Origin: Capsulimonadaceae bacterium
GTDB taxonomy: Bacteria > Armatimonadota > Armatimonadia > Armatimonadales > Capsulimonadaceae
Direction: 5' to 3'
Length of the DNA stretch: 64,000 nt
NCBI GenBank assembly: GCA_031292625.1
Contig: JARLGU010000042.1
Coordinates: 1 to 64,000, forward strand
The notes under the pieces are model-generated. The model was not told where the DNA came from. It worked only from the letters and a program-made list of their open reading frames with translations, and searched no databases. Of the stretch, positions 1 through 64,000 are shown one piece after another. The position numbers were made by a program, and so were the translations under genes. Position 1 is the stretch's first letter. Each line of letters begins with the position of its first letter.

Positions 1-225
1 GAGAACGTCGCCAGCCAATCTTCGCTACGGGGTTTACGCCACCAGAGCGAAAGCGACTTCAGTGCTCGCTACGCACATAGCCTATCATAATTTCCTTGCT
101 TTTGACGTGGCGCGAAGCGCCTAAGGATTCTTCGCTCAGGGGCCGTTGAAGTTGGCTCGTCGAGCCTAAAGCGCGAAGCGTCAGACAAATGGCCGCACCC
201 AAATGCCCAGCCCCCCGTCGCTTCC
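1..225. other. Intergenic stretch downstream of copA
   Basis: No convincing gene is visible. The stretch contains short GC-rich inverted repeats, such as GGCTC-GTC-GAGCC near 152-164, and repeated cgcgaagcg-like words. These could form part of the transcription end of the minus-strand copper operon, but no clear T-tract follows them. Confidence 0.4.
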
Positions 226-2400
226 CTAGCCCACCCGCCGCAAACGGAGCGAGTTGGTTACGACGGCGACGCTGCTGAACGCCATTGCGAACGCTGCGAT
301 CATTGGGTTCAAGTGACCGAAGGCGGCGAGCGGAATGCCGATCGAGTTGAACGCAAACGCCCAGAAAAGGTTCTGCCGGATAATCGTCACCGTCCGCCGC
401 GACAACCGGATCGTGCGCTCGACGCCCGAGAGGTCCGCGCCGAGCAACGTCACATCGGCCGCCTCGAGCGCGACATCGGTCGCCTGCCCCATCGCGATGC
501 CCACATCCGCCCTCGCAAGCGCCGCGGCATCGTTGACGCCGTCTCCGACCATGGCGACGACGGTCGTTCCGCCAGCTCGCAGCGCGTCGATGGCGGCCAG
601 CTTCTCTTCGGGACGCAATGAGGCGCGAACGTCCTGTATACCCAACGCCGCTCCGATCTCGCGCGCGACCAGGACCGAATCGCCAGTGAGCATGGCGACA
701 TCGACGCCGCGCGCCTTCAGCGCCGCAATGGCTTCGCGAGCGCCTTGGCGGATCTGATCCGCCAGGGCCACGCGCCCCAAATAGCGCCCTGCATGCGCGA
801 CATGCACAATCGTGGCTGCTGGAGGGTCGTCAACGCCGGACGGGAGTGACACGGCGCCCGCCGCCATCAGCGCCGGATTGCCCGCAAGCACGACGGCGCC
901 ATCGACGATCACGCGGACGCCTTCGCCGTGCACCGCCTCGAAGCCGGTAGACGACGGGACGGACACGCCGTCATCAAGAGCCTGTCGAACAATCGCCGCG
1001 CCGATCGGATGCTCGGAGCCGTGCTGTGCGGCTGCGGCAATGGCGAGCAGATCGTCGCGCGCGACGCCGTCTGCTGCGTGAACGTCGACAACGCGGAAGC
1101 GTCCCTCGGTAAGCGTTCCCGTTTTGTCGAACACGACGAGACGAACACGCGCTGCGGCTTCGAGCGCCTGCGCATTGCGAACGAGGACGCCGAGCGATGC
1201 CGCGCGACCGACGCCAACGATAATCGCCGTAGGCGTCGCCAAGCCAAGCGCACACGGACAGGCGATCACGAGAACCGCAACTGCGTTGCGTACGGCAATT
1301 GCGTGCGCCGCCCCGGCAAATAGCCAGCCAGCCAGCGTCAGCGCTGCGATGATCAGAACGACGGGGACGAACACAGCGGAAATCTTGTCGGCAAGCCGCT
1401 GCACGGGCGGTTTGGATGCCTGCGCCTCCTCAACGAGGCGAACGAGGCGCGCGAGAACCGTCGCCGAACCAACCGCGGTAGCGCGAACATCGATGGAGCC
1501 GCTGCCGTTCAAAGTCCCGCCTACAACCGGCACGCCAACGTTCTTAGCAACTGGAACGCTTTCGCCCGTGAGCAGAGCTTCATCGACCGACGTGCTGCCC
1601 GAAACCACCACGCCGTCAACCGCGACTTGCTCTCCAGGGCGAACACGGACCAGATCGCCAACCCGAATGGTCGCGACCGGCACTTCAAGGGGCGGACCGG
1701 TCTCATCGACGCGCAAGGCCGTTCGAGGAGCAAGTGATATGAGTGCGCGTACGGAAGCGACGGCACGATGGCGTGCCCGGGCCTCAAGGAACCGTCCCAT
1801 AAGAATGAGCGTGACGATCGTCGAGCCGGTCTCAAAATAGGTCACGGGAGCATGGGAAAACGCGAGTTCCGAGAGGCTGAATGTCCACGCGGCAAGCGAG
1901 CCGAGCGCGATCAGAGTGTCCATGGTCGCTGAGCCGCCCGCGCGCAGGGCCGACCATGCGCCGGCAAAAAAGGAGCGGCCGCAACCGAAAATAACGACAG
2001 CGCTCGCCGCGCAGAGGATCCATTCCGCCCATGCCGGTCGCGCCATCCAGAGCATGCCGGCGATCAACGCCGGAACCGCAATCGCACCCGCAATCCAAAG
2101 ATCCGTCGCCGACGCCTCTTGCTCCGGCGCGGCGGTTCCCTCGGGATGCACGCGCGCCAGATAGCCGGCGCGTTCGATCGCGGCGATCAGGTCCGATTCG
2201 GCGACGCGGCCAGGATCGTACTGTACATGCGCCTGATTGGTCGCAAGGCTCACATCGGCCGCGCTTACGCCTTCGACCTTGCCAAGAAACCGTTCGACGC
2301 GGCCGACGCATGCCGCACAATGCATGCCCTCGACATCCAGCACCGCACGGCGTGAATCCCTTTGAGGGATCGATGCCTCTGGGTCCGAAACGGTCGTCAT
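226..2400 (-). CDS. copA: Copper-translocating P1B-type ATPase
   Basis: A membrane ATPase of about 724 residues that pumps Cu(I) out of the cytoplasm. The N-terminal heavy-metal-associated domain carries GMHCAAC. Hydrophobic helices follow, then the actuator TGES motif, the ion-binding CPC in the helix ending [10 protein letters not shown], the phosphorylation motif DKTGTLT, the nucleotide-binding HP (SEHPIG) and the hinge [13 protein letters not shown] marks the monovalent copper/silver subgroup. A longer frame begins at 2433, but the start at 2400 is preferred because GGAGG sits 6 nt upstream (2407-2411) and the protein then begins MTTVSDPE. The gene lies 37 bp after copZ in the same direction, so the two are very probably one operon. 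No copper regulator gene is visible nearby. Confidence 0.95.
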
Positions 2401-2437
2401 CAATGGCCTCCGGCGACAACGCGCATCAAGCAAAGCG

Positions 2438-2650
2438 CTACGAAACTGGTCGCGCGTCGAAGCCTTCTTCTTGGATCGCCTGGGCTAACTGCTGAATCGT
2501 TACGGATGTTTCGTCGTATTCGACCGTGGCGCGTCCCTTTTCGAGGCTGACCAGGGCCGAACTGACCCCAGGGTTTCCCAGTAAAGCCTTCGTCACGTGC
2601 CCGACGCAATTTTCGCAACTCATGCCCTTAACTTCAAACTCAGTTGTCAT
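2438..2650 (-). CDS. copZ: CopZ-like copper chaperone (single HMA domain)
   Basis: A soluble metallochaperone of about 70 residues made of one ferredoxin-like heavy-metal-associated domain with GMSCENC near the N-terminus. The family hands Cu(I) to the N-terminal domain of CopA, and copA lies directly downstream. A frame remains open to 2785, but the start at 2650 ([15 protein letters not shown]) gives a standard HMA-protein length and has GAGGA about 8 nt upstream. The extra 45 residues of the long form do not resemble any domain. The upstream region is shared with the divergent dnaJ promoter. Confidence 0.9.
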
Positions 2651-2862
2651 TTTAATGTCCTCGTAAACTAACGGGATTAACCCGCGCGCCGACTGCACAA
2701 GCAACGCGCGATAGGCGCGTTCAGGCAGATCCATCGTGCGCCGGGACGACTGCAAGTACTCTTCCAACGCTATCGAAGGTCCCAAACCAGATTGAAATTG
2801 TTATACCCCGCCGATGGCGATTGACGCCGGTCGATACGATAATGCGTGCGCCAACGGATCTA

Positions 2863-2891
2863 TTGATTGCATCACACTCAACAGGTATAAT
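2863..2891 (+). promoter_or_regulatory. Sigma-70-type promoter of dnaJ-hspR
   Basis: TTGATT (2863-2868), a 17-bp spacer and a perfect TATAAT (2886-2891) precede dnaJ. Transcription would start near 2898, about 35 nt before the ATG. Confidence 0.75.
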
Positions 2892-2899
2892 TGTTTGAG
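2877..2899 (+). promoter_or_regulatory. Inverted repeat over the dnaJ -10 (candidate HspR operator)
   Basis: The arms CTCAACA (2877-2883) and TGTTTGAG (2892-2899) form an imperfect palindrome enclosing the -10 box. Known HspR sites (HAIR, CTTGAGT-N7-ACTCAAG) use the same CTCAA/TTGAG words, but here the arms face the opposite way. The hspR gene in the same operon makes autorepression plausible; this is inference. Confidence 0.45.
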
Positions 2900-2932
2900 A
2901 CCAGACATCTATCAAATAAGGCATCAATATTT

Positions 2933-4069
2933 ATGGCGGGCGAATACAAAGACTATTACAAGATCCTTGGCGTCTCTAAAGATGCGGATGATAAGGAGAT
3001 CAAAGCGGCCTACCGCAAACTGGCCCGTAAGTTGCATCCCGACGTCAACCCGGGCGATCGCTCCGCTGAGGACAAGTTCAAAGAGGTTGGCGAAGCGTAC
3101 GAGGTTCTGAGCGACCGTGACAAGCGCCAGAAGTACGATGCGTACGGCGACCAGTGGAAGGCATATTCGCAAGGCGGCGGATATGGCGGTTTCGGGACTA
3201 ACGAGGCTCCAGGAGGACCGGGTTCCGCGGGCGCCGCGGGTTTCGGAGGGCTCGACGATTTATTTGCATCGCTTTTTGGCGACCAAACTCGCCAGGCCGG
3301 CGGCGCGGGCTTCGGAGGCGGATTCCGTACGGGGCCGCGTCACCGCGGTTCGTCCAGCCCCCGACAGACTGTCGACCTAAGCGTCGAGATCACCCTCGAA
3401 GAAGCTTTTCGGGGAACGACTCGCTCATTCAACCTCGCGATTCCGGAGACCTGTACCCGCTGTTCGGGCCAGGGCACGATCACAATCGGCGAAGGCAAGC
3501 CATGCCCGAGTTGCGGCGGAACGGGCAAAGCCAGAGGGCAGCGCGGTATCTTTGCGCCGGACTGCCCGCAATGCGGAGGCACGGGGCACGCGGTTGAGGT
3601 TTGTCCCGAATGTCGCGGCAACGGCACGATCGAGCGCAAGCGCCGCCTGTCGGATGTTCGAATCCCGGCAGGGATCAAACAAGATCAGCGTCTTCGATTA
3701 GCTGGTCAGGGCACGGCGGGGAGCGATGTCTATCTCAAGGTATCAATTCAGCCAGATGCGCGGTTTGAACGCAAGGCTGACGATCTCCACACGGAATTCA
3801 GTTTGCCGTTCACGGTGGCCGCGCTTGGCGGCCGGGCTTGGATCGACACATTCGATGGGCGCAAATCCGTAACGATCCCTCAGGGAACACAATCGGGGGC
3901 CACATTCCGGTTGGCGGGACTTGGCATGCCGACGCTCAAAGGCGGAGCGCGCGGCAATCTGTACGCAAAAGCCAAGCTGACCGTGCCCAAGGACCTATCG
4001 GCGCGCGAAACCGAGCTCCTTCTGGAGCTCGCGAAGCTGCGCCACGACGATATTAAAGCGGGAGGCTAA
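2933..4069 (+). CDS. dnaJ: Chaperone DnaJ (Hsp40)
   Basis: A cytoplasmic co-chaperone of about 378 residues that delivers unfolded proteins to DnaK and stimulates its ATPase. It shows the J-domain with HPD (residues about 6-70, LHPDVNPGD), a Gly/Phe-rich linker (about 75-140), four zinc-finger repeats ([32 protein letters not shown]) and the C-terminal substrate-binding barrels. A TTG start at 2891 is possible on paper but lies inside the -10 box. The ATG at 2933 gives the normal N-terminus [14 protein letters not shown]. No dnaK or grpE lies in the window, so this copy is outside the classical operon. It is followed after 1 nt by hspR. Confidence 0.95.
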
Positions 4070-4070
4070 A

Positions 4071-4427
4071 ATGGCAGTCGACCCACGGCTCCAACAAGTG
4101 GAGCGGCCGCATCGAGGCATTGTTGCAGATAAGGACGAACCGATCTACACAATCAGCATCGCAGCGCGCCTCGTCCGTCCAGTGGACCTGACATCGGGAA
4201 CATTGAAGCCTCTGCACGCTCAAACACTCAGAATGTACGAGCGCGAAGGCCTGGTCAAGCCAAAGCGCGTTGGACGAAACCGGCTCTATTCCGATCGCGA
4301 TATTGACCGATTAAGGCAGATCCAGCACCTCACCCAGGACCTGGGAGTTAACCTTGCGGGCGTCGAGATTATCCTCGATTTGCTTGAACAAATAGAGGTA
4401 CTGCGAGCCAGCTCACAATTACCATAA
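4071..4427 (+). CDS. hspR: HspR-like MerR-family heat-shock repressor
   Basis: A MerR-type winged-helix DNA-binding protein of 118 residues. The central part (about 45-100) reads LRMYEREGLVKPKRVGRNRLYSDRDIDRL in overlapping pieces. The following segment, QDLGVNLAGVEIILDLLEQI, is typical of HspR, which represses dnaK/dnaJ-type chaperone operons with DnaK as co-repressor. The first 30 residues are variable. The gene starts 1 nt after the dnaJ stop, and its ribosome site GGGAGG lies inside the end of dnaJ, so translation is coupled. The dnaJ-hspR order is a known arrangement. There are no metal-binding cysteines, which argues against a CueR-type role despite the nearby copper genes. Confidence 0.88.
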   Translation: MAVDPRLQQVERPHRGIVADKDEPIYTISIAARLVRPVDLTSGTLKPLHAQTLRMYEREGLVKPKRVGRNRLYSDRDIDRLRQIQHLTQDLGVNLAGVEIILDLLEQIEVLRASSQLP

Positions 4428-4537
4428 TTGAGCGATTCTTACGACATCTAGATCTACGTCCGTGTGCTATAATATTATTGTCAGCGATACGGAATTCTCT
4501 GTATTTTGGACTGACTGTGCTGTTTAGGAGCATTGAG

Positions 4538-5005
4538 TTGCCACTCGCAAGTACCGCAGACGTAGTGCCGCAGTTAACCACGGTTGCAAAGCCCGACGGC
4601 TTTCAGTACGAGTTAATGCTTAGCGCGGCGACAACCGAAAAGGCGGTGACGCGTATCCGGCTGGGTCCCTACCATTTCGACGCAGGCCACCGTCCCAAAG
4701 TCGCTTTGGGCGGCCTCGTTTCGATGGGAGGTCCAGAAAGCTCCTTATTGATGCATAGAGCATCTCCAGCCCGCTGGTCACGTCCCAGATGGGTTGAAGC
4801 AGTAGATGAGGCCGACCACCCCGTCTATCTGGAATGGAACGGTTACCTAGCGCCGGGGACTGTAGGCGTCATTCGATTCTTATCGATCTATCCACCAGGC
4901 GGACTCAGAACCGGGTTGAGTATCACCCGAGGGAACGAGACGACCTGCTATGGCGTCACCGGCCCGAATTACGAGCATCTCGAATCGGGACACGAGACAT
5001 CATAA
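4538..5005 (+). CDS. Hypothetical protein, first of a two-gene unit
   Basis: A protein of about 155 residues that I do not recognise. It has no signal peptide, membrane helix or cysteine cluster. The C-terminal half is rich in beta-prone and Gly/Pro segments (YPPGGLRTGLSI). The start is taken as TTG at 4538 because AGGAG lies 7 nt upstream (4526-4530). An upstream in-frame TTG at 4478 falls within the expected transcription start, just after a TATAAT at 4468-4473. The gene is 110 bp beyond hspR and appears to have its own promoter. The next gene follows after 37 bp in the same direction, suggesting a two-gene unit. Confidence 0.6.
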   Translation: MPLASTADVVPQLTTVAKPDGFQYELMLSAATTEKAVTRIRLGPYHFDAGHRPKVALGGLVSMGGPESSLLMHRASPARWSRPRWVEAVDEADHPVYLEWNGYLAPGTVGVIRFLSIYPPGGLRTGLSITRGNETTCYGVTGPNYEHLESGHETS

Positions 5006-5042
5006 TTTAGCAACATCAATCTAAGAGGCAGGGAGGCCCGAA

Positions 5043-5339
5043 ATGGCAGGTTGGCAGACAGGTCTGTCCGACGCAATCCGGCAGCACGTGCTGGACACTT
5101 ATGTCTTTCCGACTAGGGAACGCGGCGGGAGATCTATTAGTCTTAGATCCGGAGAGATTCACAAACAACTTGGACTCTCGGAGCGGTTACCGCAAGTCTG
5201 TAGCGCAATCGACGCGAGACGTTTTGAGATCGAGGCGAATGTTCGGCTAGTTGATAGGCAAGGCCCGCCCGTAAGCCCTTCCGTTACGTGGCGTTTCGAG
5301 CTAATGCCCGTCGAAGAACCACTAGAACTCGTCCGGTAA
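5043..5339 (+). CDS. Hypothetical protein, 98 residues
   Basis: A small soluble protein with a clear ribosome site (GGGAGG about 8 nt before the ATG). The N-terminal half (IRQHVLDTYVFPTRERG) looks helical. A middle segment (SGEIHKQLGL) resembles a short helix-turn pattern, and the end (VTWRFELMPVEEP) looks like beta strand. I cannot assign a family. Its position after the 155-residue unknown gene suggests they act together. A small modification/defence-type or regulatory role is possible but unsupported. Confidence 0.6.
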   Translation: MAGWQTGLSDAIRQHVLDTYVFPTRERGGRSISLRSGEIHKQLGLSERLPQVCSAIDARRFEIEANVRLVDRQGPPVSPSVTWRFELMPVEEPLELVR

Positions 5340-5388
5340 TACGTATGAACAGGCCGGATGCCGATTGATGCGGCTTCCGGCCATTTCT

Positions 5389-6288
5389 TTAGGCCATTTC
5401 CGCAAGAACGCCGTACCTCAGTCCGCGCGTGCTTACGCCGACTTCGCTAAGACCCAGGCGGTCCATCAGCGCGCAAACGACCAGGATGCCTCCGACGATC
5501 ACGTCCGCGCGCCCGGGCTCCAGCCCTGGAACCGCGCGCCGCTCAGCCACGGTCTTCGCCGCCAGCAGCCCAAGAACACCGTCGATCTGTTCCCGCGTAA
5601 GACGAGCCCCGTGCACGGAAGCGGCTCCCCCGACCGACACGGCGGCGATGTTGACGATCGTACCGCCTATGCCCACGCCCCGGATCCTGGACGAAAGCGT
5701 TGGAGCGTCGCTTAGAATGTCCGCCGCAAGCTGAGACCCCGCACGCAACTCTCGTTCGAGCGGAGGATCGCCGTGCAAGATGCGCTCCGTCACCCGGACC
5801 GCGCCCACATTCATGCTGCGATGCGCCCGGATTTGTTCGCCCGTGCCGAGCGTGATCTCCGTGCTGCCGCCGCCGATGTCGAATACCGCCAAAGGCTCGT
5901 CTGAGGATATGCCCAGCGAAGCGTCCGATCGGATCGCTCCGTAAGCAAGTTGCGCTTCCCGGTCTCCCGAAACGATCTCGATCGTCAATCCCGTACGCGC
6001 GAAAAGGCCGTCGACGAATGTCTGGCCGTTCCCCGCGTCACGCAACGCGCTTGTGCCGATGACCTTGGTGCGCCTCGCCCCGGCCATCTTCGCGAGTGCA
6101 ACGAAGCGATCGATTGCATCGAGCGTCCGCTCAATCGCGTCTACGCGCAGCATCCCGGCTGCGTCGACGCCTTTTCCCAGGCGCGTGATCTCACTCTCTT
6201 CCTGAATAATGGTAATCCCGTTATCCAGGTCGGCCACGGCCATTTTCGCACTGTTCGTTCCGACATCAATTACGGCGGCCAGGGACAT
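5389..6288 (-). CDS. ppx: Ppx/GppA-family exopolyphosphatase
   Basis: A short, single-module member of about 299 residues of the Ppx/GppA phosphatase family (ASKHA fold). Members hydrolyse inorganic polyphosphate or pppGpp. Phosphate-1 motif IDVGTNSAKM sits near residue 7. The catalytic-type segment SGDREAQLAYGA lies near 125 and the phosphate-2 motif FDIGGGSTEI near 150. The start at 6288 has AAAGGA 8 nt upstream, whereas the longer frame to 6333 would run into the preceding CHAD gene. It is the last gene of a three-gene run with two CHAD proteins. CHAD domains bind polyphosphate, so a polyphosphate role is favoured over pppGpp. Confidence 0.9.
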   Translation of the reverse strand: MSLAAVIDVGTNSAKMAVADLDNGITIIQEESEITRLGKGVDAAGMLRVDAIERTLDAIDRFVALAKMAGARRTKVIGTSALRDAGNGQTFVDGLFARTGLTIEIVSGDREAQLAYGAIRSDASLGISSDEPLAVFDIGGGSTEITLGTGEQIRAHRSMNVGAVRVTERILHGDPPLERELRAGSQLAADILSDAPTLSSRIRGVGIGGTIVNIAAVSVGGAASVHGARLTREQIDGVLGLLAAKTVAERRAVPGLEPGRADVIVGGILVVCALMDRLGLSEVGVSTRGLRYGVLAEMA

Positions 6289-6325
6289 CTTGAGTTTCCT
6301 TTCGGGCTCCGCGCCCGCTTCCAAT

Positions 6326-6859
6326 TCACGCACTTGCGCCTTCGGCTTCTTCCTCTGGCGGAGTTCCGGTCTCGAGCGCGGCGACTAACCGGAAGATGCG
6401 CGCACGGAAACCTTTGCGGCATAGCCCGGCCCAGTACTCGATAAACTCGGCGTACATCCGGTCCCGCTCATTCTTCTCCCGCGCAATCAACCGCTCCAAC
6501 CCGATGCGAATCTCTGGACGGCGGCGAGCGTGATCGTCAAGGAACGTCTGGATCGCCGGTCCGCGCACATCGCAATCGTGGATTTCCCCAATCTGCTCTT
6601 GGATCGACTTAACCCTGTCGTAGACCGCTTTGTATTCTTTGGCAAGGCTTCCCGTGAAGCATGGCTGAAAGATTTCAAGCGTGTACCGCAACCGTTTGGC
6701 TGCAATGCGCATGTTATGCAGTTCTTGCACACGGTTTGGGTCTCCAATGTGCGCGGCGAAGCGGACCATTTCGGTCAGCCGGATAAGCACCATAACGGGC
6801 GCGTTGTCCGCCAGCGTGCCGTTCTCGTCCATTGCCAGCAAAGGAGCAGCTTTCGCCAT
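6326..6859 (-). CDS. CHAD-domain protein (second of a coupled pair)
   Basis: A helical protein of 177 residues. The signature ELHNMRIAAKRLRYTLEIF (about 46-64) contains the conserved His and the Arg/Lys comb of the CHAD fold, and IGEIHDCDV follows near 93. CHAD domains bind polyphosphate and are found on polyP granules. The start codon overlaps the stop of the upstream CHAD gene by 1 nt (TAATG on the coding strand), so the two are translationally coupled. Each protein carries only one copy of the HxxR-(I/V)A motif, which usually appears twice in a single full-length CHAD domain. Together they may form one domain in trans. Confidence 0.85.
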   Translation of the reverse strand: MAKAAPLLAMDENGTLADNAPVMVLIRLTEMVRFAAHIGDPNRVQELHNMRIAAKRLRYTLEIFQPCFTGSLAKEYKAVYDRVKSIQEQIGEIHDCDVRGPAIQTFLDDHARRRPEIRIGLERLIAREKNERDRMYAEFIEYWAGLCRKGFRARIFRLVAALETGTPPEEEAEGASA

Positions 6860-7347
6860 TAGGATGCATCCTCCGTCTCGAAAAGAGAATCCGCGGCCGT
6901 CCGAAGAGCCTCTTCATCAACATGAGCAAGCGCCGCCTCAAGCTCAACCTGCTGGTTTGCGCGCGCCTGCCGAAGCGAATCGCGAAAAGCCTCCAGCCCC
7001 ACCCGTTCGTACGGCGCCATTCCATCCTCGTCCGCCGCGATCCGTTCGTTGAGAAACTCGATGAAAACATCCGTGTCGCGCGCTTCCCCAAGCTGGTCGG
7101 TCATGTCGGCGATCGATTTCTCGAAACGGCGCAGAGCCTTCCCAGCATAGGCAGGTTCAATAACGGACAGAACGGCGCGCAAGCGCCGGGTCGCAACGCG
7201 CAGGTCGTGAACGGCCTCGACGTCGTCCCCCGCGCGAGCGCCGTCCAAGCGCCGCAAGATCTCGGCGAGCGGAATGTCCACCATCGTACGAGCCGCCAAC
7301 CTAAAGGGCGTCGCGCCGTCCAGCGGCGTTTCGTTCGCTTCCGTCAT
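6859..7347 (-). CDS. CHAD-domain protein (first of a coupled pair)
   Basis: A protein of about 162 residues with AVHDLRVATRRLRAVLSVIEP near 42-62 and LGEARDTDVFIEFL near 85, the classic N-terminal half of a CHAD domain. A frame stays open to 7545, but that part lies inside the divergent SAM hydrolase gene. MTEANETPL at 7347 is the sensible start. It ends in a TAATG overlap with the next CHAD gene, and ppx follows. The divergent neighbour at 7423 shares the 75-bp intergenic region. Confidence 0.85.
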   Translation of the reverse strand: MTEANETPLDGATPFRLAARTMVDIPLAEILRRLDGARAGDDVEAVHDLRVATRRLRAVLSVIEPAYAGKALRRFEKSIADMTDQLGEARDTDVFIEFLNERIAADEDGMAPYERVGLEAFRDSLRQARANQQVELEAALAHVDEEALRTAADSLFETEDAS

Positions 7348-7422
7348 TGTTTTGTCTCCCCCGTTTACACGGCGCATGCAAGTCCAGCAGGAAAGGACGC
7401 CCCGCCGCGCGAACATTGCAAT

Positions 7423-8223
7423 ATGATCGCTTTGATTACCGATTTCGGGACCAACGATCTTTACGCCGGCCTCATGAAGGCGGCGATCGCCGCGCTTGCC
7501 CCTGCAATCCCTATTATCGATATTACCCACTCCATCCCGTCCCATGATAGAGCCGCCGGTTCCTTTGCGCTGGCGTGCGCATTCGACTACCTGCCGAAAG
7601 GCACGGTCATCGTCGCTGTCGTCGACCCCGGCGTCGGTTCAAACCGGAGGCGCATTGCGGTTGCAATCGATAACCGGGTGGTCGTCTGCCCAGACAACGG
7701 CCTGCTGGGCGACTTGCTGCATACGCACAGTGTCGTCGACGCCGTTGAACTTGATCGAGCCGAATTCTTCGCCAACATGCCTAGCCCGACATTTGACGGC
7801 CGGGACGTCTTCGCCCCCGTCGCCGCCCAGTTGGCGACCGGCACGCCCCTTCGCAACCTGGGCATGCCTATTTCGGACGCTCAATTTGTTTTGGCGACAA
7901 ACACTCTCGTCGACGCCGCGAGATCACACAAAGCGGGCGCTATCGGACATGTCCGGCATGTCGACAAGTTTGGGAACCTGGTCACCGACATTCAGTCCTC
8001 GCTGCTTCAAAAGGCTGCGGGACAATTCACGGTGCGCATCGGCAGCACACCGGAACGCGAGGCTTCCTATGTGCGAACCTACAGCGATGTTCGCCTTGAT
8101 GAACCTTGCCTGCTGACAGGAAGCTCAGCGTATGTCGAGTTTGCGCGTCGAGAAGGACGAGCCATCGATTGGTACTCTAACCTCACGCTGCCGGAGCCTA
8201 TTGTCATTGAGCGCGCGAGCTAG
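7423..8223 (+). CDS. SAM hydrolase / SAM hydroxide adenosyltransferase (DUF62 family)
   Basis: A protein of 266 residues that begins MIALITDFGTNDLYAG, the hallmark of the fluorinase-like family. Members hydrolyse S-adenosylmethionine to adenosine and methionine using a water activated by an Asp-Arg-His set. The conserved pieces VVDPGVGSNRR, PDNGLLG, FDGRDVFAP and VDKFGNLVTDI are all visible in order. A longer frame exists upstream but is only a shadow of the CHAD genes; the ATG at 7423 fits the family start. It is monocistronic, followed by a small hairpin at 8234-8257. Confidence 0.92.
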   Translation: MIALITDFGTNDLYAGLMKAAIAALAPAIPIIDITHSIPSHDRAAGSFALACAFDYLPKGTVIVAVVDPGVGSNRRRIAVAIDNRVVVCPDNGLLGDLLHTHSVVDAVELDRAEFFANMPSPTFDGRDVFAPVAAQLATGTPLRNLGMPISDAQFVLATNTLVDAARSHKAGAIGHVRHVDKFGNLVTDIQSSLLQKAAGQFTVRIGSTPEREASYVRTYSDVRLDEPCLLTGSSAYVEFARREGRAIDWYSNLTLPEPIVIERAS

Positions 8224-8233
8224 GCCGGTTAAG

Positions 8234-8257
8234 GAGGACTTACAACCGCAAGTCCTC
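8234..8257 (+). terminator. Hairpin after the SAM hydrolase gene
   Basis: GAGGACTT (8234-8241) and AAGTCCTC (8250-8257) form a perfect 8-bp stem with an 8-nt loop 10 nt after the stop codon. No T-run follows, so termination is only a possibility. Confidence 0.35.
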
Positions 8258-8380
8258 AATGGTCTTGGGCTAACCATGCGCCGCCGGGAGAGACTTATCC
8301 TCGAGCAAATCGCGTTCTCGCAGGGACGGAAAAAGCCGCGAACAGCTTATGGAGCCGCTGCGGCAACCTCTGGCGCGCTG

Positions 8381-8428
8381 AAAAATAAAGCCCAAGCATC
8401 GGCCACGGTTTGGAAGTCGATGCTTGGG
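8381..8428 (-). terminator. Intrinsic terminator of the envelope operon
   Basis: Read on the minus strand, the arms CCCAAGCATCG (8428-8418) and CGATGCTTGGG (8401-8391) form an 11-bp stem. CTTTATTTTT (8390-8381) follows at once. It stands just after the stop of the minus-strand gene at 8452. Confidence 0.75.
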
Positions 8429-8451
8429 TTCGTTAATGAGGTCGCTTAGGA

Positions 8452-9342
8452 CTAGATGCGCAGCGACGGGTTGCGCACGTTTCGCCGCGCAAGCGCGACG
8501 AGAAACGCGATCGGCAAGAGACCGATCAGCATGGCGACGATCGGAGCCGGCTCAGGAACAACCGTCTCGCCATTGGTAGGAGTCGTCCCGCCGTTGGAGC
8601 TGTTGAAGCTGATGACCTTGCTCGAGGGCGACGAACTGCCGTTCAAGGTTGTCGAAACAAGCGCCGCAGCGCCCGCAATCGGGATCCACGGGATAAAGCC
8701 CTTCGCGGAGCTGCCGGGCACGATGATCTCGCTGCTTCCCGCAACGAGAGTGCTCGGTACGACGGTAGGCACTTCGGAAGGAACGCTAACCAGGTTCTCT
8801 ACAGGAGCCGGCGGCGTAACTTCGCTCGCGATCGTTTCGGTTAATGGCGCGACCTTCTCGAACGGAACCGTTGGGGCCTTGGCGATCGTCTGGGGCTTTG
8901 CGGGCGGCGCGGGCAACGCCGAAACCAGCGGATTGCCGCACGCCCACTTCATCACGGGCGTGCCATTGCGCAACGCAAAGACGCGCGTCCCGGCAACGAA
9001 CTTCTGGTTGATGGAAAACAGGCGGCCATCCTTGGAGGCGCACCAAACCTTGTAGCTCTTCGTAGCCGGAACATAGCTCTCGACAACGTTCTTGCGAAGG
9101 TAAGGAATGAGCTGCGTGCTCGACACCTTGAAAAGCTTGCAATAGCGCTGGCGGACCGTGCTGTTCGAGCTGATTTGAGCGATCATCTCGTTTACGGTCT
9201 GCACGCGAGTATTCAAGAATGACTGCGGCGGTATGGCCTGCGTCGCGACGGTCGCTGCGGTTGAGATCGACGTCCAAGTCAATCCTAGCCCTACGACCAT
9301 TGCGGCGGCCACTTTTGTAGTAATTCCCATCATGGACCTCAT
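8452..9342 (-). CDS. Secreted protein with PEP-CTERM-like anchor
   Basis: A protein of 296 residues with a signal peptide (MRSMMGITTKVAAAMVVGLGL) and a globular N-terminal part containing three cysteines. A Pro/Val/Ser-rich stretch follows, then a hydrophobic segment WIPIAGAAALVSTTL. At the end stands VPEPAPIVAMLIGLLPIAFLVAL followed by ARRNVR. The VPEP motif, transmembrane helix and basic tail match PEP-CTERM sorting signals, which are processed by exosortases. The start at 9342 overlaps the upstream stop (ATGA) and has GAGGAG 8 nt upstream, so it is coupled to the 373-residue gene. The function of the N-terminal part is unknown. Confidence 0.75.
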   Translation of the reverse strand: MRSMMGITTKVAAAMVVGLGLTWTSISTAATVATQAIPPQSFLNTRVQTVNEMIAQISSNSTVRQRYCKLFKVSSTQLIPYLRKNVVESYVPATKSYKVWCASKDGRLFSINQKFVAGTRVFALRNGTPVMKWACGNPLVSALPAPPAKPQTIAKAPTVPFEKVAPLTETIASEVTPPAPVENLVSVPSEVPTVVPSTLVAGSSEIIVPGSSAKGFIPWIPIAGAAALVSTTLNGSSSPSSKVISFNSSNGGTTPTNGETVVPEPAPIVAMLIGLLPIAFLVALARRNVRNPSLRI

Positions 9343-10460
9343 TTAACTGTCTCCTCGGTAGAACTCAGCGGAATATTAATCGGCACGGAAACCACGGGGC
9401 CGTATTTCCCGCCTTGATCGATTCCCCATGCTTTTAAGACGATGCTGCCAGGCAGCAACCCAGGCGAAGATCCCGTACGAGCCTGCAAACGGATATGCGT
9501 TCCATTCACTGGCAAGAACTGATCCGTTTGGTATACGATTGCTCCATCTCGATAAAGAGCATATGCGAAACGCTGCGCCGCGGACCCCTTGGGTTTAATA
9601 ACCACGGCATCGAGAGGCGCATTCAGAACAATCTGCCTGTCGTCCACCCCTGTTACTACACGATCCGTGCCAACTTTCATTTGCAGGGTCGCATCGGACG
9701 CCAAACTGCTAGATTCTATTAGTTTTGGCAGCGCATTGATGGGCGATGCAGACACGGGAACCGCATGGGGCTCGCCTCCGGAAGAAATGGTGCCCGAATA
9801 CGAGCCGGTTGCCGTCGTGGCGTCGCCGCTTGACGGCGCAGCAACCGTCGCCGGCGCGGAGGGCGTCGCAGCGCTTGCGGACGAAGCGGCTGAGGCCATC
9901 GGCGGAAGCGCAGCCGTTGGCGGCGCGGCGGCGGCGGGTACGGGGGCGGGAGCCTCGTTGCCGGAAAGATAGAAAGAGATATTCTGCTCGCTCGAAGAAT
10001 ATGGCGCTGGGCTATCGCTTTGGGCCCAAATCTGGAACATGTGGTAGCCAGTTTCGAGGGTATTGGTGTCTACGACGACATTCCAAGGCTGGTGATCGAT
10101 GGACGCCAGCGAAACATTGTCCAGCCGCACCTTCACGTGATGCAATTCAAATGCGCCCGTGGATACAAATACATTCAGCCTGATCTTGTCACCCTTGTAA
10201 ATGAAGAGCGACGAGCCTGGCGACCAAAGCGTCGTTCCCGACGCAGTCGTATACTCTCGCGGGCTTCCCTGTGGCGTCAGCACATCAACCATGCCGTTGA
10301 TTGCTGGACGGAAGGCGACGACAGGAGCAGGTGCTCCGCTCTTTGGCGCGGAGCTATCCGCGGCCAACGCCGGCGCCGGCGCCAAGGCAGCGGCAGCGGC
10401 AATAACAGCGAGCATCGTGATCGGAACAAATCGCCCTGAATGGGATCGGACTATTTTCAT
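9339..10460 (-). CDS. Secreted Ala/Pro-linker protein with Ig-like parts
   Basis: A protein of 373 residues with a long signal peptide ending APALAADS. Two beta-rich domains (about 45-165 and 245-370) are separated by a low-complexity Ala/Pro/Ser linker (about 168-235). The first has YHMFQIWAQSDSP and the last GSIVLKAWGIDQGGKYGP, which look like immunoglobulin-type sandwiches. No catalytic motif is visible. It is the first gene of a two-gene operon with the PEP-CTERM-like protein (4-nt overlap), so both are probably envelope or matrix components. AGGATC lies upstream of the ATG. Confidence 0.75.
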   Translation of the reverse strand: MKIVRSHSGRFVPITMLAVIAAAAALAPAPALAADSSAPKSGAPAPVVAFRPAINGMVDVLTPQGSPREYTTASGTTLWSPGSSLFIYKGDKIRLNVFVSTGAFELHHVKVRLDNVSLASIDHQPWNVVVDTNTLETGYHMFQIWAQSDSPAPYSSSEQNISFYLSGNEAPAPVPAAAAPPTAALPPMASAASSASAATPSAPATVAAPSSGDATTATGSYSGTISSGGEPHAVPVSASPINALPKLIESSSLASDATLQMKVGTDRVVTGVDDRQIVLNAPLDAVVIKPKGSAAQRFAYALYRDGAIVYQTDQFLPVNGTHIRLQARTGSSPGLLPGSIVLKAWGIDQGGKYGPVVSVPINIPLSSTEETVK

Positions 10461-10914
10461 TTTGTGATCCTGGGTCTACACGTAGGTATATTTCGTTAAT
10501 CTTCCCAACGAACGCTACCTATCAAACCAGGCAAGCCGTATAATCGAAACTAAGTTTCCCTAGCTTCGTTCGATCGCGGCCCGCCAGCCTGATATATCCT
10601 TACGGCCAGCTACGATGCGCCCGCCCTCCAACCGTCAACCGAGTGGAAAGGCTTCGCCACATGATAGCGGCTCGTCTGAAATAATTTACCTTACACGCCA
10701 CCGATTCCCGGCAGTTTTACCTGGCGATCGCGAAAAAACTGCAAGCCGGCTCACAAGGATGCTGTCACGGAGCATTTTCAGGCAAATCTGTAGCCGTCTC
10801 CACTTATGGAAGCCGGCACTGCACGCGATGCAAAGCGACCGGCCCGGCCGGCGTCTCTCACCTTGAGTTTCGCAGCATGGAACGTGCCAGGTGACAGCCT
10901 TACAGTAGAGGCGC
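10461..10914. other. Intergenic region without a convincing gene
   Basis: About 450 bp between two minus-strand genes. It should hold the promoter of the gene starting at 10460. A TATAAT-like word near 10537 is on the plus strand without a good -35. Short frames here are Arg-rich and lack ribosome sites. Confidence 0.4.
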
Positions 10915-11118
10915 TTAGCAAACGTTCTTTTGCAACAGATGCTGCAATTTCTCTAGATCGTCCGTATCATGCGACGTCAGCTCGGTTCCGTTCGACACAA
11001 TGAGATACGCCATCGGGCCTCCATCCGCGCCAATCGAGAATTTAATGCAGGTCAACTGGTCAATGTTCACCCAGACGAGCTTCTTCTGATACCCTTCCTT
11101 AAGTGGAAACCACCGCAT
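10915..11118 (-). CDS. Small hypothetical protein (67 residues)
   Basis: A short frame with a strong ribosome site: AGGAGGG about 8 nt before the ATG. The product (start MRWFPLKEGYQKKLVWVNID) is soluble, with a predicted strand-rich first half and a helical end (TDDLEKLQHLLQKNVC). The composition is normal for protein, unlike shadow frames. I do not recognise it. The look is that of a small PH-like or regulatory domain, but this is a guess. Confidence 0.6.
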   Translation of the reverse strand: MRWFPLKEGYQKKLVWVNIDQLTCIKFSIGADGGPMAYLIVSNGTELTSHDTDDLEKLQHLLQKNVC

Positions 11119-11690
11119 CGTCTTGCCCTCCTATGTTTGATTGCTAGAGACGGTGACCAAGTCCCCCGGCGTCGAACGGTCTAAGCCGCTAGAATGCCTA
11201 ACTGCATTGTTCGCTATATTGTCGTGAATCTGCTGTTTAACTCTCAGCAGGCAAAACCCTTCTTTTCGCGGACGCATAAACATAAACCCCGGCCAAACAG
11301 CATCGCAGCCAAGCAGCGAATCAGGCCAGCGGCTAACCGCTTGGTTGCTATGCGTCGCTATTGATCCTATGTACGCCCAATGATTTCACGCCTTATTCTA
11401 AGATATTTAATGTTTTGTTAACATTTAACCAAGAATTCCCTCTATAGCATCCAAACACTAAAACCGACAATCTGAAACGTTTGGCGACGGTCTCATCGAT
11501 TGGCGAACGCGGCCGCTAGTCGGCTGTGCTTGTCGAAACGGATCGCCCGTCCCCGGGCGAACGAAGACTGCGCGAGAAGAGGCCTTCGCCGGCCATATCG
11601 TTCGAGAACAACATGTCGCTCCCGGCGTAACGCAATAGAGTGTGCGTACGCGTAGGTGGCCAATCGCTCAATGCATTAAGGATGCCCGTG
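11119..11690. other. Intergenic region upstream of the chemoreceptor gene
   Basis: About 570 bp with an AT-rich tract near 11390-11450. No gene is supported. The chemoreceptor promoter is expected here, but I could not point to a clean -35/-10 pair. Confidence 0.35.
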
Positions 11691-13703
11691 ATGAACAAAC
11701 TGTTTGATGGCTCGACGCGAATTATGCTGCGCCTCAAGTATCGTTATAAGTTTGCCGTAATCGGAGCATCGTTCCTTTTGCCGCTTGCGGTCGTGCTCTT
11801 CTTCTTTCAAACAGATGTAAATACGAACAATTCGTTCTGTCTTACGGAACGCGATGGCATCGTTTATTGCAAGCCGGTACTACGCCTCTTCGAGCATGTC
11901 ATCCGGCACGAAAACCTTGCAGTCGATGCTACGCTTGCAGGATCCGCCTCGGGAAGCGCAGGACTGGCCGCTAGCGAACGCGACGTCTATGCTGACATCG
12001 CAGATGTAAACCGCGTTGATGCACGCCTCGGAGCCGGCCTGAGCGCCTCGAAAGACTGGGAGGCAATCAAAGACCAATGGGAAAAAACAAAGAGCGTATC
12101 GGGCGGCGCGCAAACGCTGATCGATGCTCACGTCGCGCTCCTGACCCAGATTACGAACTTTCTGGCCAATGTCGGCACCAACTCGAATCTGATCCTCGAT
12201 CCGGATATCGACAGCTACTACACGATGGATTCGCTTCTGACACAGGTTCCCATCATTGCCGCAAACGTGGCAGAAGCAAGGGATACGGCCCGCGTGATTG
12301 CCGCGACCCACATTTCAAACGAACAACAGCGAACGCGGCTAGTTGTCCTCGGCGGCGGCATCGACTCGGCCGTCTCGGCAATGACGTCGGATGTCGCACG
12401 GGCTTGCGCTGCAACCCCAGCCCTAAAGTCCAATCTAGGCGTCGCGCACGCGGCTGCAAGCGACGCGCTCGCCCCGTTCTCGAAATTTCTCTCGTCCGAT
12501 GCAACATCGGGAGCCGCCTCGCCAGACGCAATCTCCCGCCTGGGAGACGACGCCCAAAGCCGCTTCGCTGATTACCTATCCTCTGGCATGCCGGTCCTTG
12601 ACAAGCTCCTCGAACATCGATCGACCCAGTTCGTCGTCAGGCGGTCAGCCGTCGATCTGTGCGCGGTCGTTTTCCTGGGCCTTGCCGCATATCTGTTCAT
12701 CGGATTCTACAGAGCGGTCACGGCAATTGCGGACAGCCTCGTCGCCACGACGACGAAGATGGCCACGCACGAACACGCATCAACCGACGCCCCAGTCGTA
12801 ATTGCGAGGGTGAACGGAACTGATGAACTCGCAAATGTAGTCAACAAATTACTGGCAACCCTTGAAGAAGCTGACGCAAACCTCAAGGCAAAATCCGCTG
12901 AACTCCTGGCACTCGTAGGCGAAACCCAAAATACCGCAGACTCGATCGTTCACCAATCTAGAGAAATCGCAACCGCATCCAACGATCTGGCCAGTCGCGC
13001 TGCCGACCAAACATCGAGCCTCGATCGCACTGCCGCACGCACCCAGCAAATTACGGCCTCCGTCCGTCTTGGCGTTGAACATGCGCGCAATGCTGAAACG
13101 CTGGCGCGAGCTGCTCTCAGCGGAGCCAATACCGGCGCCGCCGTTTCTCGCGATGCTGTGGAAGCCATTCGCGAGGTAGATGTAGTGAGCCGCCAAATAT
13201 CGTCCGTCGTCTCAACGATCGAAGACCTCGCCTTTCAAACAAACCTACTGGCGCTTAACGCCTCCGTTGAAGCCGCAAGGGTAGGCGACGCCGGCCGAGG
13301 TTTTGCGGTCGTTGCCGCCGAGGTCCGTGCTTTGGCCTCGCGCTGTTCGGCGGCGGCCAAAGAGATTAAAGGACAGTCGTCGCAAATCGCCGCCAAAGTA
13401 AGCCGGGGCAGCGCCCTCGCGATGAAAAGCGGGGACCATCTCTCGAACATCACGCGGGACGTGACGATTGTCGCTGAAGCAATTTCGCAAATTGCTAGCG
13501 GCCTCGACGAACAGCGGATAGGCATCGAACAAGTCAATGGAGCCATTCTCCAACTCGATCAAGGCACACAGCAAAATGCCGCGCTCGCCGAACAGTTCGC
13601 GGCATGCAGCCAAACGATGATGGACAGATCCGTGGAAATGAGCGATCTGATCGTGCGCCTTGGCGCCGAGCCGCAATCGTCCACGACGGCAAAAGCTGCA
13701 TAG
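11691..13703 (+). CDS. Methyl-accepting chemotaxis protein
   Basis: A membrane chemoreceptor of 670 residues. A first transmembrane helix lies at about 20-40 (FAVIGASFLLPLAVVLFFF). A periplasmic helical sensor follows at about 45-320 and includes LILDPDIDSYYTMD, a motif seen in many long four-helix-bundle sensors. A second helix lies near 330-350, and the cytoplasmic coiled coil carries the hairpin tip DLAFQTNLLALNASVEAAR and GRGFAVVAAEVRALA, which contact CheA/CheW. Start: ATG at 11691 with AAGGA 8 nt upstream; GTG at 11640 and ATG at 11682 are in frame but less well placed. No other chemotaxis genes are present, so its ligand and partners lie elsewhere. Confidence 0.92.
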   Translation: MNKLFDGSTRIMLRLKYRYKFAVIGASFLLPLAVVLFFFQTDVNTNNSFCLTERDGIVYCKPVLRLFEHVIRHENLAVDATLAGSASGSAGLAASERDVYADIADVNRVDARLGAGLSASKDWEAIKDQWEKTKSVSGGAQTLIDAHVALLTQITNFLANVGTNSNLILDPDIDSYYTMDSLLTQVPIIAANVAEARDTARVIAATHISNEQQRTRLVVLGGGIDSAVSAMTSDVARACAATPALKSNLGVAHAAASDALAPFSKFLSSDATSGAASPDAISRLGDDAQSRFADYLSSGMPVLDKLLEHRSTQFVVRRSAVDLCAVVFLGLAAYLFIGFYRAVTAIADSLVATTTKMATHEHASTDAPVVIARVNGTDELANVVNKLLATLEEADANLKAKSAELLALVGETQNTADSIVHQSREIATASNDLASRAADQTSSLDRTAARTQQITASVRLGVEHARNAETLARAALSGANTGAAVSRDAVEAIREVDVVSRQISSVVSTIEDLAFQTNLLALNASVEAARVGDAGRGFAVVAAEVRALASRCSAAAKEIKGQSSQIAAKVSRGSALAMKSGDHLSNITRDVTIVAEAISQIASGLDEQRIGIEQVNGAILQLDQGTQQNAALAEQFAACSQTMMDRSVEMSDLIVRLGAEPQSSTTAKAA

Positions 13704-13732
13704 GCGCCGGGACCGGCCCAGCCCGTAATCGT

Positions 13733-13785
13733 CGCGCCGCACACAAAAAATGATATTGCTTGCGGCGCGGTCTTCCTTTTCCATG
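13733..13785 (+). terminator. Candidate terminator of the chemoreceptor gene
   Basis: CGCGCCGC (13733-13740) and GCGGCGCG (13762-13769) form an 8-bp GC stem with a long AT-rich loop. TCTTCCTTTTCC follows. Confidence 0.5.
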
Positions 13786-13814
13786 CCAGAACCGGATAAT
13801 CGGCCGATAGAGTT

Positions 13815-13830
13815 TGTTAAGGCCTTCACA
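13815..13830 (+). promoter_or_regulatory. Upstream LacI-type operator, module 1
   Basis: TGTTAAGGCCTTCACA is a near-perfect 16-bp palindrome placed just before the -35 box. Its centre lies 54 bp from that of the second operator at 13869-13884. Confidence 0.6.
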
Positions 13831-13837
13831 AATTCAC

Positions 13838-13866
13838 TTGACACCCTCGACCGGCCATGTTATACT
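13838..13866 (+). promoter_or_regulatory. Promoter of module 1
   Basis: A perfect TTGACA (13838-13843), a 17-bp spacer and TATACT (13861-13866). It is followed immediately by an operator, so a bound repressor would cover the transcription start. Confidence 0.85.
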
Positions 13867-13868
13867 CG

Positions 13869-13884
13869 TGTCAAGCGCTTAACA
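13869..13884 (+). promoter_or_regulatory. Start-site LacI-type operator, module 1
   Basis: TGTCAAGCGCTTAACA, a palindrome with the central CG step typical of LacI-family sites, lies between the -10 box and the ATG of the LacI gene. Autorepression of the whole three-gene unit is the natural reading. Confidence 0.75.
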
Positions 13885-13894
13885 AGGCAGAAGA

Positions 13895-14902
13895 ATGATT
13901 ACCAAGAAGCCGAGCAGCAGCGATGTCGCCGATCGAGCGGGAGTGTCCCTGGCAACCGTGTCCTACGTCTTCAATGGGCGCAAGGGAGCGAGTGTGCCGG
14001 ACGCCACCCGCACCCGCGTACTCGAGGCCGCCCAGATGATCGGATACCGTCCCAACCGGCTGGCGCGAGGGCTGGCGCACGGGAAATCCTTTCTAATCGG
14101 AATGGTTAGCCGTCTCGACACGTTCGATGGACGTATCGCCGCGCCGATACGCGACGACCTGACGAACCGGGGTTACCAAATTCTGCTAACCCGGAGCCGG
14201 CAGCATTGGGAGATCGATCCCGCGGAGGTGGAGATTCTTCTCGAACACAGAGTCGACGGCCTCGTCTGTGTCTCGGGAGGTTGGGGCCGAACCGATCCGC
14301 GGCCATGGGTGCCGGCCGTCGTCGATCACGGCGTCCCGTGCGTGATCATCAACGATGCGGACGCAACAGGGAAGCTCGACTGCGTCGTCAGCGACAACAT
14401 CGGCGGAGCGCTCGCAATCATAGCGCATCTGGCAAGCCGCGGCCATCGTCGCATCGGCCACATTCCCGGCGGCGATAGCATGTTCACAGGGTATGAACGC
14501 CATCAAGGCTACCTGAAAGCTCTCGCGACGACCGGCCTGGCCGCAGATCCCGATCTGGTCCAGGGTGAGGGCTACTCCATCGAGGCTGGCTACCAGGGCG
14601 CCCAACGCCTCCTGAGTTTGCCAGACCGGCCAACGGCGATCTTCGCGGCCAACGATATTTCCGCAACCGGCGCATACCACGCCGCGATGGATCTCGGCTT
14701 TCGCGTGCCGCAGGATGTCGCGATCGCGGGATTTGGCAACGAGCGGGAGGCGCAGGCGCTGCGCCTGACGACGATCGAACAGCACCCTGCCGCGATGGCG
14801 GCGGAAGCGGCGAAGTTGTTGATGGAGCGGATCGAACATCCTGAGCGCGAGGCTCAGACAAGGATCGTCCCCGTCGAACTGATGGTTCGCGGCACGACGT
14901 GA
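13895..14902 (+). CDS. LacI-family regulator, module 1
   Basis: A repressor of 335 residues. The helix-turn-helix is at about 9-30 ([18 protein letters not shown]), followed by the hinge helix ([13 protein letters not shown]). A sugar-binding-protein-like effector domain (about 65-335) carries [24 protein letters not shown] and [14 protein letters not shown]. The family releases DNA when its sugar ligand binds. Two operators flank its promoter, and the prepilin gene follows after 31 nt, then a GH16 gene, all in one direction. The ligand is probably an oligosaccharide released by that enzyme (inference). It is a close paralogue of the regulator at 17046, but the recognition helix begins SLATV instead of STATV. 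Confidence 0.92.
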
Positions 14903-14933
14903 CTTTCGTGTTATCACGTAAGGAGGCAGACCA

Positions 14934-15839
14934 ATGAGCAGAAGGGGTTTCACTTTAATTGAGTTGCTCGTCGTTATAGCTATAATTGCTATCCTGGCCG
15001 CAATATTGTTCCCGGTGTTCGCGACTGCGCGAGAAAAGGCGCGACAGACGACCTGTCTCTCCAACGAAAAGCAGCTCGGCCTCGGGATCACACAATATCT
15101 ACAGGACTTCGACGAGCGCATTCCAAGCGGCACATGGGTCTGGGGCGGAGGGTGCGGTTGGGCGGGACAGGTGTACCCTTACATCAAAAGTACAGGCGCC
15201 TTTACGTGCCCGAACGATGTCCAGGCCGCAAACCCGACGGTTTCGTATGCAATCAATTCCAACCTGAGCTATGGCGCCAACGGAACAGCAAATTCCGACG
15301 TCGGCATGCAAGTGTCGCAGATGAATGCGCCTTCCAAGACGGTTTTACTCTGCGAGATCGCCAACAACACGCTCGCGTCCGGCACATATGTCACGGGCTG
15401 GGGGCACAACTACACTCTGCCAAACGACCCCCTGTCCTGGAATATTCCGTCGTCGCCCGGCGCAAGTGGAACGGGAAGTTGCGCGGACCCCACCGGCGAC
15501 AATTCCGCCAACTGCAACGACGGCGTCCCGACGAGCACGCCGACAACCATGAAGTATGCCACGGGCTACTTCCGAGGCTTCGCGGCAGGCGTCACCAACA
15601 ACGGCTACGACACCAACAGTTTCACCGGTCCGCTGGGACGTCACAATGGCGGCTCTTGCTATGTCTTCGCCGATTGCCACGTAAAATGGCTGCCGGGGAA
15701 CAACGTTTCCGGCGGCGCATCCACGACAGCGTCCTGGGCGCCGTCCTGCGGCGGCTACAATGCGGGACCTGGCGCTTTTTTCGCCGCGCTTACAACGTGC
15801 ACCGACAACACAATTGCGGCAACGTTCAATTATCTGTAG
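14934..15839 (+). CDS. H-X9-DG-type prepilin-like protein (DUF1559), module 1
   Basis: A protein of 301 residues with a type IV prepilin N-terminus: a short basic leader MSRRG, then [21 protein letters not shown] with the invariant Glu at position 5 of the mature protein. A prepilin peptidase would cut after the Gly. The extracellular part contains many Gly/Asn/Cys and ends with [19 protein letters not shown], the H-X9-D(G) motif with Cys in place of Gly. Such proteins occur in large families in Planctomycetes and relatives; their job is unknown, but they are pseudopilin-like. AAGGAGG lies 8 nt upstream. It sits between a LacI gene and a secreted GH16, as in the next module. Confidence 0.9.
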
Positions 15840-15875
15840 CTCAGATTAACGTTAAAGTAGAGAGGCTCTCACAAT

Positions 15876-16853
15876 ATGTCTTCTTGTCAACGGATAACGG
15901 CGCCATTATGGCGCACCACGCTCTTCACTGCTCTTCTGCTTGCGTTCGCCCCAAGCTGCGTGAACGCCCAGCTATTCGACGCGCGGGATCCTGCATCGTC
16001 GGGCTATACGCTGACCTTTACGGACGACTTCAAAACGATTGACAGTATTGACGTGAATGCAACGGGCAATGCCGGCTACAAGTGGTACACGAAGCAGTTC
16101 TTTGGCGGCAAACCGACTTCCGCGGCCGCCCTCTCCGTTCACAAAGGCGTCCTTACGATTGATCCGCCGGACAATGGCAATAGCAATGGATCTATCGAGA
16201 CGGCGTGCCCCGCCAAAAACGCGCAAGGGTGGATCGGCTCCGTCTTCAGCGGCGGAGCGTATTTCGAGGCAAGCATCGCTTTCGATCCAGCTCTGATCGA
16301 CACGAAAGCCGGATGGCCGTCCTTCTGGTCGATGGCGGTCGAGCACATGGCGACGAAGGGAGCCGACCAGTGGGAAGGGCAGGACCCGGGCTACGCGCAC
16401 TTTATCGAGGATGACTTCTTTGAGTTCGATACCGCGAATTGGGCCGGTAAGAATTCATACGGCGGGGCGGTTCACGACTGGTTCGGAAAATGGACGCGCG
16501 AGAAAGGCTATTCCGGAAATGTCCAAAACAAAAACTTCGTGATCCACGTCCCTGACGGAACCGACTTCAACAAGTTCCACAAATACGGCAACCTCTGGGT
16601 CCCCGCAAGTCCCGCAAACGATTGGCGCGGTTTTATCCAGTACTATTTCGACGGTCTGCCGACTTCGGACATCGTCACATGGGATGGCAAGACCCTGCCC
16701 GGAACGCCACCTCCGTCGGAGGGTTCGCTCTTTGCGATCGCCGACAAGGCCAACCTGGTCGTCATCCTGGGATGCGGCGCCAAGCAAGCGATGCGCGTGA
16801 AGTACGTCCACGTCTGGCAACATCCGGCGGACAGCGCAGCCAAGCCGTCTTAA
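15876..16853 (+). CDS. Secreted GH16-like glycoside hydrolase, module 1
   Basis: A protein of 325 residues with a signal peptide ending PSCVNAQLF. The rest fits a concanavalin-A-like beta-sandwich of the GH16 type. It has FSGGAYFEASIAFD, WPSFWSMAVEHMA and the catalytic strand FIEDDFFEFD, where E178, D180 and E183 match the ExDxxE nucleophile/helper/acid-base triad. GH16 enzymes cleave beta-1,3/1,4-glucans, galactans (agar, carrageenan) or xyloglucan. Which one cannot be read here. The gene follows the prepilin gene by 36 nt and ends the operon at a strong terminator. It is a paralogue of the protein at 18982. Confidence 0.8.
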   Translation: MSSCQRITAPLWRTTLFTALLLAFAPSCVNAQLFDARDPASSGYTLTFTDDFKTIDSIDVNATGNAGYKWYTKQFFGGKPTSAAALSVHKGVLTIDPPDNGNSNGSIETACPAKNAQGWIGSVFSGGAYFEASIAFDPALIDTKAGWPSFWSMAVEHMATKGADQWEGQDPGYAHFIEDDFFEFDTANWAGKNSYGGAVHDWFGKWTREKGYSGNVQNKNFVIHVPDGTDFNKFHKYGNLWVPASPANDWRGFIQYYFDGLPTSDIVTWDGKTLPGTPPPSEGSLFAIADKANLVVILGCGAKQAMRVKYVHVWQHPADSAAKPS

Positions 16854-16886
16854 CAGACAGCCAGTTGCCGCCTGCCGTTCATGCCT

Positions 16887-16926
16887 CCAGGGCGCGATGC
16901 CGAGTCATCGCGCCCTGGTCTTCTTT
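16887..16926 (+). terminator. Intrinsic terminator of module 1
   Basis: The arms CCAGGGCGCGATG (16887-16899) and CATCGCGCCCTGG (16906-16918) form a perfect 13-bp stem with a 6-nt loop. TCTTCTTT follows. Confidence 0.85.
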
Positions 16927-16967
16927 AGACCACCCCAATTCCATCGACGCCTCATTGCAAAAAAACT

Positions 16968-16983
16968 TGTTACACGCATAACA
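16968..16983 (+). promoter_or_regulatory. Upstream operator, module 2
   Basis: TGTTACACGCATAACA, one base different from the core of the downstream site, lies just before the -35 box. The two site centres are 52 bp apart, about five helical turns. Confidence 0.7.
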
Positions 16984-16989
16984 TCCCCC

Positions 16990-17018
16990 TTGACAGAACC
17001 AAACCTTCGTGTTAGACT
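16990..17018 (+). promoter_or_regulatory. Promoter of module 2
   Basis: TTGACA (16990-16995), a 17-bp spacer and TAGACT (17013-17018). The -10 box overlaps the first bases of the second operator. Confidence 0.8.
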
Positions 17019-17038
17019 CTGTTACACGCGTAACAGAG
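17017..17038 (+). promoter_or_regulatory. Start-site operator, module 2
   Basis: The arms CTCTGTTAC (17017-17025) and GTAACAGAG (17030-17038) are a perfect 9-bp inverted repeat around ACGC. The site covers the expected transcription start and ends 7 nt before the LacI ATG, overlapping its weak ribosome site. Confidence 0.8.
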
Positions 17039-17045
17039 CAGAGTT

Positions 17046-18047
17046 ATGAGAAAAAAGCCAAGCTGTATCGATGTGGCGGAAATGGCCGGGGTTTCCACGG
17101 CGACGGTATCCTACGTCTTCAACGGGCGCAGGAACGCGAATGTCCCTGACGCAACCAAGCGACGCGTGATGGATGCGGCGGAGAGGATCGGCTACCGCCC
17201 CAACCGCCTGGCAAAAGGCCTCGCCGGCGGCAAGACCCACCTCGTTGGCATGGTCACGCGCTTGGACACCTTTGACGCACGCATCGCATCGCCGATTCGA
17301 GGAGAGCTGAGCAACCGCGGCTATCAGGTATTGCTCGCGCACAATCAGACGCACTGGGAGCTGGAGCAACGCGACTTCGAGCAATTGCTCGAACACCAGG
17401 TTGATGCCTTGATTTGCATCAGCGGCGGATGGGGCGCCCCGGAAAGACCTCTGGTCACGTGGGTCCTTGAAGCAGGCATTCCCTGTGTAATCGTCAATGA
17501 CCGCGAAGCATCCGGGCGAATCGACTCTGTCGTGAGCGACAATCGCGGAGGCGCAAAAGCCGCGATCGACCACCTTGTGTCGCGGGGACACCGGAGAATC
17601 GGACACGTGCCGGGGCTTGAGTGTGTCTTTACGGGACGCGAGCGAGAAATCGGTTATGCCGAGGCAATTCGAGACGCCGGGCTCGAATACGATCCTGACC
17701 TCGTTCAAGGGGAGGGCTACGACATCAAGACGGGCTACGACGGAACTCGTAAACTACTCGCCCTCCCCAACCCGCCATCCGCCATTTTTGCGGCGAACGA
17801 TGCCAACGCGCTGGGAGTCTATCGCGCCGCAACTGATCTCGGCCTGCGCATACCGGACGACCTTGCGATCGTCGGCTTCGGCAATGAACGCGAGGCGGAG
17901 GCGCTGCAAATGACGACAATCGATCAGCATCCAGACGAAATGGCGAGAGTGGCTGTCGAGCGGTTATTCGTGAGAATGCGAACGATGGAACTACCGGCGG
18001 TAACTCAGACCGTTCCAGTGACGCTTTTGCCGGGCCGGACTAGCTAG
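17046..18047 (+). CDS. LacI-family regulator, module 2
   Basis: A repressor of 333 residues, clearly paralogous to the one at 13895 along its whole length. Shared segments include [32 protein letters not shown] and [15 protein letters not shown]. The helix-turn-helix is at about 8-28 and the effector domain at about 62-333. The recognition helix starts STATV where module 1 has SLATV. In LacI the first residues of this helix read the operator, and the two operators do differ. The prepilin gene follows after 22 nt and the GH16 gene after that. Confidence 0.92.
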
Positions 18048-18069
18048 CCCCAAAGGAATACAATCAACC

Positions 18070-18954
18070 ATGAAGCACAAAGGATTTACTCTTATCGAGC
18101 TACTCGTTGTTATCGCTATAATTGCAATTCTCGCTGCAATTCTATTTCCCGTATTCGCAACCGCCAGAGAAAAGGCGCGCCAAACGAGCTGTCTCTCTAA
18201 TCTCAAGCAGATCGGCCTCGGCTACACCCAGTATGAGCAGGATTATGACGAAACCGTTCCCTGCGGCGACAACGGCTACGGGTTTGGCATGGGATGGGCA
18301 GGGATGATTTACCCTTACGTCAAGAGCGCGCAAGTGTTTCTTTGTCCTGACGATCAGGGACCCGGCGATGTCATTTCCTATGCCGCCAACGCGAACATGG
18401 TCGGCTACACGCCCGCGATCACGCCCACTCCAGCCCAGGTTTCGATGCTGGCCGGTCCCGCCAGCACGGTGTTGCTCTTCGAGGTGACCAACTGCAATAA
18501 CGCGAACGGTAACTGGACCGTGGCCACGGACTATAAGCAGTCGCCGACGGGCAATGGACTTGACCTCTTTAACAATCTCCAAGGCGCGACGTACAAGGTC
18601 CCCGTTACGGCATCGTCGACCTGCGCGACGTGCGAGAAGTATGCGACCGGTCTTCTGGCTAACACCTGCGTAGGCGGCGGCACGAGCCCATGTGACAGAA
18701 CCGGCGCGACGTACACTCCGACGACGTCGTACTATGCGAGCGTCGCCGGAATACACAGCGGCGGCGCGTGCTATCTCATGGCGGACAATCATGCCAAGTG
18801 GTTCATGCCCAATGTGGTCGCGGCGGGCAGCGATGTCGTAGAAGGCTCTTACACGGGCTCGCTATCCAATGGGCCGGCTGACCTTGCCAATGGGAGAGCG
18901 CCTAAGGTCGCCTACCTCAGTCCGAATTATGCGGCGACATTCGCAATTCATTAA
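18070..18954 (+). CDS. H-X9-DG-type prepilin-like protein (DUF1559), module 2
   Basis: A protein of 294 residues. The leader MKHKG is followed by [21 protein letters not shown], so it is expected to be processed by a prepilin peptidase and inserted in the inner membrane. The exported part has several cysteines and an extended Thr/Ala-rich middle. The C-terminal motif [19 protein letters not shown] is an H-X9-D motif with Asn instead of Gly. The helix-coding part uses ATA and CTA codons that are rare in the rest of the gene. The upstream ribosome site AAAGGA is 12-13 nt from the ATG. Neighbours are the LacI gene (22 nt) and GH16 (27 nt). Confidence 0.9.
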
Positions 18955-18981
18955 CGCTATCCGGAAAGGTCCACAAGGATT

Positions 18982-19929
18982 TTGAAAAGCAACTTTTTTG
19001 CACTTCTGGCGTTAACGATCAGTATCGCTATAACGCCCCCGTGCCCGTTATCGGCCCAAACGTTCAACGCTAGCGACCCCGCATCCTGCGGCTACTCGCT
19101 CACGTTCGCTGATGACTTCAAGAACCTGGAAAAAATCGACACGCGCGCCACGGGCAAGCCCGGCTTCAACTGGTATACGAAGCAGTTCTTCGGAGGCAAG
19201 CCAACGCCTTCCGCCGTGATCGAGACGGGCAAAGGGGGGCTTACGTTGAACGGACCGAACGGTTACAATGGCTCGATCTCGACGGCGGGACCCGCGGCGA
19301 ATGCTGATGGATACGTCGGCACGGTTTTTAGCGGAGGCGGCTATTTCGAAGCCAGTATCGCGTTCGACCGCTCGCTGATCGATGTGCGCCATGGCTTCCC
19401 GGCGTTCTGGAGCATGGCGATTGAGCACATGGCGCAGAAGGGCAAGTCTCAATGGGAAGGGCAGCCGCCAGGATTCGAGCACTTTATCGAAGTCGACTTC
19501 TTCGAGGCCAATACCTTTGCGAAGGCCGGACCGGATACGTACAGCGGAGCGGTTCACGACTGGTACGGGGCATGGTCGAAGGAGCGCGGCTTCTCTGAGG
19601 CGATGAATCCAAACTACATCATTCACGTGCCCCGAAACACGGATTTCGCCAAGTTCCACCGCTACGGATGCCTGGTCGTGCCGTCCAGCAAGTCGAATGG
19701 CTGGATCGGTTTTATCCAGTACTACTTCGACGGCTTACCGTCATCGGACATTTGCACGTGGACCGGCAATCAACTTCCCGGGACGCCGCCGCCGTCCGGC
19801 GACCGGAAGTACTCCATTACCGACGCCGATCACCTGAACGTGCTGCTCGGCTGCGGCGACGGCGACAAAATGCATGTTAAGTACGTGCGCGTCTGGCAAA
19901 TCCCGCCTCCCGCCACGTCCGCTCCATGA
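18982..19929 (+). CDS. Secreted GH16-like glycoside hydrolase, module 2
   Basis: A protein of 315 residues starting at TTG (GGAAAGG 12 nt upstream), with a signal peptide ending PLSAQTF. The catalytic strand FIEVDFFEAN gives E170, D172 and E175, a textbook GH16 ExDxxE triad. FPAFWSMAIEHMAQKGKSQW and GFIQYYFDGLPSSDI are shared with the module 1 enzyme. Differences are scattered, so the two arose by an old tandem duplication rather than a recent one. It acts outside the cytoplasm on a beta-glycan I cannot specify. It ends the operon before a 14-bp hairpin terminator. Confidence 0.82.
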   Translation: MKSNFFALLALTISIAITPPCPLSAQTFNASDPASCGYSLTFADDFKNLEKIDTRATGKPGFNWYTKQFFGGKPTPSAVIETGKGGLTLNGPNGYNGSISTAGPAANADGYVGTVFSGGGYFEASIAFDRSLIDVRHGFPAFWSMAIEHMAQKGKSQWEGQPPGFEHFIEVDFFEANTFAKAGPDTYSGAVHDWYGAWSKERGFSEAMNPNYIIHVPRNTDFAKFHRYGCLVVPSSKSNGWIGFIQYYFDGLPSSDICTWTGNQLPGTPPPSGDRKYSITDADHLNVLLGCGDGDKMHVKYVRVWQIPPPATSAP

Positions 19930-19954
19930 GCAATCAACGCTGGGTCCAAGACTC

Positions 19955-19990
19955 AAACAGCGCGCAAAGCGAGTGTTTTGCGCGCTGTTT
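19955..19990. terminator. Strong bidirectional terminator
   Basis: Two 14-nt arms (19955-19968 and 19977-19990; core CAGCGCGCAAA / TTTGCGCGCTG) form a perfect stem with an 8-nt loop. A and T runs at the stem ends suit both directions. It separates the plus-strand GH16 gene from the minus-strand tRNA. Confidence 0.85.
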
Positions 19991-19999
19991 CTCGATCTC

Positions 20000-20075
20000 T
20001 GGTGGAGCTAGCGGGATTCGAACCCGCGACCTCTTCAATGCGAATGAAGCGCTCTCCCAACTGAGCCATAGCCCC
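20000..20075 (-). tRNA. tRNA-Ala (anticodon CGC)
   Basis: A 76-nt cloverleaf is complete, with encoded CCA (20002-20000). The acceptor stem GGGGCTA pairs with TAGCTCC and contains the G3-U70 wobble that defines alanine tRNAs. The anticodon stem CTTCA/TGAAG encloses the loop TTCGCAT, giving anticodon CGC for GCG codons. The T-arm contains GGTTCGAATCC. The GC-rich bias of the window fits use of GCG. Confidence 0.95.
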
Positions 20076-20215
20076 ATATTCGATGTTTTTCGTCGATTTA
20101 CGCTTGTTCCTGCCCGACCGACAGATGTCATTATACCCGATATTGTTGAGAGATTGTATCCTTTGACGGGAGAGATCACCAATTTTTCGTTACAGCCTGG
20201 TCGCAGCATTGCCTC

Positions 20216-20240
20216 GGTCGCGGGTACGAAACCCGCGACC
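20216..20240. repeat. Perfect 10-bp hairpin resembling a tRNA T-arm
   Basis: GGTCGCGGGT (20216-20225) and ACCCGCGACC (20231-20240) enclose ACGAA. The words match the T-stem flank of the tRNA-Ala 140 bp away (GGTCGCGGGT). No other tRNA parts are present, and there is no T-run for termination. Confidence 0.5.
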
Positions 20241-20300
20241 TCCCCCCTAGTTCATCATGACTCGGGCCGTGCGCCGCATGTGTCCTCATTCAAAATCCGG

Positions 20301-20350
20301 CGAGCCCCCGCGCCTGGATAGCGCCCATTCTTTGGCGCGATAAGGGCTCG
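20301..20350 (-). terminator. Candidate terminator of module 3
   Basis: On the minus strand CGAGCCC (20350-20344) and GGGCTCG (20307-20301) close a long hairpin with an inner GCGCC/GGCGC pairing. CCGGATTTTG follows. It stands just after the GH2-like gene. Confidence 0.45.
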
Positions 20351-20372
20351 TCCGCACGCACCGGCCAGCTTA

Positions 20373-23300
20373 TTACCAATGGCGCTGTAAATACGGATCG
20401 TCCGAGTGCTTGTATTCTCCGGCGTACGGCGAGACCGGCAGGATCGAATCACGGATGATAATCGGACCGCGAACAATGGCGGGATGCCCCAGGGCCGCGC
20501 CGCGATTCCATGTGTGAACGGCAACCACGTTTCGTCCTTCGTTCAGCAGGCGATCCGGCAGCGAATAGATGCGGCGTATCCGCCACGCCGTGTCCGGTGT
20601 CGAGTTTTCCGGCGTGACGCCGCCAACCTGGACGCCGTTTACGAATGTCTCGTCGTAATCGTCGAATGTTCCGGCATCGAGCGTAAGAGACCGTTTCTCG
20701 AAGCCGGGGGCAATATCGAAGGAGAGCCTTAACCATGCGGAGGAAGCGCCAGCGCTTCCGTAGCTGAACGGCCTCCACGACTTGTCCTCGAACGCCGTCG
20801 TTTGCCATTGCGGATCTGGGGAATGCGTCGTGATGCGCCGCGTTCCATTGGCGGCCAGATCGAGAGCATACGGGGCCCCGTCGATTGCGCCGAAAACGGC
20901 ATCGACCGGAGCGTCCAGGCGCGCCCCTGCGTTCGTGAGGATTTGGGCAACCGCGCGACATTGCCGCCGATACGTCAGCCGCAAATACGGTTGCGCTTGC
21001 AGGTCCAGCGTTCGCGGATCGAACCCTAACAATATCCACCGGCCATGCCCATCCGCGACCTCATCGAATGGTCCCTTGTTGCCAAACGTATTCCACGCGA
21101 CATCCTGACGTGCATGAAAATCATTGAGCCCAAGACCGGCGAGCAAGCCGTCATCCGCCAACGCATCCGGCGGAAGCAGGCTGGATGTAACTGTCGCAAA
21201 CTTGACGTCCGGCGCGATGGCGGCGTACGCCGGTGCGTCCTGCGGAAGCAGCACGGCCGTTCCTCCCGCTTGAACCCACGCCTTCAGCGCGGTCGCCGTT
21301 GACGCGTCGATCTTGCCCGCAAGCACGATTTGACCTTGCTTGAGATCCGCCGGGGAGACGGAAGCCGTCGACCTGGCCCCTATCGTCGTTGCCAACGACG
21401 CGACGCTCGCGTCTCCTATGACGGACAGGTCGTGGAACCGTGAAGCGGAAGGCCGCAGACGAGTCAGCAGTTCGCTCGCGATGCGGGTTGCGACCGGGTC
21501 GACGCCAACGCCATCCACCAGCGAGAGCTGGCAAAAGACCACGCGGTGACCGTGCCAGACCGTTTCCATAAGCGGGGTCATGGCCAGATCGAACTCGGTC
21601 TGCAAGAGAGGCGTAAAGTTGCCCGATGTCGGCGTTTCGATCACGACCGACGCGACCGTCCCCTCGTATCCGGCGTGGAAGTTGTATCCCAGGCGAAGAG
21701 GGTCGGTTCCGATCGGCAAGAGATGAGGCGACACCCTCCAATCCCGCAGGTCGTCGTTCTCAACGCCAACGGGAAACGCCTGCGTCCCAGCCAGCTTCCA
21801 GGCCTGACGCGCCCTTGCCGGATAGGCGCGAAGGCCAATCTTTGCGAGCGCGGCGTCGGTCTGTTCGAGCACCAGGACCGGCGCCGAGGGTGGCAACGAT
21901 GCGATCAGGCTCGTCCCCTGGATCGTCTCAAGGGCTCGGCGACCGATCACGACGAGATCCAGGCTCGCGGAAAGCGGCTTCCGGGGATCCAGCAGCACAG
22001 GCGCAATGCCCAGTCTCTTGAGCATCGCGATACTGTCTCCCGACGGATCGACGACGCCGACGCGCAGATTGCGTCGATTTTGCGGCGCGACATCTCGCGG
22101 ATAAACGCTGATGCCAAACGTGTCTTCCGCGACGGTTTCGTGCGTGCCGGCGTCGATGGCCCGAAGGCTGATCACTCCTGAAACCCTGCGCGAAACAGCC
22201 GGAGCCGTGAACTCATACGGAAGCAACTTAATCCCGCCGGCCTCCAGGTTCAACGGGTATTGCTTCGCGCCGATGGATTTGCCGTCGAGTGTTGTAGAAA
22301 CGTCCACGATCAAACGGCGCGCCGTGAAGCCGTCCCACACGGCGGCGACCTGTTTGGCGATCTTCTCGCCGGACCAATAGACGTGCTCCTTCGTCGCGAA
22401 ATCCGGCGCGGCTCCGGCGATATACACCAGGAGCGGCCGATTGTTTTCGTAGAAGACTTTCCCAAGCGGCGTCAAACGCTGCTCGGAAAACGGCTGCAAC
22501 CCCGGCGACGTTTCATTCAGCCAATTCCAATCGTTCGACCACATGTCCGGCTTAAACCCAGGCGTCTTCAGCGTTTCGTTCGAGGACGCGACGGTCAGCT
22601 TCTGTCCTCTCATCAATTCGTCCGACTTTAGATAACTCTCCGCACTGCCGAACGGCTCGATCCCCATTGGAACGCCATAGGTGCGCCACGAGCGATAGAT
22701 CCTCTTGTTATGCGCGGCCCAGATCGCTTGGACATCGTCGTAATTCGCGATGTCGTATCCTCTGTAGTCGCCATAGGCCGGCTTGTTCTTTGCGTAAAGA
22801 TTCTGGATCGTCTTGCGGTATTCCGCGGTTTCGTGCCGGTAAGCGTCCGGTCCCAATTCGGCGGCCGCGTACTCGCTTATCCACGGTTCGCCGTCGCCGT
22901 CCGGAACGCCATGATTAGCAAAACTCGCAGGATAGGGCAGTCCGTGCTCCCACGCGCCAATGGGCTTGACGCCTTTGTCCGCCCAGGGCTTGATCCAGCT
23001 TTCCCATTCCTGTACGGGAGTCCAGTTAAAATAATCGAACGTACCCCATCCATCGCTCTGGCCTGTGTCGTAATGGCTGAGGAAGGGACGATCGGGGGCA
23101 AGAGCCTTCACCGACTTCACAAACGTCCTCGCGGCGCTTCCGTTAGCTTCGAACACCTCGTTGGGCAAACCGTATTTTGCCGCGAACGCATCCAGCTTGC
23201 TTTGCTGATCGAGCGGCGCAACGCCGAACCAGTCCGGGTTGCCATTGTAGGGGTTTCCCTTAACCGTCAGTCCCGGTCCGAACCCGCTGTACGCGATGAC

Positions 23301-25250
23301 GCTTGGATGGTTGACGGTGCGTGCAATCAGCCGCTGATCGATGTAGTTCGTCAATAGGTCATCGGTGACTGTCTGACTCGCGCCGAACTGGCCTCCGGTC
23401 ACGAGGCCGTATGGCGTGTAGCAGACCATCATCATGCCCATTTCGTCGGCGATGTCATAGTATTCGTCGTAGAACGCGGATTCATCTTCCTCATCCTGCA
23501 TGGCGGGCGAGCGGATTATGCAGTTGAAGCCCACTGTGCGCAAGAGGGCAAACGCCCGGCGGACCGAATTGGGATCCGAGTTGAATATGGGTCCCGACAT
23601 GCGCGGACGCAGGCGAAGGGTTTGCCCGTTCAGCTTGAGCAACTTTCCATCCACCCAAACTTCCCGGAAGCCAAACTTTTGCGGTAACGATTCGTCCACG
23701 ATACGTCCCGAGCGATCCGCAAGCACGACCTGCAGCGAGTACAGGAAGGGATCGCTGGGTGTCCAATAATGAGGTTTGCTCCAAGGCACGGTCAGGCGCA
23801 GATGCTTGCCGTCCATTGATGGCGCAACGGCCTGGTCGAACACGTTAGCGCCCTTTGCGCCAGCCGCGCTCACGCGCAGCCTCCACGTCGCATCCGCCGG
23901 CGCGCCGGCATCGTCAAGCGTCACAGTCAGTTCGTGTTTGCGCACCGAGGTCGAGATGCGCACGTTGTCGAAGGCCTCCTTCGACAGATCGCTGCTCAAG
24001 TAGACATCGCCCACTTCCGTGGTCCAGGGCCGCTTGTTCGGCGCGAACGAATAAGGGCGCGCCGCCTTTCCGGCTGCGATCAAGTGGGAAGTCGACGAGT
24101 CAAACGTTGAATTGCAAAGCAGGAAAACGGCAAGTTGCCCTTTGTCGCCGTTTTTCGTATCGGCGGGAAGGTCGAGCCGCGCTCCCCAATAGTCGTTGAC
24201 GATACCGATGGGATGCCCGTTCCAGTACGCCCGCGCGACCGATCCCGTTAGCTGCGCAAAGTCGATCGCGAAGTGCGCGCCCTGCGCCGGAAGCGTGATT
24301 TCGCGCCACAACCAGAAGGCCGGTGAAAGAGGGCTGCGCTTTGCCCAGACCGTACCGCCCTGACCGTAGAAAAAAGATCGAGGAAGACCACGAAGCCGCC
24401 CAGGGACCTTTACAAAGGCCCAACCTGACGGCCCCGCGTCACTCACGATCCCGTCCGTGGCGACGGGCTGCACCGCCCAGAGACCGTTCAGGCACGTCTT
24501 GTGGCGCGTGGCGGAACTCCACTGCGTCGCATCGGCGAGGCTCCAATCCGGGGTCTGTGTAATCCCGTTCTCGGTCACAGGTCGCAGCGGAGCATCAAAT
24601 ACCGGAAGAGATGGCGGCAGGGCGTTCAGGATATCCGTTGCCGAACTCGCGGCGTTCAACTGCAACCGGGCGAATCCGGCTTCCGCGCTGCATCCCGAAA
24701 GGTTTAGCCGGACTCCCATGCTCACGCACCCTGGCGGCGCCGTAAATTCGGCGTCATAGCGCTTCCAGGTTCGCGTATCGGGTATCGTGCTGCCCGGCCA
24801 TAGAGCCTGCTTCTCCGCCATGGAACTGAGCGATTTGTATTCCATCCACTTGCCGCCAGCCGCGAGGAAATAGACGCCTACGTTGATCACCCGATCAGCC
24901 TTGTCGTCGGTGCTGTACCCTCGCGCCACGAAGCTAAGGGTATAGCGGACGTTGGCTTGCGCGGGCACTTCCTGAGACCACCAACACTCCGCCGCGGAGT
25001 CCGCAGCCGCTTTGATGGAGAGGTAGCTTCCTACCTCCGTATCCGTCGCCACCCCATATTGCACGTCCCGCGACCGATTGACGGTGAAGCGCCAACCAGG
25101 CGCATTCGGACCGCTCGAGAGGTCGCCATTGGTCAGCAGGTTAGCGGTCCCTCCGGCGAACGAGCAAGCGCTCGTTACCGCGATGACGATAACGAGCGTG
25201 AGGAGACGCGCAACGGCCAGCAAGCGCGGCCGCATTTCAACGAACTGCAT
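20373..25250 (-). CDS. Large secreted GH2-like multidomain protein, module 3
   Basis: A protein of about 1625 residues with a signal peptide (possible lipoprotein, VTSAC near 30). Order: a CBM4/9-like sandwich (about 35-195), a GH2 sugar-binding jelly roll (about 230-390), an Ig-like domain, a GH2-type barrel (about 545-870), a glutamine-amidotransferase-like segment, and a C-terminal jelly roll that may bind sugar. The barrel start (LRTVGFNCIIRSPAMQDEED) and NHPSVIAYSGFGPG follow GH2 order. However, the usual acid/base pair Asn-Glu after the WSLG-like strand is Gly-Pro here (Pro659). A nucleophile candidate exists in ISEYAA (E793). It may therefore be a binding protein or use another acid. 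Start 25250 has GGAG 9 nt upstream. It follows a prepilin gene by 41 nt. Confidence 0.75.
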   Translation of the reverse strand: MQFVEMRPRLLAVARLLTLVIVIAVTSACSFAGGTANLLTNGDLSSGPNAPGWRFTVNRSRDVQYGVATDTEVGSYLSIKAAADSAAECWWSQEVPAQANVRYTLSFVARGYSTDDKADRVINVGVYFLAAGGKWMEYKSLSSMAEKQALWPGSTIPDTRTWKRYDAEFTAPPGCVSMGVRLNLSGCSAEAGFARLQLNAASSATDILNALPPSLPVFDAPLRPVTENGITQTPDWSLADATQWSSATRHKTCLNGLWAVQPVATDGIVSDAGPSGWAFVKVPGRLRGLPRSFFYGQGGTVWAKRSPLSPAFWLWREITLPAQGAHFAIDFAQLTGSVARAYWNGHPIGIVNDYWGARLDLPADTKNGDKGQLAVFLLCNSTFDSSTSHLIAAGKAARPYSFAPNKRPWTTEVGDVYLSSDLSKEAFDNVRISTSVRKHELTVTLDDAGAPADATWRLRVSAAGAKGANVFDQAVAPSMDGKHLRLTVPWSKPHYWTPSDPFLYSLQVVLADRSGRIVDESLPQKFGFREVWVDGKLLKLNGQTLRLRPRMSGPIFNSDPNSVRRAFALLRTVGFNCIIRSPAMQDEEDESAFYDEYYDIADEMGMMMVCYTPYGLVTGGQFGASQTVTDDLLTNYIDQRLIARTVNHPSVIAYSGFGPGLTVKGNPYNGNPDWFGVAPLDQQSKLDAFAAKYGLPNEVFEANGSAARTFVKSVKALAPDRPFLSHYDTGQSDGWGTFDYFNWTPVQEWESWIKPWADKGVKPIGAWEHGLPYPASFANHGVPDGDGEPWISEYAAAELGPDAYRHETAEYRKTIQNLYAKNKPAYGDYRGYDIANYDDVQAIWAAHNKRIYRSWRTYGVPMGIEPFGSAESYLKSDELMRGQKLTVASSNETLKTPGFKPDMWSNDWNWLNETSPGLQPFSEQRLTPLGKVFYENNRPLLVYIAGAAPDFATKEHVYWSGEKIAKQVAAVWDGFTARRLIVDVSTTLDGKSIGAKQYPLNLEAGGIKLLPYEFTAPAVSRRVSGVISLRAIDAGTHETVAEDTFGISVYPRDVAPQNRRNLRVGVVDPSGDSIAMLKRLGIAPVLLDPRKPLSASLDLVVIGRRALETIQGTSLIASLPPSAPVLVLEQTDAALAKIGLRAYPARARQAWKLAGTQAFPVGVENDDLRDWRVSPHLLPIGTDPLRLGYNFHAGYEGTVASVVIETPTSGNFTPLLQTEFDLAMTPLMETVWHGHRVVFCQLSLVDGVGVDPVATRIASELLTRLRPSASRFHDLSVIGDASVASLATTIGARSTASVSPADLKQGQIVLAGKIDASTATALKAWVQAGGTAVLLPQDAPAYAAIAPDVKFATVTSSLLPPDALADDGLLAGLGLNDFHARQDVAWNTFGNKGPFDEVADGHGRWILLGFDPRTLDLQAQPYLRLTYRRQCRAVAQILTNAGARLDAPVDAVFGAIDGAPYALDLAANGTRRITTHSPDPQWQTTAFEDKSWRPFSYGSAGASSAWLRLSFDIAPGFEKRSLTLDAGTFDDYDETFVNGVQVGGVTPENSTPDTAWRIRRIYSLPDRLLNEGRNVVAVHTWNRGAALGHPAIVRGPIIIRDSILPVSPYAGEYKHSDDPYLQRHW

Positions 25251-25291
25251 GAGGATATCTCCAGGGATTGGCGGTCTTTTCAATGACCGAT

Positions 25292-26233
25292 CTATGTTGC
25301 GCTGAAAGTCGCGCTGAAGGGAGGCTGATCTGTAGTGTCCGCCGTGCCTGCCGCGCAACCCTCCCCGCCGCTGCATGACGAACTGTCGTTCGACGCGCTC
25401 GTGGCATTAGAAGCGTTTGTCCCGAACGACACGCTACTGGGCAATAACCATTTGACGTGCCCGTCGCAGAAAGCGAAATTGGAGCCATTGGAGTGACGAC
25501 CAGTCTGCGCTCCCATCGCGCTCTGCGTCTCGTCCCAGCTCGGCGGGGTATACATGGCGGCAACTCGCCCCATCCAGCCGGTCGCAAGAGCTCCGATGTG
25601 GCACGTTGCATTTTCGCTAGTACACGTATTGTTCCCCCAATGAGCGCCGTCATATAATAAAGCGCCGGTTGTCGCAGGGGACCAACTGCTAGTCGTATAG
25701 TTTCCGAAACCGTCGAATGGACTGAGTGGGATTTGGAAGCCAGTCACCTCACAAAGCAAAACTGTTACGGTTGGAGCAGTCATTTTGGCGATATTTCCGG
25801 CGAACTGGTTCTGCCCGGCGTTGCCGCTCTGCTCGTTAAACGCCTCCGCGTCCGCGTTGATTGCATAGGAAATCGCGGTTCCCCCCGTGGTTGTCGCCTG
25901 ATACTGATCGCTCGGGCAGACAAATGTTTTCGCCGACTTGATATATGGATAGACTTGCCCCGCCCAGCCTAATCCAAGTAAATTTGAAGAATTGCAGTTG
26001 GCGCACTGGTACCCGCAGGGCATGAACTCATCGTAGTCTTGCGCGTACTGTACCAGGCCCAATGCAATCTGTTTCTCGTTGCTCGCGCAGCTGGCCTGCC
26101 GCGCCTTTTCCCGCGCTGTCGCGAAGACGGGAAATAAAATTGCCGCTAATATCGCAATTATAGCTATAACGACGAGTAGTTCAATAAGCGTAAAAGCTTT
26201 CGGTTTCAGTTCCGCGTTTTTCATCTTCGTCAT
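25292..26233 (-). CDS. H-X9-DG-type prepilin-like protein (DUF1559), module 3
   Basis: A protein of about 313 residues. The leader [13 protein letters not shown] precedes [21 protein letters not shown]; here Ala replaces Gly before the cleavage site, a tolerated change in prepilins. The C-terminal part shows [20 protein letters not shown], a full H-X9-DG motif. Cysteine pairs ([13 protein letters not shown]) suggest disulphides outside the membrane. GGAGG stands 3 nt before ATG 26233 and 12 nt before ATG 26224, so the exact start is open. The frame to 26302 overlaps the regulator and is not needed. Upstream regulator and downstream GH2-like gene are both within 42 nt. Confidence 0.88.
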
Positions 26234-26264
26234 TCTCCTCCATATGAAGGTCCCGCAAACAGCC

Positions 26265-27494
26265 TCATTCGGGCGAATACGTTCTCGTCGAGCTCCGCGC
26301 AATCAAATCGCAATGCAAGCAAAGACTGCGGTTGGAGCGTGGTCCGGCGAGGATATCTGTCAACATGCGAATCGCCTCCTGGGCCATCGCTTCCAAAGGG
26401 GGACGCATGCTGGACAGGCCAATTTCGCGCGACGTCGGGTCATCGTCGACGCCAACGATCATATAGTCTCGCCCCATTTTCATCCCCGCCTCTTCCGCCG
26501 CGCGCGCAAATCCGTACGCGATCAGATCGTTCGCCGCCAACACGCCATCCGCATCCAGGCCGTTCGCGAGAGCTTCCTTCGCGTACTCATAGGCCAATCG
26601 CTCTTGGACGGCATCGCGCACCTGCGGGACCTTGGACTTTCCTGTGCAGACCGCCATCGACGACCGGTCGATATTCCGGAAATCGATGGCCTCAAGAGCT
26701 CCTTCGAGGCGCAAGTCGACCCAGTAGGTTGTAAACGGCGAAAAGAACGCCAACTTCCCTGCTCCCTGGTCGATTAGGTGCGCCATGGCATGCTGTCCCG
26801 CGTCCCGGTCGTCGAAGAAGACCTGCGTGAGCGGCAGACGGCTTGCGCTGCCGCCGACATAGACGATCGGCACGCCCATTGCGCAAAGTTCAGGAAAACC
26901 CTTGTGATACACGCTGCCGCCTCTCGCCAGAACCACGAGGATCGCCTCGCATCCCTGATCGATCAGCCTGCGACCCGCTAACGGCGCGTCCGCATTGTCG
27001 CCCAGCCAACCCACCAAATTGGCGTAGCACGTCGACCCGCCGGCGGCGCCGACTAAGCGCTCCATGTTATGCACGATCACTTCGTTCCAGAAATTGCGAT
27101 CCGATGTGCCATCCTCGTGAACCGAATCACTCGATGAAATAATCCCGACCGTTGCAGCAGTCTTCCGTATCGCCGGCATGCTTCTCGATAACAACAGTCG
27201 TCCCGCACTCGAGGCGTCATGGTCCGCGTTCGTCACCGTCTCCGTATGCGATGCGACAAACGTTCCTCGACCATTCTCAGCGCGCAACAAGCCTTCCTCG
27301 ACCAATTCCTTAATCGCCTGCTCGATCGTCGGCAGAGCAACGTCGTAGGCCTTGGCGAGCGCGCGTCGGCCGGGAAGCAACGCGTCCGGCGCATAGCGGC
27401 CGTCGACAATCTCGCGTCTGAGGTGCTCGGCCACCCTCTGCGACCGTGATTGTCTGACGCGCCCCGTCATTTCCTTGGATTCTGCAATCGGCAT
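26265..27494 (-). CDS. GntR-LacI chimeric regulator, module 3
   Basis: A protein of about 409 residues with a GntR-type winged helix at the N-terminus ([51 protein letters not shown]). A LacI/ribose-binding-type effector domain (about 95-400) ends [19 protein letters not shown]. The same architecture is known in AraR, where a sugar ligand releases DNA. The start is uncertain: 27494 and 27470 are both downstream of a strong promoter (27532-27560), whereas the upstream ATG at 27536 falls within the -10 box. It precedes the module 3 prepilin gene by 31 nt. Confidence 0.88.
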
Positions 27495-27520
27495 ACTTGT
27501 TAACGACCGTACAAAAAATC

Positions 27521-27539
27521 GATATGGTAGTATCATATC
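27521..27539 (-). promoter_or_regulatory. Candidate operator of module 3
   Basis: GATATG (27521-27526) and CATATC (27534-27539) form an inverted repeat with a 7-bp spacer that includes the -10 box of the regulator gene. Confidence 0.55.
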
Positions 27540-27560
27540 ATTTCCACTTGATGGTGTCAA
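27532..27560 (-). promoter_or_regulatory. Promoter of module 3
   Basis: On the minus strand a perfect TTGACA (27560-27555), a 17-bp spacer and TATGAT (27537-27532) precede the GntR-LacI gene. Confidence 0.85.
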
Positions 27561-27674
27561 GCGGTATTTTTGCAACAATGTTTTCCCGGCTTTGGGCCGG
27601 AACATCGCGTCGGGCGCAGGGCCGCTCCCCCTATCCCGGCAGGATGTCGCGGCGCGGATCGCGAACAGATCCCT

Positions 27675-29306
27675 GTGACATTCCCGCCAACATTTATTTG
27701 GGAGCGCTTCCGTAAGGAAGGTAGATGGACCCTACCGCCAGAAGAAGCCGCCCCTTACGGCTGGTCGCTTCTGGGCGTTGCCGCGGCGACAGTCTGTTTT
27801 TGGCTGTTGCGCCATGATTTCGACAAGGGGCAGGCATCCTTGCTTTACTTGCCGATCGTCATTGCGTGCGCTGTCCGGCTCGGGTTCGGCCCGGCCATCT
27901 GCGCGGCGATCACCAGTTTTGTCGCGTGGGATTTCTTTTATCTGCCACCCTATTACACGCTCATCATCGAAAACCCCAAGGACTGGTTATCTTTAGGCGT
28001 TTTTCTCCTCGCTGCGATAACTACGGCCAAGCTAGCGTCCGATGCACGCCTTCAAACCGAGCAGGCGCAACTTCGGGAAGCGGAGATTAGCACGCTGTAT
28101 CAAGCGAGCCAGGAGGCAAGCCAGGAAGTCGATATCAACCTGCTCATCCCGCGCCTTGCCGCCCAGCTCGAGCAGTTGTGCCAGTCGCCCTGCTGCCTCG
28201 TTTTTGCGTACAACGGACAAACACAGAGGATGCAATTGCTATCCAAGGAATCCTCTCACGGCGAAATCGAACGGGCCGCAATCGCCGAGGTCGCCGAGGA
28301 AGTCTTTAAGAAGTCCCAAGAGATTGGCTTCGGGCCCAAAGACTTCTGGTCGAGGGCCATATTGGAGAGCCACTTGATTAGCGAAGCGGAGATGCCGCTC
28401 GTCCGCGGCGTCTACGTCCCGCTGCGCGTACAGGGAAGGCGCATGGGCGTGGTCTACGTTGCGCCCCACAGAGACGGACGCCTCTTTTCGGACCTCGAAG
28501 AGCGGTTGATCCGGACTCTTGCCAATCACGCGGCGATCGCCCTTGCCCGCCAAGAGTTGTCCGACCAGGCTGCGGAAGCCAGAGCATTACGAGAAGCCGA
28601 CACGCTCAAGGACCGCATCTTATCGCTCGCGTCGCACGAGATGCGCTCGCCGCTAGCGTCGATTAAGGCAGCGGCGACCGGGCTTTTACAGTCTGAAGAC
28701 GCTTACGGCGAACAGGACAGGCGCGACGCGCTAAAGTCGATTGCAGGCGAAGTGGACCGCATGACCAACCTGGTGACCAACATGCTGGACCTCTCAAGGT
28801 TGGAAGCCGGGAATTGGAAGCCGGAGAAGGACTGGTGCGATCTTCAGGAGATTGTCGGAACGGCTTTGGACCGCCTTGGCGAAAGCGACGCCGCACGCGT
28901 CCATGTCGTTGCCGCAAGCGACCTCCCAATGGTACTCGCGGACTACACGCAAGTTGCATTGGTCATTACAAACCTGCTCACCAATGCGGTAAAGTACAGT
29001 CCGGAAGGCAGCGCAATTGACGTTACCCTTACGAGAACGGTAGACGAAGACCTCGGCCAATATGTCCAGGTTGCCGTCCGCGACTATGGCGAAGGCATAC
29101 AGCCGGGCGAAGAAACGCGAATATTCGACCGGTTTTACCGCAGCCCTCGCCATCGCAAGAGCGCCATTCACGGAACCGGACTGGGCTTGTCGCTTTGCTA
29201 CGCAATCGCAACGGCGCATGGCGGGCGGATCCTTGCAAGCAATGCTCCTCCGCCTGGGCGGAGCGGGGCTGTGTTCGAGTTTTCCCTTCCGGTAAACGCA
29301 GCATGA
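27675..29306 (+). CDS. KdpD-like sensor histidine kinase, short form
   Basis: A kinase of about 543 residues. The membrane part is of the KdpD/DUF4118 type (about 30-125, with LGFGPAICAAITSFVAWDFFYLPPYYTL). A GAF-like domain follows (about 150-305), then HisKA with SHEMRSPLASIKAA and a HATPase with ITNLLTNAVKYSP, DYGEGI and GTGLGLSLCYAIA. The N-terminal KdpD and USP domains of full KdpD are missing. The start is unsure: GTG at 27675 is chosen because the TTG at 27570 lies next to the divergent promoter; neither has a good ribosome site. It overlaps the response regulator by 4 nt. No kdpFABC genes are nearby, so the output need not be potassium uptake. Confidence 0.85.
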   Translation: MTFPPTFIWERFRKEGRWTLPPEEAAPYGWSLLGVAAATVCFWLLRHDFDKGQASLLYLPIVIACAVRLGFGPAICAAITSFVAWDFFYLPPYYTLIIENPKDWLSLGVFLLAAITTAKLASDARLQTEQAQLREAEISTLYQASQEASQEVDINLLIPRLAAQLEQLCQSPCCLVFAYNGQTQRMQLLSKESSHGEIERAAIAEVAEEVFKKSQEIGFGPKDFWSRAILESHLISEAEMPLVRGVYVPLRVQGRRMGVVYVAPHRDGRLFSDLEERLIRTLANHAAIALARQELSDQAAEARALREADTLKDRILSLASHEMRSPLASIKAAATGLLQSEDAYGEQDRRDALKSIAGEVDRMTNLVTNMLDLSRLEAGNWKPEKDWCDLQEIVGTALDRLGESDAARVHVVAASDLPMVLADYTQVALVITNLLTNAVKYSPEGSAIDVTLTRTVDEDLGQYVQVAVRDYGEGIQPGEETRIFDRFYRSPRHRKSAIHGTGLGLSLCYAIATAHGGRILASNAPPPGRSGAVFEFSLPVNAA

Positions 29307-30010
29307 AACAACCAGCAAGTGAACATCTAATCCTGATCGTCGACGACGAGCCCGAAATTCTGCGCGCGGTTCGCGCGGGCTTGCGCGCCCAAGGTTACGA
29401 GACTGAAACCGCATCGAGCGGCGAGGAAGCTCTTCGCCTTGCCAGCGGGCGCGCCCCGCATCTTGTCATCCTCGATCTAATGCTTCCGGGAATCAGTGGG
29501 ATCGATGTTTGCGAGAGGCTACGCGAATGGACCAACGTACCGATCATCGTGCTCTCCGCCCTCGGCCAGGAACGGCAAAAGGTCAAGGCGCTGGATGCAG
29601 GCGCCGACGACTATCTGACCAAGCCATTCGGAATGGATGAACTCACCGCCCGAGTCCGCGCCGCGCTGCGCCGGCAGACCGGCGCCCTCCCAGAACAACA
29701 GCCGTCGTCGTTCACCGCCGACGATGTAGAGATCGACTTCGCAGCGCGCATTGTCCGAAAGGCCAAACAGGAGATTAAGCTAACTCCTATCGAATACGAG
29801 ATCCTGCGCTTTCTAACGCAAAACGCAGACCGCGTCGTGACGCACCGCCAATTGTTGTCCACCGTATGGGGGGCCGAATACAGCGAAGAGACTCAGCTCC
29901 TCCGCGTGCACATCGGCCACTTGCGCCAGAAGATCGAAACCAACCCATCGCATCCCCGTCTTGTGATCACCGAACCCGGTGTCGGCTATCGTTTCCGAAC
30001 GCCGGATTAG
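29303..30010 (+). CDS. KdpE-like response regulator (OmpR family)
   Basis: A protein of 235 residues with a receiver domain (about 8-120) containing DDE, the phospho-acceptor Asp in LVILDLMLPG, and Lys in YLTKPFG. A winged-helix output domain (about 140-233) carries LTPIEYEILRFL and VITEPGVGYRF. It starts in an ATGA overlap with the kinase gene, so the two are a coupled pair. Closest in style to KdpE. Targets are unknown; the pair lies between carbohydrate modules. Confidence 0.92.
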   Translation: MKQPASEHLILIVDDEPEILRAVRAGLRAQGYETETASSGEEALRLASGRAPHLVILDLMLPGISGIDVCERLREWTNVPIIVLSALGQERQKVKALDAGADDYLTKPFGMDELTARVRAALRRQTGALPEQQPSSFTADDVEIDFAARIVRKAKQEIKLTPIEYEILRFLTQNADRVVTHRQLLSTVWGAEYSEETQLLRVHIGHLRQKIETNPSHPRLVITEPGVGYRFRTPD

Positions 30011-30767
30011 CGACGAGACTGATCCGATTGGGCGAAACCGTCCCCCGTCGCGCCGGGTCCTCCCTGGCCTTCGCCGCACCCTCTCCGGCGGCGACCGATC
30101 CGGCTAACGGTGCGCCACTGGCTGTCACCGTCTCGCCGATCCGCCCCTCGGTCTGCTCGTACAGCCCCCCGTGCGCCTCGACCGCCTGCGACGCCGCGCT
30201 TGCAAGTAACGCCGGAGGGGCGGCAGGCGCCGCAACGGCTCGCGCGGCTGCAAGCGCCGATGCCGCGAATGGCGCGCGACATCCTCGAACTCGCTCAGAG
30301 CGTGCGTAAGAAATCGAAAGGTCTTGTAAGACGGCTCCCCGGCCGCCGTGGCCGTTTTTGGGAAAGGGTCGGCACAGCGCTTTCACCGCTTAACGATGCG
30401 CTTTGCAATCGAACGATGGCGGCAAAGGGTCGTACGCGTGTTGACGAGGCGCCGTAAATCACCGCAGTGAACGGAGCGCGGGCGAGACCGGTCCGTGACC
30501 GGCGGACGATGGCGGCAAAAGGCCGTACGCGTGTTGACGAGGCGCCGTAAATCACCGCAGTGAACGAGGCGCGGGCGAGACCGGTCCGTGACCGGCGGAC
30601 GATGGCGGCAAAGGGCCGTACGCGTGTTGACGAAGCATCGTATATCAACCGCAGTGAACGAGGCGCGGGCAAAAAAGTGCCCCGGCTGCACGAGCCGTCC
30701 TGAATTTTTCCTGAATCTCTTTCTTAATACTCCAATTGATTACACACACTCTCAGTGTTCCAGCCCC
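30011..30767. other. Gene-poor spacer with a tandem repeat
   Basis: No gene is supported between the response regulator and the GH4 gene (ends 30768). The region holds the 93-bp tandem repeat at 30413-30676 and otherwise Ala/Arg-coding shadow frames. Confidence 0.5.
30413..30676. repeat. 93-bp tandem repeat, about 2.8 copies
   Basis: Three units begin ACGATGGCGGCAAA at 30413, 30506 and 30599. The first two are exactly 93 bp long and nearly identical. The third diverges after about 75 bp. Each unit includes TACGCGTGTTGACGA, ACCGCAGTGAACG and, in the first two, ACCGGTCCGTGACCGG. The period is a multiple of three, so frames stay open across it. Confidence 0.9.
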
Positions 30768-32321
30768 TCACGCCGCCTTCGTCATGTTGCCCTTGTCCGC
30801 CGCCGCCGCGTTCTTACGGGCCGCGTCGCGTTCGAGCGCCAGTTCATCGACCGTGCGCGTGTGCAAACGAGCCGCGCCGGCTGTTTCGATCGGCTTAATG
30901 CGCGTTCCGCTTGCCTCGGCGGCCGCGAGATCGGCCCTTGCGCCATCGATTGCGCCTGCGTAATTGGGAAGCCACTTCGCTTGCGCAAGCAGCATCTCGT
31001 CGGCGAGCTGCCAGATTTCCTCCGGGTTGCAGACCGCGGCCGTCAACGGATCGTGCAGCATCGCCTGCTTCAGCAGAGCGCGGTCTCCGTGCACGGCCGC
31101 CTCGACGCCCATCTCCTGAACACGAATGCTGGCCGAACACGTCGCGGCGCATGCAAGCGGCAGGTCGCCGACGACCGGAATGTTGATCCCGTTGCCGTCG
31201 ACATACCCTGGCACTTCCACGACGCAGCCATCTGGCAGGTTCGTGATGATACCCTTGTTGACGACATTGAAATGACCACGGTAAATCCGGCCGGTTTCGA
31301 GGGACTCGATAATATACGAGCCGTGCTCCTCGCTGCGCTTATCCGGGGCGATCTTTGGAGCGGGCTCCTCCAGCCAGTGCGGGAAGTCCGTCTCAAACCA
31401 ATTGCGGCCTTCGGTGCAAACGCGCAGGTAGCCGCCCGTTTCGCCGTTGATCCACGACGAGAGGTCGATCCAGCGGTCGATCTCGCCGGTCCGCTTGCGG
31501 TACCACGGGACGTATTCGCTCAAGTGGCCATTGGACTCGGTACTGTAGTAGCCGAAGCGCTTGAGCACATCCATGCGCACCTTCTCGGTCTTAAGCATGC
31601 TCTCGTCCAGGCTAAACAGCTCGTGAAGCAGCGGGACAAAATCGATTCCGCGCCAGGCGATCTTGATAAACCACGTCTGATGATTGATTCCCGCCGCGAC
31701 CACGTCGACATCCCGCCGGTGCAGCGTCTCGTCCGCGCCGATCTTGCCCTCCCGTTTGGCCCAACTCTCGATCGCCCGGGTAATCTGCCAATGAGCGCCT
31801 TGCACCCCGTGACAGAGGCCGATCGTCTGGACGCCGCCGTATTTGTTGCACGCCCAAGTATTCATCGCCATCGGGTTGGAGTAATTGAGAAACAACGCGC
31901 CGGGCATTGCGACCTCGCGGATGTCGCGGCAAAAGTCGAGCAGCGCCGGAATCGTCCGTTGGGCATACATGATGCCGCCCGCGCAGAGGGTGTCGCCAAC
32001 GGACTGGTCGATCCCGTAGCGAAGCGGGATGTCGATGTCCGTGGCGAATGCTTCGAGCCCGCCCTGGCGGATCGTTGAGATGACATAATTGGCGTCGGCA
32101 ATCGCGGCGCGGCGGTCGATGGTCGCGGTGACTTTCGCGGGCAGTTTATTGCCCTCAATGTCCTTTCGGCAGAGCTGAGCAACCATGTCAAGGTTACTCT
32201 CGGAAATGTCGGTCAATGCGAACTCCGTATCAGCGAGCTCGGGAACGCCGAGAATATCCTGCATCAGCCTTCGGGTGAACCCGATGCTTCCAGCGCCCAC
32301 CATTGCGATTTTAACGGACAT
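30768..32321 (-). CDS. GH4-family glycosidase (alpha-galactosidase/glucosidase type)
   Basis: A cytoplasmic enzyme of 517 residues. GH4 enzymes use NAD and a divalent metal in an oxidation-elimination mechanism to cleave alpha-galactosides, alpha-glucosides or glucuronides. The Rossmann motif KIAMVGAGSIGFTRRLMQDI is at the start. The metal/substrate signatures FLNYSNPMAMNTW, GLCHGVQG (metal Cys and His) and GINHQTWF follow, in the order of MelA-type enzymes. There is no signal peptide. GGGAGG lies 6 nt before the ATG. An AraC regulator is divergently encoded, and a minus-strand promoter is present at 32415-32443. Substrate choice within GH4 is not resolved. Confidence 0.9.
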   Translation of the reverse strand: MSVKIAMVGAGSIGFTRRLMQDILGVPELADTEFALTDISESNLDMVAQLCRKDIEGNKLPAKVTATIDRRAAIADANYVISTIRQGGLEAFATDIDIPLRYGIDQSVGDTLCAGGIMYAQRTIPALLDFCRDIREVAMPGALFLNYSNPMAMNTWACNKYGGVQTIGLCHGVQGAHWQITRAIESWAKREGKIGADETLHRRDVDVVAAGINHQTWFIKIAWRGIDFVPLLHELFSLDESMLKTEKVRMDVLKRFGYYSTESNGHLSEYVPWYRKRTGEIDRWIDLSSWINGETGGYLRVCTEGRNWFETDFPHWLEEPAPKIAPDKRSEEHGSYIIESLETGRIYRGHFNVVNKGIITNLPDGCVVEVPGYVDGNGINIPVVGDLPLACAATCSASIRVQEMGVEAAVHGDRALLKQAMLHDPLTAAVCNPEEIWQLADEMLLAQAKWLPNYAGAIDGARADLAAAEASGTRIKPIETAGAARLHTRTVDELALERDAARKNAAAADKGNMTKAA

Positions 32322-32372
32322 ACAATCCTCCCAAAGCGGTCCGTCAGAGGAGTTTGGAACCGCTCAACAATC

Positions 32373-32394
32373 GTGATTATCCTAAATGTGATTA
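32373..32394. promoter_or_regulatory. Direct repeats in the GH4-araC intergenic region
   Basis: GTGATTA occurs at 32373-32379 and 32388-32394, 15 bp apart, in the leader of the GH4 transcript. Direct repeats are the usual target layout of AraC-family proteins. Confidence 0.4.
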
Positions 32395-32414
32395 GTCATT
32401 GATAATCTAACGGT

Positions 32415-32443
32415 ATTATAATAACGATTGAAAGCCCTGACAA
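32415..32443 (-). promoter_or_regulatory. Promoter of the GH4 gene
   Basis: On the minus strand: TTGTCA (32443-32438), 17 bp, TATAAT (32420-32415). Confidence 0.7.
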
Positions 32444-32473
32444 TAGTCTGTATCTGCAATTAATGGTCTGTTT

Positions 32474-33361
32474 GTGAATCATTCGGATGATCAAAGAATG
32501 AACCTTCGCCCCAACCCTGTGCCGCGGATCAGCCGCAATCCCGGCAATGTCATCCATGCCGGCCTCGAAACCCGTACGGCGGCCGACCGGTACGATTGGC
32601 ATGGTCTCAAGCGAGGCGGAGACCCGAGCCGCCCCAGTGTCCTGTTCCAGCACACGCTGTCCGGGCGCGGCGAGTATCGCGAAGGATCCGGCGCGCCGGT
32701 TCGCGTCGCCCCCGGCATGGCGTTCTGCGCGATTATTCCGTCCGATCACCGGTACCGCCTCCCCACCGGATGGCCGCCGTGGACATTCCGCTGGGCGATC
32801 GTCAGTCATCCTTATGTTGTGGCGCGCATCGTCGAACTACGCAAAAGCCTTCCGGCCGCGATCACGCTCGATGGAGACGGCGGGGCGCTCGCCGGACGCC
32901 TGGCAAGGCTGCTCGACGGCGCGCACGGGCTCCTGCGCGACGAGATCGCCGTTGAGCAGGCGATCTTCGATTTTCTGTTTGAATACGAACGCGCGGCCCT
33001 CGCGATTCTCCACCCCGCCGAAGATCGTGAGCGTTTGCTTTCGTGGGTCCGCGAACGCATTATAAGCAACCTCCAAAGGCGTTGCGACGTTGAAGAGCTC
33101 GCCGCAGGGCAATCAATGAGCCGAAGTCATTTCGCCCACCACTTCAAGACGGTCACTGGGCAGTCGCCCGCCCATTACATCACGATCGTGCGCCTGGAAG
33201 AGGCCATTGCCCTGATGGCCGCCGCCGATCAGACACTTGAGGCGGTCGCCGCGCGGACGGGTTTCGCCAATGCCAATCACCTGTGCAAAGTCTTCCGCCG
33301 TCATTTCCACATGAGCCCGGGGCAGTATCGCCGCGAAATCCTGGGCGCCCGGATAGGCTAA
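32474..33361 (+). CDS. AraC-family regulator next to GH4
   Basis: A protein of 295 residues. An N-terminal cupin-like sensor (about 25-150) is followed by two helix-turn-helix units (about 190-290) with MSRSHFAHHFKTVTGQSPAHYI and TGFANANHLCKVFRRHFHMSPGQYRR, the standard AraC/XylS signature. The start is GTG 32474 or ATG 32498; neither has a strong ribosome site. It is divergent from the GH4 gene, so activation of that gene by a sugar-bound AraC protein is the expected role. Confidence 0.88.
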   Translation: MNHSDDQRMNLRPNPVPRISRNPGNVIHAGLETRTAADRYDWHGLKRGGDPSRPSVLFQHTLSGRGEYREGSGAPVRVAPGMAFCAIIPSDHRYRLPTGWPPWTFRWAIVSHPYVVARIVELRKSLPAAITLDGDGGALAGRLARLLDGAHGLLRDEIAVEQAIFDFLFEYERAALAILHPAEDRERLLSWVRERIISNLQRRCDVEELAAGQSMSRSHFAHHFKTVTGQSPAHYITIVRLEEAIALMAAADQTLEAVAARTGFANANHLCKVFRRHFHMSPGQYRREILGARIG

Positions 33362-33386
33362 GCTAACTCAAGTTTGCCTGCCTCGC

Positions 33387-33403
33387 CTGTCAGATGTTGA
33401 CAG
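33387..33403 (+). promoter_or_regulatory. Inverted repeat over the -35 of the third LacI gene
   Basis: CTGTCA (33387-33392) and TGACAG (33398-33403) are a perfect inverted repeat around GATGT overlapping TTGACA, a plausible autoregulatory site. Confidence 0.45.
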
Positions 33404-33425
33404 ATTTTCCTCCACGCTCTACAAT
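33397..33425 (+). promoter_or_regulatory. Promoter of the third LacI gene
   Basis: TTGACA (33397-33402), 17 bp, TACAAT (33420-33425). Confidence 0.8.
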
Positions 33426-33464
33426 GATGACACGCGCTGATGGCGCTAAGCGAGGGAGCATGGA

Positions 33465-34469
33465 ATGGCAGTCACACAAGCGGAAATCGCGAAGGTTGTC
33501 GGGGTGTCGCAGACAATCGTTTCAGATGTCATTCATGGACGGGTTCGCGGACGTGTCCGGCCAGAAACGCGTCAGCGCATCCTGGCGGCCGCGCGTCAAA
33601 TGGGCTACCGGCCAAACGCATTGGCTCAGGCCCTCAGGCTCCGCCAGTCCCGCCAGATCGTCTACCTCTCCGTGCACGACGAGAGCCGCGAGTTCCCGAT
33701 TCTGCGCGAGGCGGATCTCGCCGGGGTCGCCAAGGCCCTGCGCATCGACGGCTACCGCCTGCTCATCGAAATCGCAAACGACGCCGAGCGCGAGGTGACC
33801 GTGCTGACCGAGATGATCGGCTCCGGAATCTGCGACGGCGGCATATTGCGCGCCTACCGGGGATCGGACCAGTTATGGGAAGAGCTCAGCGAAATTCGCG
33901 AGCCAGTTGTCGTCATCGGCCAGTGTCCCCACCCCACCCTCACGAGCGTCGCCCACGATGTCCCGGCGTTTATGACGCAAGCTGTCGAACACCTTAAGGG
34001 ACTAGGGCATGACCGTATCGGCCTCGTAATCGACCCGGTTTACGACGTCTATCACCGCTTGCTTCTCGAAACCTGGCGCAAAGCAACCGGCGAGGGCGAT
34101 CCCGCACGCTGGCAGGTTGAGCGCACGGGCCGGAATGAGGTCATGCGCGTCGTCAAGGATTGGCTTGCCGAGCCGGACGGTCCCACGGCGATCGTCAGCG
34201 TCAACGATGCTTGCACCCTGGGTACAGCCGCCGCACTCCGCAGCGCCGGACGAACGCTTGGCCGCGATTTCGACCTGCACGGCATCAGCGGCGGAGATTA
34301 TAACGGCATTCACGAACCGGGCACCTGGATCAGCGCCCTCGACATGGATGCGGTCGGTAGCCGCGCAGCACGAGAATTGCTTGCAATGCTCGATGGCAAG
34401 CCCGGCCCAGGCCCGGTTCGCCTACCTGCGCCCCTCGTCCAGATCACGTATGACACGCTCTCAACGTAG
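33465..34469 (+). CDS. LacI-family regulator, stand-alone
   Basis: A repressor of 334 residues: helix-turn-helix at about 4-25 (EIAKVVGVSQTIVSDVIHG), hinge (MGYRPNALAQALR), effector domain to the end. GGGAG precedes the ATG. Unlike the other two LacI genes it has no prepilin or enzyme gene behind it. The next gene is convergent. It may act on the AraC/GH4 unit upstream or on distant targets. It is only distantly related to the module 1 and 2 regulators. Confidence 0.9.
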   Translation: MAVTQAEIAKVVGVSQTIVSDVIHGRVRGRVRPETRQRILAAARQMGYRPNALAQALRLRQSRQIVYLSVHDESREFPILREADLAGVAKALRIDGYRLLIEIANDAEREVTVLTEMIGSGICDGGILRAYRGSDQLWEELSEIREPVVVIGQCPHPTLTSVAHDVPAFMTQAVEHLKGLGHDRIGLVIDPVYDVYHRLLLETWRKATGEGDPARWQVERTGRNEVMRVVKDWLAEPDGPTAIVSVNDACTLGTAAALRSAGRTLGRDFDLHGISGGDYNGIHEPGTWISALDMDAVGSRAARELLAMLDGKPGPGPVRLPAPLVQITYDTLST

Positions 34470-34537
34470 CACTTGGGTCGACGTCGACTCGGCGCGCGTT
34501 GCCGGCCAGGATTGATCGCGGACGGCGAATGGACATG

Positions 34538-37500
34538 CTACGGACGCACATTTGCGCCCGCCGCGCAAGTCTCGACCAGGACCACATCGCCAAACTCGCT
34601 GGTATTTTTGGCGTCGACCCCACGGAACCATAGGAGCCGTCCTCGATATGGAGACACCGGGTTCTTATTAACGTTGTTGAGCACGAGCCCCAAGGTGATA
34701 ACCTTGCCCGCGCTAGGCGAAGACGCCAATCGAAGCTCGGTCCACGGAATTGCAAGTTGATAGTTCACATCCCCCCGATGCCCCGTCGGAGTTACCGAAG
34801 CACTCCACCCGGTTACCGCTCCCGCCCGATCGGACGGAAAACGGCGATTGACGACCGGGGTTGTCGCGCCAGCCGGACGGAAGAACTCGTATTCATAGCG
34901 CGGAGCTAGGTTCGACAATATGCCATCGGGCTGAAGCGCGAGTTCGATCGAATCCCCCATGAATCCATTCTGTGTCCCGAATACAGGACAATAGATCGCG
35001 TCGAGCGCCTCGACGCCCAGATAGAGGCAATGGTCATCCCAAAGCATGCGGAACTTGCCGAGAATGCTGTCCGGACCATCATAGTTTTCGCCTGGAGCCG
35101 TCGGTTTTACAACCTCGTCGGGGTTTCGCCCGAACTCGATCACGGGAGCAAGAGCCCATGGGCCGTCCCATTTCCCGGTCATCGGAACCGGGATTGCGGC
35201 GCGAACAGCGTACGCGAAGTTCAGCGAGGCGCTGCCCACGAACATCGCTCCGGATTTCATCGTCACGGCGGCGGAGAACTGCGTCCTTTTGCCATGATCC
35301 AAGCCCGTCGTATCGACCGGGATCTCCACCACCCGCTGAGCATGCCCGGGCACCGTCAACGTATCCGGGATCGGACCGGTCACGGGACCGCGAACGGAGA
35401 ACTTCACCGTCTCCGGCGTATTCTCATTGTTGCGGACTGTCAAGGCCGCCATCGGCCGATCAACCAGATGGTCGCCGTGAGTGAGCGAAACCTCCAGACG
35501 CTTGCTAAAGGCGATCGCGCCGCCGCCGAAGCAGTAAACGGGATCGAAACCGGCATTCACGATCGCCACGCCGTCCTTGGCCAACACCGTTCGCCGGTTC
35601 CCCATGACATCCATCACGGTCACCTTTCCGGCCGGCGCTTCGAGGGCGACTGCCTGATCGCCGCCCGGCGTCCACATTACGAGCAGGGGACCGTCGCCGC
35701 GCTTCCATTCTCCGCACGTTAGCAACCCGTTGGACCGATCCGCAACCAGGGTCGCGTCAGCAAGCGCATCCGCCATGACCGCGTGGGCGACGAACTGGGG
35801 GCGGGGCTGAAGGTTTGAGTTCACCATCGCGTTGTTGTCCGAACCGGCATTATCGCCGCCGGCGCGAAAGAACCACTGGGTGAATGATTTAAGCCGGTCG
35901 CCGCTCTTGATAACCGGTTCGAGCCATCCGCGAACGAGGTTGCTCGCTCCTCCCCCTTCGCCATATCGACGCGCCTCTCCAGAGCACGGTGAACCCTGCA
36001 AAGCGGTCTCCTCTTGCCAAACTCCCTTTTTCGTATCTCCATGAGCATCAAGCGTCTTAATAGAGTTGACGACGGTCATCGTTACTCCCATGTAGGCATT
36101 GAGGATCGCACCGTCGAACGCGCCGCTAACGGGAGATCCGTAAAGACGAGTCAACGTCTTGCCTTGCCAATCCGTTGCGATGTTGCCAACGAGGACGGGA
36201 GTATTAGGCGCGACCGATTTGAGGCCCTCATATAGCGCGCACATAATCAAGTCGTATTCCTCATCGGTCATCGAGCCCGTCGCGCCGCGCCAAGGAGAGT
36301 GAGTGTTCGAGATCTCAATTCCATGGTTGCCATACGCAAGCACGAGATCGGAGCTCTCCTTCGCGATCGCAGTTCCCGCTTTCACATAGGCATCGTGATC
36401 GAACGGCCGCTTAAGAGGAGCCATAATCTGCAACACGGGACGAATGCCGAGCGAGTTATACCATTTCAACAACGGACGGAGTTTAGCCGTATCAGCGCCA
36501 ATAGTAACGGGATCGATGCTGTCCGTATAAAGCCGCACCCATGAGACGCCAAACCCCGCAATATGAAAGAGATCGCCGACTTCCTTCTGCCTCGGCCATT
36601 GATCGCCCACCATATCATCCATCAGCGGGGTGATTCCCCAAATAGGCTCATGGGTTCGCGGACGGTCGAGCGCGGGAAGCTCGGCAAAACGGCCAGAACC
36701 GGATCCGGCCGTCGCGTCCCCTTCCTTAACGGTCAGATCGACATAAAACGCGCCGTACGCGTGCGTCGCCGGGATCTTAAGCGTAACGTCCGTGACGCCA
36801 TACCCGTGCAGCGTAATCCCTGTAAAGCTGGACGACGGCAGCGCGTTTCCCTTCCAATCGAAGCATTCGGCATGCAAGGATACGGTACGCGCCTCACCAA
36901 GGAGATTGGCGATATTGACCCGCAGCTTGACCGGGGAACCCGGATCATGGAAACAATTTCCGGCGACCGCGTTCTCAACGCTTGTCAGGCATGTCTCGTA
37001 CTCTGCCGCCGCTGCGGGAGACGGCAAGTAAGGGGGAGGCGAGACCGCGAGTTGCTTCCGCAGCCACGCGCGATGGAGCGCTGTTCTGCCGACGGCACTC
37101 GGCGGATCAAACACGAACGCGAGGCGCCAGACTGCGAGATTATCATAAAATGAGCGTCCCCAGCCGCCGCTAACGGCGCTCAATTCTTGTCCGACGCGCA
37201 GGCGCATCGTCGCGGCGCCAGCCGGAGCCCTATACGGCCGAGTCGTCCACCATGTCCAAACAGCGGCGGGAACGTCTCCCATGCCAGAGCGTGGCTCGTT
37301 GCTCTGGATTGCATGTCCGGCGGAATCAAAGAACTGCAATTCCAGCGGTCCAAACCATTCCTCGTGGATCGTTGCCCCCGGGCAAACCCATGCGGCGGCC
37401 ATGTAGCTATCGCCAGAGGTGCATGGCATGGAGTCCGAGAGCCAGTAACCGTTGACCGGATTGCGGCCATACCACTGACGATTTGTCGACAGCGGCGGAT

Positions 37501-38920
37501 CGATCGATTCCAGCAATAACGATCCGCGCCCCGAATAAACGGCATCGTGGCTCCATTCCCCCGAAGCGCGGCCAACGGAGTACGGAGGGCGTCCACGAGT
37601 GTGGAATTCCGCGATGGCATCGCCGGTCCAGTCGCGTGCCGACGAACCGACGAACGTCCAATGAGCTGGTTTACCGCCATCGCCTTCCTCGACATCTCCG
37701 TTGCGCAACAAGTTAGTCGAATATTTGCATTCCGGATCGGGCTTTGGATTGCGTGTCAACATGACGGCATTCATACAGGAAGCGACCGGTTTCGTATCGA
37801 GGCGCAGGTCGTCGAACCACGCGGTCCCATTGCAGAACTGCGTGCCCACGGTCAGGCGGATGCGAACGGTACCGGGAGGCGTCTTTACGACCGGCGTGAT
37901 CAACTCCGTCCAATCCTGATCGGCGCTGACCGAGGACGAGACGGCCGGAGCCGCCAAGACGCGATCGTCACGGTCCACGAACTCGATCTGAAGCGCACCG
38001 CCAGGCAAGTAGCCGTTCGACGCCAGAGCGCCTCCCTTGGCCCATCCCGCCAGACGATACGTCCGGTCGTCGCGGGCAGGCATCTCGGTGGTCCATCCTG
38101 ACAAAGGGCCATTGCCCGTATCAGACACCGACACGCAGTATTTGCCTCCATGGCGAACGACGCCATCCACAAGTTCCCTGCCCGTACCCCGTGGACGCCA
38201 CGCGACGGGCAGCCCAGTCGGATCCAGAGTCTCGAAGCCGGCATTTGGCAGACTCGCGTCTTGAGGAGTCAATGAAACGTCGGCGTAGCAAATATCGAAA
38301 TGCTCGCCAGGAACCGTGCTTGCCGCGCAAAGTCGGATCGCCACATATTTGACATTGTTGAGGATCGTAAAGGGCTGCGTTGCCAGCGGCGCCCAGGCGG
38401 GCGTGTTCACGCACGTGATCGCGCGACTACTTGCGACGAACTTCTTATCCGCGTCGATCTGAAAAATATCGAAATAGGTCTGAACCGACTGCGTGCGGTC
38501 GCCATTTTCTGGAACGAGCCCTTTAGCCTTGTACCACGCGTTTACGGTGTACGCAAAGCCTGGCTCAACCCGGATTAAGCCGGAGCTAACGAGTATGAAA
38601 TCTTTTCCCGACCGCATGTCGCCTTGTATGTGCAAACAATTCGCGCCGTTCGTGTTATGCGAGCCTGGCGCCAAATTGGCCGTAACATTGCCAGCCTCGC
38701 CATTAACCGGCTTCACGCTCAGCGAAACCCAGGCGTTCTTACCATGAGCCATGGCGGCGTTCACGTTCCATCCGCTAGCAACTCCGCTCGCGTCTGCATC
38801 AAAACCAGGGTTCGGAACAAGTCCGCCCGCAACGGCGTGGGGTACGCACATAAAAAGCCAGGCCGCTAGCGCAAGGGATTTCGCGCACAACGAAGAGTTG
38901 CGGAAAAATCGAAAAGACAT
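34538..38920 (-). CDS. Giant secreted multi-CBM clan-A glycosidase-like protein, module 4
   Basis: A protein of about 1460 residues with a signal peptide (ends PHAVAGG). Three CBM4/9-like sandwiches follow (about 35-190, 195-355 and 385-600, each opening with an NPGF/NAGFE/NGDVE-type strand). A spacer domain leads to a TIM-barrel of glycosidase clan A (about 745-1080). The C-terminal module is CBM9/DOMON-like (about 1285-1450; MTGKWDGPW, YEYEFFRPAG). At the acid/base position the usual Asn-Glu-Pro reads N872-T873-H. A nucleophile candidate stands in WQEET (E970 or E971). So it may be catalytically altered. The start at 38920 has AAAAGGA about 13 nt upstream. It follows the prepilin gene by 65 nt. 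Confidence 0.72.
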   Translation of the reverse strand: MSFRFFRNSSLCAKSLALAAWLFMCVPHAVAGGLVPNPGFDADASGVASGWNVNAAMAHGKNAWVSLSVKPVNGEAGNVTANLAPGSHNTNGANCLHIQGDMRSGKDFILVSSGLIRVEPGFAYTVNAWYKAKGLVPENGDRTQSVQTYFDIFQIDADKKFVASSRAITCVNTPAWAPLATQPFTILNNVKYVAIRLCAASTVPGEHFDICYADVSLTPQDASLPNAGFETLDPTGLPVAWRPRGTGRELVDGVVRHGGKYCVSVSDTGNGPLSGWTTEMPARDDRTYRLAGWAKGGALASNGYLPGGALQIEFVDRDDRVLAAPAVSSSVSADQDWTELITPVVKTPPGTVRIRLTVGTQFCNGTAWFDDLRLDTKPVASCMNAVMLTRNPKPDPECKYSTNLLRNGDVEEGDGGKPAHWTFVGSSARDWTGDAIAEFHTRGRPPYSVGRASGEWSHDAVYSGRGSLLLESIDPPLSTNRQWYGRNPVNGYWLSDSMPCTSGDSYMAAAWVCPGATIHEEWFGPLELQFFDSAGHAIQSNEPRSGMGDVPAAVWTWWTTRPYRAPAGAATMRLRVGQELSAVSGGWGRSFYDNLAVWRLAFVFDPPSAVGRTALHRAWLRKQLAVSPPPYLPSPAAAAEYETCLTSVENAVAGNCFHDPGSPVKLRVNIANLLGEARTVSLHAECFDWKGNALPSSSFTGITLHGYGVTDVTLKIPATHAYGAFYVDLTVKEGDATAGSGSGRFAELPALDRPRTHEPIWGITPLMDDMVGDQWPRQKEVGDLFHIAGFGVSWVRLYTDSIDPVTIGADTAKLRPLLKWYNSLGIRPVLQIMAPLKRPFDHDAYVKAGTAIAKESSDLVLAYGNHGIEISNTHSPWRGATGSMTDEEYDLIMCALYEGLKSVAPNTPVLVGNIATDWQGKTLTRLYGSPVSGAFDGAILNAYMGVTMTVVNSIKTLDAHGDTKKGVWQEETALQGSPCSGEARRYGEGGGASNLVRGWLEPVIKSGDRLKSFTQWFFRAGGDNAGSDNNAMVNSNLQPRPQFVAHAVMADALADATLVADRSNGLLTCGEWKRGDGPLLVMWTPGGDQAVALEAPAGKVTVMDVMGNRRTVLAKDGVAIVNAGFDPVYCFGGGAIAFSKRLEVSLTHGDHLVDRPMAALTVRNNENTPETVKFSVRGPVTGPIPDTLTVPGHAQRVVEIPVDTTGLDHGKRTQFSAAVTMKSGAMFVGSASLNFAYAVRAAIPVPMTGKWDGPWALAPVIEFGRNPDEVVKPTAPGENYDGPDSILGKFRMLWDDHCLYLGVEALDAIYCPVFGTQNGFMGDSIELALQPDGILSNLAPRYEYEFFRPAGATTPVVNRRFPSDRAGAVTGWSASVTPTGHRGDVNYQLAIPWTELRLASSPSAGKVITLGLVLNNVNKNPVSPYRGRLLWFRGVDAKNTSEFGDVVLVETCAAGANVRP

Positions 38921-38985
38921 AACCACTAAACCGTCCTTTTGAGGCCTTCGATTGGAGATGCAATGGGTTGACGTACGCATACCGA

Positions 38986-39843
38986 TCACGGGTTCATCCC
39001 GTAGGCGTTTTGCAGGTTGCTCTCTATACCCGTGAGAGATGCGCCGGTGACCCCGTGCGAGCTAAAGGACTGGTCATCGTAAAACCAATAATTGCCCTGC
39101 GTCGCCAACATGGCATTGTTGGGCGGGAGAAGCTTGACGTGCCCGTCCGCAAAGAGATAGTTGCTCGACTTGCCATGACCGGCAAACATGCACGACCACG
39201 GATGTCCATCGTTGTTCGGAACATGGTTGAGAGAGCAATACTGGTCACCGACGCTACTGATGTAGGGGTCGACGGTGGTGTAATAGCCGAGATTTTCAAT
39301 CATTACAACAAGATCACCTGGCGAGACAAGCTCCGACATGGAAACGGGAATCGCATTCCAGTACCCGGCGCCTGACCCGCCAGGAACGATGGCCCCCCAG
39401 GTGTCGTGACGAATCGAAGGGCGGGAACAACTCAAGTTTGCGCCACAGACCTGATTGGCCGCGTACGAAATGTAAACGGCCGGGTACGGAGCGACCGCGC
39501 CGCGTGCTGTCATGCCTCCGTTCGGATTGTCTGGACAAATGGCAACCTGGACGCTCTTGATATAGGGCTGAATCGTCTGCCTCCATTGATAGATCGCACC
39601 GCAAGTTCCACTGACCACCGTCGCACATTCCCCGTCTCGCACCCAGCTTTCATCGTAATCGGCGGCATATTGCAGCAGGGCGAAACCGACCTGCTTCATG
39701 TTGCTGGCGCAGGCTGTCTGCCTGGCCTTCTCTCGCGCGGACGCGAAAACGGGGAATAAAACAGCGGACAAAATTGCAATAATGGCTATTACTACTAGTA
39801 ATTCAATAAGTGTAAAACCGTCCTTAGAATTGTGCTGCATCAT
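38986..39843 (-). CDS. H-X9-DG-type prepilin-like protein (DUF1559), module 4
   Basis: A protein of about 285 residues. The leader MMQHNSKDG is followed by [21 protein letters not shown] with the mature Glu5. The exported part ends with [20 protein letters not shown], a full H-X9-DG motif. Cysteines are present near [10 protein letters not shown] and [16 protein letters not shown] lies 4 or 7 nt before the two adjacent ATG codons (39843, 39840). The gene overlaps the end of the upstream regulator by 20 bp, so the two are co-expressed. The helix is encoded with ATA, TTA, CTA and GTA codons that are unusual for this DNA. Confidence 0.88.
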
Positions 39844-41041
39844 GCAACCTCCTAATGAGGGGCGCCGAAGCGATCCCAATATTGAACACGCGCCGCGACG
39901 AATCTCTGTTCATGAGCTGAGAATGCAAGGTGATCGACGCGCTGGCAGCCTGACCTCGTATGAGGCGAGCCATTAAATGGGCGGCTTCGGTCCCCATTTG
40001 TTCGAGCGGCGGACGCATGGTGCTCAGTCCCATCGCAGCAGCTTCTGGAATGTCGTCGAATCCTACGATATTGTAGTCGCGTCCGGCGATCAGGTCGCGA
40101 TCGCTGGCGGCATTGGCGAACCCGATCGTAGCGGCGTCGCTAGCGGCGATCACTCCATCGAAGGCAGGGCAATCGGCAAGATATCGCTGGGCCGCCTGCT
40201 TAACCCTCACGACCAGATCTTCAAAAGGCGGGTTTGACCGGGCCTCCGTATCCAAAATGCTTAGCGCGCTGGGGGCAAGCCCTTTGGCCGCGATCGCTTC
40301 CAAGGCGCCGTTCAAGCGTTCCACAACCCAGTGATTGTTGTCAGGCATTACGAAAACGAGACGGCGGCATCCTTGGGCGATCAAGTGAGAGGCGGCCTGC
40401 CGCGCGGCCTCCTTGTTGGAAAAGCAGACGGTATGCACGGGCAACGGAATGTCGTCTCGACTGGCAAAAACGATCGGGACTTGCTCCAGCAAGCCGGCTT
40501 CATGAAGTTGCTCAATCTCATTCGGGGCAGAGTCGCAGATCGACAGGATCCCCGTTACGCCATCCTCGATGAGTTGGCGCACGACGCCGGTCACCGGAAT
40601 ACGGAGGGGATCATCAGAGGATCCGCGATTCAAATACTGAGTCCTTCCCCCTAAATTGGCAATCTTATCGACAAACGATTTCGTGATAACCGGTTCCCAG
40701 TGCGACAGAATTGCGTCGTTCCAGCTATCAGCCGCTATATCGCCATACATTCCGATAACACCCAGCGGCGCGATCTTCCCGGCCGCGCTCTTGCTCAAAG
40801 CGAACGCATCGTCGGCCGCCAAAACCTCATGTTCCGCGACAAATGTCCCCCGTCCATATTCCGTGCGAACCAACCCTGTATCGGCAAGCATCTGTATCGC
40901 TCGCTGCATGGTGTTCGTCCCCGCGCAATATTCCGCCTCAAGCTGCCTTCGTCCGGGAAGAAGCTCCCCCGGAGCATAGTCGCCCGAATTGATTCGAGCC
41001 CGGATCCGGTTGGCAACTGCAATATGGCTGGGCAATCTCAT
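39824..41041 (-). CDS. GntR-LacI chimeric regulator, module 4
   Basis: A protein of about 405 residues. The GntR winged helix lies at about 5-70 ([54 protein letters not shown]). The LacI-type effector domain (about 90-400) has [20 protein letters not shown] at the end. The frame is open to 41098, but that codon lies inside the -10 box of a strong promoter (41089-41117), so the ATG at 41041 is chosen, though without a clear ribosome site. It faces a divergent GH2 gene and precedes the module 4 prepilin gene with a 20-bp overlap. It could control both. Confidence 0.87.
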
Positions 41042-41088
41042 AGGAGTACTCGACGAGAAAATTCGAGAAAGGTTGTTCTTATGAGTGC

Positions 41089-41117
41089 AGTATAACATGC
41101 ATGATGGGGACTGTCAA
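41089..41117 (-). promoter_or_regulatory. Promoter of module 4
   Basis: On the minus strand: TTGACA (41117-41112), 17 bp, TATACT (41094-41089). Confidence 0.85.
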
Positions 41118-41119
41118 TA

Positions 41120-41140
41120 GAATTCAAAAAACTTGAATTC
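41120..41140. promoter_or_regulatory. Palindrome between module 4 and the GH2 gene
   Basis: GAATTCAA (41120-41127) and TTGAATTC (41133-41140) are a perfect 8-bp inverted repeat around AAAAC. The site touches the module 4 -35 and lies about 40 bp before the GH2 promoter, a good place for shared control. Confidence 0.6.
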
Positions 41141-41178
41141 AAAGAACACCGGAGCTGATGATGATGTCCCGGGCGCGC

Positions 41179-41208
41179 TTGACGATTTTCAGCGTGCGAC
41201 CCCATAAT
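41179..41208 (+). promoter_or_regulatory. Candidate promoter of the GH2 gene
   Basis: TTGACG (41179-41184), an 18-bp spacer and CATAAT (41203-41208), about 100 bp before the GH2 start. Confidence 0.5.
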
Positions 41209-41309
41209 AGGATAAGCGCAGGTTCTGATCTGCCGGCGCAATCCTCCAATCAGCTCTGCATTGAACTCAACCTGCGGAATTTCGTCTACGTCGCTTTGAG
41301 GTACCAACT

Positions 41310-44066
41310 ATGTCACCTACTCGCCTCTCCCAATGTTTGCTCGCAATCGCCTGTATCGCGGTGGTTGCATGTTGTCCGGCTTCCGCCCGTCAGCGCCTTC
41401 TGTTCGACGCGAACTGGCGATTCCAGATCGAACCGGATGCCGCTCCCTCACAGGGCCAGGAAATCGCCGCATGGCGATGGACGCCGTCCGATCAAGGGGT
41501 GGAATCCTCCGCGAAATTCGCCGCGCCCGCGCTGGACACGTCGGGGCCTGAGTGGAAGGATGCCGCCATCGGCGACGACGTCTTCCATGGCCGCAAGGGC
41601 TTTGCATGGTTTCGCGCGATCTTGCCGAAGATGAGCGCTGCCCATCGCATCCTGAGCTTCGCCGGAGTCGACGACAACGCCGATGTGTTCGTCAACGGCG
41701 TCAAACTCACTCACCACGAAGGCTGGAACGACCCGTTCGATGTTGAGATTGGCCGCGCATGGCGCGATAAAGGTCCGAACGCCATCGCCGTCCTTGTCGA
41801 AAACATCGATGGCCCGGGCGGCATTGGCGGCGCCGTCAAACTCACGGCCTTTTCCGCGCGGACCTGCTTTAACGAAGATTTCAACGACCGAACCTGGCGC
41901 ATCGTTCACCTGCCGCACGACTATATCGTCGAAGGGCCGATCGACAATCCAGCCGACTACGGCCATGGCGGTTACACGCTGCGACCCGCGTGGTACCGCA
42001 AGACGTTTACCCTGCCGGCGACGGACAAGGGAAAGAGCGTCTGGATCGATTTCGACGGCGTTTATCGAGACGCGAGCGTGTATCTGAACGGACAGCTCAT
42101 CGGCAAGCATCCAAGCGGCTACGCCAGTTTCCGCTATGACCTCACGAATACGATTCGCTTCGGCGCGCCGAACGTGCTCGCCGTCCGCGTCAATCCCCGA
42201 TTGCACGAAGGCTGGTGGTACGAAGGCGGCGGCATCTACCGGCACGTCTGGCTGAATATCGCGAGCAAGCTGCACATCGCTCCGTGGGGAACGTTTGTCT
42301 CCGCAAAGCTTCCCGAACCAGGTCCGGACGGCCTTGCGGCGTCCGCGAAGGTCACAATCGAGACCAATGTCGCGCCGCTAACGACGGTAGAGCCATACAC
42401 GCTCGTCTCCAAGGTCTTCGACTCAGCCGGCAAAGTCGTCGCGCAATCCGAAACCAAGGCAAAATCCGGCGCAACGGCGCCGAAGATCGAGCAAACGGTC
42501 ACCGTCGCGCACCCCAGGCTCTGGTCGCTTGAGACGCCGTATCTCTATCAGGTCGTCAGTACGATCCTCGTCAACGGGCAAACCGCCGATCAAGTCGCGA
42601 CGCCGTTCGGTATTCGCACTATCCGATGGGACGCCGACAAGGGCTTCTTTTTGAACGGGAAGAGCGTTAAGATCAAGGGGTTCTGCAACCATCAGGACTT
42701 CGCCGGAGTCGGCATCGCCGTCCCGGACACCCTCGAAGCCTGGCGCGTCGCCAAGCTCAAGGCGATGGGCGCGAACGGCTGGCGCATGTCGCACAATCCC
42801 CCCACCCCCGAGCTCCTCGACGCCTGTGACAAGCTCGGCATGCTCGTCATGGACGAAACGCGGCATCTGGGAGACGCGACCGGCGCAAAGAGTTCCATCA
42901 ATACGCCCTATACGGATCTCTACGAGCTGAAGTCGATGATCCAGCGGGACCGCAACCATCCGTCCATCGTCCTCTGGTCGATGTGCAACGAGGAAGGCAT
43001 CCAGGGCACGCCTCAGGCGGCGGCCATCTTCCAGGCAATGATGGATGTCGTCCACCGCTACGACACGACGCGTCCGATCTCGTGCGCGATGAACGGCGGC
43101 TGGTTTGACGAGGCCGGCATCGCCTCGGTGGAAGACCTGTTGGGCGTCAACTACAGCTACGGCGTCTACGATAAGTTCCACGCCCTGCATCCTAAGATGC
43201 CGATCTACGGCAGCGAAAGCGCCAGCACGGTGACGACCCGCGGCGAATATGCTACCGATGCCCAAAAGGGATTCGTGACGAGCTACAACATGACCGACGG
43301 CTCGTGGAAACCCGTCGGCAGCCGCCAGTTTGTCGCGGGCAGCTTTGCGTGGACAGGCTTCGATTACAAGGGCGAAACGTCACCGTTCAAATGGCCCAAC
43401 ATCCACAGCAACTTCGGCGTGCTCGACATGTGCGGCTTCCCAAAGGACAACTACTGGTACTACCAGTCCTGGTGGCTGGATAAGCCGATTATCCACATCA
43501 TGCCGCACTGGAACTGGGCCGGCAAAGAGGGCCAGAATATCCGCGTGATCGTCTTCAGCAACTGCTCGTCGGTCGAGCTGTTCCTGAACGGCGCAAGCCT
43601 GGGTGCAAAGGATGTTCCGTTTCTCGGACACCTGGAATGGTCCGTCCCGTATCAGTCGGGCGTCCTCGAAGCGCGCGGGATCACCGGCGGCAAGGTTATC
43701 ATCGCCGACCGGGTTGAAACGACCGGAACGCCGGCATCGCTTCGGCTCACGGCCGACAGGACGACGCTCACGGCCGATAGCGAGGATGTCATCCCGGTAG
43801 AAGTGGACGTTCTCGATGCGCGCGGACGGATCGTCCCAACCGCGTCGAACCGGATCGCCTTCACCGTCACCGGCCCCGCCCAGATCGCAGGCGCTGGGAA
43901 CGGCAACCCGGTCGACCACGAACCGGACACGGGGAGCCAGCGCGACGCCTTCAACGGCAAGGCGCTTGTCGTGGTCCGCTCGACGGATAACGCAGGCCCG
44001 ATAGTGCTCACCGCGACCGCCGACGGCCTCGCCGCGGCGACGTTGGACCTGAGCGCGCGTAAATAG
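41310..44066 (+). CDS. Secreted GH2 beta-galactosidase-type enzyme
   Basis: A protein of 918 residues with a signal peptide (MSPTRLSQCLLAIACIAVVA..., ends PASARQR). A GH2 sugar-binding jelly roll, an Ig domain and a TIM barrel follow. The acid/base E561 is in HPSIVLWSMCNEEG and the nucleophile E636 in PIYGSESAST, 75 residues apart as in active GH2 enzymes. A DUF4982-like and a C-terminal Ig-like domain finish the protein. Members hydrolyse beta-galactosides or related beta-linked sugars; the exact one is unknown. GAGG lies 8 nt before the ATG. It is divergent from the module 4 regulator and has no prepilin gene of its own. Confidence 0.92.
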   Translation: MSPTRLSQCLLAIACIAVVACCPASARQRLLFDANWRFQIEPDAAPSQGQEIAAWRWTPSDQGVESSAKFAAPALDTSGPEWKDAAIGDDVFHGRKGFAWFRAILPKMSAAHRILSFAGVDDNADVFVNGVKLTHHEGWNDPFDVEIGRAWRDKGPNAIAVLVENIDGPGGIGGAVKLTAFSARTCFNEDFNDRTWRIVHLPHDYIVEGPIDNPADYGHGGYTLRPAWYRKTFTLPATDKGKSVWIDFDGVYRDASVYLNGQLIGKHPSGYASFRYDLTNTIRFGAPNVLAVRVNPRLHEGWWYEGGGIYRHVWLNIASKLHIAPWGTFVSAKLPEPGPDGLAASAKVTIETNVAPLTTVEPYTLVSKVFDSAGKVVAQSETKAKSGATAPKIEQTVTVAHPRLWSLETPYLYQVVSTILVNGQTADQVATPFGIRTIRWDADKGFFLNGKSVKIKGFCNHQDFAGVGIAVPDTLEAWRVAKLKAMGANGWRMSHNPPTPELLDACDKLGMLVMDETRHLGDATGAKSSINTPYTDLYELKSMIQRDRNHPSIVLWSMCNEEGIQGTPQAAAIFQAMMDVVHRYDTTRPISCAMNGGWFDEAGIASVEDLLGVNYSYGVYDKFHALHPKMPIYGSESASTVTTRGEYATDAQKGFVTSYNMTDGSWKPVGSRQFVAGSFAWTGFDYKGETSPFKWPNIHSNFGVLDMCGFPKDNYWYYQSWWLDKPIIHIMPHWNWAGKEGQNIRVIVFSNCSSVELFLNGASLGAKDVPFLGHLEWSVPYQSGVLEARGITGGKVIIADRVETTGTPASLRLTADRTTLTADSEDVIPVEVDVLDARGRIVPTASNRIAFTVTGPAQIAGAGNGNPVDHEPDTGSQRDAFNGKALVVVRSTDNAGPIVLTATADGLAAATLDLSARK

Positions 44067-44151
44067 CGGCCAAATCGATGTGCCCGTCTGCTCTATAATA
44101 TGGGGCGGGCGAGCACATCGTTATTTTTTTCACAAAGTTTTCCGGATTCTC

Positions 44152-44180
44152 TTTACAACTTTGGCAGGCGGCGATATAAT
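44152..44180 (+). promoter_or_regulatory. Strong promoter without a following protein gene
   Basis: TTTACA (44152-44157), 17 bp, perfect TATAAT (44175-44180). The GTTAAC-rich palindromic stretch that follows may be an operator or part of the transcript. No credible coding frame starts downstream. Confidence 0.75.
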
Positions 44181-44186
44181 CTAGTT

Positions 44187-44442
44187 GTTAACGGATTAAC
44201 GATTGAGTGGACAGGAGGTCCGCGAAAGACCGGACATTCAGTTAACGTCGCAGCTGTACTACGACCAGCCTGTGAACGCCGCCGACGATCGTGGGGACGA
44301 TTGGCGGAGTTCCAGCGGGGTAAGAGGCATCTTCGAGTCTTGCCGCCGACGGGGCCGCACGCCCTGTCAGGACAAGGTAAGCGTCACGCGTCCCGGCAGG
44401 GGCTCACGGTGGCGGGGCTCGGAGATGCCTCCTGTGTTTTTT
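44187..44442 (+). ncRNA. Unclassified structured RNA candidate
   Basis: A transcript from the promoter at 44152-44180 would fold strongly. The 5' part has a GTCCG/CGGAC hairpin (about 44217-44235) closed by TGAGTG/CATTCA. The middle has CCGCCGA/TTGGCGG around a TCGT-GGGG-ACGA tip (about 44280-44308). The 3' part has a 24-bp stem (44324-44347 with 44408-44431) without a mismatch if G-U pairs are allowed; five of the pairs are G-U. A six-T run ends at 44442. The G-U pairs point to RNA-level structure. It matches neither tmRNA nor RNase P, SRP or 6S RNA in the conserved words I know. Confidence 0.55.
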
Positions 44443-44840
44443 CTGCTGCTAGCGGCGATCCGATCCACACTGTCCGACAGGAATCCCCAGTGCGCATGAT
44501 GGGGCGCTGCCTGAATGCCTAGATGCTCAGGTAGCGTTCGACCTTGTGTCTCGCGACAATATTACGTTTCCTAGTGAGAAGCCGCTGCCACCGAAGCGCG
44601 CTTGCGCCGCGAAGAGACCTTGCCCGCGCCAACATGCTTAGGGGCGGAGACGCGAAGCTGCGTATTCCTCGCGTTAGTGCGCCTCTCATGAAAATATAGC
44701 TCAATTTGAGCGTGGTTCGCGCGTACGGAGACCTCTCTACCCCATCGGAATGGGGTCCCCTTCTCTCCGAAACGGAGAGACTGTTGGCCGCATTGCCAAG
44801 CGCTCCTAAGCTCCTCCCGCTTCGGCTCCCCGGCCTCGCT

Positions 44841-44865
44841 CGGAGTCCTGAGCCTGTCGAAGGAG
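44841..44865. repeat. REP-like intergenic element
   Basis: The core TCCTGAGCCTGTCGAAGGAG is a word I know from intergenic repeats in many unrelated bacterial genomes. Only one copy is seen here. Confidence 0.4.
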
Positions 44866-44927
44866 AGGAAGGGGCAAATGAAATGGGAAGGTAGGTTCCG
44901 CGCGAAGCGCGCCGAGGCGTAGCCGAG

Positions 44928-45509
44928 TTAGTGCGCGATCTTAACTTTCAAGTCGTCGATCCAAACCGCCTCGCCAGCCGTCGGCTTGAGCAAGAAAACG
45001 TAAAGATTGAGGTCGTCGGTACCATCTGAAAGCGGCGCTTCCTCGTGATACTTCGTCCACCCGTTCCCCGCGATCGCAACCAGATTTTCTTTGTTGCCAA
45101 TCCAGTGAGTAGGCTTGCCGTTCGCCCATTCCAGCACTCTGAAGGACGCCTCTCCCGTGTGAAGCAGGGTCGTTCGGGCGTAGAAGTCCACCATCAGTTT
45201 GCGGTTCTGCGAACGATCCTTGGTCGTGATGCGGCAATACGCGTCGTGCGACGTTGCCGCGTCTCGATCAACCCCGACCTTGAGGCTGAACTTTCCACTT
45301 TGTGGGTTCACGGGATCGAGCGCGATGATGGACGGCGCCTCGCCGGTACGGTCTTCGTCATGCCAGGCGGTTAAATCAGTTGGCGTTTCAAAATCGAACG
45401 CGGCGGCCACCTCCGGCTGCGGCGGGTCCGTCGCTGCACGTGCCGGCACGCAGAAAAGAAGCGCCGCAAGCGGGGCGGCGACTGAGCAGAGAAGTTGTCG
45501 AATTCGCAT
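44928..45509 (-). CDS. Secreted carbohydrate-binding-module-like protein
   Basis: A protein of 193 residues: signal peptide (ends VPARAATD), then a single beta-sandwich of the CBM4/9 or CBM11 style. It opens with FDFETPTDLTAWHDEDRTGEA and ends with VWIDDLKVKI, a closing strand common in such modules. No catalytic domain is present. GGAG lies 8 nt before the ATG. It stands 109 bp behind the GntR-LacI gene at 45619 and may be its target. A role in holding sugar polymers outside the cell is likely but not proved. Confidence 0.7.
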   Translation of the reverse strand: MRIRQLLCSVAAPLAALLFCVPARAATDPPQPEVAAAFDFETPTDLTAWHDEDRTGEAPSIIALDPVNPQSGKFSLKVGVDRDAATSHDAYCRITTKDRSQNRKLMVDFYARTTLLHTGEASFRVLEWANGKPTHWIGNKENLVAIAGNGWTKYHEEAPLSDGTDDLNLYVFLLKPTAGEAVWIDDLKVKIAH

Positions 45510-45618
45510 TTATTGGTCTCCAATACACGTAGTTGGCGAAGCGAAGCCTTTCTTCAGACCGCGCCAGTATGCCTAGCTTCTATCCAGTATCGTGGACAAT
45601 TACCCTGTTTTCGACCGC

Positions 45619-46905
45619 TTACTTGAGCGGCATTCTCGTGGAATTGCGCTGGATAAGCAGCGAGCCGAGGCGAACTTGCGTCGTAGCGGGTTTTCCGTTG
45701 ATTGCTTGAATAATCAGCTGTGTTGCCGCCTCGCCCATGGCATCCAACGGCGGTCGCATTGTCGAAAGGCCAATGAAGCGAGAATACACGTGATCGTCAA
45801 ACCCGATTACCGAAAAATCCTTGCCGGGAACGAGTCCGCGCTTCAAGGCCCCTTCGATAACTTCTTTGCCTATGAGATCGTTTGCGGCGATAATTCCGGA
45901 GCCATCGAAAAGCCCTTCGTCAAATCCTTGCTCGACGCAGATGCGACTTACGAGCGTTCGAGCAGCCAAGTCGTTGTCTGCTATGAAGCCGCGGTTTGTC
46001 GATCTCGACCAACGCTTGTGCACATCGAGACGTTCATAGTCCGAACTGGGAATGATGCTGCACGGAGGTTCGGAGTAGTGAACAGTCAGCGCATCTCGAT
46101 TAAATCCGGCATCCTCCAGCGCGGCAGAAACTCCGACAAGTCGATCTGCAATCCAATCCGTTTCGACCGGGCGCAGAAACACAAACTTCTCGTGTCCGCA
46201 TCGGATCAAATGCTGGGCTGCCAGGTACCCGTCTCCGTAAATGTCATAAAACACGTGAGTGAGCGGCCGACGAATCGCCGCATGGGTTACGAGCGCTATT
46301 GGCAACCTATCGGTGAGCCCCATTTGTGCAATGGTTGCAAGAAGCTCCTGAACATGTTCGATTGGGGGCTCGATAGTCACATATACGATTGCGTCCACGG
46401 AAGCGTCGAGTAATCGTTGAATCACTTCGCGCGGTGAAAGCGGCGGCTTGTCCTTAAGATACCTATTTACGACATAGGTGCCGCCGTGCGGAGCAAACGT
46501 TTTCTCTATTGACGTCAAAATCGCCAATCCCCAATCATCTTCCGCATAGACTGGAGGCGGATCGCAAATTCCAGTTACGATTCCAAGCGTCTTCCCGCTG
46601 TCCGTCGAGTCTCCTATGCGTCTGACAGGTTTACCCGGCGTGATGCGGGCAACCGCGGTTGCGGCCGCTCCTCGAGCGATCACGGTGCCCTGCCGAGGGT
46701 TAGCGCGCAACATGCCTTCCGCCAGTAAGGGAGCAATGGCGCGTTCCAGCGTCGCTAGCGGAACCCCATAGCTTTGAGCCAAATGTCGCCTGGGCGGCAG
46801 AGTCGAGCCGACGGGCCAAACGCCAGTTTCAACTTTGTGGCGCAAATCTGCTTCGATTTTCTTACAGGCTGGCGTTCGTTCGTCTGGTTGTTTGGTTAAA
46901 TCCAT
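45619..46905 (-). CDS. GntR-LacI chimeric regulator, downstream of module 5
   Basis: A protein of 428 residues: GntR winged helix at about 12-75 (KKIEADLRHKVETGVWPVGSTL, LPPRRHLAQSYGVPLATLERAI, PRQGTVIARG) and LacI-type effector domain at about 105-420 ([44 protein letters not shown]). It is homologous to the regulators of modules 3 and 4 but lies behind, not before, its neighbouring prepilin-enzyme pair. No clear promoter was found in the 197-bp gap upstream, so it may be read from the operon of 50340-47103. Confidence 0.88.
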   Translation of the reverse strand: MDLTKQPDERTPACKKIEADLRHKVETGVWPVGSTLPPRRHLAQSYGVPLATLERAIAPLLAEGMLRANPRQGTVIARGAAATAVARITPGKPVRRIGDSTDSGKTLGIVTGICDPPPVYAEDDWGLAILTSIEKTFAPHGGTYVVNRYLKDKPPLSPREVIQRLLDASVDAIVYVTIEPPIEHVQELLATIAQMGLTDRLPIALVTHAAIRRPLTHVFYDIYGDGYLAAQHLIRCGHEKFVFLRPVETDWIADRLVGVSAALEDAGFNRDALTVHYSEPPCSIIPSSDYERLDVHKRWSRSTNRGFIADNDLAARTLVSRICVEQGFDEGLFDGSGIIAANDLIGKEVIEGALKRGLVPGKDFSVIGFDDHVYSRFIGLSTMRPPLDAMGEAATQLIIQAINGKPATTQVRLGSLLIQRNSTRMPLK

Positions 46906-47102
46906 TTATTATGGTTATCCCGCGCACATTCCATTAACCCAAGCAAGTTGTCGAGCTATCAAGAGCAAATCGATCTTCGGGATCAGCGCTTTCTCGTCGT
47001 ATAACGTCAACGGTAGCGCTCAAGTGCTCCCGACAGTGCGGCAAGTTGACGATCGTAGACTTCGTGCCGCGCAAGTGCCTACGCGCCAACGCCCATCACA
47101 TG

Positions 47103-50100
47103 CTAAGTACGCGAAAGGTAAAGGACCGAGTAGCCGAATGCGCCCAGTGTTAATCTCGTCCGCCAGAGGCCGCCATCCGTCACCAGTCCCTCAACCTTTC
47201 GACCACTCACAACATCGACCGCACTCCACTTTCCCGCACCTAAAAGCGCCTCGACCGTTCCGGCGCCCGCTCCTCCCTGATTGAGGCAGAACAAGAACTT
47301 CTCCCGGTCGCTCTTTTGTCTCACGACGACTTCGACCGCCGGCGATCCGCAGCCGATGGGACCTGGGATGGGCACGCCGTCGTTGATCCAACGGGCTGCC
47401 GGGATAATTCCGGAAAGCGAAATCACGTTTGCGATCCAACCCCGCAGATTTGGAGTTCCGTGCGGATCCACCGCCGTAGGTCCTTGAGAAGGTCCGAGGC
47501 TGCAAGGAAAGATGCCGTACGCAATGAGTTTTCCTCGTCCCCAGGCCCGTTCCCAACCGACTAGCGTTCCAGCGGCGTCTTTGATTGGCTGAGCGCCTGG
47601 GATAGCGCCAAATCCAGTGCCAATGAATTCCGTGCCCGGATCGCCTCCAAATGTCGTCTTCACATGGTCTGTCGTGTAATCCGGCGCTTTCCAGCCCAGA
47701 TCGACCCAGGCGCCGCCACCGACGTTCGGATATTGACGCAGCCATGGATCGCGAAGTCCGGACACTCCGGCAAGTATCAAAGTACCACCATTTTTCGCAA
47801 ATTCAGCCAGACGGTTCGCTGCAGGCTGGCTCAGGATATAAGATGCTGGAACGACGATTCTCCGATACCTTTCCGGCTTGTCCGGCAAGTTATCGTCGTC
47901 CACATAGTTGAATACTATGCCGCTCATCCGCAGCAAGAAAGCGAGGTCGTTATTGGAGCGGGGCCACACCGGCCACGGCGCACCCCAGGCCGAGTTGCCA
48001 GTCAGCATTTGGACATACTCCGAAGAGTCTCGGGAGAGATAGACAGCGGTGTCAGCCGGCGCGCGCTTGACGCTAAAGCCGTTGTAGCACTGGTGGTAGG
48101 AGCCGATCTCAGCCAGCGAATGCTTGAACGCGTTGTATCCAGGCAGCTTGGTTCCGTCGCTATCGATGATGCACCACATGGAAGGGGCGTCAGGTTTTTC
48201 CCATTCCCGCGTTTCGGTGACCTTCCTCCCATCGGCATACGGCTTCCATCCGAACACGAAATTATTGCTCACCCCATGCGCCGCCAGTCCCCAATTCTGC
48301 AGGGCTAGATATTCCGCGGGCCATTGCGGCTGATAGTACGTTTCGGCCCCCCAGATCGGCTTGCCTTCCGCACAAGACTCCGCCATTTCCAACGAGTCCA
48401 GGAACTCGACAGGACCAAAGCCTTTCGGGAGCCCCGAAGCGTACTGCAAGTCCAGCATGATCGCATCCATGGAGCGAAAAAACGGCATCGAGGTTTCTGG
48501 GGCTAATGCCGCCCAATCGAGGTTGGTGCTAATCAACGTTGCGGGCGACTCTTTCTTGACCTCATCGTGAAATGTCTGATAGGCCCGCAAGGTGACATCC
48601 GTTCGCCAGCGCATCCAGTCCATTGCCAATCCTGGATTGCTGCGCATCCTTTCGACAATCTTGGGGCCAAGATGCCCGCTGCAAGCCGTCCAGTCTCCCG
48701 TCTGAGCCTCTTGCTGCTTCAAAAAGGAGGCCGAGACGATTTGCTCGACCTGATCCCAGGTCGTATATTGGGTATTCCACAGCGAGTTAGCGACCACGAT
48801 GCTCCCGTAGCGCTTCTGACACCAGCTTCGAAACGCTGCGTCGGCTGCCTGCGAAGGACAAAGCCGTCCGCCGTTGAGAAGCTTCTGTTCGTTCGCCATC
48901 TGGTAGGAGGCAATGAGCGGCCGCTTTGCCAACCATCGCCCCGCTTCTCGCGCACGTTGTTTCAAGTATGCCATTCCCGCTGGGCTCGCCAGATCCAGGC
49001 AATCTGGGAAGGCCGGATTACGGGCGTCCCCTGGCGCATCAGGTCCCGCATCATCGATCGATTTGAACGGATCGTGAGGTTTCTCCAAGCTCATGGCGTG
49101 GAAGTTCATGCCGCCCAATGCAATCATGTAGCCGACATCGTCGGTGTACCTCCCGCGAGTGCATCGAACTCCCAGCGCACCGGCATCAATGCAATCCTGC
49201 GGATCGAACCCTGTATAGGGGTTTTGGATCATGCCGTTGTTTACGCCAAAGATATCCTTCGGAAGAGTGCTAGGGGCAATCGCCAGGCGCAAGAGGTCTC
49301 GCGACGATAGGTCTTCCTCAGTATAAGCGCCTCCGGGAAGCGGCTGCGGACGAAGGTCGATTGGGCAAGCGCTCTCCCGCCAAACTCTCCCGCCTTGTTT
49401 TATCGAAACGCTAAATGCGTACGCACCGGCAGGAAGCCCCAAGATGGACACGCGAATCCGGCGTGATGCTCCAGGAGGGAATTTAGCGGGGGGCAAATCT
49501 TCGACCCGGCGAGCTTTCGGATTGTTCCAAGGGCCGAACCAAATGGTGGCGGGAGCCGGCAACTGGGAGCGAGAGTCGTTCGTAACAATCAGATTGACCG
49601 TGGATGCGCTTTTAGCCCTGATTTGCGGCAAGCCTTCATCGTCGAAGCCGTCCAAGCCGAGACGAATCCACTCTTGAGGGCGTACATTGAACCCTGCCGG
49701 CGTGACCGAGCGAACAATCTGAACATCATCCATCCACGCTGAGCCGCGTGAAACCTCTAGTCGCACGAGGCCCGCCAATTTCTCCGGCGAGCTCGCTGTA
49801 ATCATGATCTTTGTCCAGGGGCAGTTGACTGGAAGATCGATTTGCTTGCGCACGACTGCGTCCTTTTGCAGGACTTGCTTCCAACCGTTCACCAAATCGA
49901 AGTCCACGCATCCCTTTGCTCCAACTGTCTTCACCCAGGCGGTCAACACGGCCGTGCCCGTACCCGCTGGCGCATCCGGCGACGAAATCACGGAACGCGC
50001 CGCGCCGTCAGGGCTTGTCAACAGCAACGAACGCTTCCCGCTGTGAGCGTCGCTGGATACGACGGAAATGCCCGATAGGTTGCCGTCTTCTGCAAACCAG

Positions 50101-50330
50101 CCCTGCGCGGACGACGCTTTCCATGCCTTATGTCCCTCTCCAGAGGCCTCCTCCGACGAGAACGCACGAAGAGTCGTTCCGTTGTAACGAGACGAGATTT
50201 CAAAACTCGAGTTAACCACGAGGTTGCCGGGTGTATCGGCGCTAGCCGAAATCGATGCGGCGGCGACGCAGGCAATGCCTGCTAACAAGGCTGTTGGGCG
50301 AAGGAAATGAATTGTCAAAATAGACCTCAT
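47103..50330 (-). CDS. Secreted GH42-like beta-galactosidase-type protein, module 5
   Basis: A protein of 1075 residues with a signal peptide ending SISASADT. A CBM4/9-like domain (about 33-210) and an Ig-like spacer lead to a TIM barrel of the GH42/clan-A type (about 350-720). E481 in YQMANEQK is the acid/base candidate and E663 in PIWGAETYYQ the nucleophile candidate. An amidotransferase-like Rossmann domain follows (RRIVVPASYILSQPAANRL, FAKNGGTLILAG), as in GH42 trimerisation domains, then a small C-terminal sandwich. Likely an extracellular beta-galactosidase-type enzyme; the substrate is open. The start lies 9 nt after the prepilin stop, so the genes are tightly linked. Confidence 0.8.
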   Translation of the reverse strand: MRSILTIHFLRPTALLAGIACVAAASISASADTPGNLVVNSSFEISSRYNGTTLRAFSSEEASGEGHKAWKASSAQGWFAEDGNLSGISVVSSDAHSGKRSLLLTSPDGAARSVISSPDAPAGTGTAVLTAWVKTVGAKGCVDFDLVNGWKQVLQKDAVVRKQIDLPVNCPWTKIMITASSPEKLAGLVRLEVSRGSAWMDDVQIVRSVTPAGFNVRPQEWIRLGLDGFDDEGLPQIRAKSASTVNLIVTNDSRSQLPAPATIWFGPWNNPKARRVEDLPPAKFPPGASRRIRVSILGLPAGAYAFSVSIKQGGRVWRESACPIDLRPQPLPGGAYTEEDLSSRDLLRLAIAPSTLPKDIFGVNNGMIQNPYTGFDPQDCIDAGALGVRCTRGRYTDDVGYMIALGGMNFHAMSLEKPHDPFKSIDDAGPDAPGDARNPAFPDCLDLASPAGMAYLKQRAREAGRWLAKRPLIASYQMANEQKLLNGGRLCPSQAADAAFRSWCQKRYGSIVVANSLWNTQYTTWDQVEQIVSASFLKQQEAQTGDWTACSGHLGPKIVERMRSNPGLAMDWMRWRTDVTLRAYQTFHDEVKKESPATLISTNLDWAALAPETSMPFFRSMDAIMLDLQYASGLPKGFGPVEFLDSLEMAESCAEGKPIWGAETYYQPQWPAEYLALQNWGLAAHGVSNNFVFGWKPYADGRKVTETREWEKPDAPSMWCIIDSDGTKLPGYNAFKHSLAEIGSYHQCYNGFSVKRAPADTAVYLSRDSSEYVQMLTGNSAWGAPWPVWPRSNNDLAFLLRMSGIVFNYVDDDNLPDKPERYRRIVVPASYILSQPAANRLAEFAKNGGTLILAGVSGLRDPWLRQYPNVGGGAWVDLGWKAPDYTTDHVKTTFGGDPGTEFIGTGFGAIPGAQPIKDAAGTLVGWERAWGRGKLIAYGIFPCSLGPSQGPTAVDPHGTPNLRGWIANVISLSGIIPAARWINDGVPIPGPIGCGSPAVEVVVRQKSDREKFLFCLNQGGAGAGTVEALLGAGKWSAVDVVSGRKVEGLVTDGGLWRTRLTLGAFGYSVLYLSRT

Positions 50331-50339
50331 GCTGCAAAA

Positions 50340-51233
50340 TCAGATCATGCTGAACGTGGCCGCGAATTGCGGTGTGTCGGTCGCGTCAGCCGTTCCAGCC
50401 GCACACTCGCCAGTAAGGCTTGCGGCCCCCGTTGCGCTGGTAGGGTTGACGCCAGGCGACACATTATTCGGCGTCAGCCATTTGACGTGACCATCCGCAA
50501 ACACGAAGTTCGCCCCATTCGAGTGCCTTCCGTATTGCGAACCCGCCATTGCTGCGGCTCCATCCCATGTCTGGAAGAGGGGTTGAGCCGTGCGCCCCAT
50601 CCACCCTGTCGCCATCGAACCGCAAACAAAGCTTGAGCCCTCGTTCGACGGCAAACACGTGCCGTACACTTCTCCCGCGAAAACGTTGAAGCCGTCCGTG
50701 CTGGGCGACCACGCGATCGTGCCGTAACCCGCAAACGCATCGAACGGGCTGGTCGACACGGAAAATCCGCTGACTTCGCAAAGGAGAACCGACAAAGCGG
50801 GCGCATGCAAATTGACCACCGTGACTGGAGCTACCAGATTTCGCCCGCAGAACGGTGCGACGTTCACGTTGTAGGCGTACGACACCTCGCTTCGTCCAGA
50901 GGCTGGAGCAGCCGTATCGTCAGGGCAGGCGAACGCGCCGGTCGACTTTACGTAAGGAAAGATTTGCCCCGCCCAACCGTTGGCCAGCATCCCGTTGTTC
51001 TGGCTTTTCCAGCCGCAGGGATAAAGCTCGTCGTAATCCTGCGCATACTGCAAGATCGCCATCCCAAGCTGCTTTTCATTGGCGCTGCAGCTCGACTGCC
51101 GCGCCTTTTCCCGCGCCGTCGCGAAAACAGGGAATAGAATAGCTGCCAATATCGCAATTATTGCTATAACAACTAACAATTCAATAAGAGTAAAGCCATA
51201 TCCCCTAATTGTTACCGACTTCTTGGAACACAT
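50340..51233 (-). CDS. H-X9-DG-type prepilin-like protein (DUF1559), module 5
   Basis: A protein of 297 residues. The leader [13 protein letters not shown] precedes [21 protein letters not shown] with the mature Glu5. The C-terminus has [20 protein letters not shown], a complete H-X9-DG motif, then a variable tail. It resembles the module 3 protein over much of its length ([16 protein letters not shown] and others). AGGGG precedes the ATG. This is the first gene after a near-perfect promoter; no regulator gene lies between. Confidence 0.9.
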
Positions 51234-51291
51234 TCGTTTATCCCCTATCTGTAGAACTCAACACGCGTACAATCTGTCCGGTACACGCTGT

Positions 51292-51320
51292 ATTATATCG
51301 CTGTCCCGGCGGCTTGTCAA
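51292..51320 (-). promoter_or_regulatory. Promoter of module 5
   Basis: On the minus strand: perfect TTGACA (51320-51315), 17 bp, perfect TATAAT (51297-51292). GTAC-containing words (GTGTAC, TGTACGCGTGTT) lie directly downstream and could hold an operator. Confidence 0.88.
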
Positions 51321-51463
51321 GAGGATAATTCCAATTTGGTGTAAGTACCCTGCGATTTGGCTACAGCGAATGATTAGAGGTGGAGAACGCCGTAAAGGCC
51401 ATCACGGGCAGACGGGCAAGGAAACCGGATTGCCGTGCGAATCCAAGCCGCCTTGCTGCGCCC

Positions 51464-52855
51464 CTACTCTCCCGCGAACGGGTTCGGGACAGTGAACTTT
51501 TCTTCCTTCGGCGGTTGGCCGCGGGTGGGCTCGTTCTTCGCGGGAGCATCCTCTTCGATTTCCAGCGTGTCGTCTTCTCCCTCGTCAAACGCCGTAATGC
51601 GCGGCAGGGCGGCTTGCTGCTCGTCGTCGATCACCGTCCGCTTGATCGTCGTTTGGCGAATGATCGGCATCGCGACTCTCTCGCCGCCGAGCCTTTCCAA
51701 CCCCTTTTCCGCCTCTTCGGCCATCACGCCCTTCGGGAATAGCTTCAAATAGACCTCGTAGGCGTCGCGCGCCATCTCTTTGTTGTCGTAGATCGTTTCC
51801 CATATGCGGGCGAAGCGCATGATCGCGGCCGCCGAGTCCTTGGTGGAGGGATCGATGTCGAAGATGCGGCGGTAAACATACGCGGCCGTATCGAACTTAC
51901 CCAGCCCTTCGAGCTTGCTTCCGAGCTTCAGGTAAAATGGTCCCGAGACGCCCCCATCGTCGCGCGGGATTTTCAGCAGCACCTTGGCGACCTCTTCCGG
52001 CGACGGGTAGTCGAGCAGTTCGTCCTTATACTGCTCGATCGTGTCGATCGCCCGCTTTTCGCCCCGGCCATCTCCCTTGGCGATCGCCTTGTTGCAGTAG
52101 ACGAGCACGAGGTCCATGTTGTCGGTTGGGGCGTCCATCAAGACGTCGAGCTCCGCAAAGCTCATCAGTTCAAGTTCGTTGCGCAAATCCGCGCGCGTCG
52201 CTTGCACCCCGCTCATCGCCATCGTGTCGCGCCGGGCGCGCATGACCATCGCCAGGACGAAACCGGCGATAAACGCGGAAATGTGGATAAGATGCGCGAC
52301 CCCGTCGTGAACCCTCAGGATCAGACCATTCAGCACATCGAAGAAGATAAAGTAGGTCACGACGCCCCACGCGGGCCAATCAGAAATGCCCCAGCGATAA
52401 ACGAACGTCCAGAAGACGCGGATCGCGGCGTGCGGAAACATGTGCACGTAAGCGCCGGCAACCCCCATGATCGCGCCGGACGCGCCGAGGCTGTAGCCGG
52501 AAAACGTAAGGCTCTGTATGATTCCGCCGATCATTCCGGTGCCGAGATACAGAGTCAGGAATTTGAGCGGACGAAGACGCCCTTCCGCAGCCGTGCCGAA
52601 GATCCACAAAAATAGCATATTGCCGGCAATATGGAGGAAGTTTTCGTGGAGGAACATCGACGTAATCAAGTGAACCGGGTCCATTTGATCGCGTCTGAGC
52701 GCCCAATCGGCAACGACGCCCTGGCGGATGGAGCCGAAAATAATCTCGAAATGGGGCACCGTGATCGCGTAAACCAGGCAGTTTACAACGATCAAGCCGA
52801 TCGTGACATACGGCTTGTGTTCCGGCGGATTTTTCGATCGGTACGGCAGCAGCAT
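51464..52855 (-). CDS. Rhomboid-family membrane protein with TPR-like tail
   Basis: A protein of about 463 residues. The six-helix rhomboid part (about 10-220) has the serine motif LGASGAIMG and a histidine in AHLIHISAFIAGF, the catalytic dyad of intramembrane serine proteases, plus MFLHENFLHIAGNMLFL. A hydrophilic part (about 230-463) contains TPR-like repeats (LEGLGKFDTAAYVYRRIFDID) and an acidic tail. ATG 52855 is chosen because the longer frame to 52942 overlaps the HAD gene and lacks sense. It is last in a run with HAD, scpB and scpA. Its substrate is unknown. Confidence 0.88.
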   Translation of the reverse strand: MLLPYRSKNPPEHKPYVTIGLIVVNCLVYAITVPHFEIIFGSIRQGVVADWALRRDQMDPVHLITSMFLHENFLHIAGNMLFLWIFGTAAEGRLRPLKFLTLYLGTGMIGGIIQSLTFSGYSLGASGAIMGVAGAYVHMFPHAAIRVFWTFVYRWGISDWPAWGVVTYFIFFDVLNGLILRVHDGVAHLIHISAFIAGFVLAMVMRARRDTMAMSGVQATRADLRNELELMSFAELDVLMDAPTDNMDLVLVYCNKAIAKGDGRGEKRAIDTIEQYKDELLDYPSPEEVAKVLLKIPRDDGGVSGPFYLKLGSKLEGLGKFDTAAYVYRRIFDIDPSTKDSAAAIMRFARIWETIYDNKEMARDAYEVYLKLFPKGVMAEEAEKGLERLGGERVAMPIIRQTTIKRTVIDDEQQAALPRITAFDEGEDDTLEIEEDAPAKNEPTRGQPPKEEKFTVPNPFAGE

Positions 52856-52913
52856 AACGGATTGCTCGACGGGCCAGCACGAAACGCGGCCGGACCAAAC
52901 TCCGCGTCCGCCA

Positions 52914-53642
52914 CTAGCCCGCGAAAGACTCCCAGCGTTCAACTAACTCGCCAAGACGCCGAATCTCGCCCAATTTCGGGGCCGGATCGCCATTGGCGCG
53001 CGCGCGTGCATGAGGATTGTACCAGATGGCGGCTACTCCCGCGCCCTGCGCCCCGCCGACATCGTTCGATAGGCTGTCGCCGACCATCACGGCTTCATCG
53101 GATCGTGCTCCCACAAGCTCAAGCGCGTGCTCGAAGATGCGCGCGTCAGGCTTCCAGAGGCCAATCGCATCCGCGATGATGACATGGTCCACCGCCGCTT
53201 CGAGCCCCAGATGCTCCACTTTCTCAACGTGCGTGGAGACGAGGCCATTCGTGATCAGAACAAGGCGAACACCAAGGCCGCGCAGATGAGCGAGTGTATC
53301 GAGCGCGTCCGGAAACAGATCGATGTCACGGCTCCGAGTACGCGTGTACTCCGCTGCCATGAGCGCGGCCGCGCCAGGATGCTCGCCAAGCCCGAGGGAT
53401 ATGATCGCTTCTCCAAACTGCGACGTGCGCAAGTCTTCAATCGAACGCGTCTCGCTCATGTAGGCGGTCCCAAGCCAGTACTGATTGGAGATGTCAAGGA
53501 AGCGATTGGCGATATGGAGGGGATCGATTCCGAGAGCGTCCTGCTGAACGCCAAGCGCCGCCGCCTTCCGGGCACACCGAACCCATGCCGTCGCATCGTC
53601 GCACAGGGTATCGTCGAGGTCGAAGAATGCCGCTTTACGCAT
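52914..53642 (-). CDS. HAD-family hydrolase
   Basis: A soluble phosphatase-type protein of 242 residues. Motif I FFDLDDTLC (nucleophile and acid Asp) is at 5-13, motif II ITNG near 130, the Lys of motif III in GLWKPDARIF, and motif IV GDSLSNDVGGAQGAG. The helical cap between motifs I and II fits subfamily IA. The likely substrate is a small phosphate ester; which one is not visible. The ATG at 53642 overlaps the end of scpB by 8 nt, so translation is coupled. Confidence 0.9.
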   Translation of the reverse strand: MRKAAFFDLDDTLCDDATAWVRCARKAAALGVQQDALGIDPLHIANRFLDISNQYWLGTAYMSETRSIEDLRTSQFGEAIISLGLGEHPGAAALMAAEYTRTRSRDIDLFPDALDTLAHLRGLGVRLVLITNGLVSTHVEKVEHLGLEAAVDHVIIADAIGLWKPDARIFEHALELVGARSDEAVMVGDSLSNDVGGAQGAGVAAIWYNPHARARANGDPAPKLGEIRRLGELVERWESFAG

Positions 53643-54246
53643 CGGCAAGGCCCGCCTCATCCAGATCCCCGGTCTCCTCTTGCGCGGTTAAACCGACGGC
53701 GGCTTCGACCTCTTGCATCATGGCCGCGCGATCCTCTTCAGGCGACATGACCTCGTCCAGAGGGGGCAGGTCTTCAAGAGCGTTCAGGCCAAAATAATGC
53801 AGAAAATCCGGCGTCGTAACATAGAGGATCGGCCTCCCTGGAACAACCTTGCGCCCGCCCTCTTTGACCAGCTTGCGATCCAGCAGCGTGCGCAACACGC
53901 CGTCGGCATTCACGCCGCGTATCGCTTCGATCTCGGCCGTCGTTATCGGCTGACGGTAGGCGACGATTGCAACAGTCTCGAGCGCCGGTTTCGACAGCCG
54001 CGCCCGGCCGTTGGGGCCTGCGAGAAATCGCGCGATCTGCTCTGAAAGATCTGGACGCGTCACCATCTGAAAGCCGCCCGCGACGCGCACGATGATCACT
54101 CCGCCAGCCCGCTCCTCGTACTCTTCGACCAGCGTGTTGCAGATCATGTCGACCTCGGTCGGCTCCCACGCGAAGATGCGCGCAAGCTCGCCCGACGACA
54201 CCGGCTCCGTTGAGAGGAACAAACATGCCTCGATTAGATCTTTCAC
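53635..54246 (-). CDS. scpB: Segregation and condensation protein ScpB
   Basis: A protein of 203 residues built of two winged-helix domains, with the family core KPALETVAIVAYRQPITTAEIEAIRGV and the end piece GRPILYVTTPDFLHYFGL. ScpB binds ScpA and the SMC ATPase to form the condensin that organises chromosomes. It starts in an ATGA overlap with scpA. The C-terminal 40 residues are acidic and variable. Confidence 0.95.
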   Translation of the reverse strand: MKDLIEACLFLSTEPVSSGELARIFAWEPTEVDMICNTLVEEYEERAGGVIIVRVAGGFQMVTRPDLSEQIARFLAGPNGRARLSKPALETVAIVAYRQPITTAEIEAIRGVNADGVLRTLLDRKLVKEGGRKVVPGRPILYVTTPDFLHYFGLNALEDLPPLDEVMSPEEDRAAMMQEVEAAVGLTAQEETGDLDEAGLADA

Positions 54247-55016
54247 TCCGTCTCGCTCTCCTGCGCCGGCCCGGTCTCATCCACCGCATGCAAACGGATC
54301 GGTCCCAAGGTCTGCTTCTGGCGTGCCCTTATTTTACCTTGCCGGAGCAGCTCAAGCATGGCAAGAAACGTCATGATCAGATCCAGCCTGACATGGGTCT
54401 CAGGAAACGCATCGACAAAATCGACGCCGTCCTTTCCGGCGTCCTTAACCAGCCGCAGCAGTGTCCGGATCGCCATCTTCAGGCTCATCTTTTGACGGCG
54501 AACGCTGGTCACCTGCTCGGCATCGTCGCCGGCATCCGCGAGCAGCATCTGCAACGCGCGCAACAGCGCATCGGCGCTTACCTCGCCGAACGAAACGGGC
54601 AGCTCGTACGCATCGCCATAGCTCGCCTGGTCGCGCACGAACAGCTTCAGACGCGCGTCCTCGAACTCCTGCAGCACGCCGACGAGCGCTTTGTACCTTT
54701 CGTACTCCTGCAACCGCTCGACAAGAGCCAGGCGAGGATCGTCTTCGTCCTCTTCGTCCTCGTCCTCCGAAGGGGCCTTCGGCAGCAGCATGCGCGTCTT
54801 GATCTCGAGCAGCGTCGCCGCCATCACGAAGAACTCCCCGGCGAGCGTGAGGTTTCGCTCTTCCATCGCATTGATGTAGGCGATGTACTGATCCGTGATC
54901 GGCTCGATGGGGATGCTCGCAATGTCCAGCTTCTGCTCCCGGATAAGGTGCAGCAGCAGGTCAAGCGGTCCCTCAAAGACCGGAAGATTGATTGTCGGCA
55001 TTACTTGAGTCAGCAT
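54243..55016 (-). CDS. scpA: Segregation and condensation protein ScpA
   Basis: A kleisin of about 257 residues linking the SMC heads. The N-terminus PVFEGPLDLLLHLIREQKLDI and the C-terminal winged helix (RLDLIMTFLAMLELLRQGKI) are diagnostic. The start is ATG 55016 or 55001; neither has a clear ribosome site, and the longer frame to 55157 overlaps the next gene upstream. It overlaps scpB by 4 nt. No smc gene is in the window. Confidence 0.94.
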   Translation of the reverse strand: MLTQVMPTINLPVFEGPLDLLLHLIREQKLDIASIPIEPITDQYIAYINAMEERNLTLAGEFFVMAATLLEIKTRMLLPKAPSEDEDEEDEDDPRLALVERLQEYERYKALVGVLQEFEDARLKLFVRDQASYGDAYELPVSFGEVSADALLRALQMLLADAGDDAEQVTSVRRQKMSLKMAIRTLLRLVKDAGKDGVDFVDAFPETHVRLDLIMTFLAMLELLRQGKIRARQKQTLGPIRLHAVDETGPAQESETE

Positions 55017-55062
55017 GATGATGAATGACCGTCTGCTCGCTGTGTAGAGCCCCGCTCCCCGG

Positions 55063-55605
55063 CTACTTCTCGACCAGCGGCGCTCCAAGGACGGCAGCGA
55101 GCTTCGCCGCGCGCTCGCGGGCCTTGTCGCCCGAACCAGGACCATGCGTCTCGACAACGCAGCGGTGCCCTGGCGCCTTGAACAACACGAGCACCCGGTA
55201 TCCGCTTACTCCATGGCTCGATTCGTCCGCGAAACACGCGACTCCCCGTATGTCGTCGAGCGAGCCGCGAATGCTCTGACGAAGGCGACCGGAACCTCTA
55301 ACCATATGATACTGCCGCGTCGTCAAGTTTACAGCCATGCCGCTTGGCGGATTTCTGATCGTGTGCACCGAGATCACGGTCGCAAACGCAGCCGCCGCGC
55401 CAAAGACGCCCGCAACGGCCCAATGATGTCCCACGACAGCTGCCATCAGGGCCGCGACGAGCGCGCAGTCGACCATAATCGCCAGCGATGCAAGCAGCCC
55501 CCACGTCGTCAGCTCGGCCGGCGTGCGTGAGAACGTCAGGATAGGCCGCGCATCGAAAGGATCGACGGGAGTGGCGGCCGGTTGATCATCATCAAATGTG
55601 TTCAT
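55063..55605 (-). CDS. Hypothetical membrane protein
   Basis: A protein of 180 residues with two close transmembrane helices at about 34-80 (WGLLASLAIMVDCALVAALMA, VAGVFGAAAAFATVISV) and a soluble C-terminal domain containing RQYHMVRGSGRLRQSIRGSLDDI. This layout resembles small membrane proteins with a PH-like soluble part, but no family is certain. It precedes scpA by 46 bp in the same direction. No clear ribosome site is visible. Confidence 0.65.
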   Translation of the reverse strand: MNTFDDDQPAATPVDPFDARPILTFSRTPAELTTWGLLASLAIMVDCALVAALMAAVVGHHWAVAGVFGAAAAFATVISVHTIRNPPSGMAVNLTTRQYHMVRGSGRLRQSIRGSLDDIRGVACFADESSHGVSGYRVLVLFKAPGHRCVVETHGPGSGDKARERAAKLAAVLGAPLVEK

Positions 55606-55717
55606 AAGGCCATTCGCACGATTTAAGCCCAGGCAACAGCCATGCCCGCTTGAAACCGGAGCAAGCGCGGCGTCTCCTCCCTCAGGGAGAAGACGCCCTA
55701 TCGTACTAAAACCACGA

Positions 55718-55742
55718 AAGGGGCGCCGTAACAGCGCCCCTT
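55718..55742 (-). terminator. Terminator of rpoC
   Basis: On the minus strand AAGGGGCGC and GCGCCCCTT pair in a 9-bp stem with a 7-nt loop, followed by TCGTGGTTTTAG. It lies 17 bp after the rpoC stop. Confidence 0.75.
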
Positions 55743-55758
55743 CCGTTCATCAAGCGTC

Positions 55759-58700
55759 TCAGATCGCGTTGTCGCCGTCGGGATCGATTGACGGCTCGTC
55801 TTCGGCATCCGCATCGCCCCAAACAGCCGTCGGCCGTTCGAGCACGGCGGTTGCCGAGCTTGGACGCATCGATTCGAGGCCTTCGAGCTGAACATCCAGG
55901 TTGCGGTACTGCGGCAACCCCGTACCGGCCGGAATGAGGCGTCCAATGATGACGTTCTCCTTGAGGCCCACCAGGTTGTCCTTCTTGCCGCGAACTGCTG
56001 CTTCCGTAAGCACGCGGGTCGTCTTCTGGAACGAGGCGGCTGCCAGGAACGACTCCGTGGCAAGCGATGCTTCGGTGATTCCGAGCAGGACCCAGTCGGC
56101 TTCCGCTTCCCGGCCTGGAGGATCCATGGTCCGGATACGCGTATTCTCGTCCTCGAACTCGAACTTATCGACAACCTGTCCCGGCAGGAATCGAGAGTCT
56201 CCGATGTTCTTAATCTTGCGCTTCTTAAGCATCTGGCGTACGATCACTTCAACGTGCTTGTCGTTGATGTCGACGCCCTGAGACTTGTAAACGCGCTGGA
56301 TCTCGCGGACGACATACTGCTGAATGCCGCGGACGCCCTGAAGTTCGAGCACCTTCTGCGGATCGAGCGGGCCTTCGGTCAACCGGTCGCCTGGCTCAAC
56401 CACCTGGCCGGGCTGGATCTGCAACTGACCGCGGTAAGGAACGAGGTGAGCCCGGCGAAGCTTGACTGTCGGCCAACCAGTCTCACGCAGCTTGCGTGCG
56501 ATCTTCTCGTTGATCTCCGTGCCAGCGGGCAGCGGCTCATCGTCGCCGATCTTGATCTCCTCGGCAAGCGTCTCGCCAAGTAGGCCCGTGCTGCTGTCCT
56601 CGCGGATCGCTTGATCCACGTGGATAATCACGCGGCGAAGACCCTTCTGCTCGATTTCAGCAACGGTTCCGCTGAACTCGGTAACGATCGCCTGTCCCTT
56701 CGGCTTACGAGCTTCGAACAGCTCGACAACACGAAGCAGACCGCCGACTTCGTCTTCGAGAACCTTCAGGACTGCCTGGACCGCACGAACGCGCTCGCGA
56801 TCCGATGACGCGGGAGTCTGTGCGGGCGCACCGGCTTCCCGGTCCTCGTCGAGGGAAACGATACCTCGCGAGATGTCCTGGTGGAGTTCGCGAAGCGCTT
56901 CCTGGCGACGCTGTCGAACGTTTGCGACGCCGACGAGCTGCTTCTGGGCGATGCCTCCCGTGTGGAACGTACGCATCGTAAGCTGCGTGCCGGGTTCGCC
57001 GATCGACTGGGCGGCAATGATGCCCACGGCGACGCCGGGTTCGACCTGCTCGCTGGTGGCGAGATCGCGGCCGTAGCACTTGGCGCATACGCCCTGGCGA
57101 GCTTCGCAGGTAAACACGCTGCGGAGACCGACGCGCTTAATGCCGGCATCCTGGACCTGGCGCGCAAGTTCCTCGGTGATGTCCTGATTGGCATTGACGA
57201 TCACTTCGCCGGTCGCCGGGTCGACAATGTCTTCCAGAGCGTTGCGGCCGTTCAAGCGCTCCCAGAGCGGCTCGATAATCTCGTTGCCCTCGCGAATGGC
57301 TTCGACGTAGATCCCCGTTTGTGCGCCGCAATCGTCCTCGCGAATAATCACTTCCTGCGCAACGTCAACAAGGCGGCGCGTCAGGTAACCGGCATCCGCA
57401 GTTCGAAGCGCGGTGTCGGCCAAGCCTTTTCGGGCTCCGTGAGTCGAGACGAAGTATTCGAGGACCGAAAGACCCTCGTGGAAGTTCGACTTCACCGGCA
57501 AGTCTTCAATCATGTTTCCGAACGGATCGGACATGATTCCTCGCATGCCGGAAAGCTGCGTAATCTGACCGAGCGTTCCACGAGCGCCGGAGTCCGTCAT
57601 GATGAACACCGGGTTGAAGTGGTCGATTGCGCGAACGATGGCCGCGCCAACGTCCTTACCCGCACCCTGCCACTTTTCGAGAACACGTTCCTTGCGCTCA
57701 CCGCCCGTAATCAATCCGCGGCGGTACTGCTGGTTGAGTTTCTTGACCTCTTCCTCAGCGCGCCGGATAATAACGTTGCGCTCTTCCGGAACTTCAATGT
57801 CGGACATGGCAATCGTGATGCCAGAGTTGGTGGCCTCGCGGAAGCCCATGTTCTTCAGGTCATCGAGCAACCGGATCGTCCGGTCGTCGCCATGCAACTG
57901 CGAGCACTTGGAGATGAGCTTGCCGAGCTGCTTCTTGCCGATCGTCTCGTTGACGTAGCGCATATTCTCAGGCAAGATCAAGCTGAACCGCAGGCGTCCG
58001 ACGGTCGTCTCGCGCACTTCGGTGGTGCCGCTGTCCTTGTCCTTGATACGCACGCGGATCGGGTCGTGCAGATCGACGAAGCCAGTTTCCCAGGCGAGGA
58101 TCGCCTCGTTGGGACCGGAGAAAATCTCCGGGAACGGCTCCTGCCCTTCCTTCTTCATCGTGACGAAGTAGGAACCGAGCACGATGTCCTTGGACGGCGA
58201 AACGATCGGGCCTCCGTTAGCGGGCGAGAACAGGTTCTTGGTGGAAAGCATCAAGATCCTCGCCTCGGCCTGCGCGCTCACCGACAGCGGAACGTGGACG
58301 GCCATCTGGTCGCCGTCGAAGTCCGCGTTGAAGGCGTGACACACCAGCGGGTGGATCTGGATCGCTTTACCATCGACAAGAATGGGCTCGAATGCCTGGA
58401 TACCGAGGCGGTGCAGGGTCGGCGCGCGGTTGAGCAGCACCGGATGCTCCTTGATCACCTCTTCGAGCGCATCCCAGACCTCCGGCTTCAGCCGATCGAT
58501 CATACGCTTGGCGGTCTTGATATTCGACGTGTAGTTGCGCTCGACCAGGGTCTTCATGACGAACGGCTTGAAGAGCTCGATCGCCATTTCCTTGGGCAGA
58601 CCGCACTGATGCAACTGCAGGCGCGGACCGACGACGATAACCGAGCGGCCGGAGTAGTCGACGCGCTTGCCAAGAAGGTTCTTTCGGAAGCGGCCTTCCT

Positions 58701-59997
58701 TACCCTTGAGCATGTCCGAGAGGCTCTTGAGCGGGCGGTTGTTGGAACCGACCACTGGGCGCTGCCGGCGGCCGTTGTCGATGAGCGCATCGACAGCTTC
58801 CTGCAGGAGCCGCTTCTCGTGGTTGACAATCGACTCAGGCGCCTTGATCTCGACGATCTTCTTAAGGCGGTTGTTGCGGTTGATGATGCGCCGGTAAAGG
58901 TCATTCAAGTCCGACGTCGCAAACCGGCCGCCATCGAGCTGCACCATCGGGCGAAGCTCCGGCGAAATAACGGGGACGGCGTCCAGGATCATCCACTCGG
59001 GACGGCTCTTCGAGCTGATAAACGCTTCGGTCGTTTCCAATCGCTTGACCGCGCGCGCCCGCTTGGGTCCTTGGGTCGAGGCGATCTCCTGGCGCAACTC
59101 GCGAGCGAGCTTCTCCAGGTCCACTTCGATCAGCAGCGACTTCACCGCCGCGCCGCCCATGCCCGCCTGAACGAGCGAGCGAATATCGCGATCCGGAAGA
59201 CGCTCGTCGAGCACCGAGAGAACGTCGTCGATCTTGCTCCAGTCGTCTTCCGCGAGAAGCAGCTTCTTCTCGACCTTTTCGTCGATCAGTTGCAGTCCTT
59301 CGCGAAGCCGCTGAATGCGCTCGGCGGTATCGTTCTCGATGTCGCGCAGCTCTTCATCGAGCAATTTGTGGCGATACTGAATGTCGTCCGCGCTCCACTC
59401 CTCGACGCCGATCGGATCTTCCTCGGTTGGCTCGATAGCGGTCTCGTGCTCTTTAATGTCGGCGGCTGTGCGGCCGCGCGCTTCTTCGAGCATCTCCTGG
59501 CCCTGGCGCTCGACATCGAGGATCGCAGCCTCGATGTGGCCGCGGAAATCCGCCATCTCGTTATTGATGCGGGCCCGGTCCACCTGCGTGACGATATACG
59601 AGGCGAAGTACAGAACCTTCTCAAGCGGCCTGGGGCTGATGTCAAGCAACAGCGACAGGGGCGACGGGACGCCCTTCAGGTACCAAATGTGGCAAACGGG
59701 AGCGGCCAGCTCAATGTGGCCCATCCGCTCGCGGCGAACCTTGCTGCGCGTCACTTCCACGCCGCAACGATCGCAGACGATTCCCTTGAACTTAACCTTC
59801 TTGTAGCGCCCGCAGTGGCACTCCCAGTCCTTGACAGGCCCGAAAATGCGCTCGCAGAATAGGCCGTCGCGCTCAGGCTTGAAGGTGCGGTAGTTAATCG
59901 TTTCCGGCTTCTTCACTTCGCCATAGGACCACGCGCGGATCTCTTGCGGCGAAGCGATACCAATACGAATTTTATCGAATGTGCTGACGTCTGCCAT
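55759..59997 (-). CDS. rpoC: RNA polymerase subunit beta'
   Basis: A protein of 1412 residues, the catalytic large subunit. Visible: the N-terminal zinc ribbon ([23 protein letters not shown]), the clamp, the active-site loop [16 protein letters not shown] with three Mg-binding Asp, the bridge helix and trigger-loop region ([12 protein letters not shown]), and the second zinc site ([13 protein letters not shown]). About 100 residues near 130-290 form a charged helical coiled coil. It follows rpoB by 191 bp, the usual order. Long open frames on the opposite strand are shadows of its biased codon use. Confidence 0.98.
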
Positions 59998-60188
59998 TTT
60001 TTGTTTGCGTTCCTTGGCCTCGCGCGGCCGCTTTATGGGATGCCGCGTTCATTACCGCGATCCCTGCAAGCGACCTGAGGCCGGCTCACGATTTCAAGTT
60101 TCAATCCGGCCGCGCGCAAGATCGTCGTTTGATCCACGCGCGGCCGATTCCGATGCGATCCGGAGAAGAGGCACGAGCCCTTCCCAGC

Positions 60189-63100
60189 TTACACACCGCC
60201 AAGCGGCGCATCGTCAGGCCGCCGGCCAAGAGATCCGGACGCAGCGAAGCCGCGCTTGGACAGGAGGCTGGTCCCGTCGCCGCCAGCGCTCGGAGGCGCC
60301 CCGGCCATCGGACCGCCAAAGCGCATCCCGCGCCCTTCGTCGTAGTCCTCTTCCCGATCCTTGAGGTCGATCTCCTTATCGAGTTCGTCCTCCACCGTCA
60401 CCTTCAAGCCAAGCGACTGCAACTCGTTGACCAAGATCTTGAAAGACTCGGGGACGCCCGGTTCGAGCATCGCGTCGCCTTTGACGATCGCTTCGTAGGT
60501 CTTCACGCGACCGAGAACATCGTCGGACTTGATCGTCAGGATCTCCTGCAGCGTGTAGGCCGCGCCGTAGGCCTCGAGAGCCCAGACTTCCATTTCGCCG
60601 AAGCGCTGGCCGCCAAACTGCGCCTTGCCGCCGAGAGGCTGCTGGGTGACGAGGCTGTAAGGGCCGGTCGACCGGGCATGGATCTTGTCATCGACAAGGT
60701 GAGCGAGCTTGAGCATGTAGATCTGCCCAACCGTTACATCCTGATGGAAGTAGTCGCCGGTCAGACCATTGCGCAAGCGGAACTTGCCGGTCTTCTCATT
60801 GACGCCTCCACGCAGATAGATGTTTCGCCGGACATTCTGCATGATCCCTGCGAGATCGTAGTTGTCGATCGGAACGATAGGACGCTCTTCCTGCTCCGTA
60901 TCCTCTTCCTCGGACGGCTCTTCGACATCCTCGGGAAGTTCGATCGCCGGAGGCGCCGATACGATCCGCGCAATGTCCTCGAGCTTCTGGGGCTCAAGCC
61001 CTTCGAGAATAGTGCGAAGCTGGCCGTACACATCCTCAAGCGTATCGCGCCGCTTGGGATCGATCGTCAGACTTAGCTCCTGGCGGCAGTAGCGCGTCAG
61101 AATGTCCTTACGGATCGTGTCCGAGTAACGCTGCAGTTCGCCAAGGATCTCTTTCTCGGTCGAGCCCTCGAAGATCGGCTCGACAAACGAGCAGTTCAGC
61201 GCCCGTCCGACGAGACCGAGGTGAGTTTCGAGCACCTGTCCGATGTTCATACGCGAAGGAACGCCGAGCGGATTCAGGACGATGTCGACCGGAGTGCCGT
61301 CCGGAAGGAACGGCATGTCCTCTTCCGGCAGGATCTTCGAGACGACGCCCTTGTTGCCATGGCGCCCCGCCATCTTATCGCCTTCCATGATCTTACGCTT
61401 CTGCGCGATGTAGGTGCGAACGAGCATGTTGACGCCCGCCGAAAGCTCATCGCCCGGCAGCCGCTCTAGCTCGCCCTCCCACTCGTCGCTGAGCAGCGAG
61501 TCGGGGCGCTTCGAGAAGTTGAAGATCCGTCCGGTTTTATCCTTGTACTTGTAGCGCGAGAAGACCTTGACATCGACGACCTTGCCCTTCTCGCCGTGCG
61601 GAACGCGCAGCGAGACGTCGCGGGTCTCTTCGGCCTTCTTGCCAAAGATCGCGATGATCAGCCTCTCCTCGGCCGTCAGTTCCGACTGGCCCTTGGGAGC
61701 CACGCGGCCAACAAGGATGTCATCGGGGCGCACTTCAGCGCCGACGCGGATAATGCCGTTCTCGTCGAGATCCTTCAGAGCATCCTCGCCGACATTCGGA
61801 ATATCGCGCGTGATCTCTTCCGGCCCGAGCTTCGTGTCTCTGGCCTCAACTTCGTACTTCTCGATGTGGATCGAGGTGTAAACGTCGTCGCGGACCAGTC
61901 TCTGCGAAAGCAGGATGGCGTCTTCGAAGTTGTAGCCTTCCCACGGAACGAACGCAACCAGTATGTTCTGCCCAAGCGCGAGCTCGCCGCCGTCGGTACA
62001 AGGACCGTCGGCCAATACATCGCCGGCGCGAACCCGCTGGCCCTTAAAGACCACGGGGCGCTGCGTGATGCAAGTCGCCTGGTTGGACCGAATCATATTG
62101 AGCAGCCGGTAGACATCCGCCTCGCCGTTTTCGGTCTCGACGATGATGTCTTCCGCCGTGACGCGGCTAACCACGCCATCGCGCTCGGCCATGATCACGG
62201 CGCCGGAGTCACGGGCCGCCCGCTTCTCCATGCCGGTCTTGACCAGCGGAGCCTGCGGACGAAGCGTCGGAACCGCCTGGCGCTGCATGTTCGCGCCCAT
62301 CAAGGCGCGGTTTGCGTCGTCGTTCTCGAGGAACGGAATGATCGCGGTCGCAACGGACACAAGCTGCTGCGGCGCAACATCCATGTACTCGATCTCGCGG
62401 GCGGGAACGACCGGGTACTCATTGTTGTGGCGAACCTGAACCGCCGCCTCGGTGAACGAGTTATCGTGATTGAGGCGAACGCTTGCAGGAGCGATCTTAT
62501 ACTGATGCTCGCCGTCGGCGGGCAGCCAGTCGAGATCAAGAGTCACCTTGCCGTCGATAACGCGCCGGTACGGCGTCTCGATAAAGCCAAACTCGTCGAC
62601 GCGAGCGTGGACGGTCAACTGGCCGATTAGACCGATGTTTGGACCTTCAGGCGTCTCGATCGGGCAGATGCGACCGTAATGCGAGTGGTGAACGTCGCGA
62701 ACTTCGAGTTTGGCCGACTGACGAGACAGACCGCCTGGTCCCAGGGCCGATAGGCGGCGCTTGTGACCAAGTTCGGCCAGCGGGTTAGTCTGGTCCATAA
62801 ACTGCGAGAGCTGCGACGAGCCGAAGAACGACTTAATCGACGCCGAGATCGGCTTAACCGAAAGAACGACCTGCGGCAGGATGTTCTCGGTGTCCATCGA
62901 GGTCATCCGCTCCTTGGCAACCTTCTCCATGCGCAGGAAGCCGAGGCGAAGCTGCGAGTAAAGAAGCTCGCCGATCGAGCGAACGCGCTTGTTTTCGAGG
63001 TGGTCGATATCGTCCACCGTGGCTTCCGGATCGTTCTGCGCGAGGCGGATGATATAGCGGACGATCGCGATCACGTCCTCGCGGCTAATGTTGCGAACCG

Positions 63101-64000
63101 AAAGCGGCAGAGAAAGACCCAACTTCTTGTTGAGCTTGTGCCGGCCGACCTTGGCCAAATCGTAGCGGCGCGGATCGAAGAAGATCGAGCGCATGAGGCT
63201 CGCGGCGCTTTCGGGCGTCGCGGGATCGCTCGGGCGGATCTTTTTATAGATGTCGATAAGCGCGGTCTGCTTGTCGATGACGTTAGGTTCGGTCTCCATG
63301 GTCGCCACGACGTAGCTGTTCACGTAAAGAATATCGAGCGATTCGAGCGCGAGCGCCTCGATCTTGCGAGCGGCGTCGCGATCGATCTTGCCGAACGCCG
63401 GCACGAGGATCTTGCCGTTCTTATCGCGAATATCGGTCATCGCGAACGGCACCCGCTTTCGCGGCGTCTCCAACTCGCGCCCGGCCTCGTCGGCGACAAT
63501 ATGCACTTCCGACCGTCCACGCGAGTACAGGGTTTCACGCCCAGGGTTCTCGACCGTCTCCGGCTCTCCGAACAGGGTCAAAATATCCGTGTTCGTGTCG
63601 CACGCGGTGTCGGGAAGTTCAACCTCGAAAGTGTCCGTCAGGTCAGCCTTCTCGATCAAGCGCGTCTCGCGCGTCCCAATCGTCGTGCCGGATTCCAGAA
63701 GAACTTCGCCAGTCGACTGGTCGATGACATCGGCGGCAAGCACTTTGCCGTGAAGCTCGCCGAATGTCACGCTGGCCGTCCCCTGCGGGCTAGCCTGCGG
63801 GAAAAGATTAAGGGCGCGCAGAAGCGTCGTGATCGGGAACTTGCGCGTCTGTCCGATGCGCACAGTGATCACTTCGTTTGCGTCGCTCTCGATGTCAACC
63901 CAGGCCCCTTCGTTGGGAATGAGCGTGGCGTAGTAGAGCTGCCGCCCGGAAAAGTCGAGCGTATCCTTAAAGTAGATACCTGACGAACGGGCAAGCTGCG
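60189..64000 (-). CDS. rpoB: RNA polymerase subunit beta (5' end cut by window)
   Basis: The reading frame continues past the ATG-like codon at 63872 to the window edge. The extra part reads [17 protein letters not shown] and [13 protein letters not shown], typical of the beta N-terminus, so 63872 is not the start and about 1270 residues are present. The rifampicin region [22 protein letters not shown] then [12 protein letters not shown] keeps the Asp, His and Ser residues of sensitive enzymes. [31 protein letters not shown] and [19 protein letters not shown] mark the C-terminal part. The last 60 residues are Gly-rich and variable. Confidence 0.98.

Follow-up and report, generated by a model that had tools for sequence, protein, structure and literature searches.

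A candidate small RNA gene with two Csr/Rsm-type 5′ hairpins in a Capsulimonadaceae bacterium

CsrA can be sequestered by stand-alone decoy RNAs, of which CsrB/CsrC and RsmX/Y/Z are the described representatives. A high-affinity Csr/Rsm site consists of an ANGGAX hexaloop placed directly on its stem, as in stem-loop SL1 of RsmZ with the loop ACGGAU, while loops without the N form a weaker class (PMC4005645). CsrB carries 22 GGA motifs and CsrA decoys are known mainly from Gammaproteobacteria (PMC7652899). The second kind of antagonist, FliW, anticorrelates with BarA-UvrY, the activators of decoy RNAs (PMC4682653). Whether FliW and decoy RNAs act jointly on CsrA in one species is a stated open question (PMC7652899, PMC4682653).

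Here we analyse a 64,000-nucleotide stretch (the window) of the genome of a Capsulimonadaceae bacterium, in which a predicted RNA lies between two convergent genes (Table 1). Like the Csr/Rsm decoys, it would be a stand-alone intergenic RNA with A(N)GGAX stem-loops at its 5′ end, and its predicted length of about 256 nt falls within the range of CsrC and CsrB. It differs from them in having only two well-formed sites without GGA enrichment, a long 3′ stem of 25 bp, no homologue and a genome that carries fliW. We consider that the interval is very probably a real stand-alone small RNA gene. The more complete explanation, a lineage-restricted small RNA gene acting as a CsrA decoy, is proposed tentatively, with a probability of roughly 0.3.

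Table 1. Coordinates of the predicted RNA, its parts and its surroundings in the window
Feature	Position	Strand	Evidence or remark
GH2 glycosidase gene (upstream neighbour)	41310-44066	+	
Terminator-like hairpin of the GH2 gene	44076-44127	+	repeat search, sequence, fold z
Sigma-70-type promoter, TTTACA-17-TATAAT	44152-44180	+	11 of 12 consensus bases
Proposed non-coding RNA	44187-44442	+	both ends inferred
H1, GUUA-ACGGAU-UAAC; ANGGAX hexaloop directly on stem, Csr/Rsm-type	44187-44200	+	
H2, GUGGAC-AGGAG-GUCCGC; AGGAG pentaloop (A-GGA-X, without N)	44207-44223	+	
Central hairpin domain, core 44274-44283/44303-44312	44266-44323	+	z −3.0
25-bp stem, 5′ arm	44324-44348	+	repeat and stem searches
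Insert within the long stem, 58 nt	44349-44406	+	z −0.2, alone chance-level structure
25-bp stem, 3′ arm; five G-U pairs, each formed on the forward strand	44407-44431	+	
T6 run, possible transcript end, 5 nt from stem	44437-44442	+	sequence
Dispersed repeat, about 260 bp	44674-44936		
193-aa protein gene (downstream neighbour, convergent)	44928-45509	−	no Pfam match

The promoter is the only exact copy of its sequence in the window; a first-order Markov model leads us to expect 0.1 sites of this quality (11/12) per 64-kb strand. Judged by the −10 box spacing, transcription is predicted to start at G44187, and with the 3′ end placed at the T6 run the transcript would measure about 256 nt. A scan of 1.24 Mb of this genome gives 70 promoters with at least 11 of the 12 consensus bases. 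Twelve of these lack a coding-scoring open reading frame downstream, by a crude coding score and in a list that is not pure (at least one member, L104, does have a long open reading frame). Four others of the twelve precede tRNAs, so such a promoter often belongs to a stable RNA in this genome. Another gene-less strong promoter (locus L103, 14688-14760; G000:C25, about 94688) has the palindrome AGATGATCTTTGCTGTCATCATCT immediately after it, possibly a second uncharacterized RNA or an operator.

Two reading frames (98 and 140 aa) are open across the interval. Their codon log-odds are negative (−0.13 and −0.19), the neighbouring genes scoring +0.12 to +0.38, and neither frame has a Pfam match, which agrees with the earlier statement that no sound frame follows the promoter. 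The interval thus combines its own promoter with the absence of a coding frame, as is proper to an independent small RNA gene.

The predicted position between convergent genes also holds. The GH2 gene upstream is followed by a hairpin with arms of 22 nt, 1 nt between them and a T-rich tail, whose folding is exceptional on the forward strand only (z −3.7). This hairpin probably terminates the GH2 gene and keeps the GH2 transcript apart from the RNA gene. Since the GH2 gene has this terminator-like structure and T-run, the RNA is unlikely to represent its 3′ end, and we treat it as a unit of its own. The best relatives found for the glycosidase are about 48% identical and occur in Opitutia and Acidobacteria MAGs, a distribution that may reflect transfer between phyla. 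The 193-aa protein has no relative among 60 related genomes. Downstream of the RNA, the dispersed repeat holds CCTGAGCCTGTCGAAGG; three further stretches of the genome carry copies of 91-98% identity, of which two are at contig starts, and weaker or partial copies occur elsewhere in the genome.

The RNA folds with a predicted energy of −125.5 kcal/mol (z −5.0). Set against a tiling of the window into 638 pieces of 260 nt, taken from both strands, its z for its G+C is −3.7 on the forward strand and −0.9 on the reverse strand, and the sole equally extreme piece overlaps the RNA itself. Most of this excess resides in the 3′ stem (44321-44435, z −6.3), some in the central hairpin domain and little in the 5′ part (44184-44265, z −1.3). 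The original prediction of an isolated promoter driving an unclassified, strongly folded RNA is therefore well supported, the stretch being strand-specific in its folding, non-coding, absent from Rfam and a separate unit.

The long stem is uninterrupted over 25 bp, one more than the 24 bp first reported; its freedom from mismatches, its five G-U pairs and the T6 run behind it were correctly described. Among uninterrupted stems with loops of at most 80, sought in 1.24 Mb of the genome, it is the longest, the next one measuring 21 bp. Five nucleotides (CTGTG) separate it from the T6 run and it encloses the 58-nt insert, so it is no textbook terminator and the exact 3′ end of the RNA is uncertain. 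Two alternative global folds, one with the T-run free and the other with the T-run hidden, are predicted.

No credible Rfam match to the RNA emerged, whether gathering or permissive thresholds were applied. No Csr/Rsm family was matched, and in the search of a smaller stretch the only match at E values up to 10 was an irrelevant microRNA model. 6S RNA (RF00013) resembles the candidate in being a stand-alone structured RNA of similar size. However, it gave no match here, it differs in shape and sequence, and the genome's own 6S RNA lies on contig C38. For RNase P, tmRNA and SRP RNA, the missing Rfam match at this locus is the sole ground for exclusion. To isrG (RF01390) the long hairpin bears a weak resemblance, scoring 20.1 bits over 44319-44439, but the gathering score of this family is 100 bits and the match disappears when the smaller stretch is searched. 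The score is most likely due to the long hairpin alone.

A search for homologues in related genomes had been suggested with the original prediction, and it found none, either by blastn in 60 relatives, which gave merely scattered short matches, or with a one-sequence covariance model in 290 genomes of the same phylum, where the organism's own genome as the 291st gave the RNA itself. Applied to 40 relatives, to 411 kb of loci and to 26 GH2 loci, the same model returned no sequence other than the RNA itself. The covariance prefilter scores few candidates per genome, by which distant relatives could be missed. The nearest genomes searched are other genera of the same family, and the absence of homologues is fair evidence for the family members searched and weak evidence beyond them. 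Phages, plasmids and viral contigs yielded only short chance matches and, in addition, one 18-mer in two viral contigs without a match to the model. The genome itself holds no paralogue and the RNA is single copy. Tentatively, the RNA appears lineage-restricted.

From G44187 the RNA begins with GUUAACGGAUUAAC, which contains H1, and H2 follows with its loop 21 nt from that of H1. The H1 loop is identical to that of RsmZ SL1, whereas H2 belongs to the weaker class; both hairpins, with GGA in the loop, fit the published CsrA/RsmE site. The motif was chosen after seeing the sequence. This is the sole such pair (stems of at least 5 bp, within 40 nt) on both strands of 1.24 Mb of the genome, and none was found for four other cores. 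The expected number of GGA motifs in hairpin loops, computed with the start at 44184, is 1.37 versus 0.21 in shuffled sequences, of which 2% reach this value. In total the RNA has 8 GGA motifs against 6.9 in shuffles, two of them in hairpin loops, which does not amount to an enrichment. A pattern combining the promoter with ACGGAT and AGGAG has 26 matches in the 291 same-phylum genomes, and both hairpins are present in this one only. The matches outnumber those of a reversed control, which we explain by AGGAG being a Shine-Dalgarno site.

The formation of H1 depends on where transcription starts. For a start at G44187 it is a minority fold (5% of the ensemble), since a helix of 44187-44196 with 44236-44246 takes its place, and forcing H1 costs about 2.2 kcal/mol; the share rises to 47% for a start at 44184 and to 85% for 44183. 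H2 is stable, with a probability of 0.93 for the start at 44187. In the shortest transcripts, H1 forms first. As DNA, H1 reads as a perfect palindrome at the start site, and an operator is another possible role for it.

The genome encodes CsrA (G000:C16:43068-43223, 81.7 bits) with the RNA-contact residues L4, R6, V42 and R44 kept. A second, divergent CsrA-like open reading frame of 83 aa (G000:C25:35693-35797) scores slightly below the Pfam cut-off. The fliW gene (G000:C29:84556) adjoins an open reading frame that reads like flgL. While csrA and fliW are on separate contigs here, most relatives possessing the two genes have them next to each other (G001, G002, G004, G005, G006, G010, G014, G017 and G019).

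The pair H1/H2, the excess of GGA in loops and the presence of csrA and fliW in the genome lead us to propose CsrA titration. Sigma-70 transcription would start at about G44187, yield about 256 nt and end near 44442, and the 25-bp stem would probably shield the 3′ end and aid termination. The RNA could then act in trans: H1 and H2 would offer their exposed GGA loops to CsrA, and binding there would draw the protein off mRNAs. As H1 competes with the helix formed between the 5′ end and 44236-44246, CsrA could either bind co-transcriptionally or change the fold. Titration is the most likely specific mechanism; that it is the main action of the RNA is nevertheless doubtful. Two good sites are few beside those of CsrB, and both the mainly gammaproteobacterial occurrence of decoys and the anticorrelation of FliW with BarA-UvrY count against a decoy in this genome. 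Still less likely is the extended picture in which a CsrA-titrating RNA outside Gammaproteobacteria works alongside FliW, so that both kinds of antagonist meet in one cell, possibly with a two-state fold in which the binding of CsrA to the 5′ hairpin would alter the pairing of the 3′ T-run.

The alternative that survives best accepts the gene and disputes the mechanism. In it, a stand-alone small RNA base-pairs with mRNAs or binds another protein and the GGA loops are incidental; this reading is a strong contender, if short of even odds. All the gene-level evidence fits it equally and base-pairing is the commonest action of intergenic small RNAs. Unpaired stretches that might serve this purpose exist (44234-44236 and 44374-44380), but in a crude duplex test with the start regions of seven neighbouring genes the complementarity was not out of the ordinary. 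This alternative also leaves the GGA hairpin pair to chance.

If the interval is no gene at all, it may have originated at the DNA level as a decayed palindromic repeat (MITE- or REP-like), without RNA function, beside a promoter that is due to chance or bears an operator. In its favour, long hairpin repeats (arms of 24-61 bp) abound in the sister genome G002, the downstream flank holds a dispersed repeat close by and the H1 palindrome sits at the start site. We consider this origin improbable: the stretch is single copy in its genome, the folding excess is strand-specific and all five differences between the arms of the long stem preserve pairing on the forward (RNA) strand. If each transition falls either way, the chance of the last outcome is 1/32, a value that is suggestive only, and it lends slight weight to the original view of the G-U pairs as a sign of selection on the transcript. 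Concerning G002, which represents another genus of the same family, many near-perfect palindromic repeats are seen at loci L126, L128, L130, L132 and L133.

A small RNA gene is also preferred over a leftover leader of the riboswitch or attenuator type, the downstream gene of which was lost or displaced, perhaps by the dispersed repeat that lies some 230 nt further on. In the order of its parts (promoter, folded region, stem, T-run) the interval resembles an attenuated leader, and the two alternative folds free or hide the T-run. Yet no riboswitch or T-box of Rfam matches, no coding remnant is found on the forward strand between 44442 and 44928, and a stem of 25 bp that encloses a 58-nt insert and stops 5 nt short of T6 would make an unusual attenuator; a leader is, in our judgement, slightly less credible than a decayed repeat. 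A retron-like or other mobile-system RNA (msr-msd, omega RNA) is very unlikely: the succession of 5′ hairpins and one long 3′ hairpin resembles the msr-msd layout, but Rfam gives no match, no partner protein is encoded beside the RNA, and the only two RVT_1 matches of the genome are both on other contigs, the full-length one reading by eye like the group II intron type.

Small RNAs of this bacterial phylum have hardly been described. If the RNA does not bind CsrA, it would be one more lineage-specific small RNA without known target. If it does, it would bear on whether FliW and decoy RNAs act together in one species.
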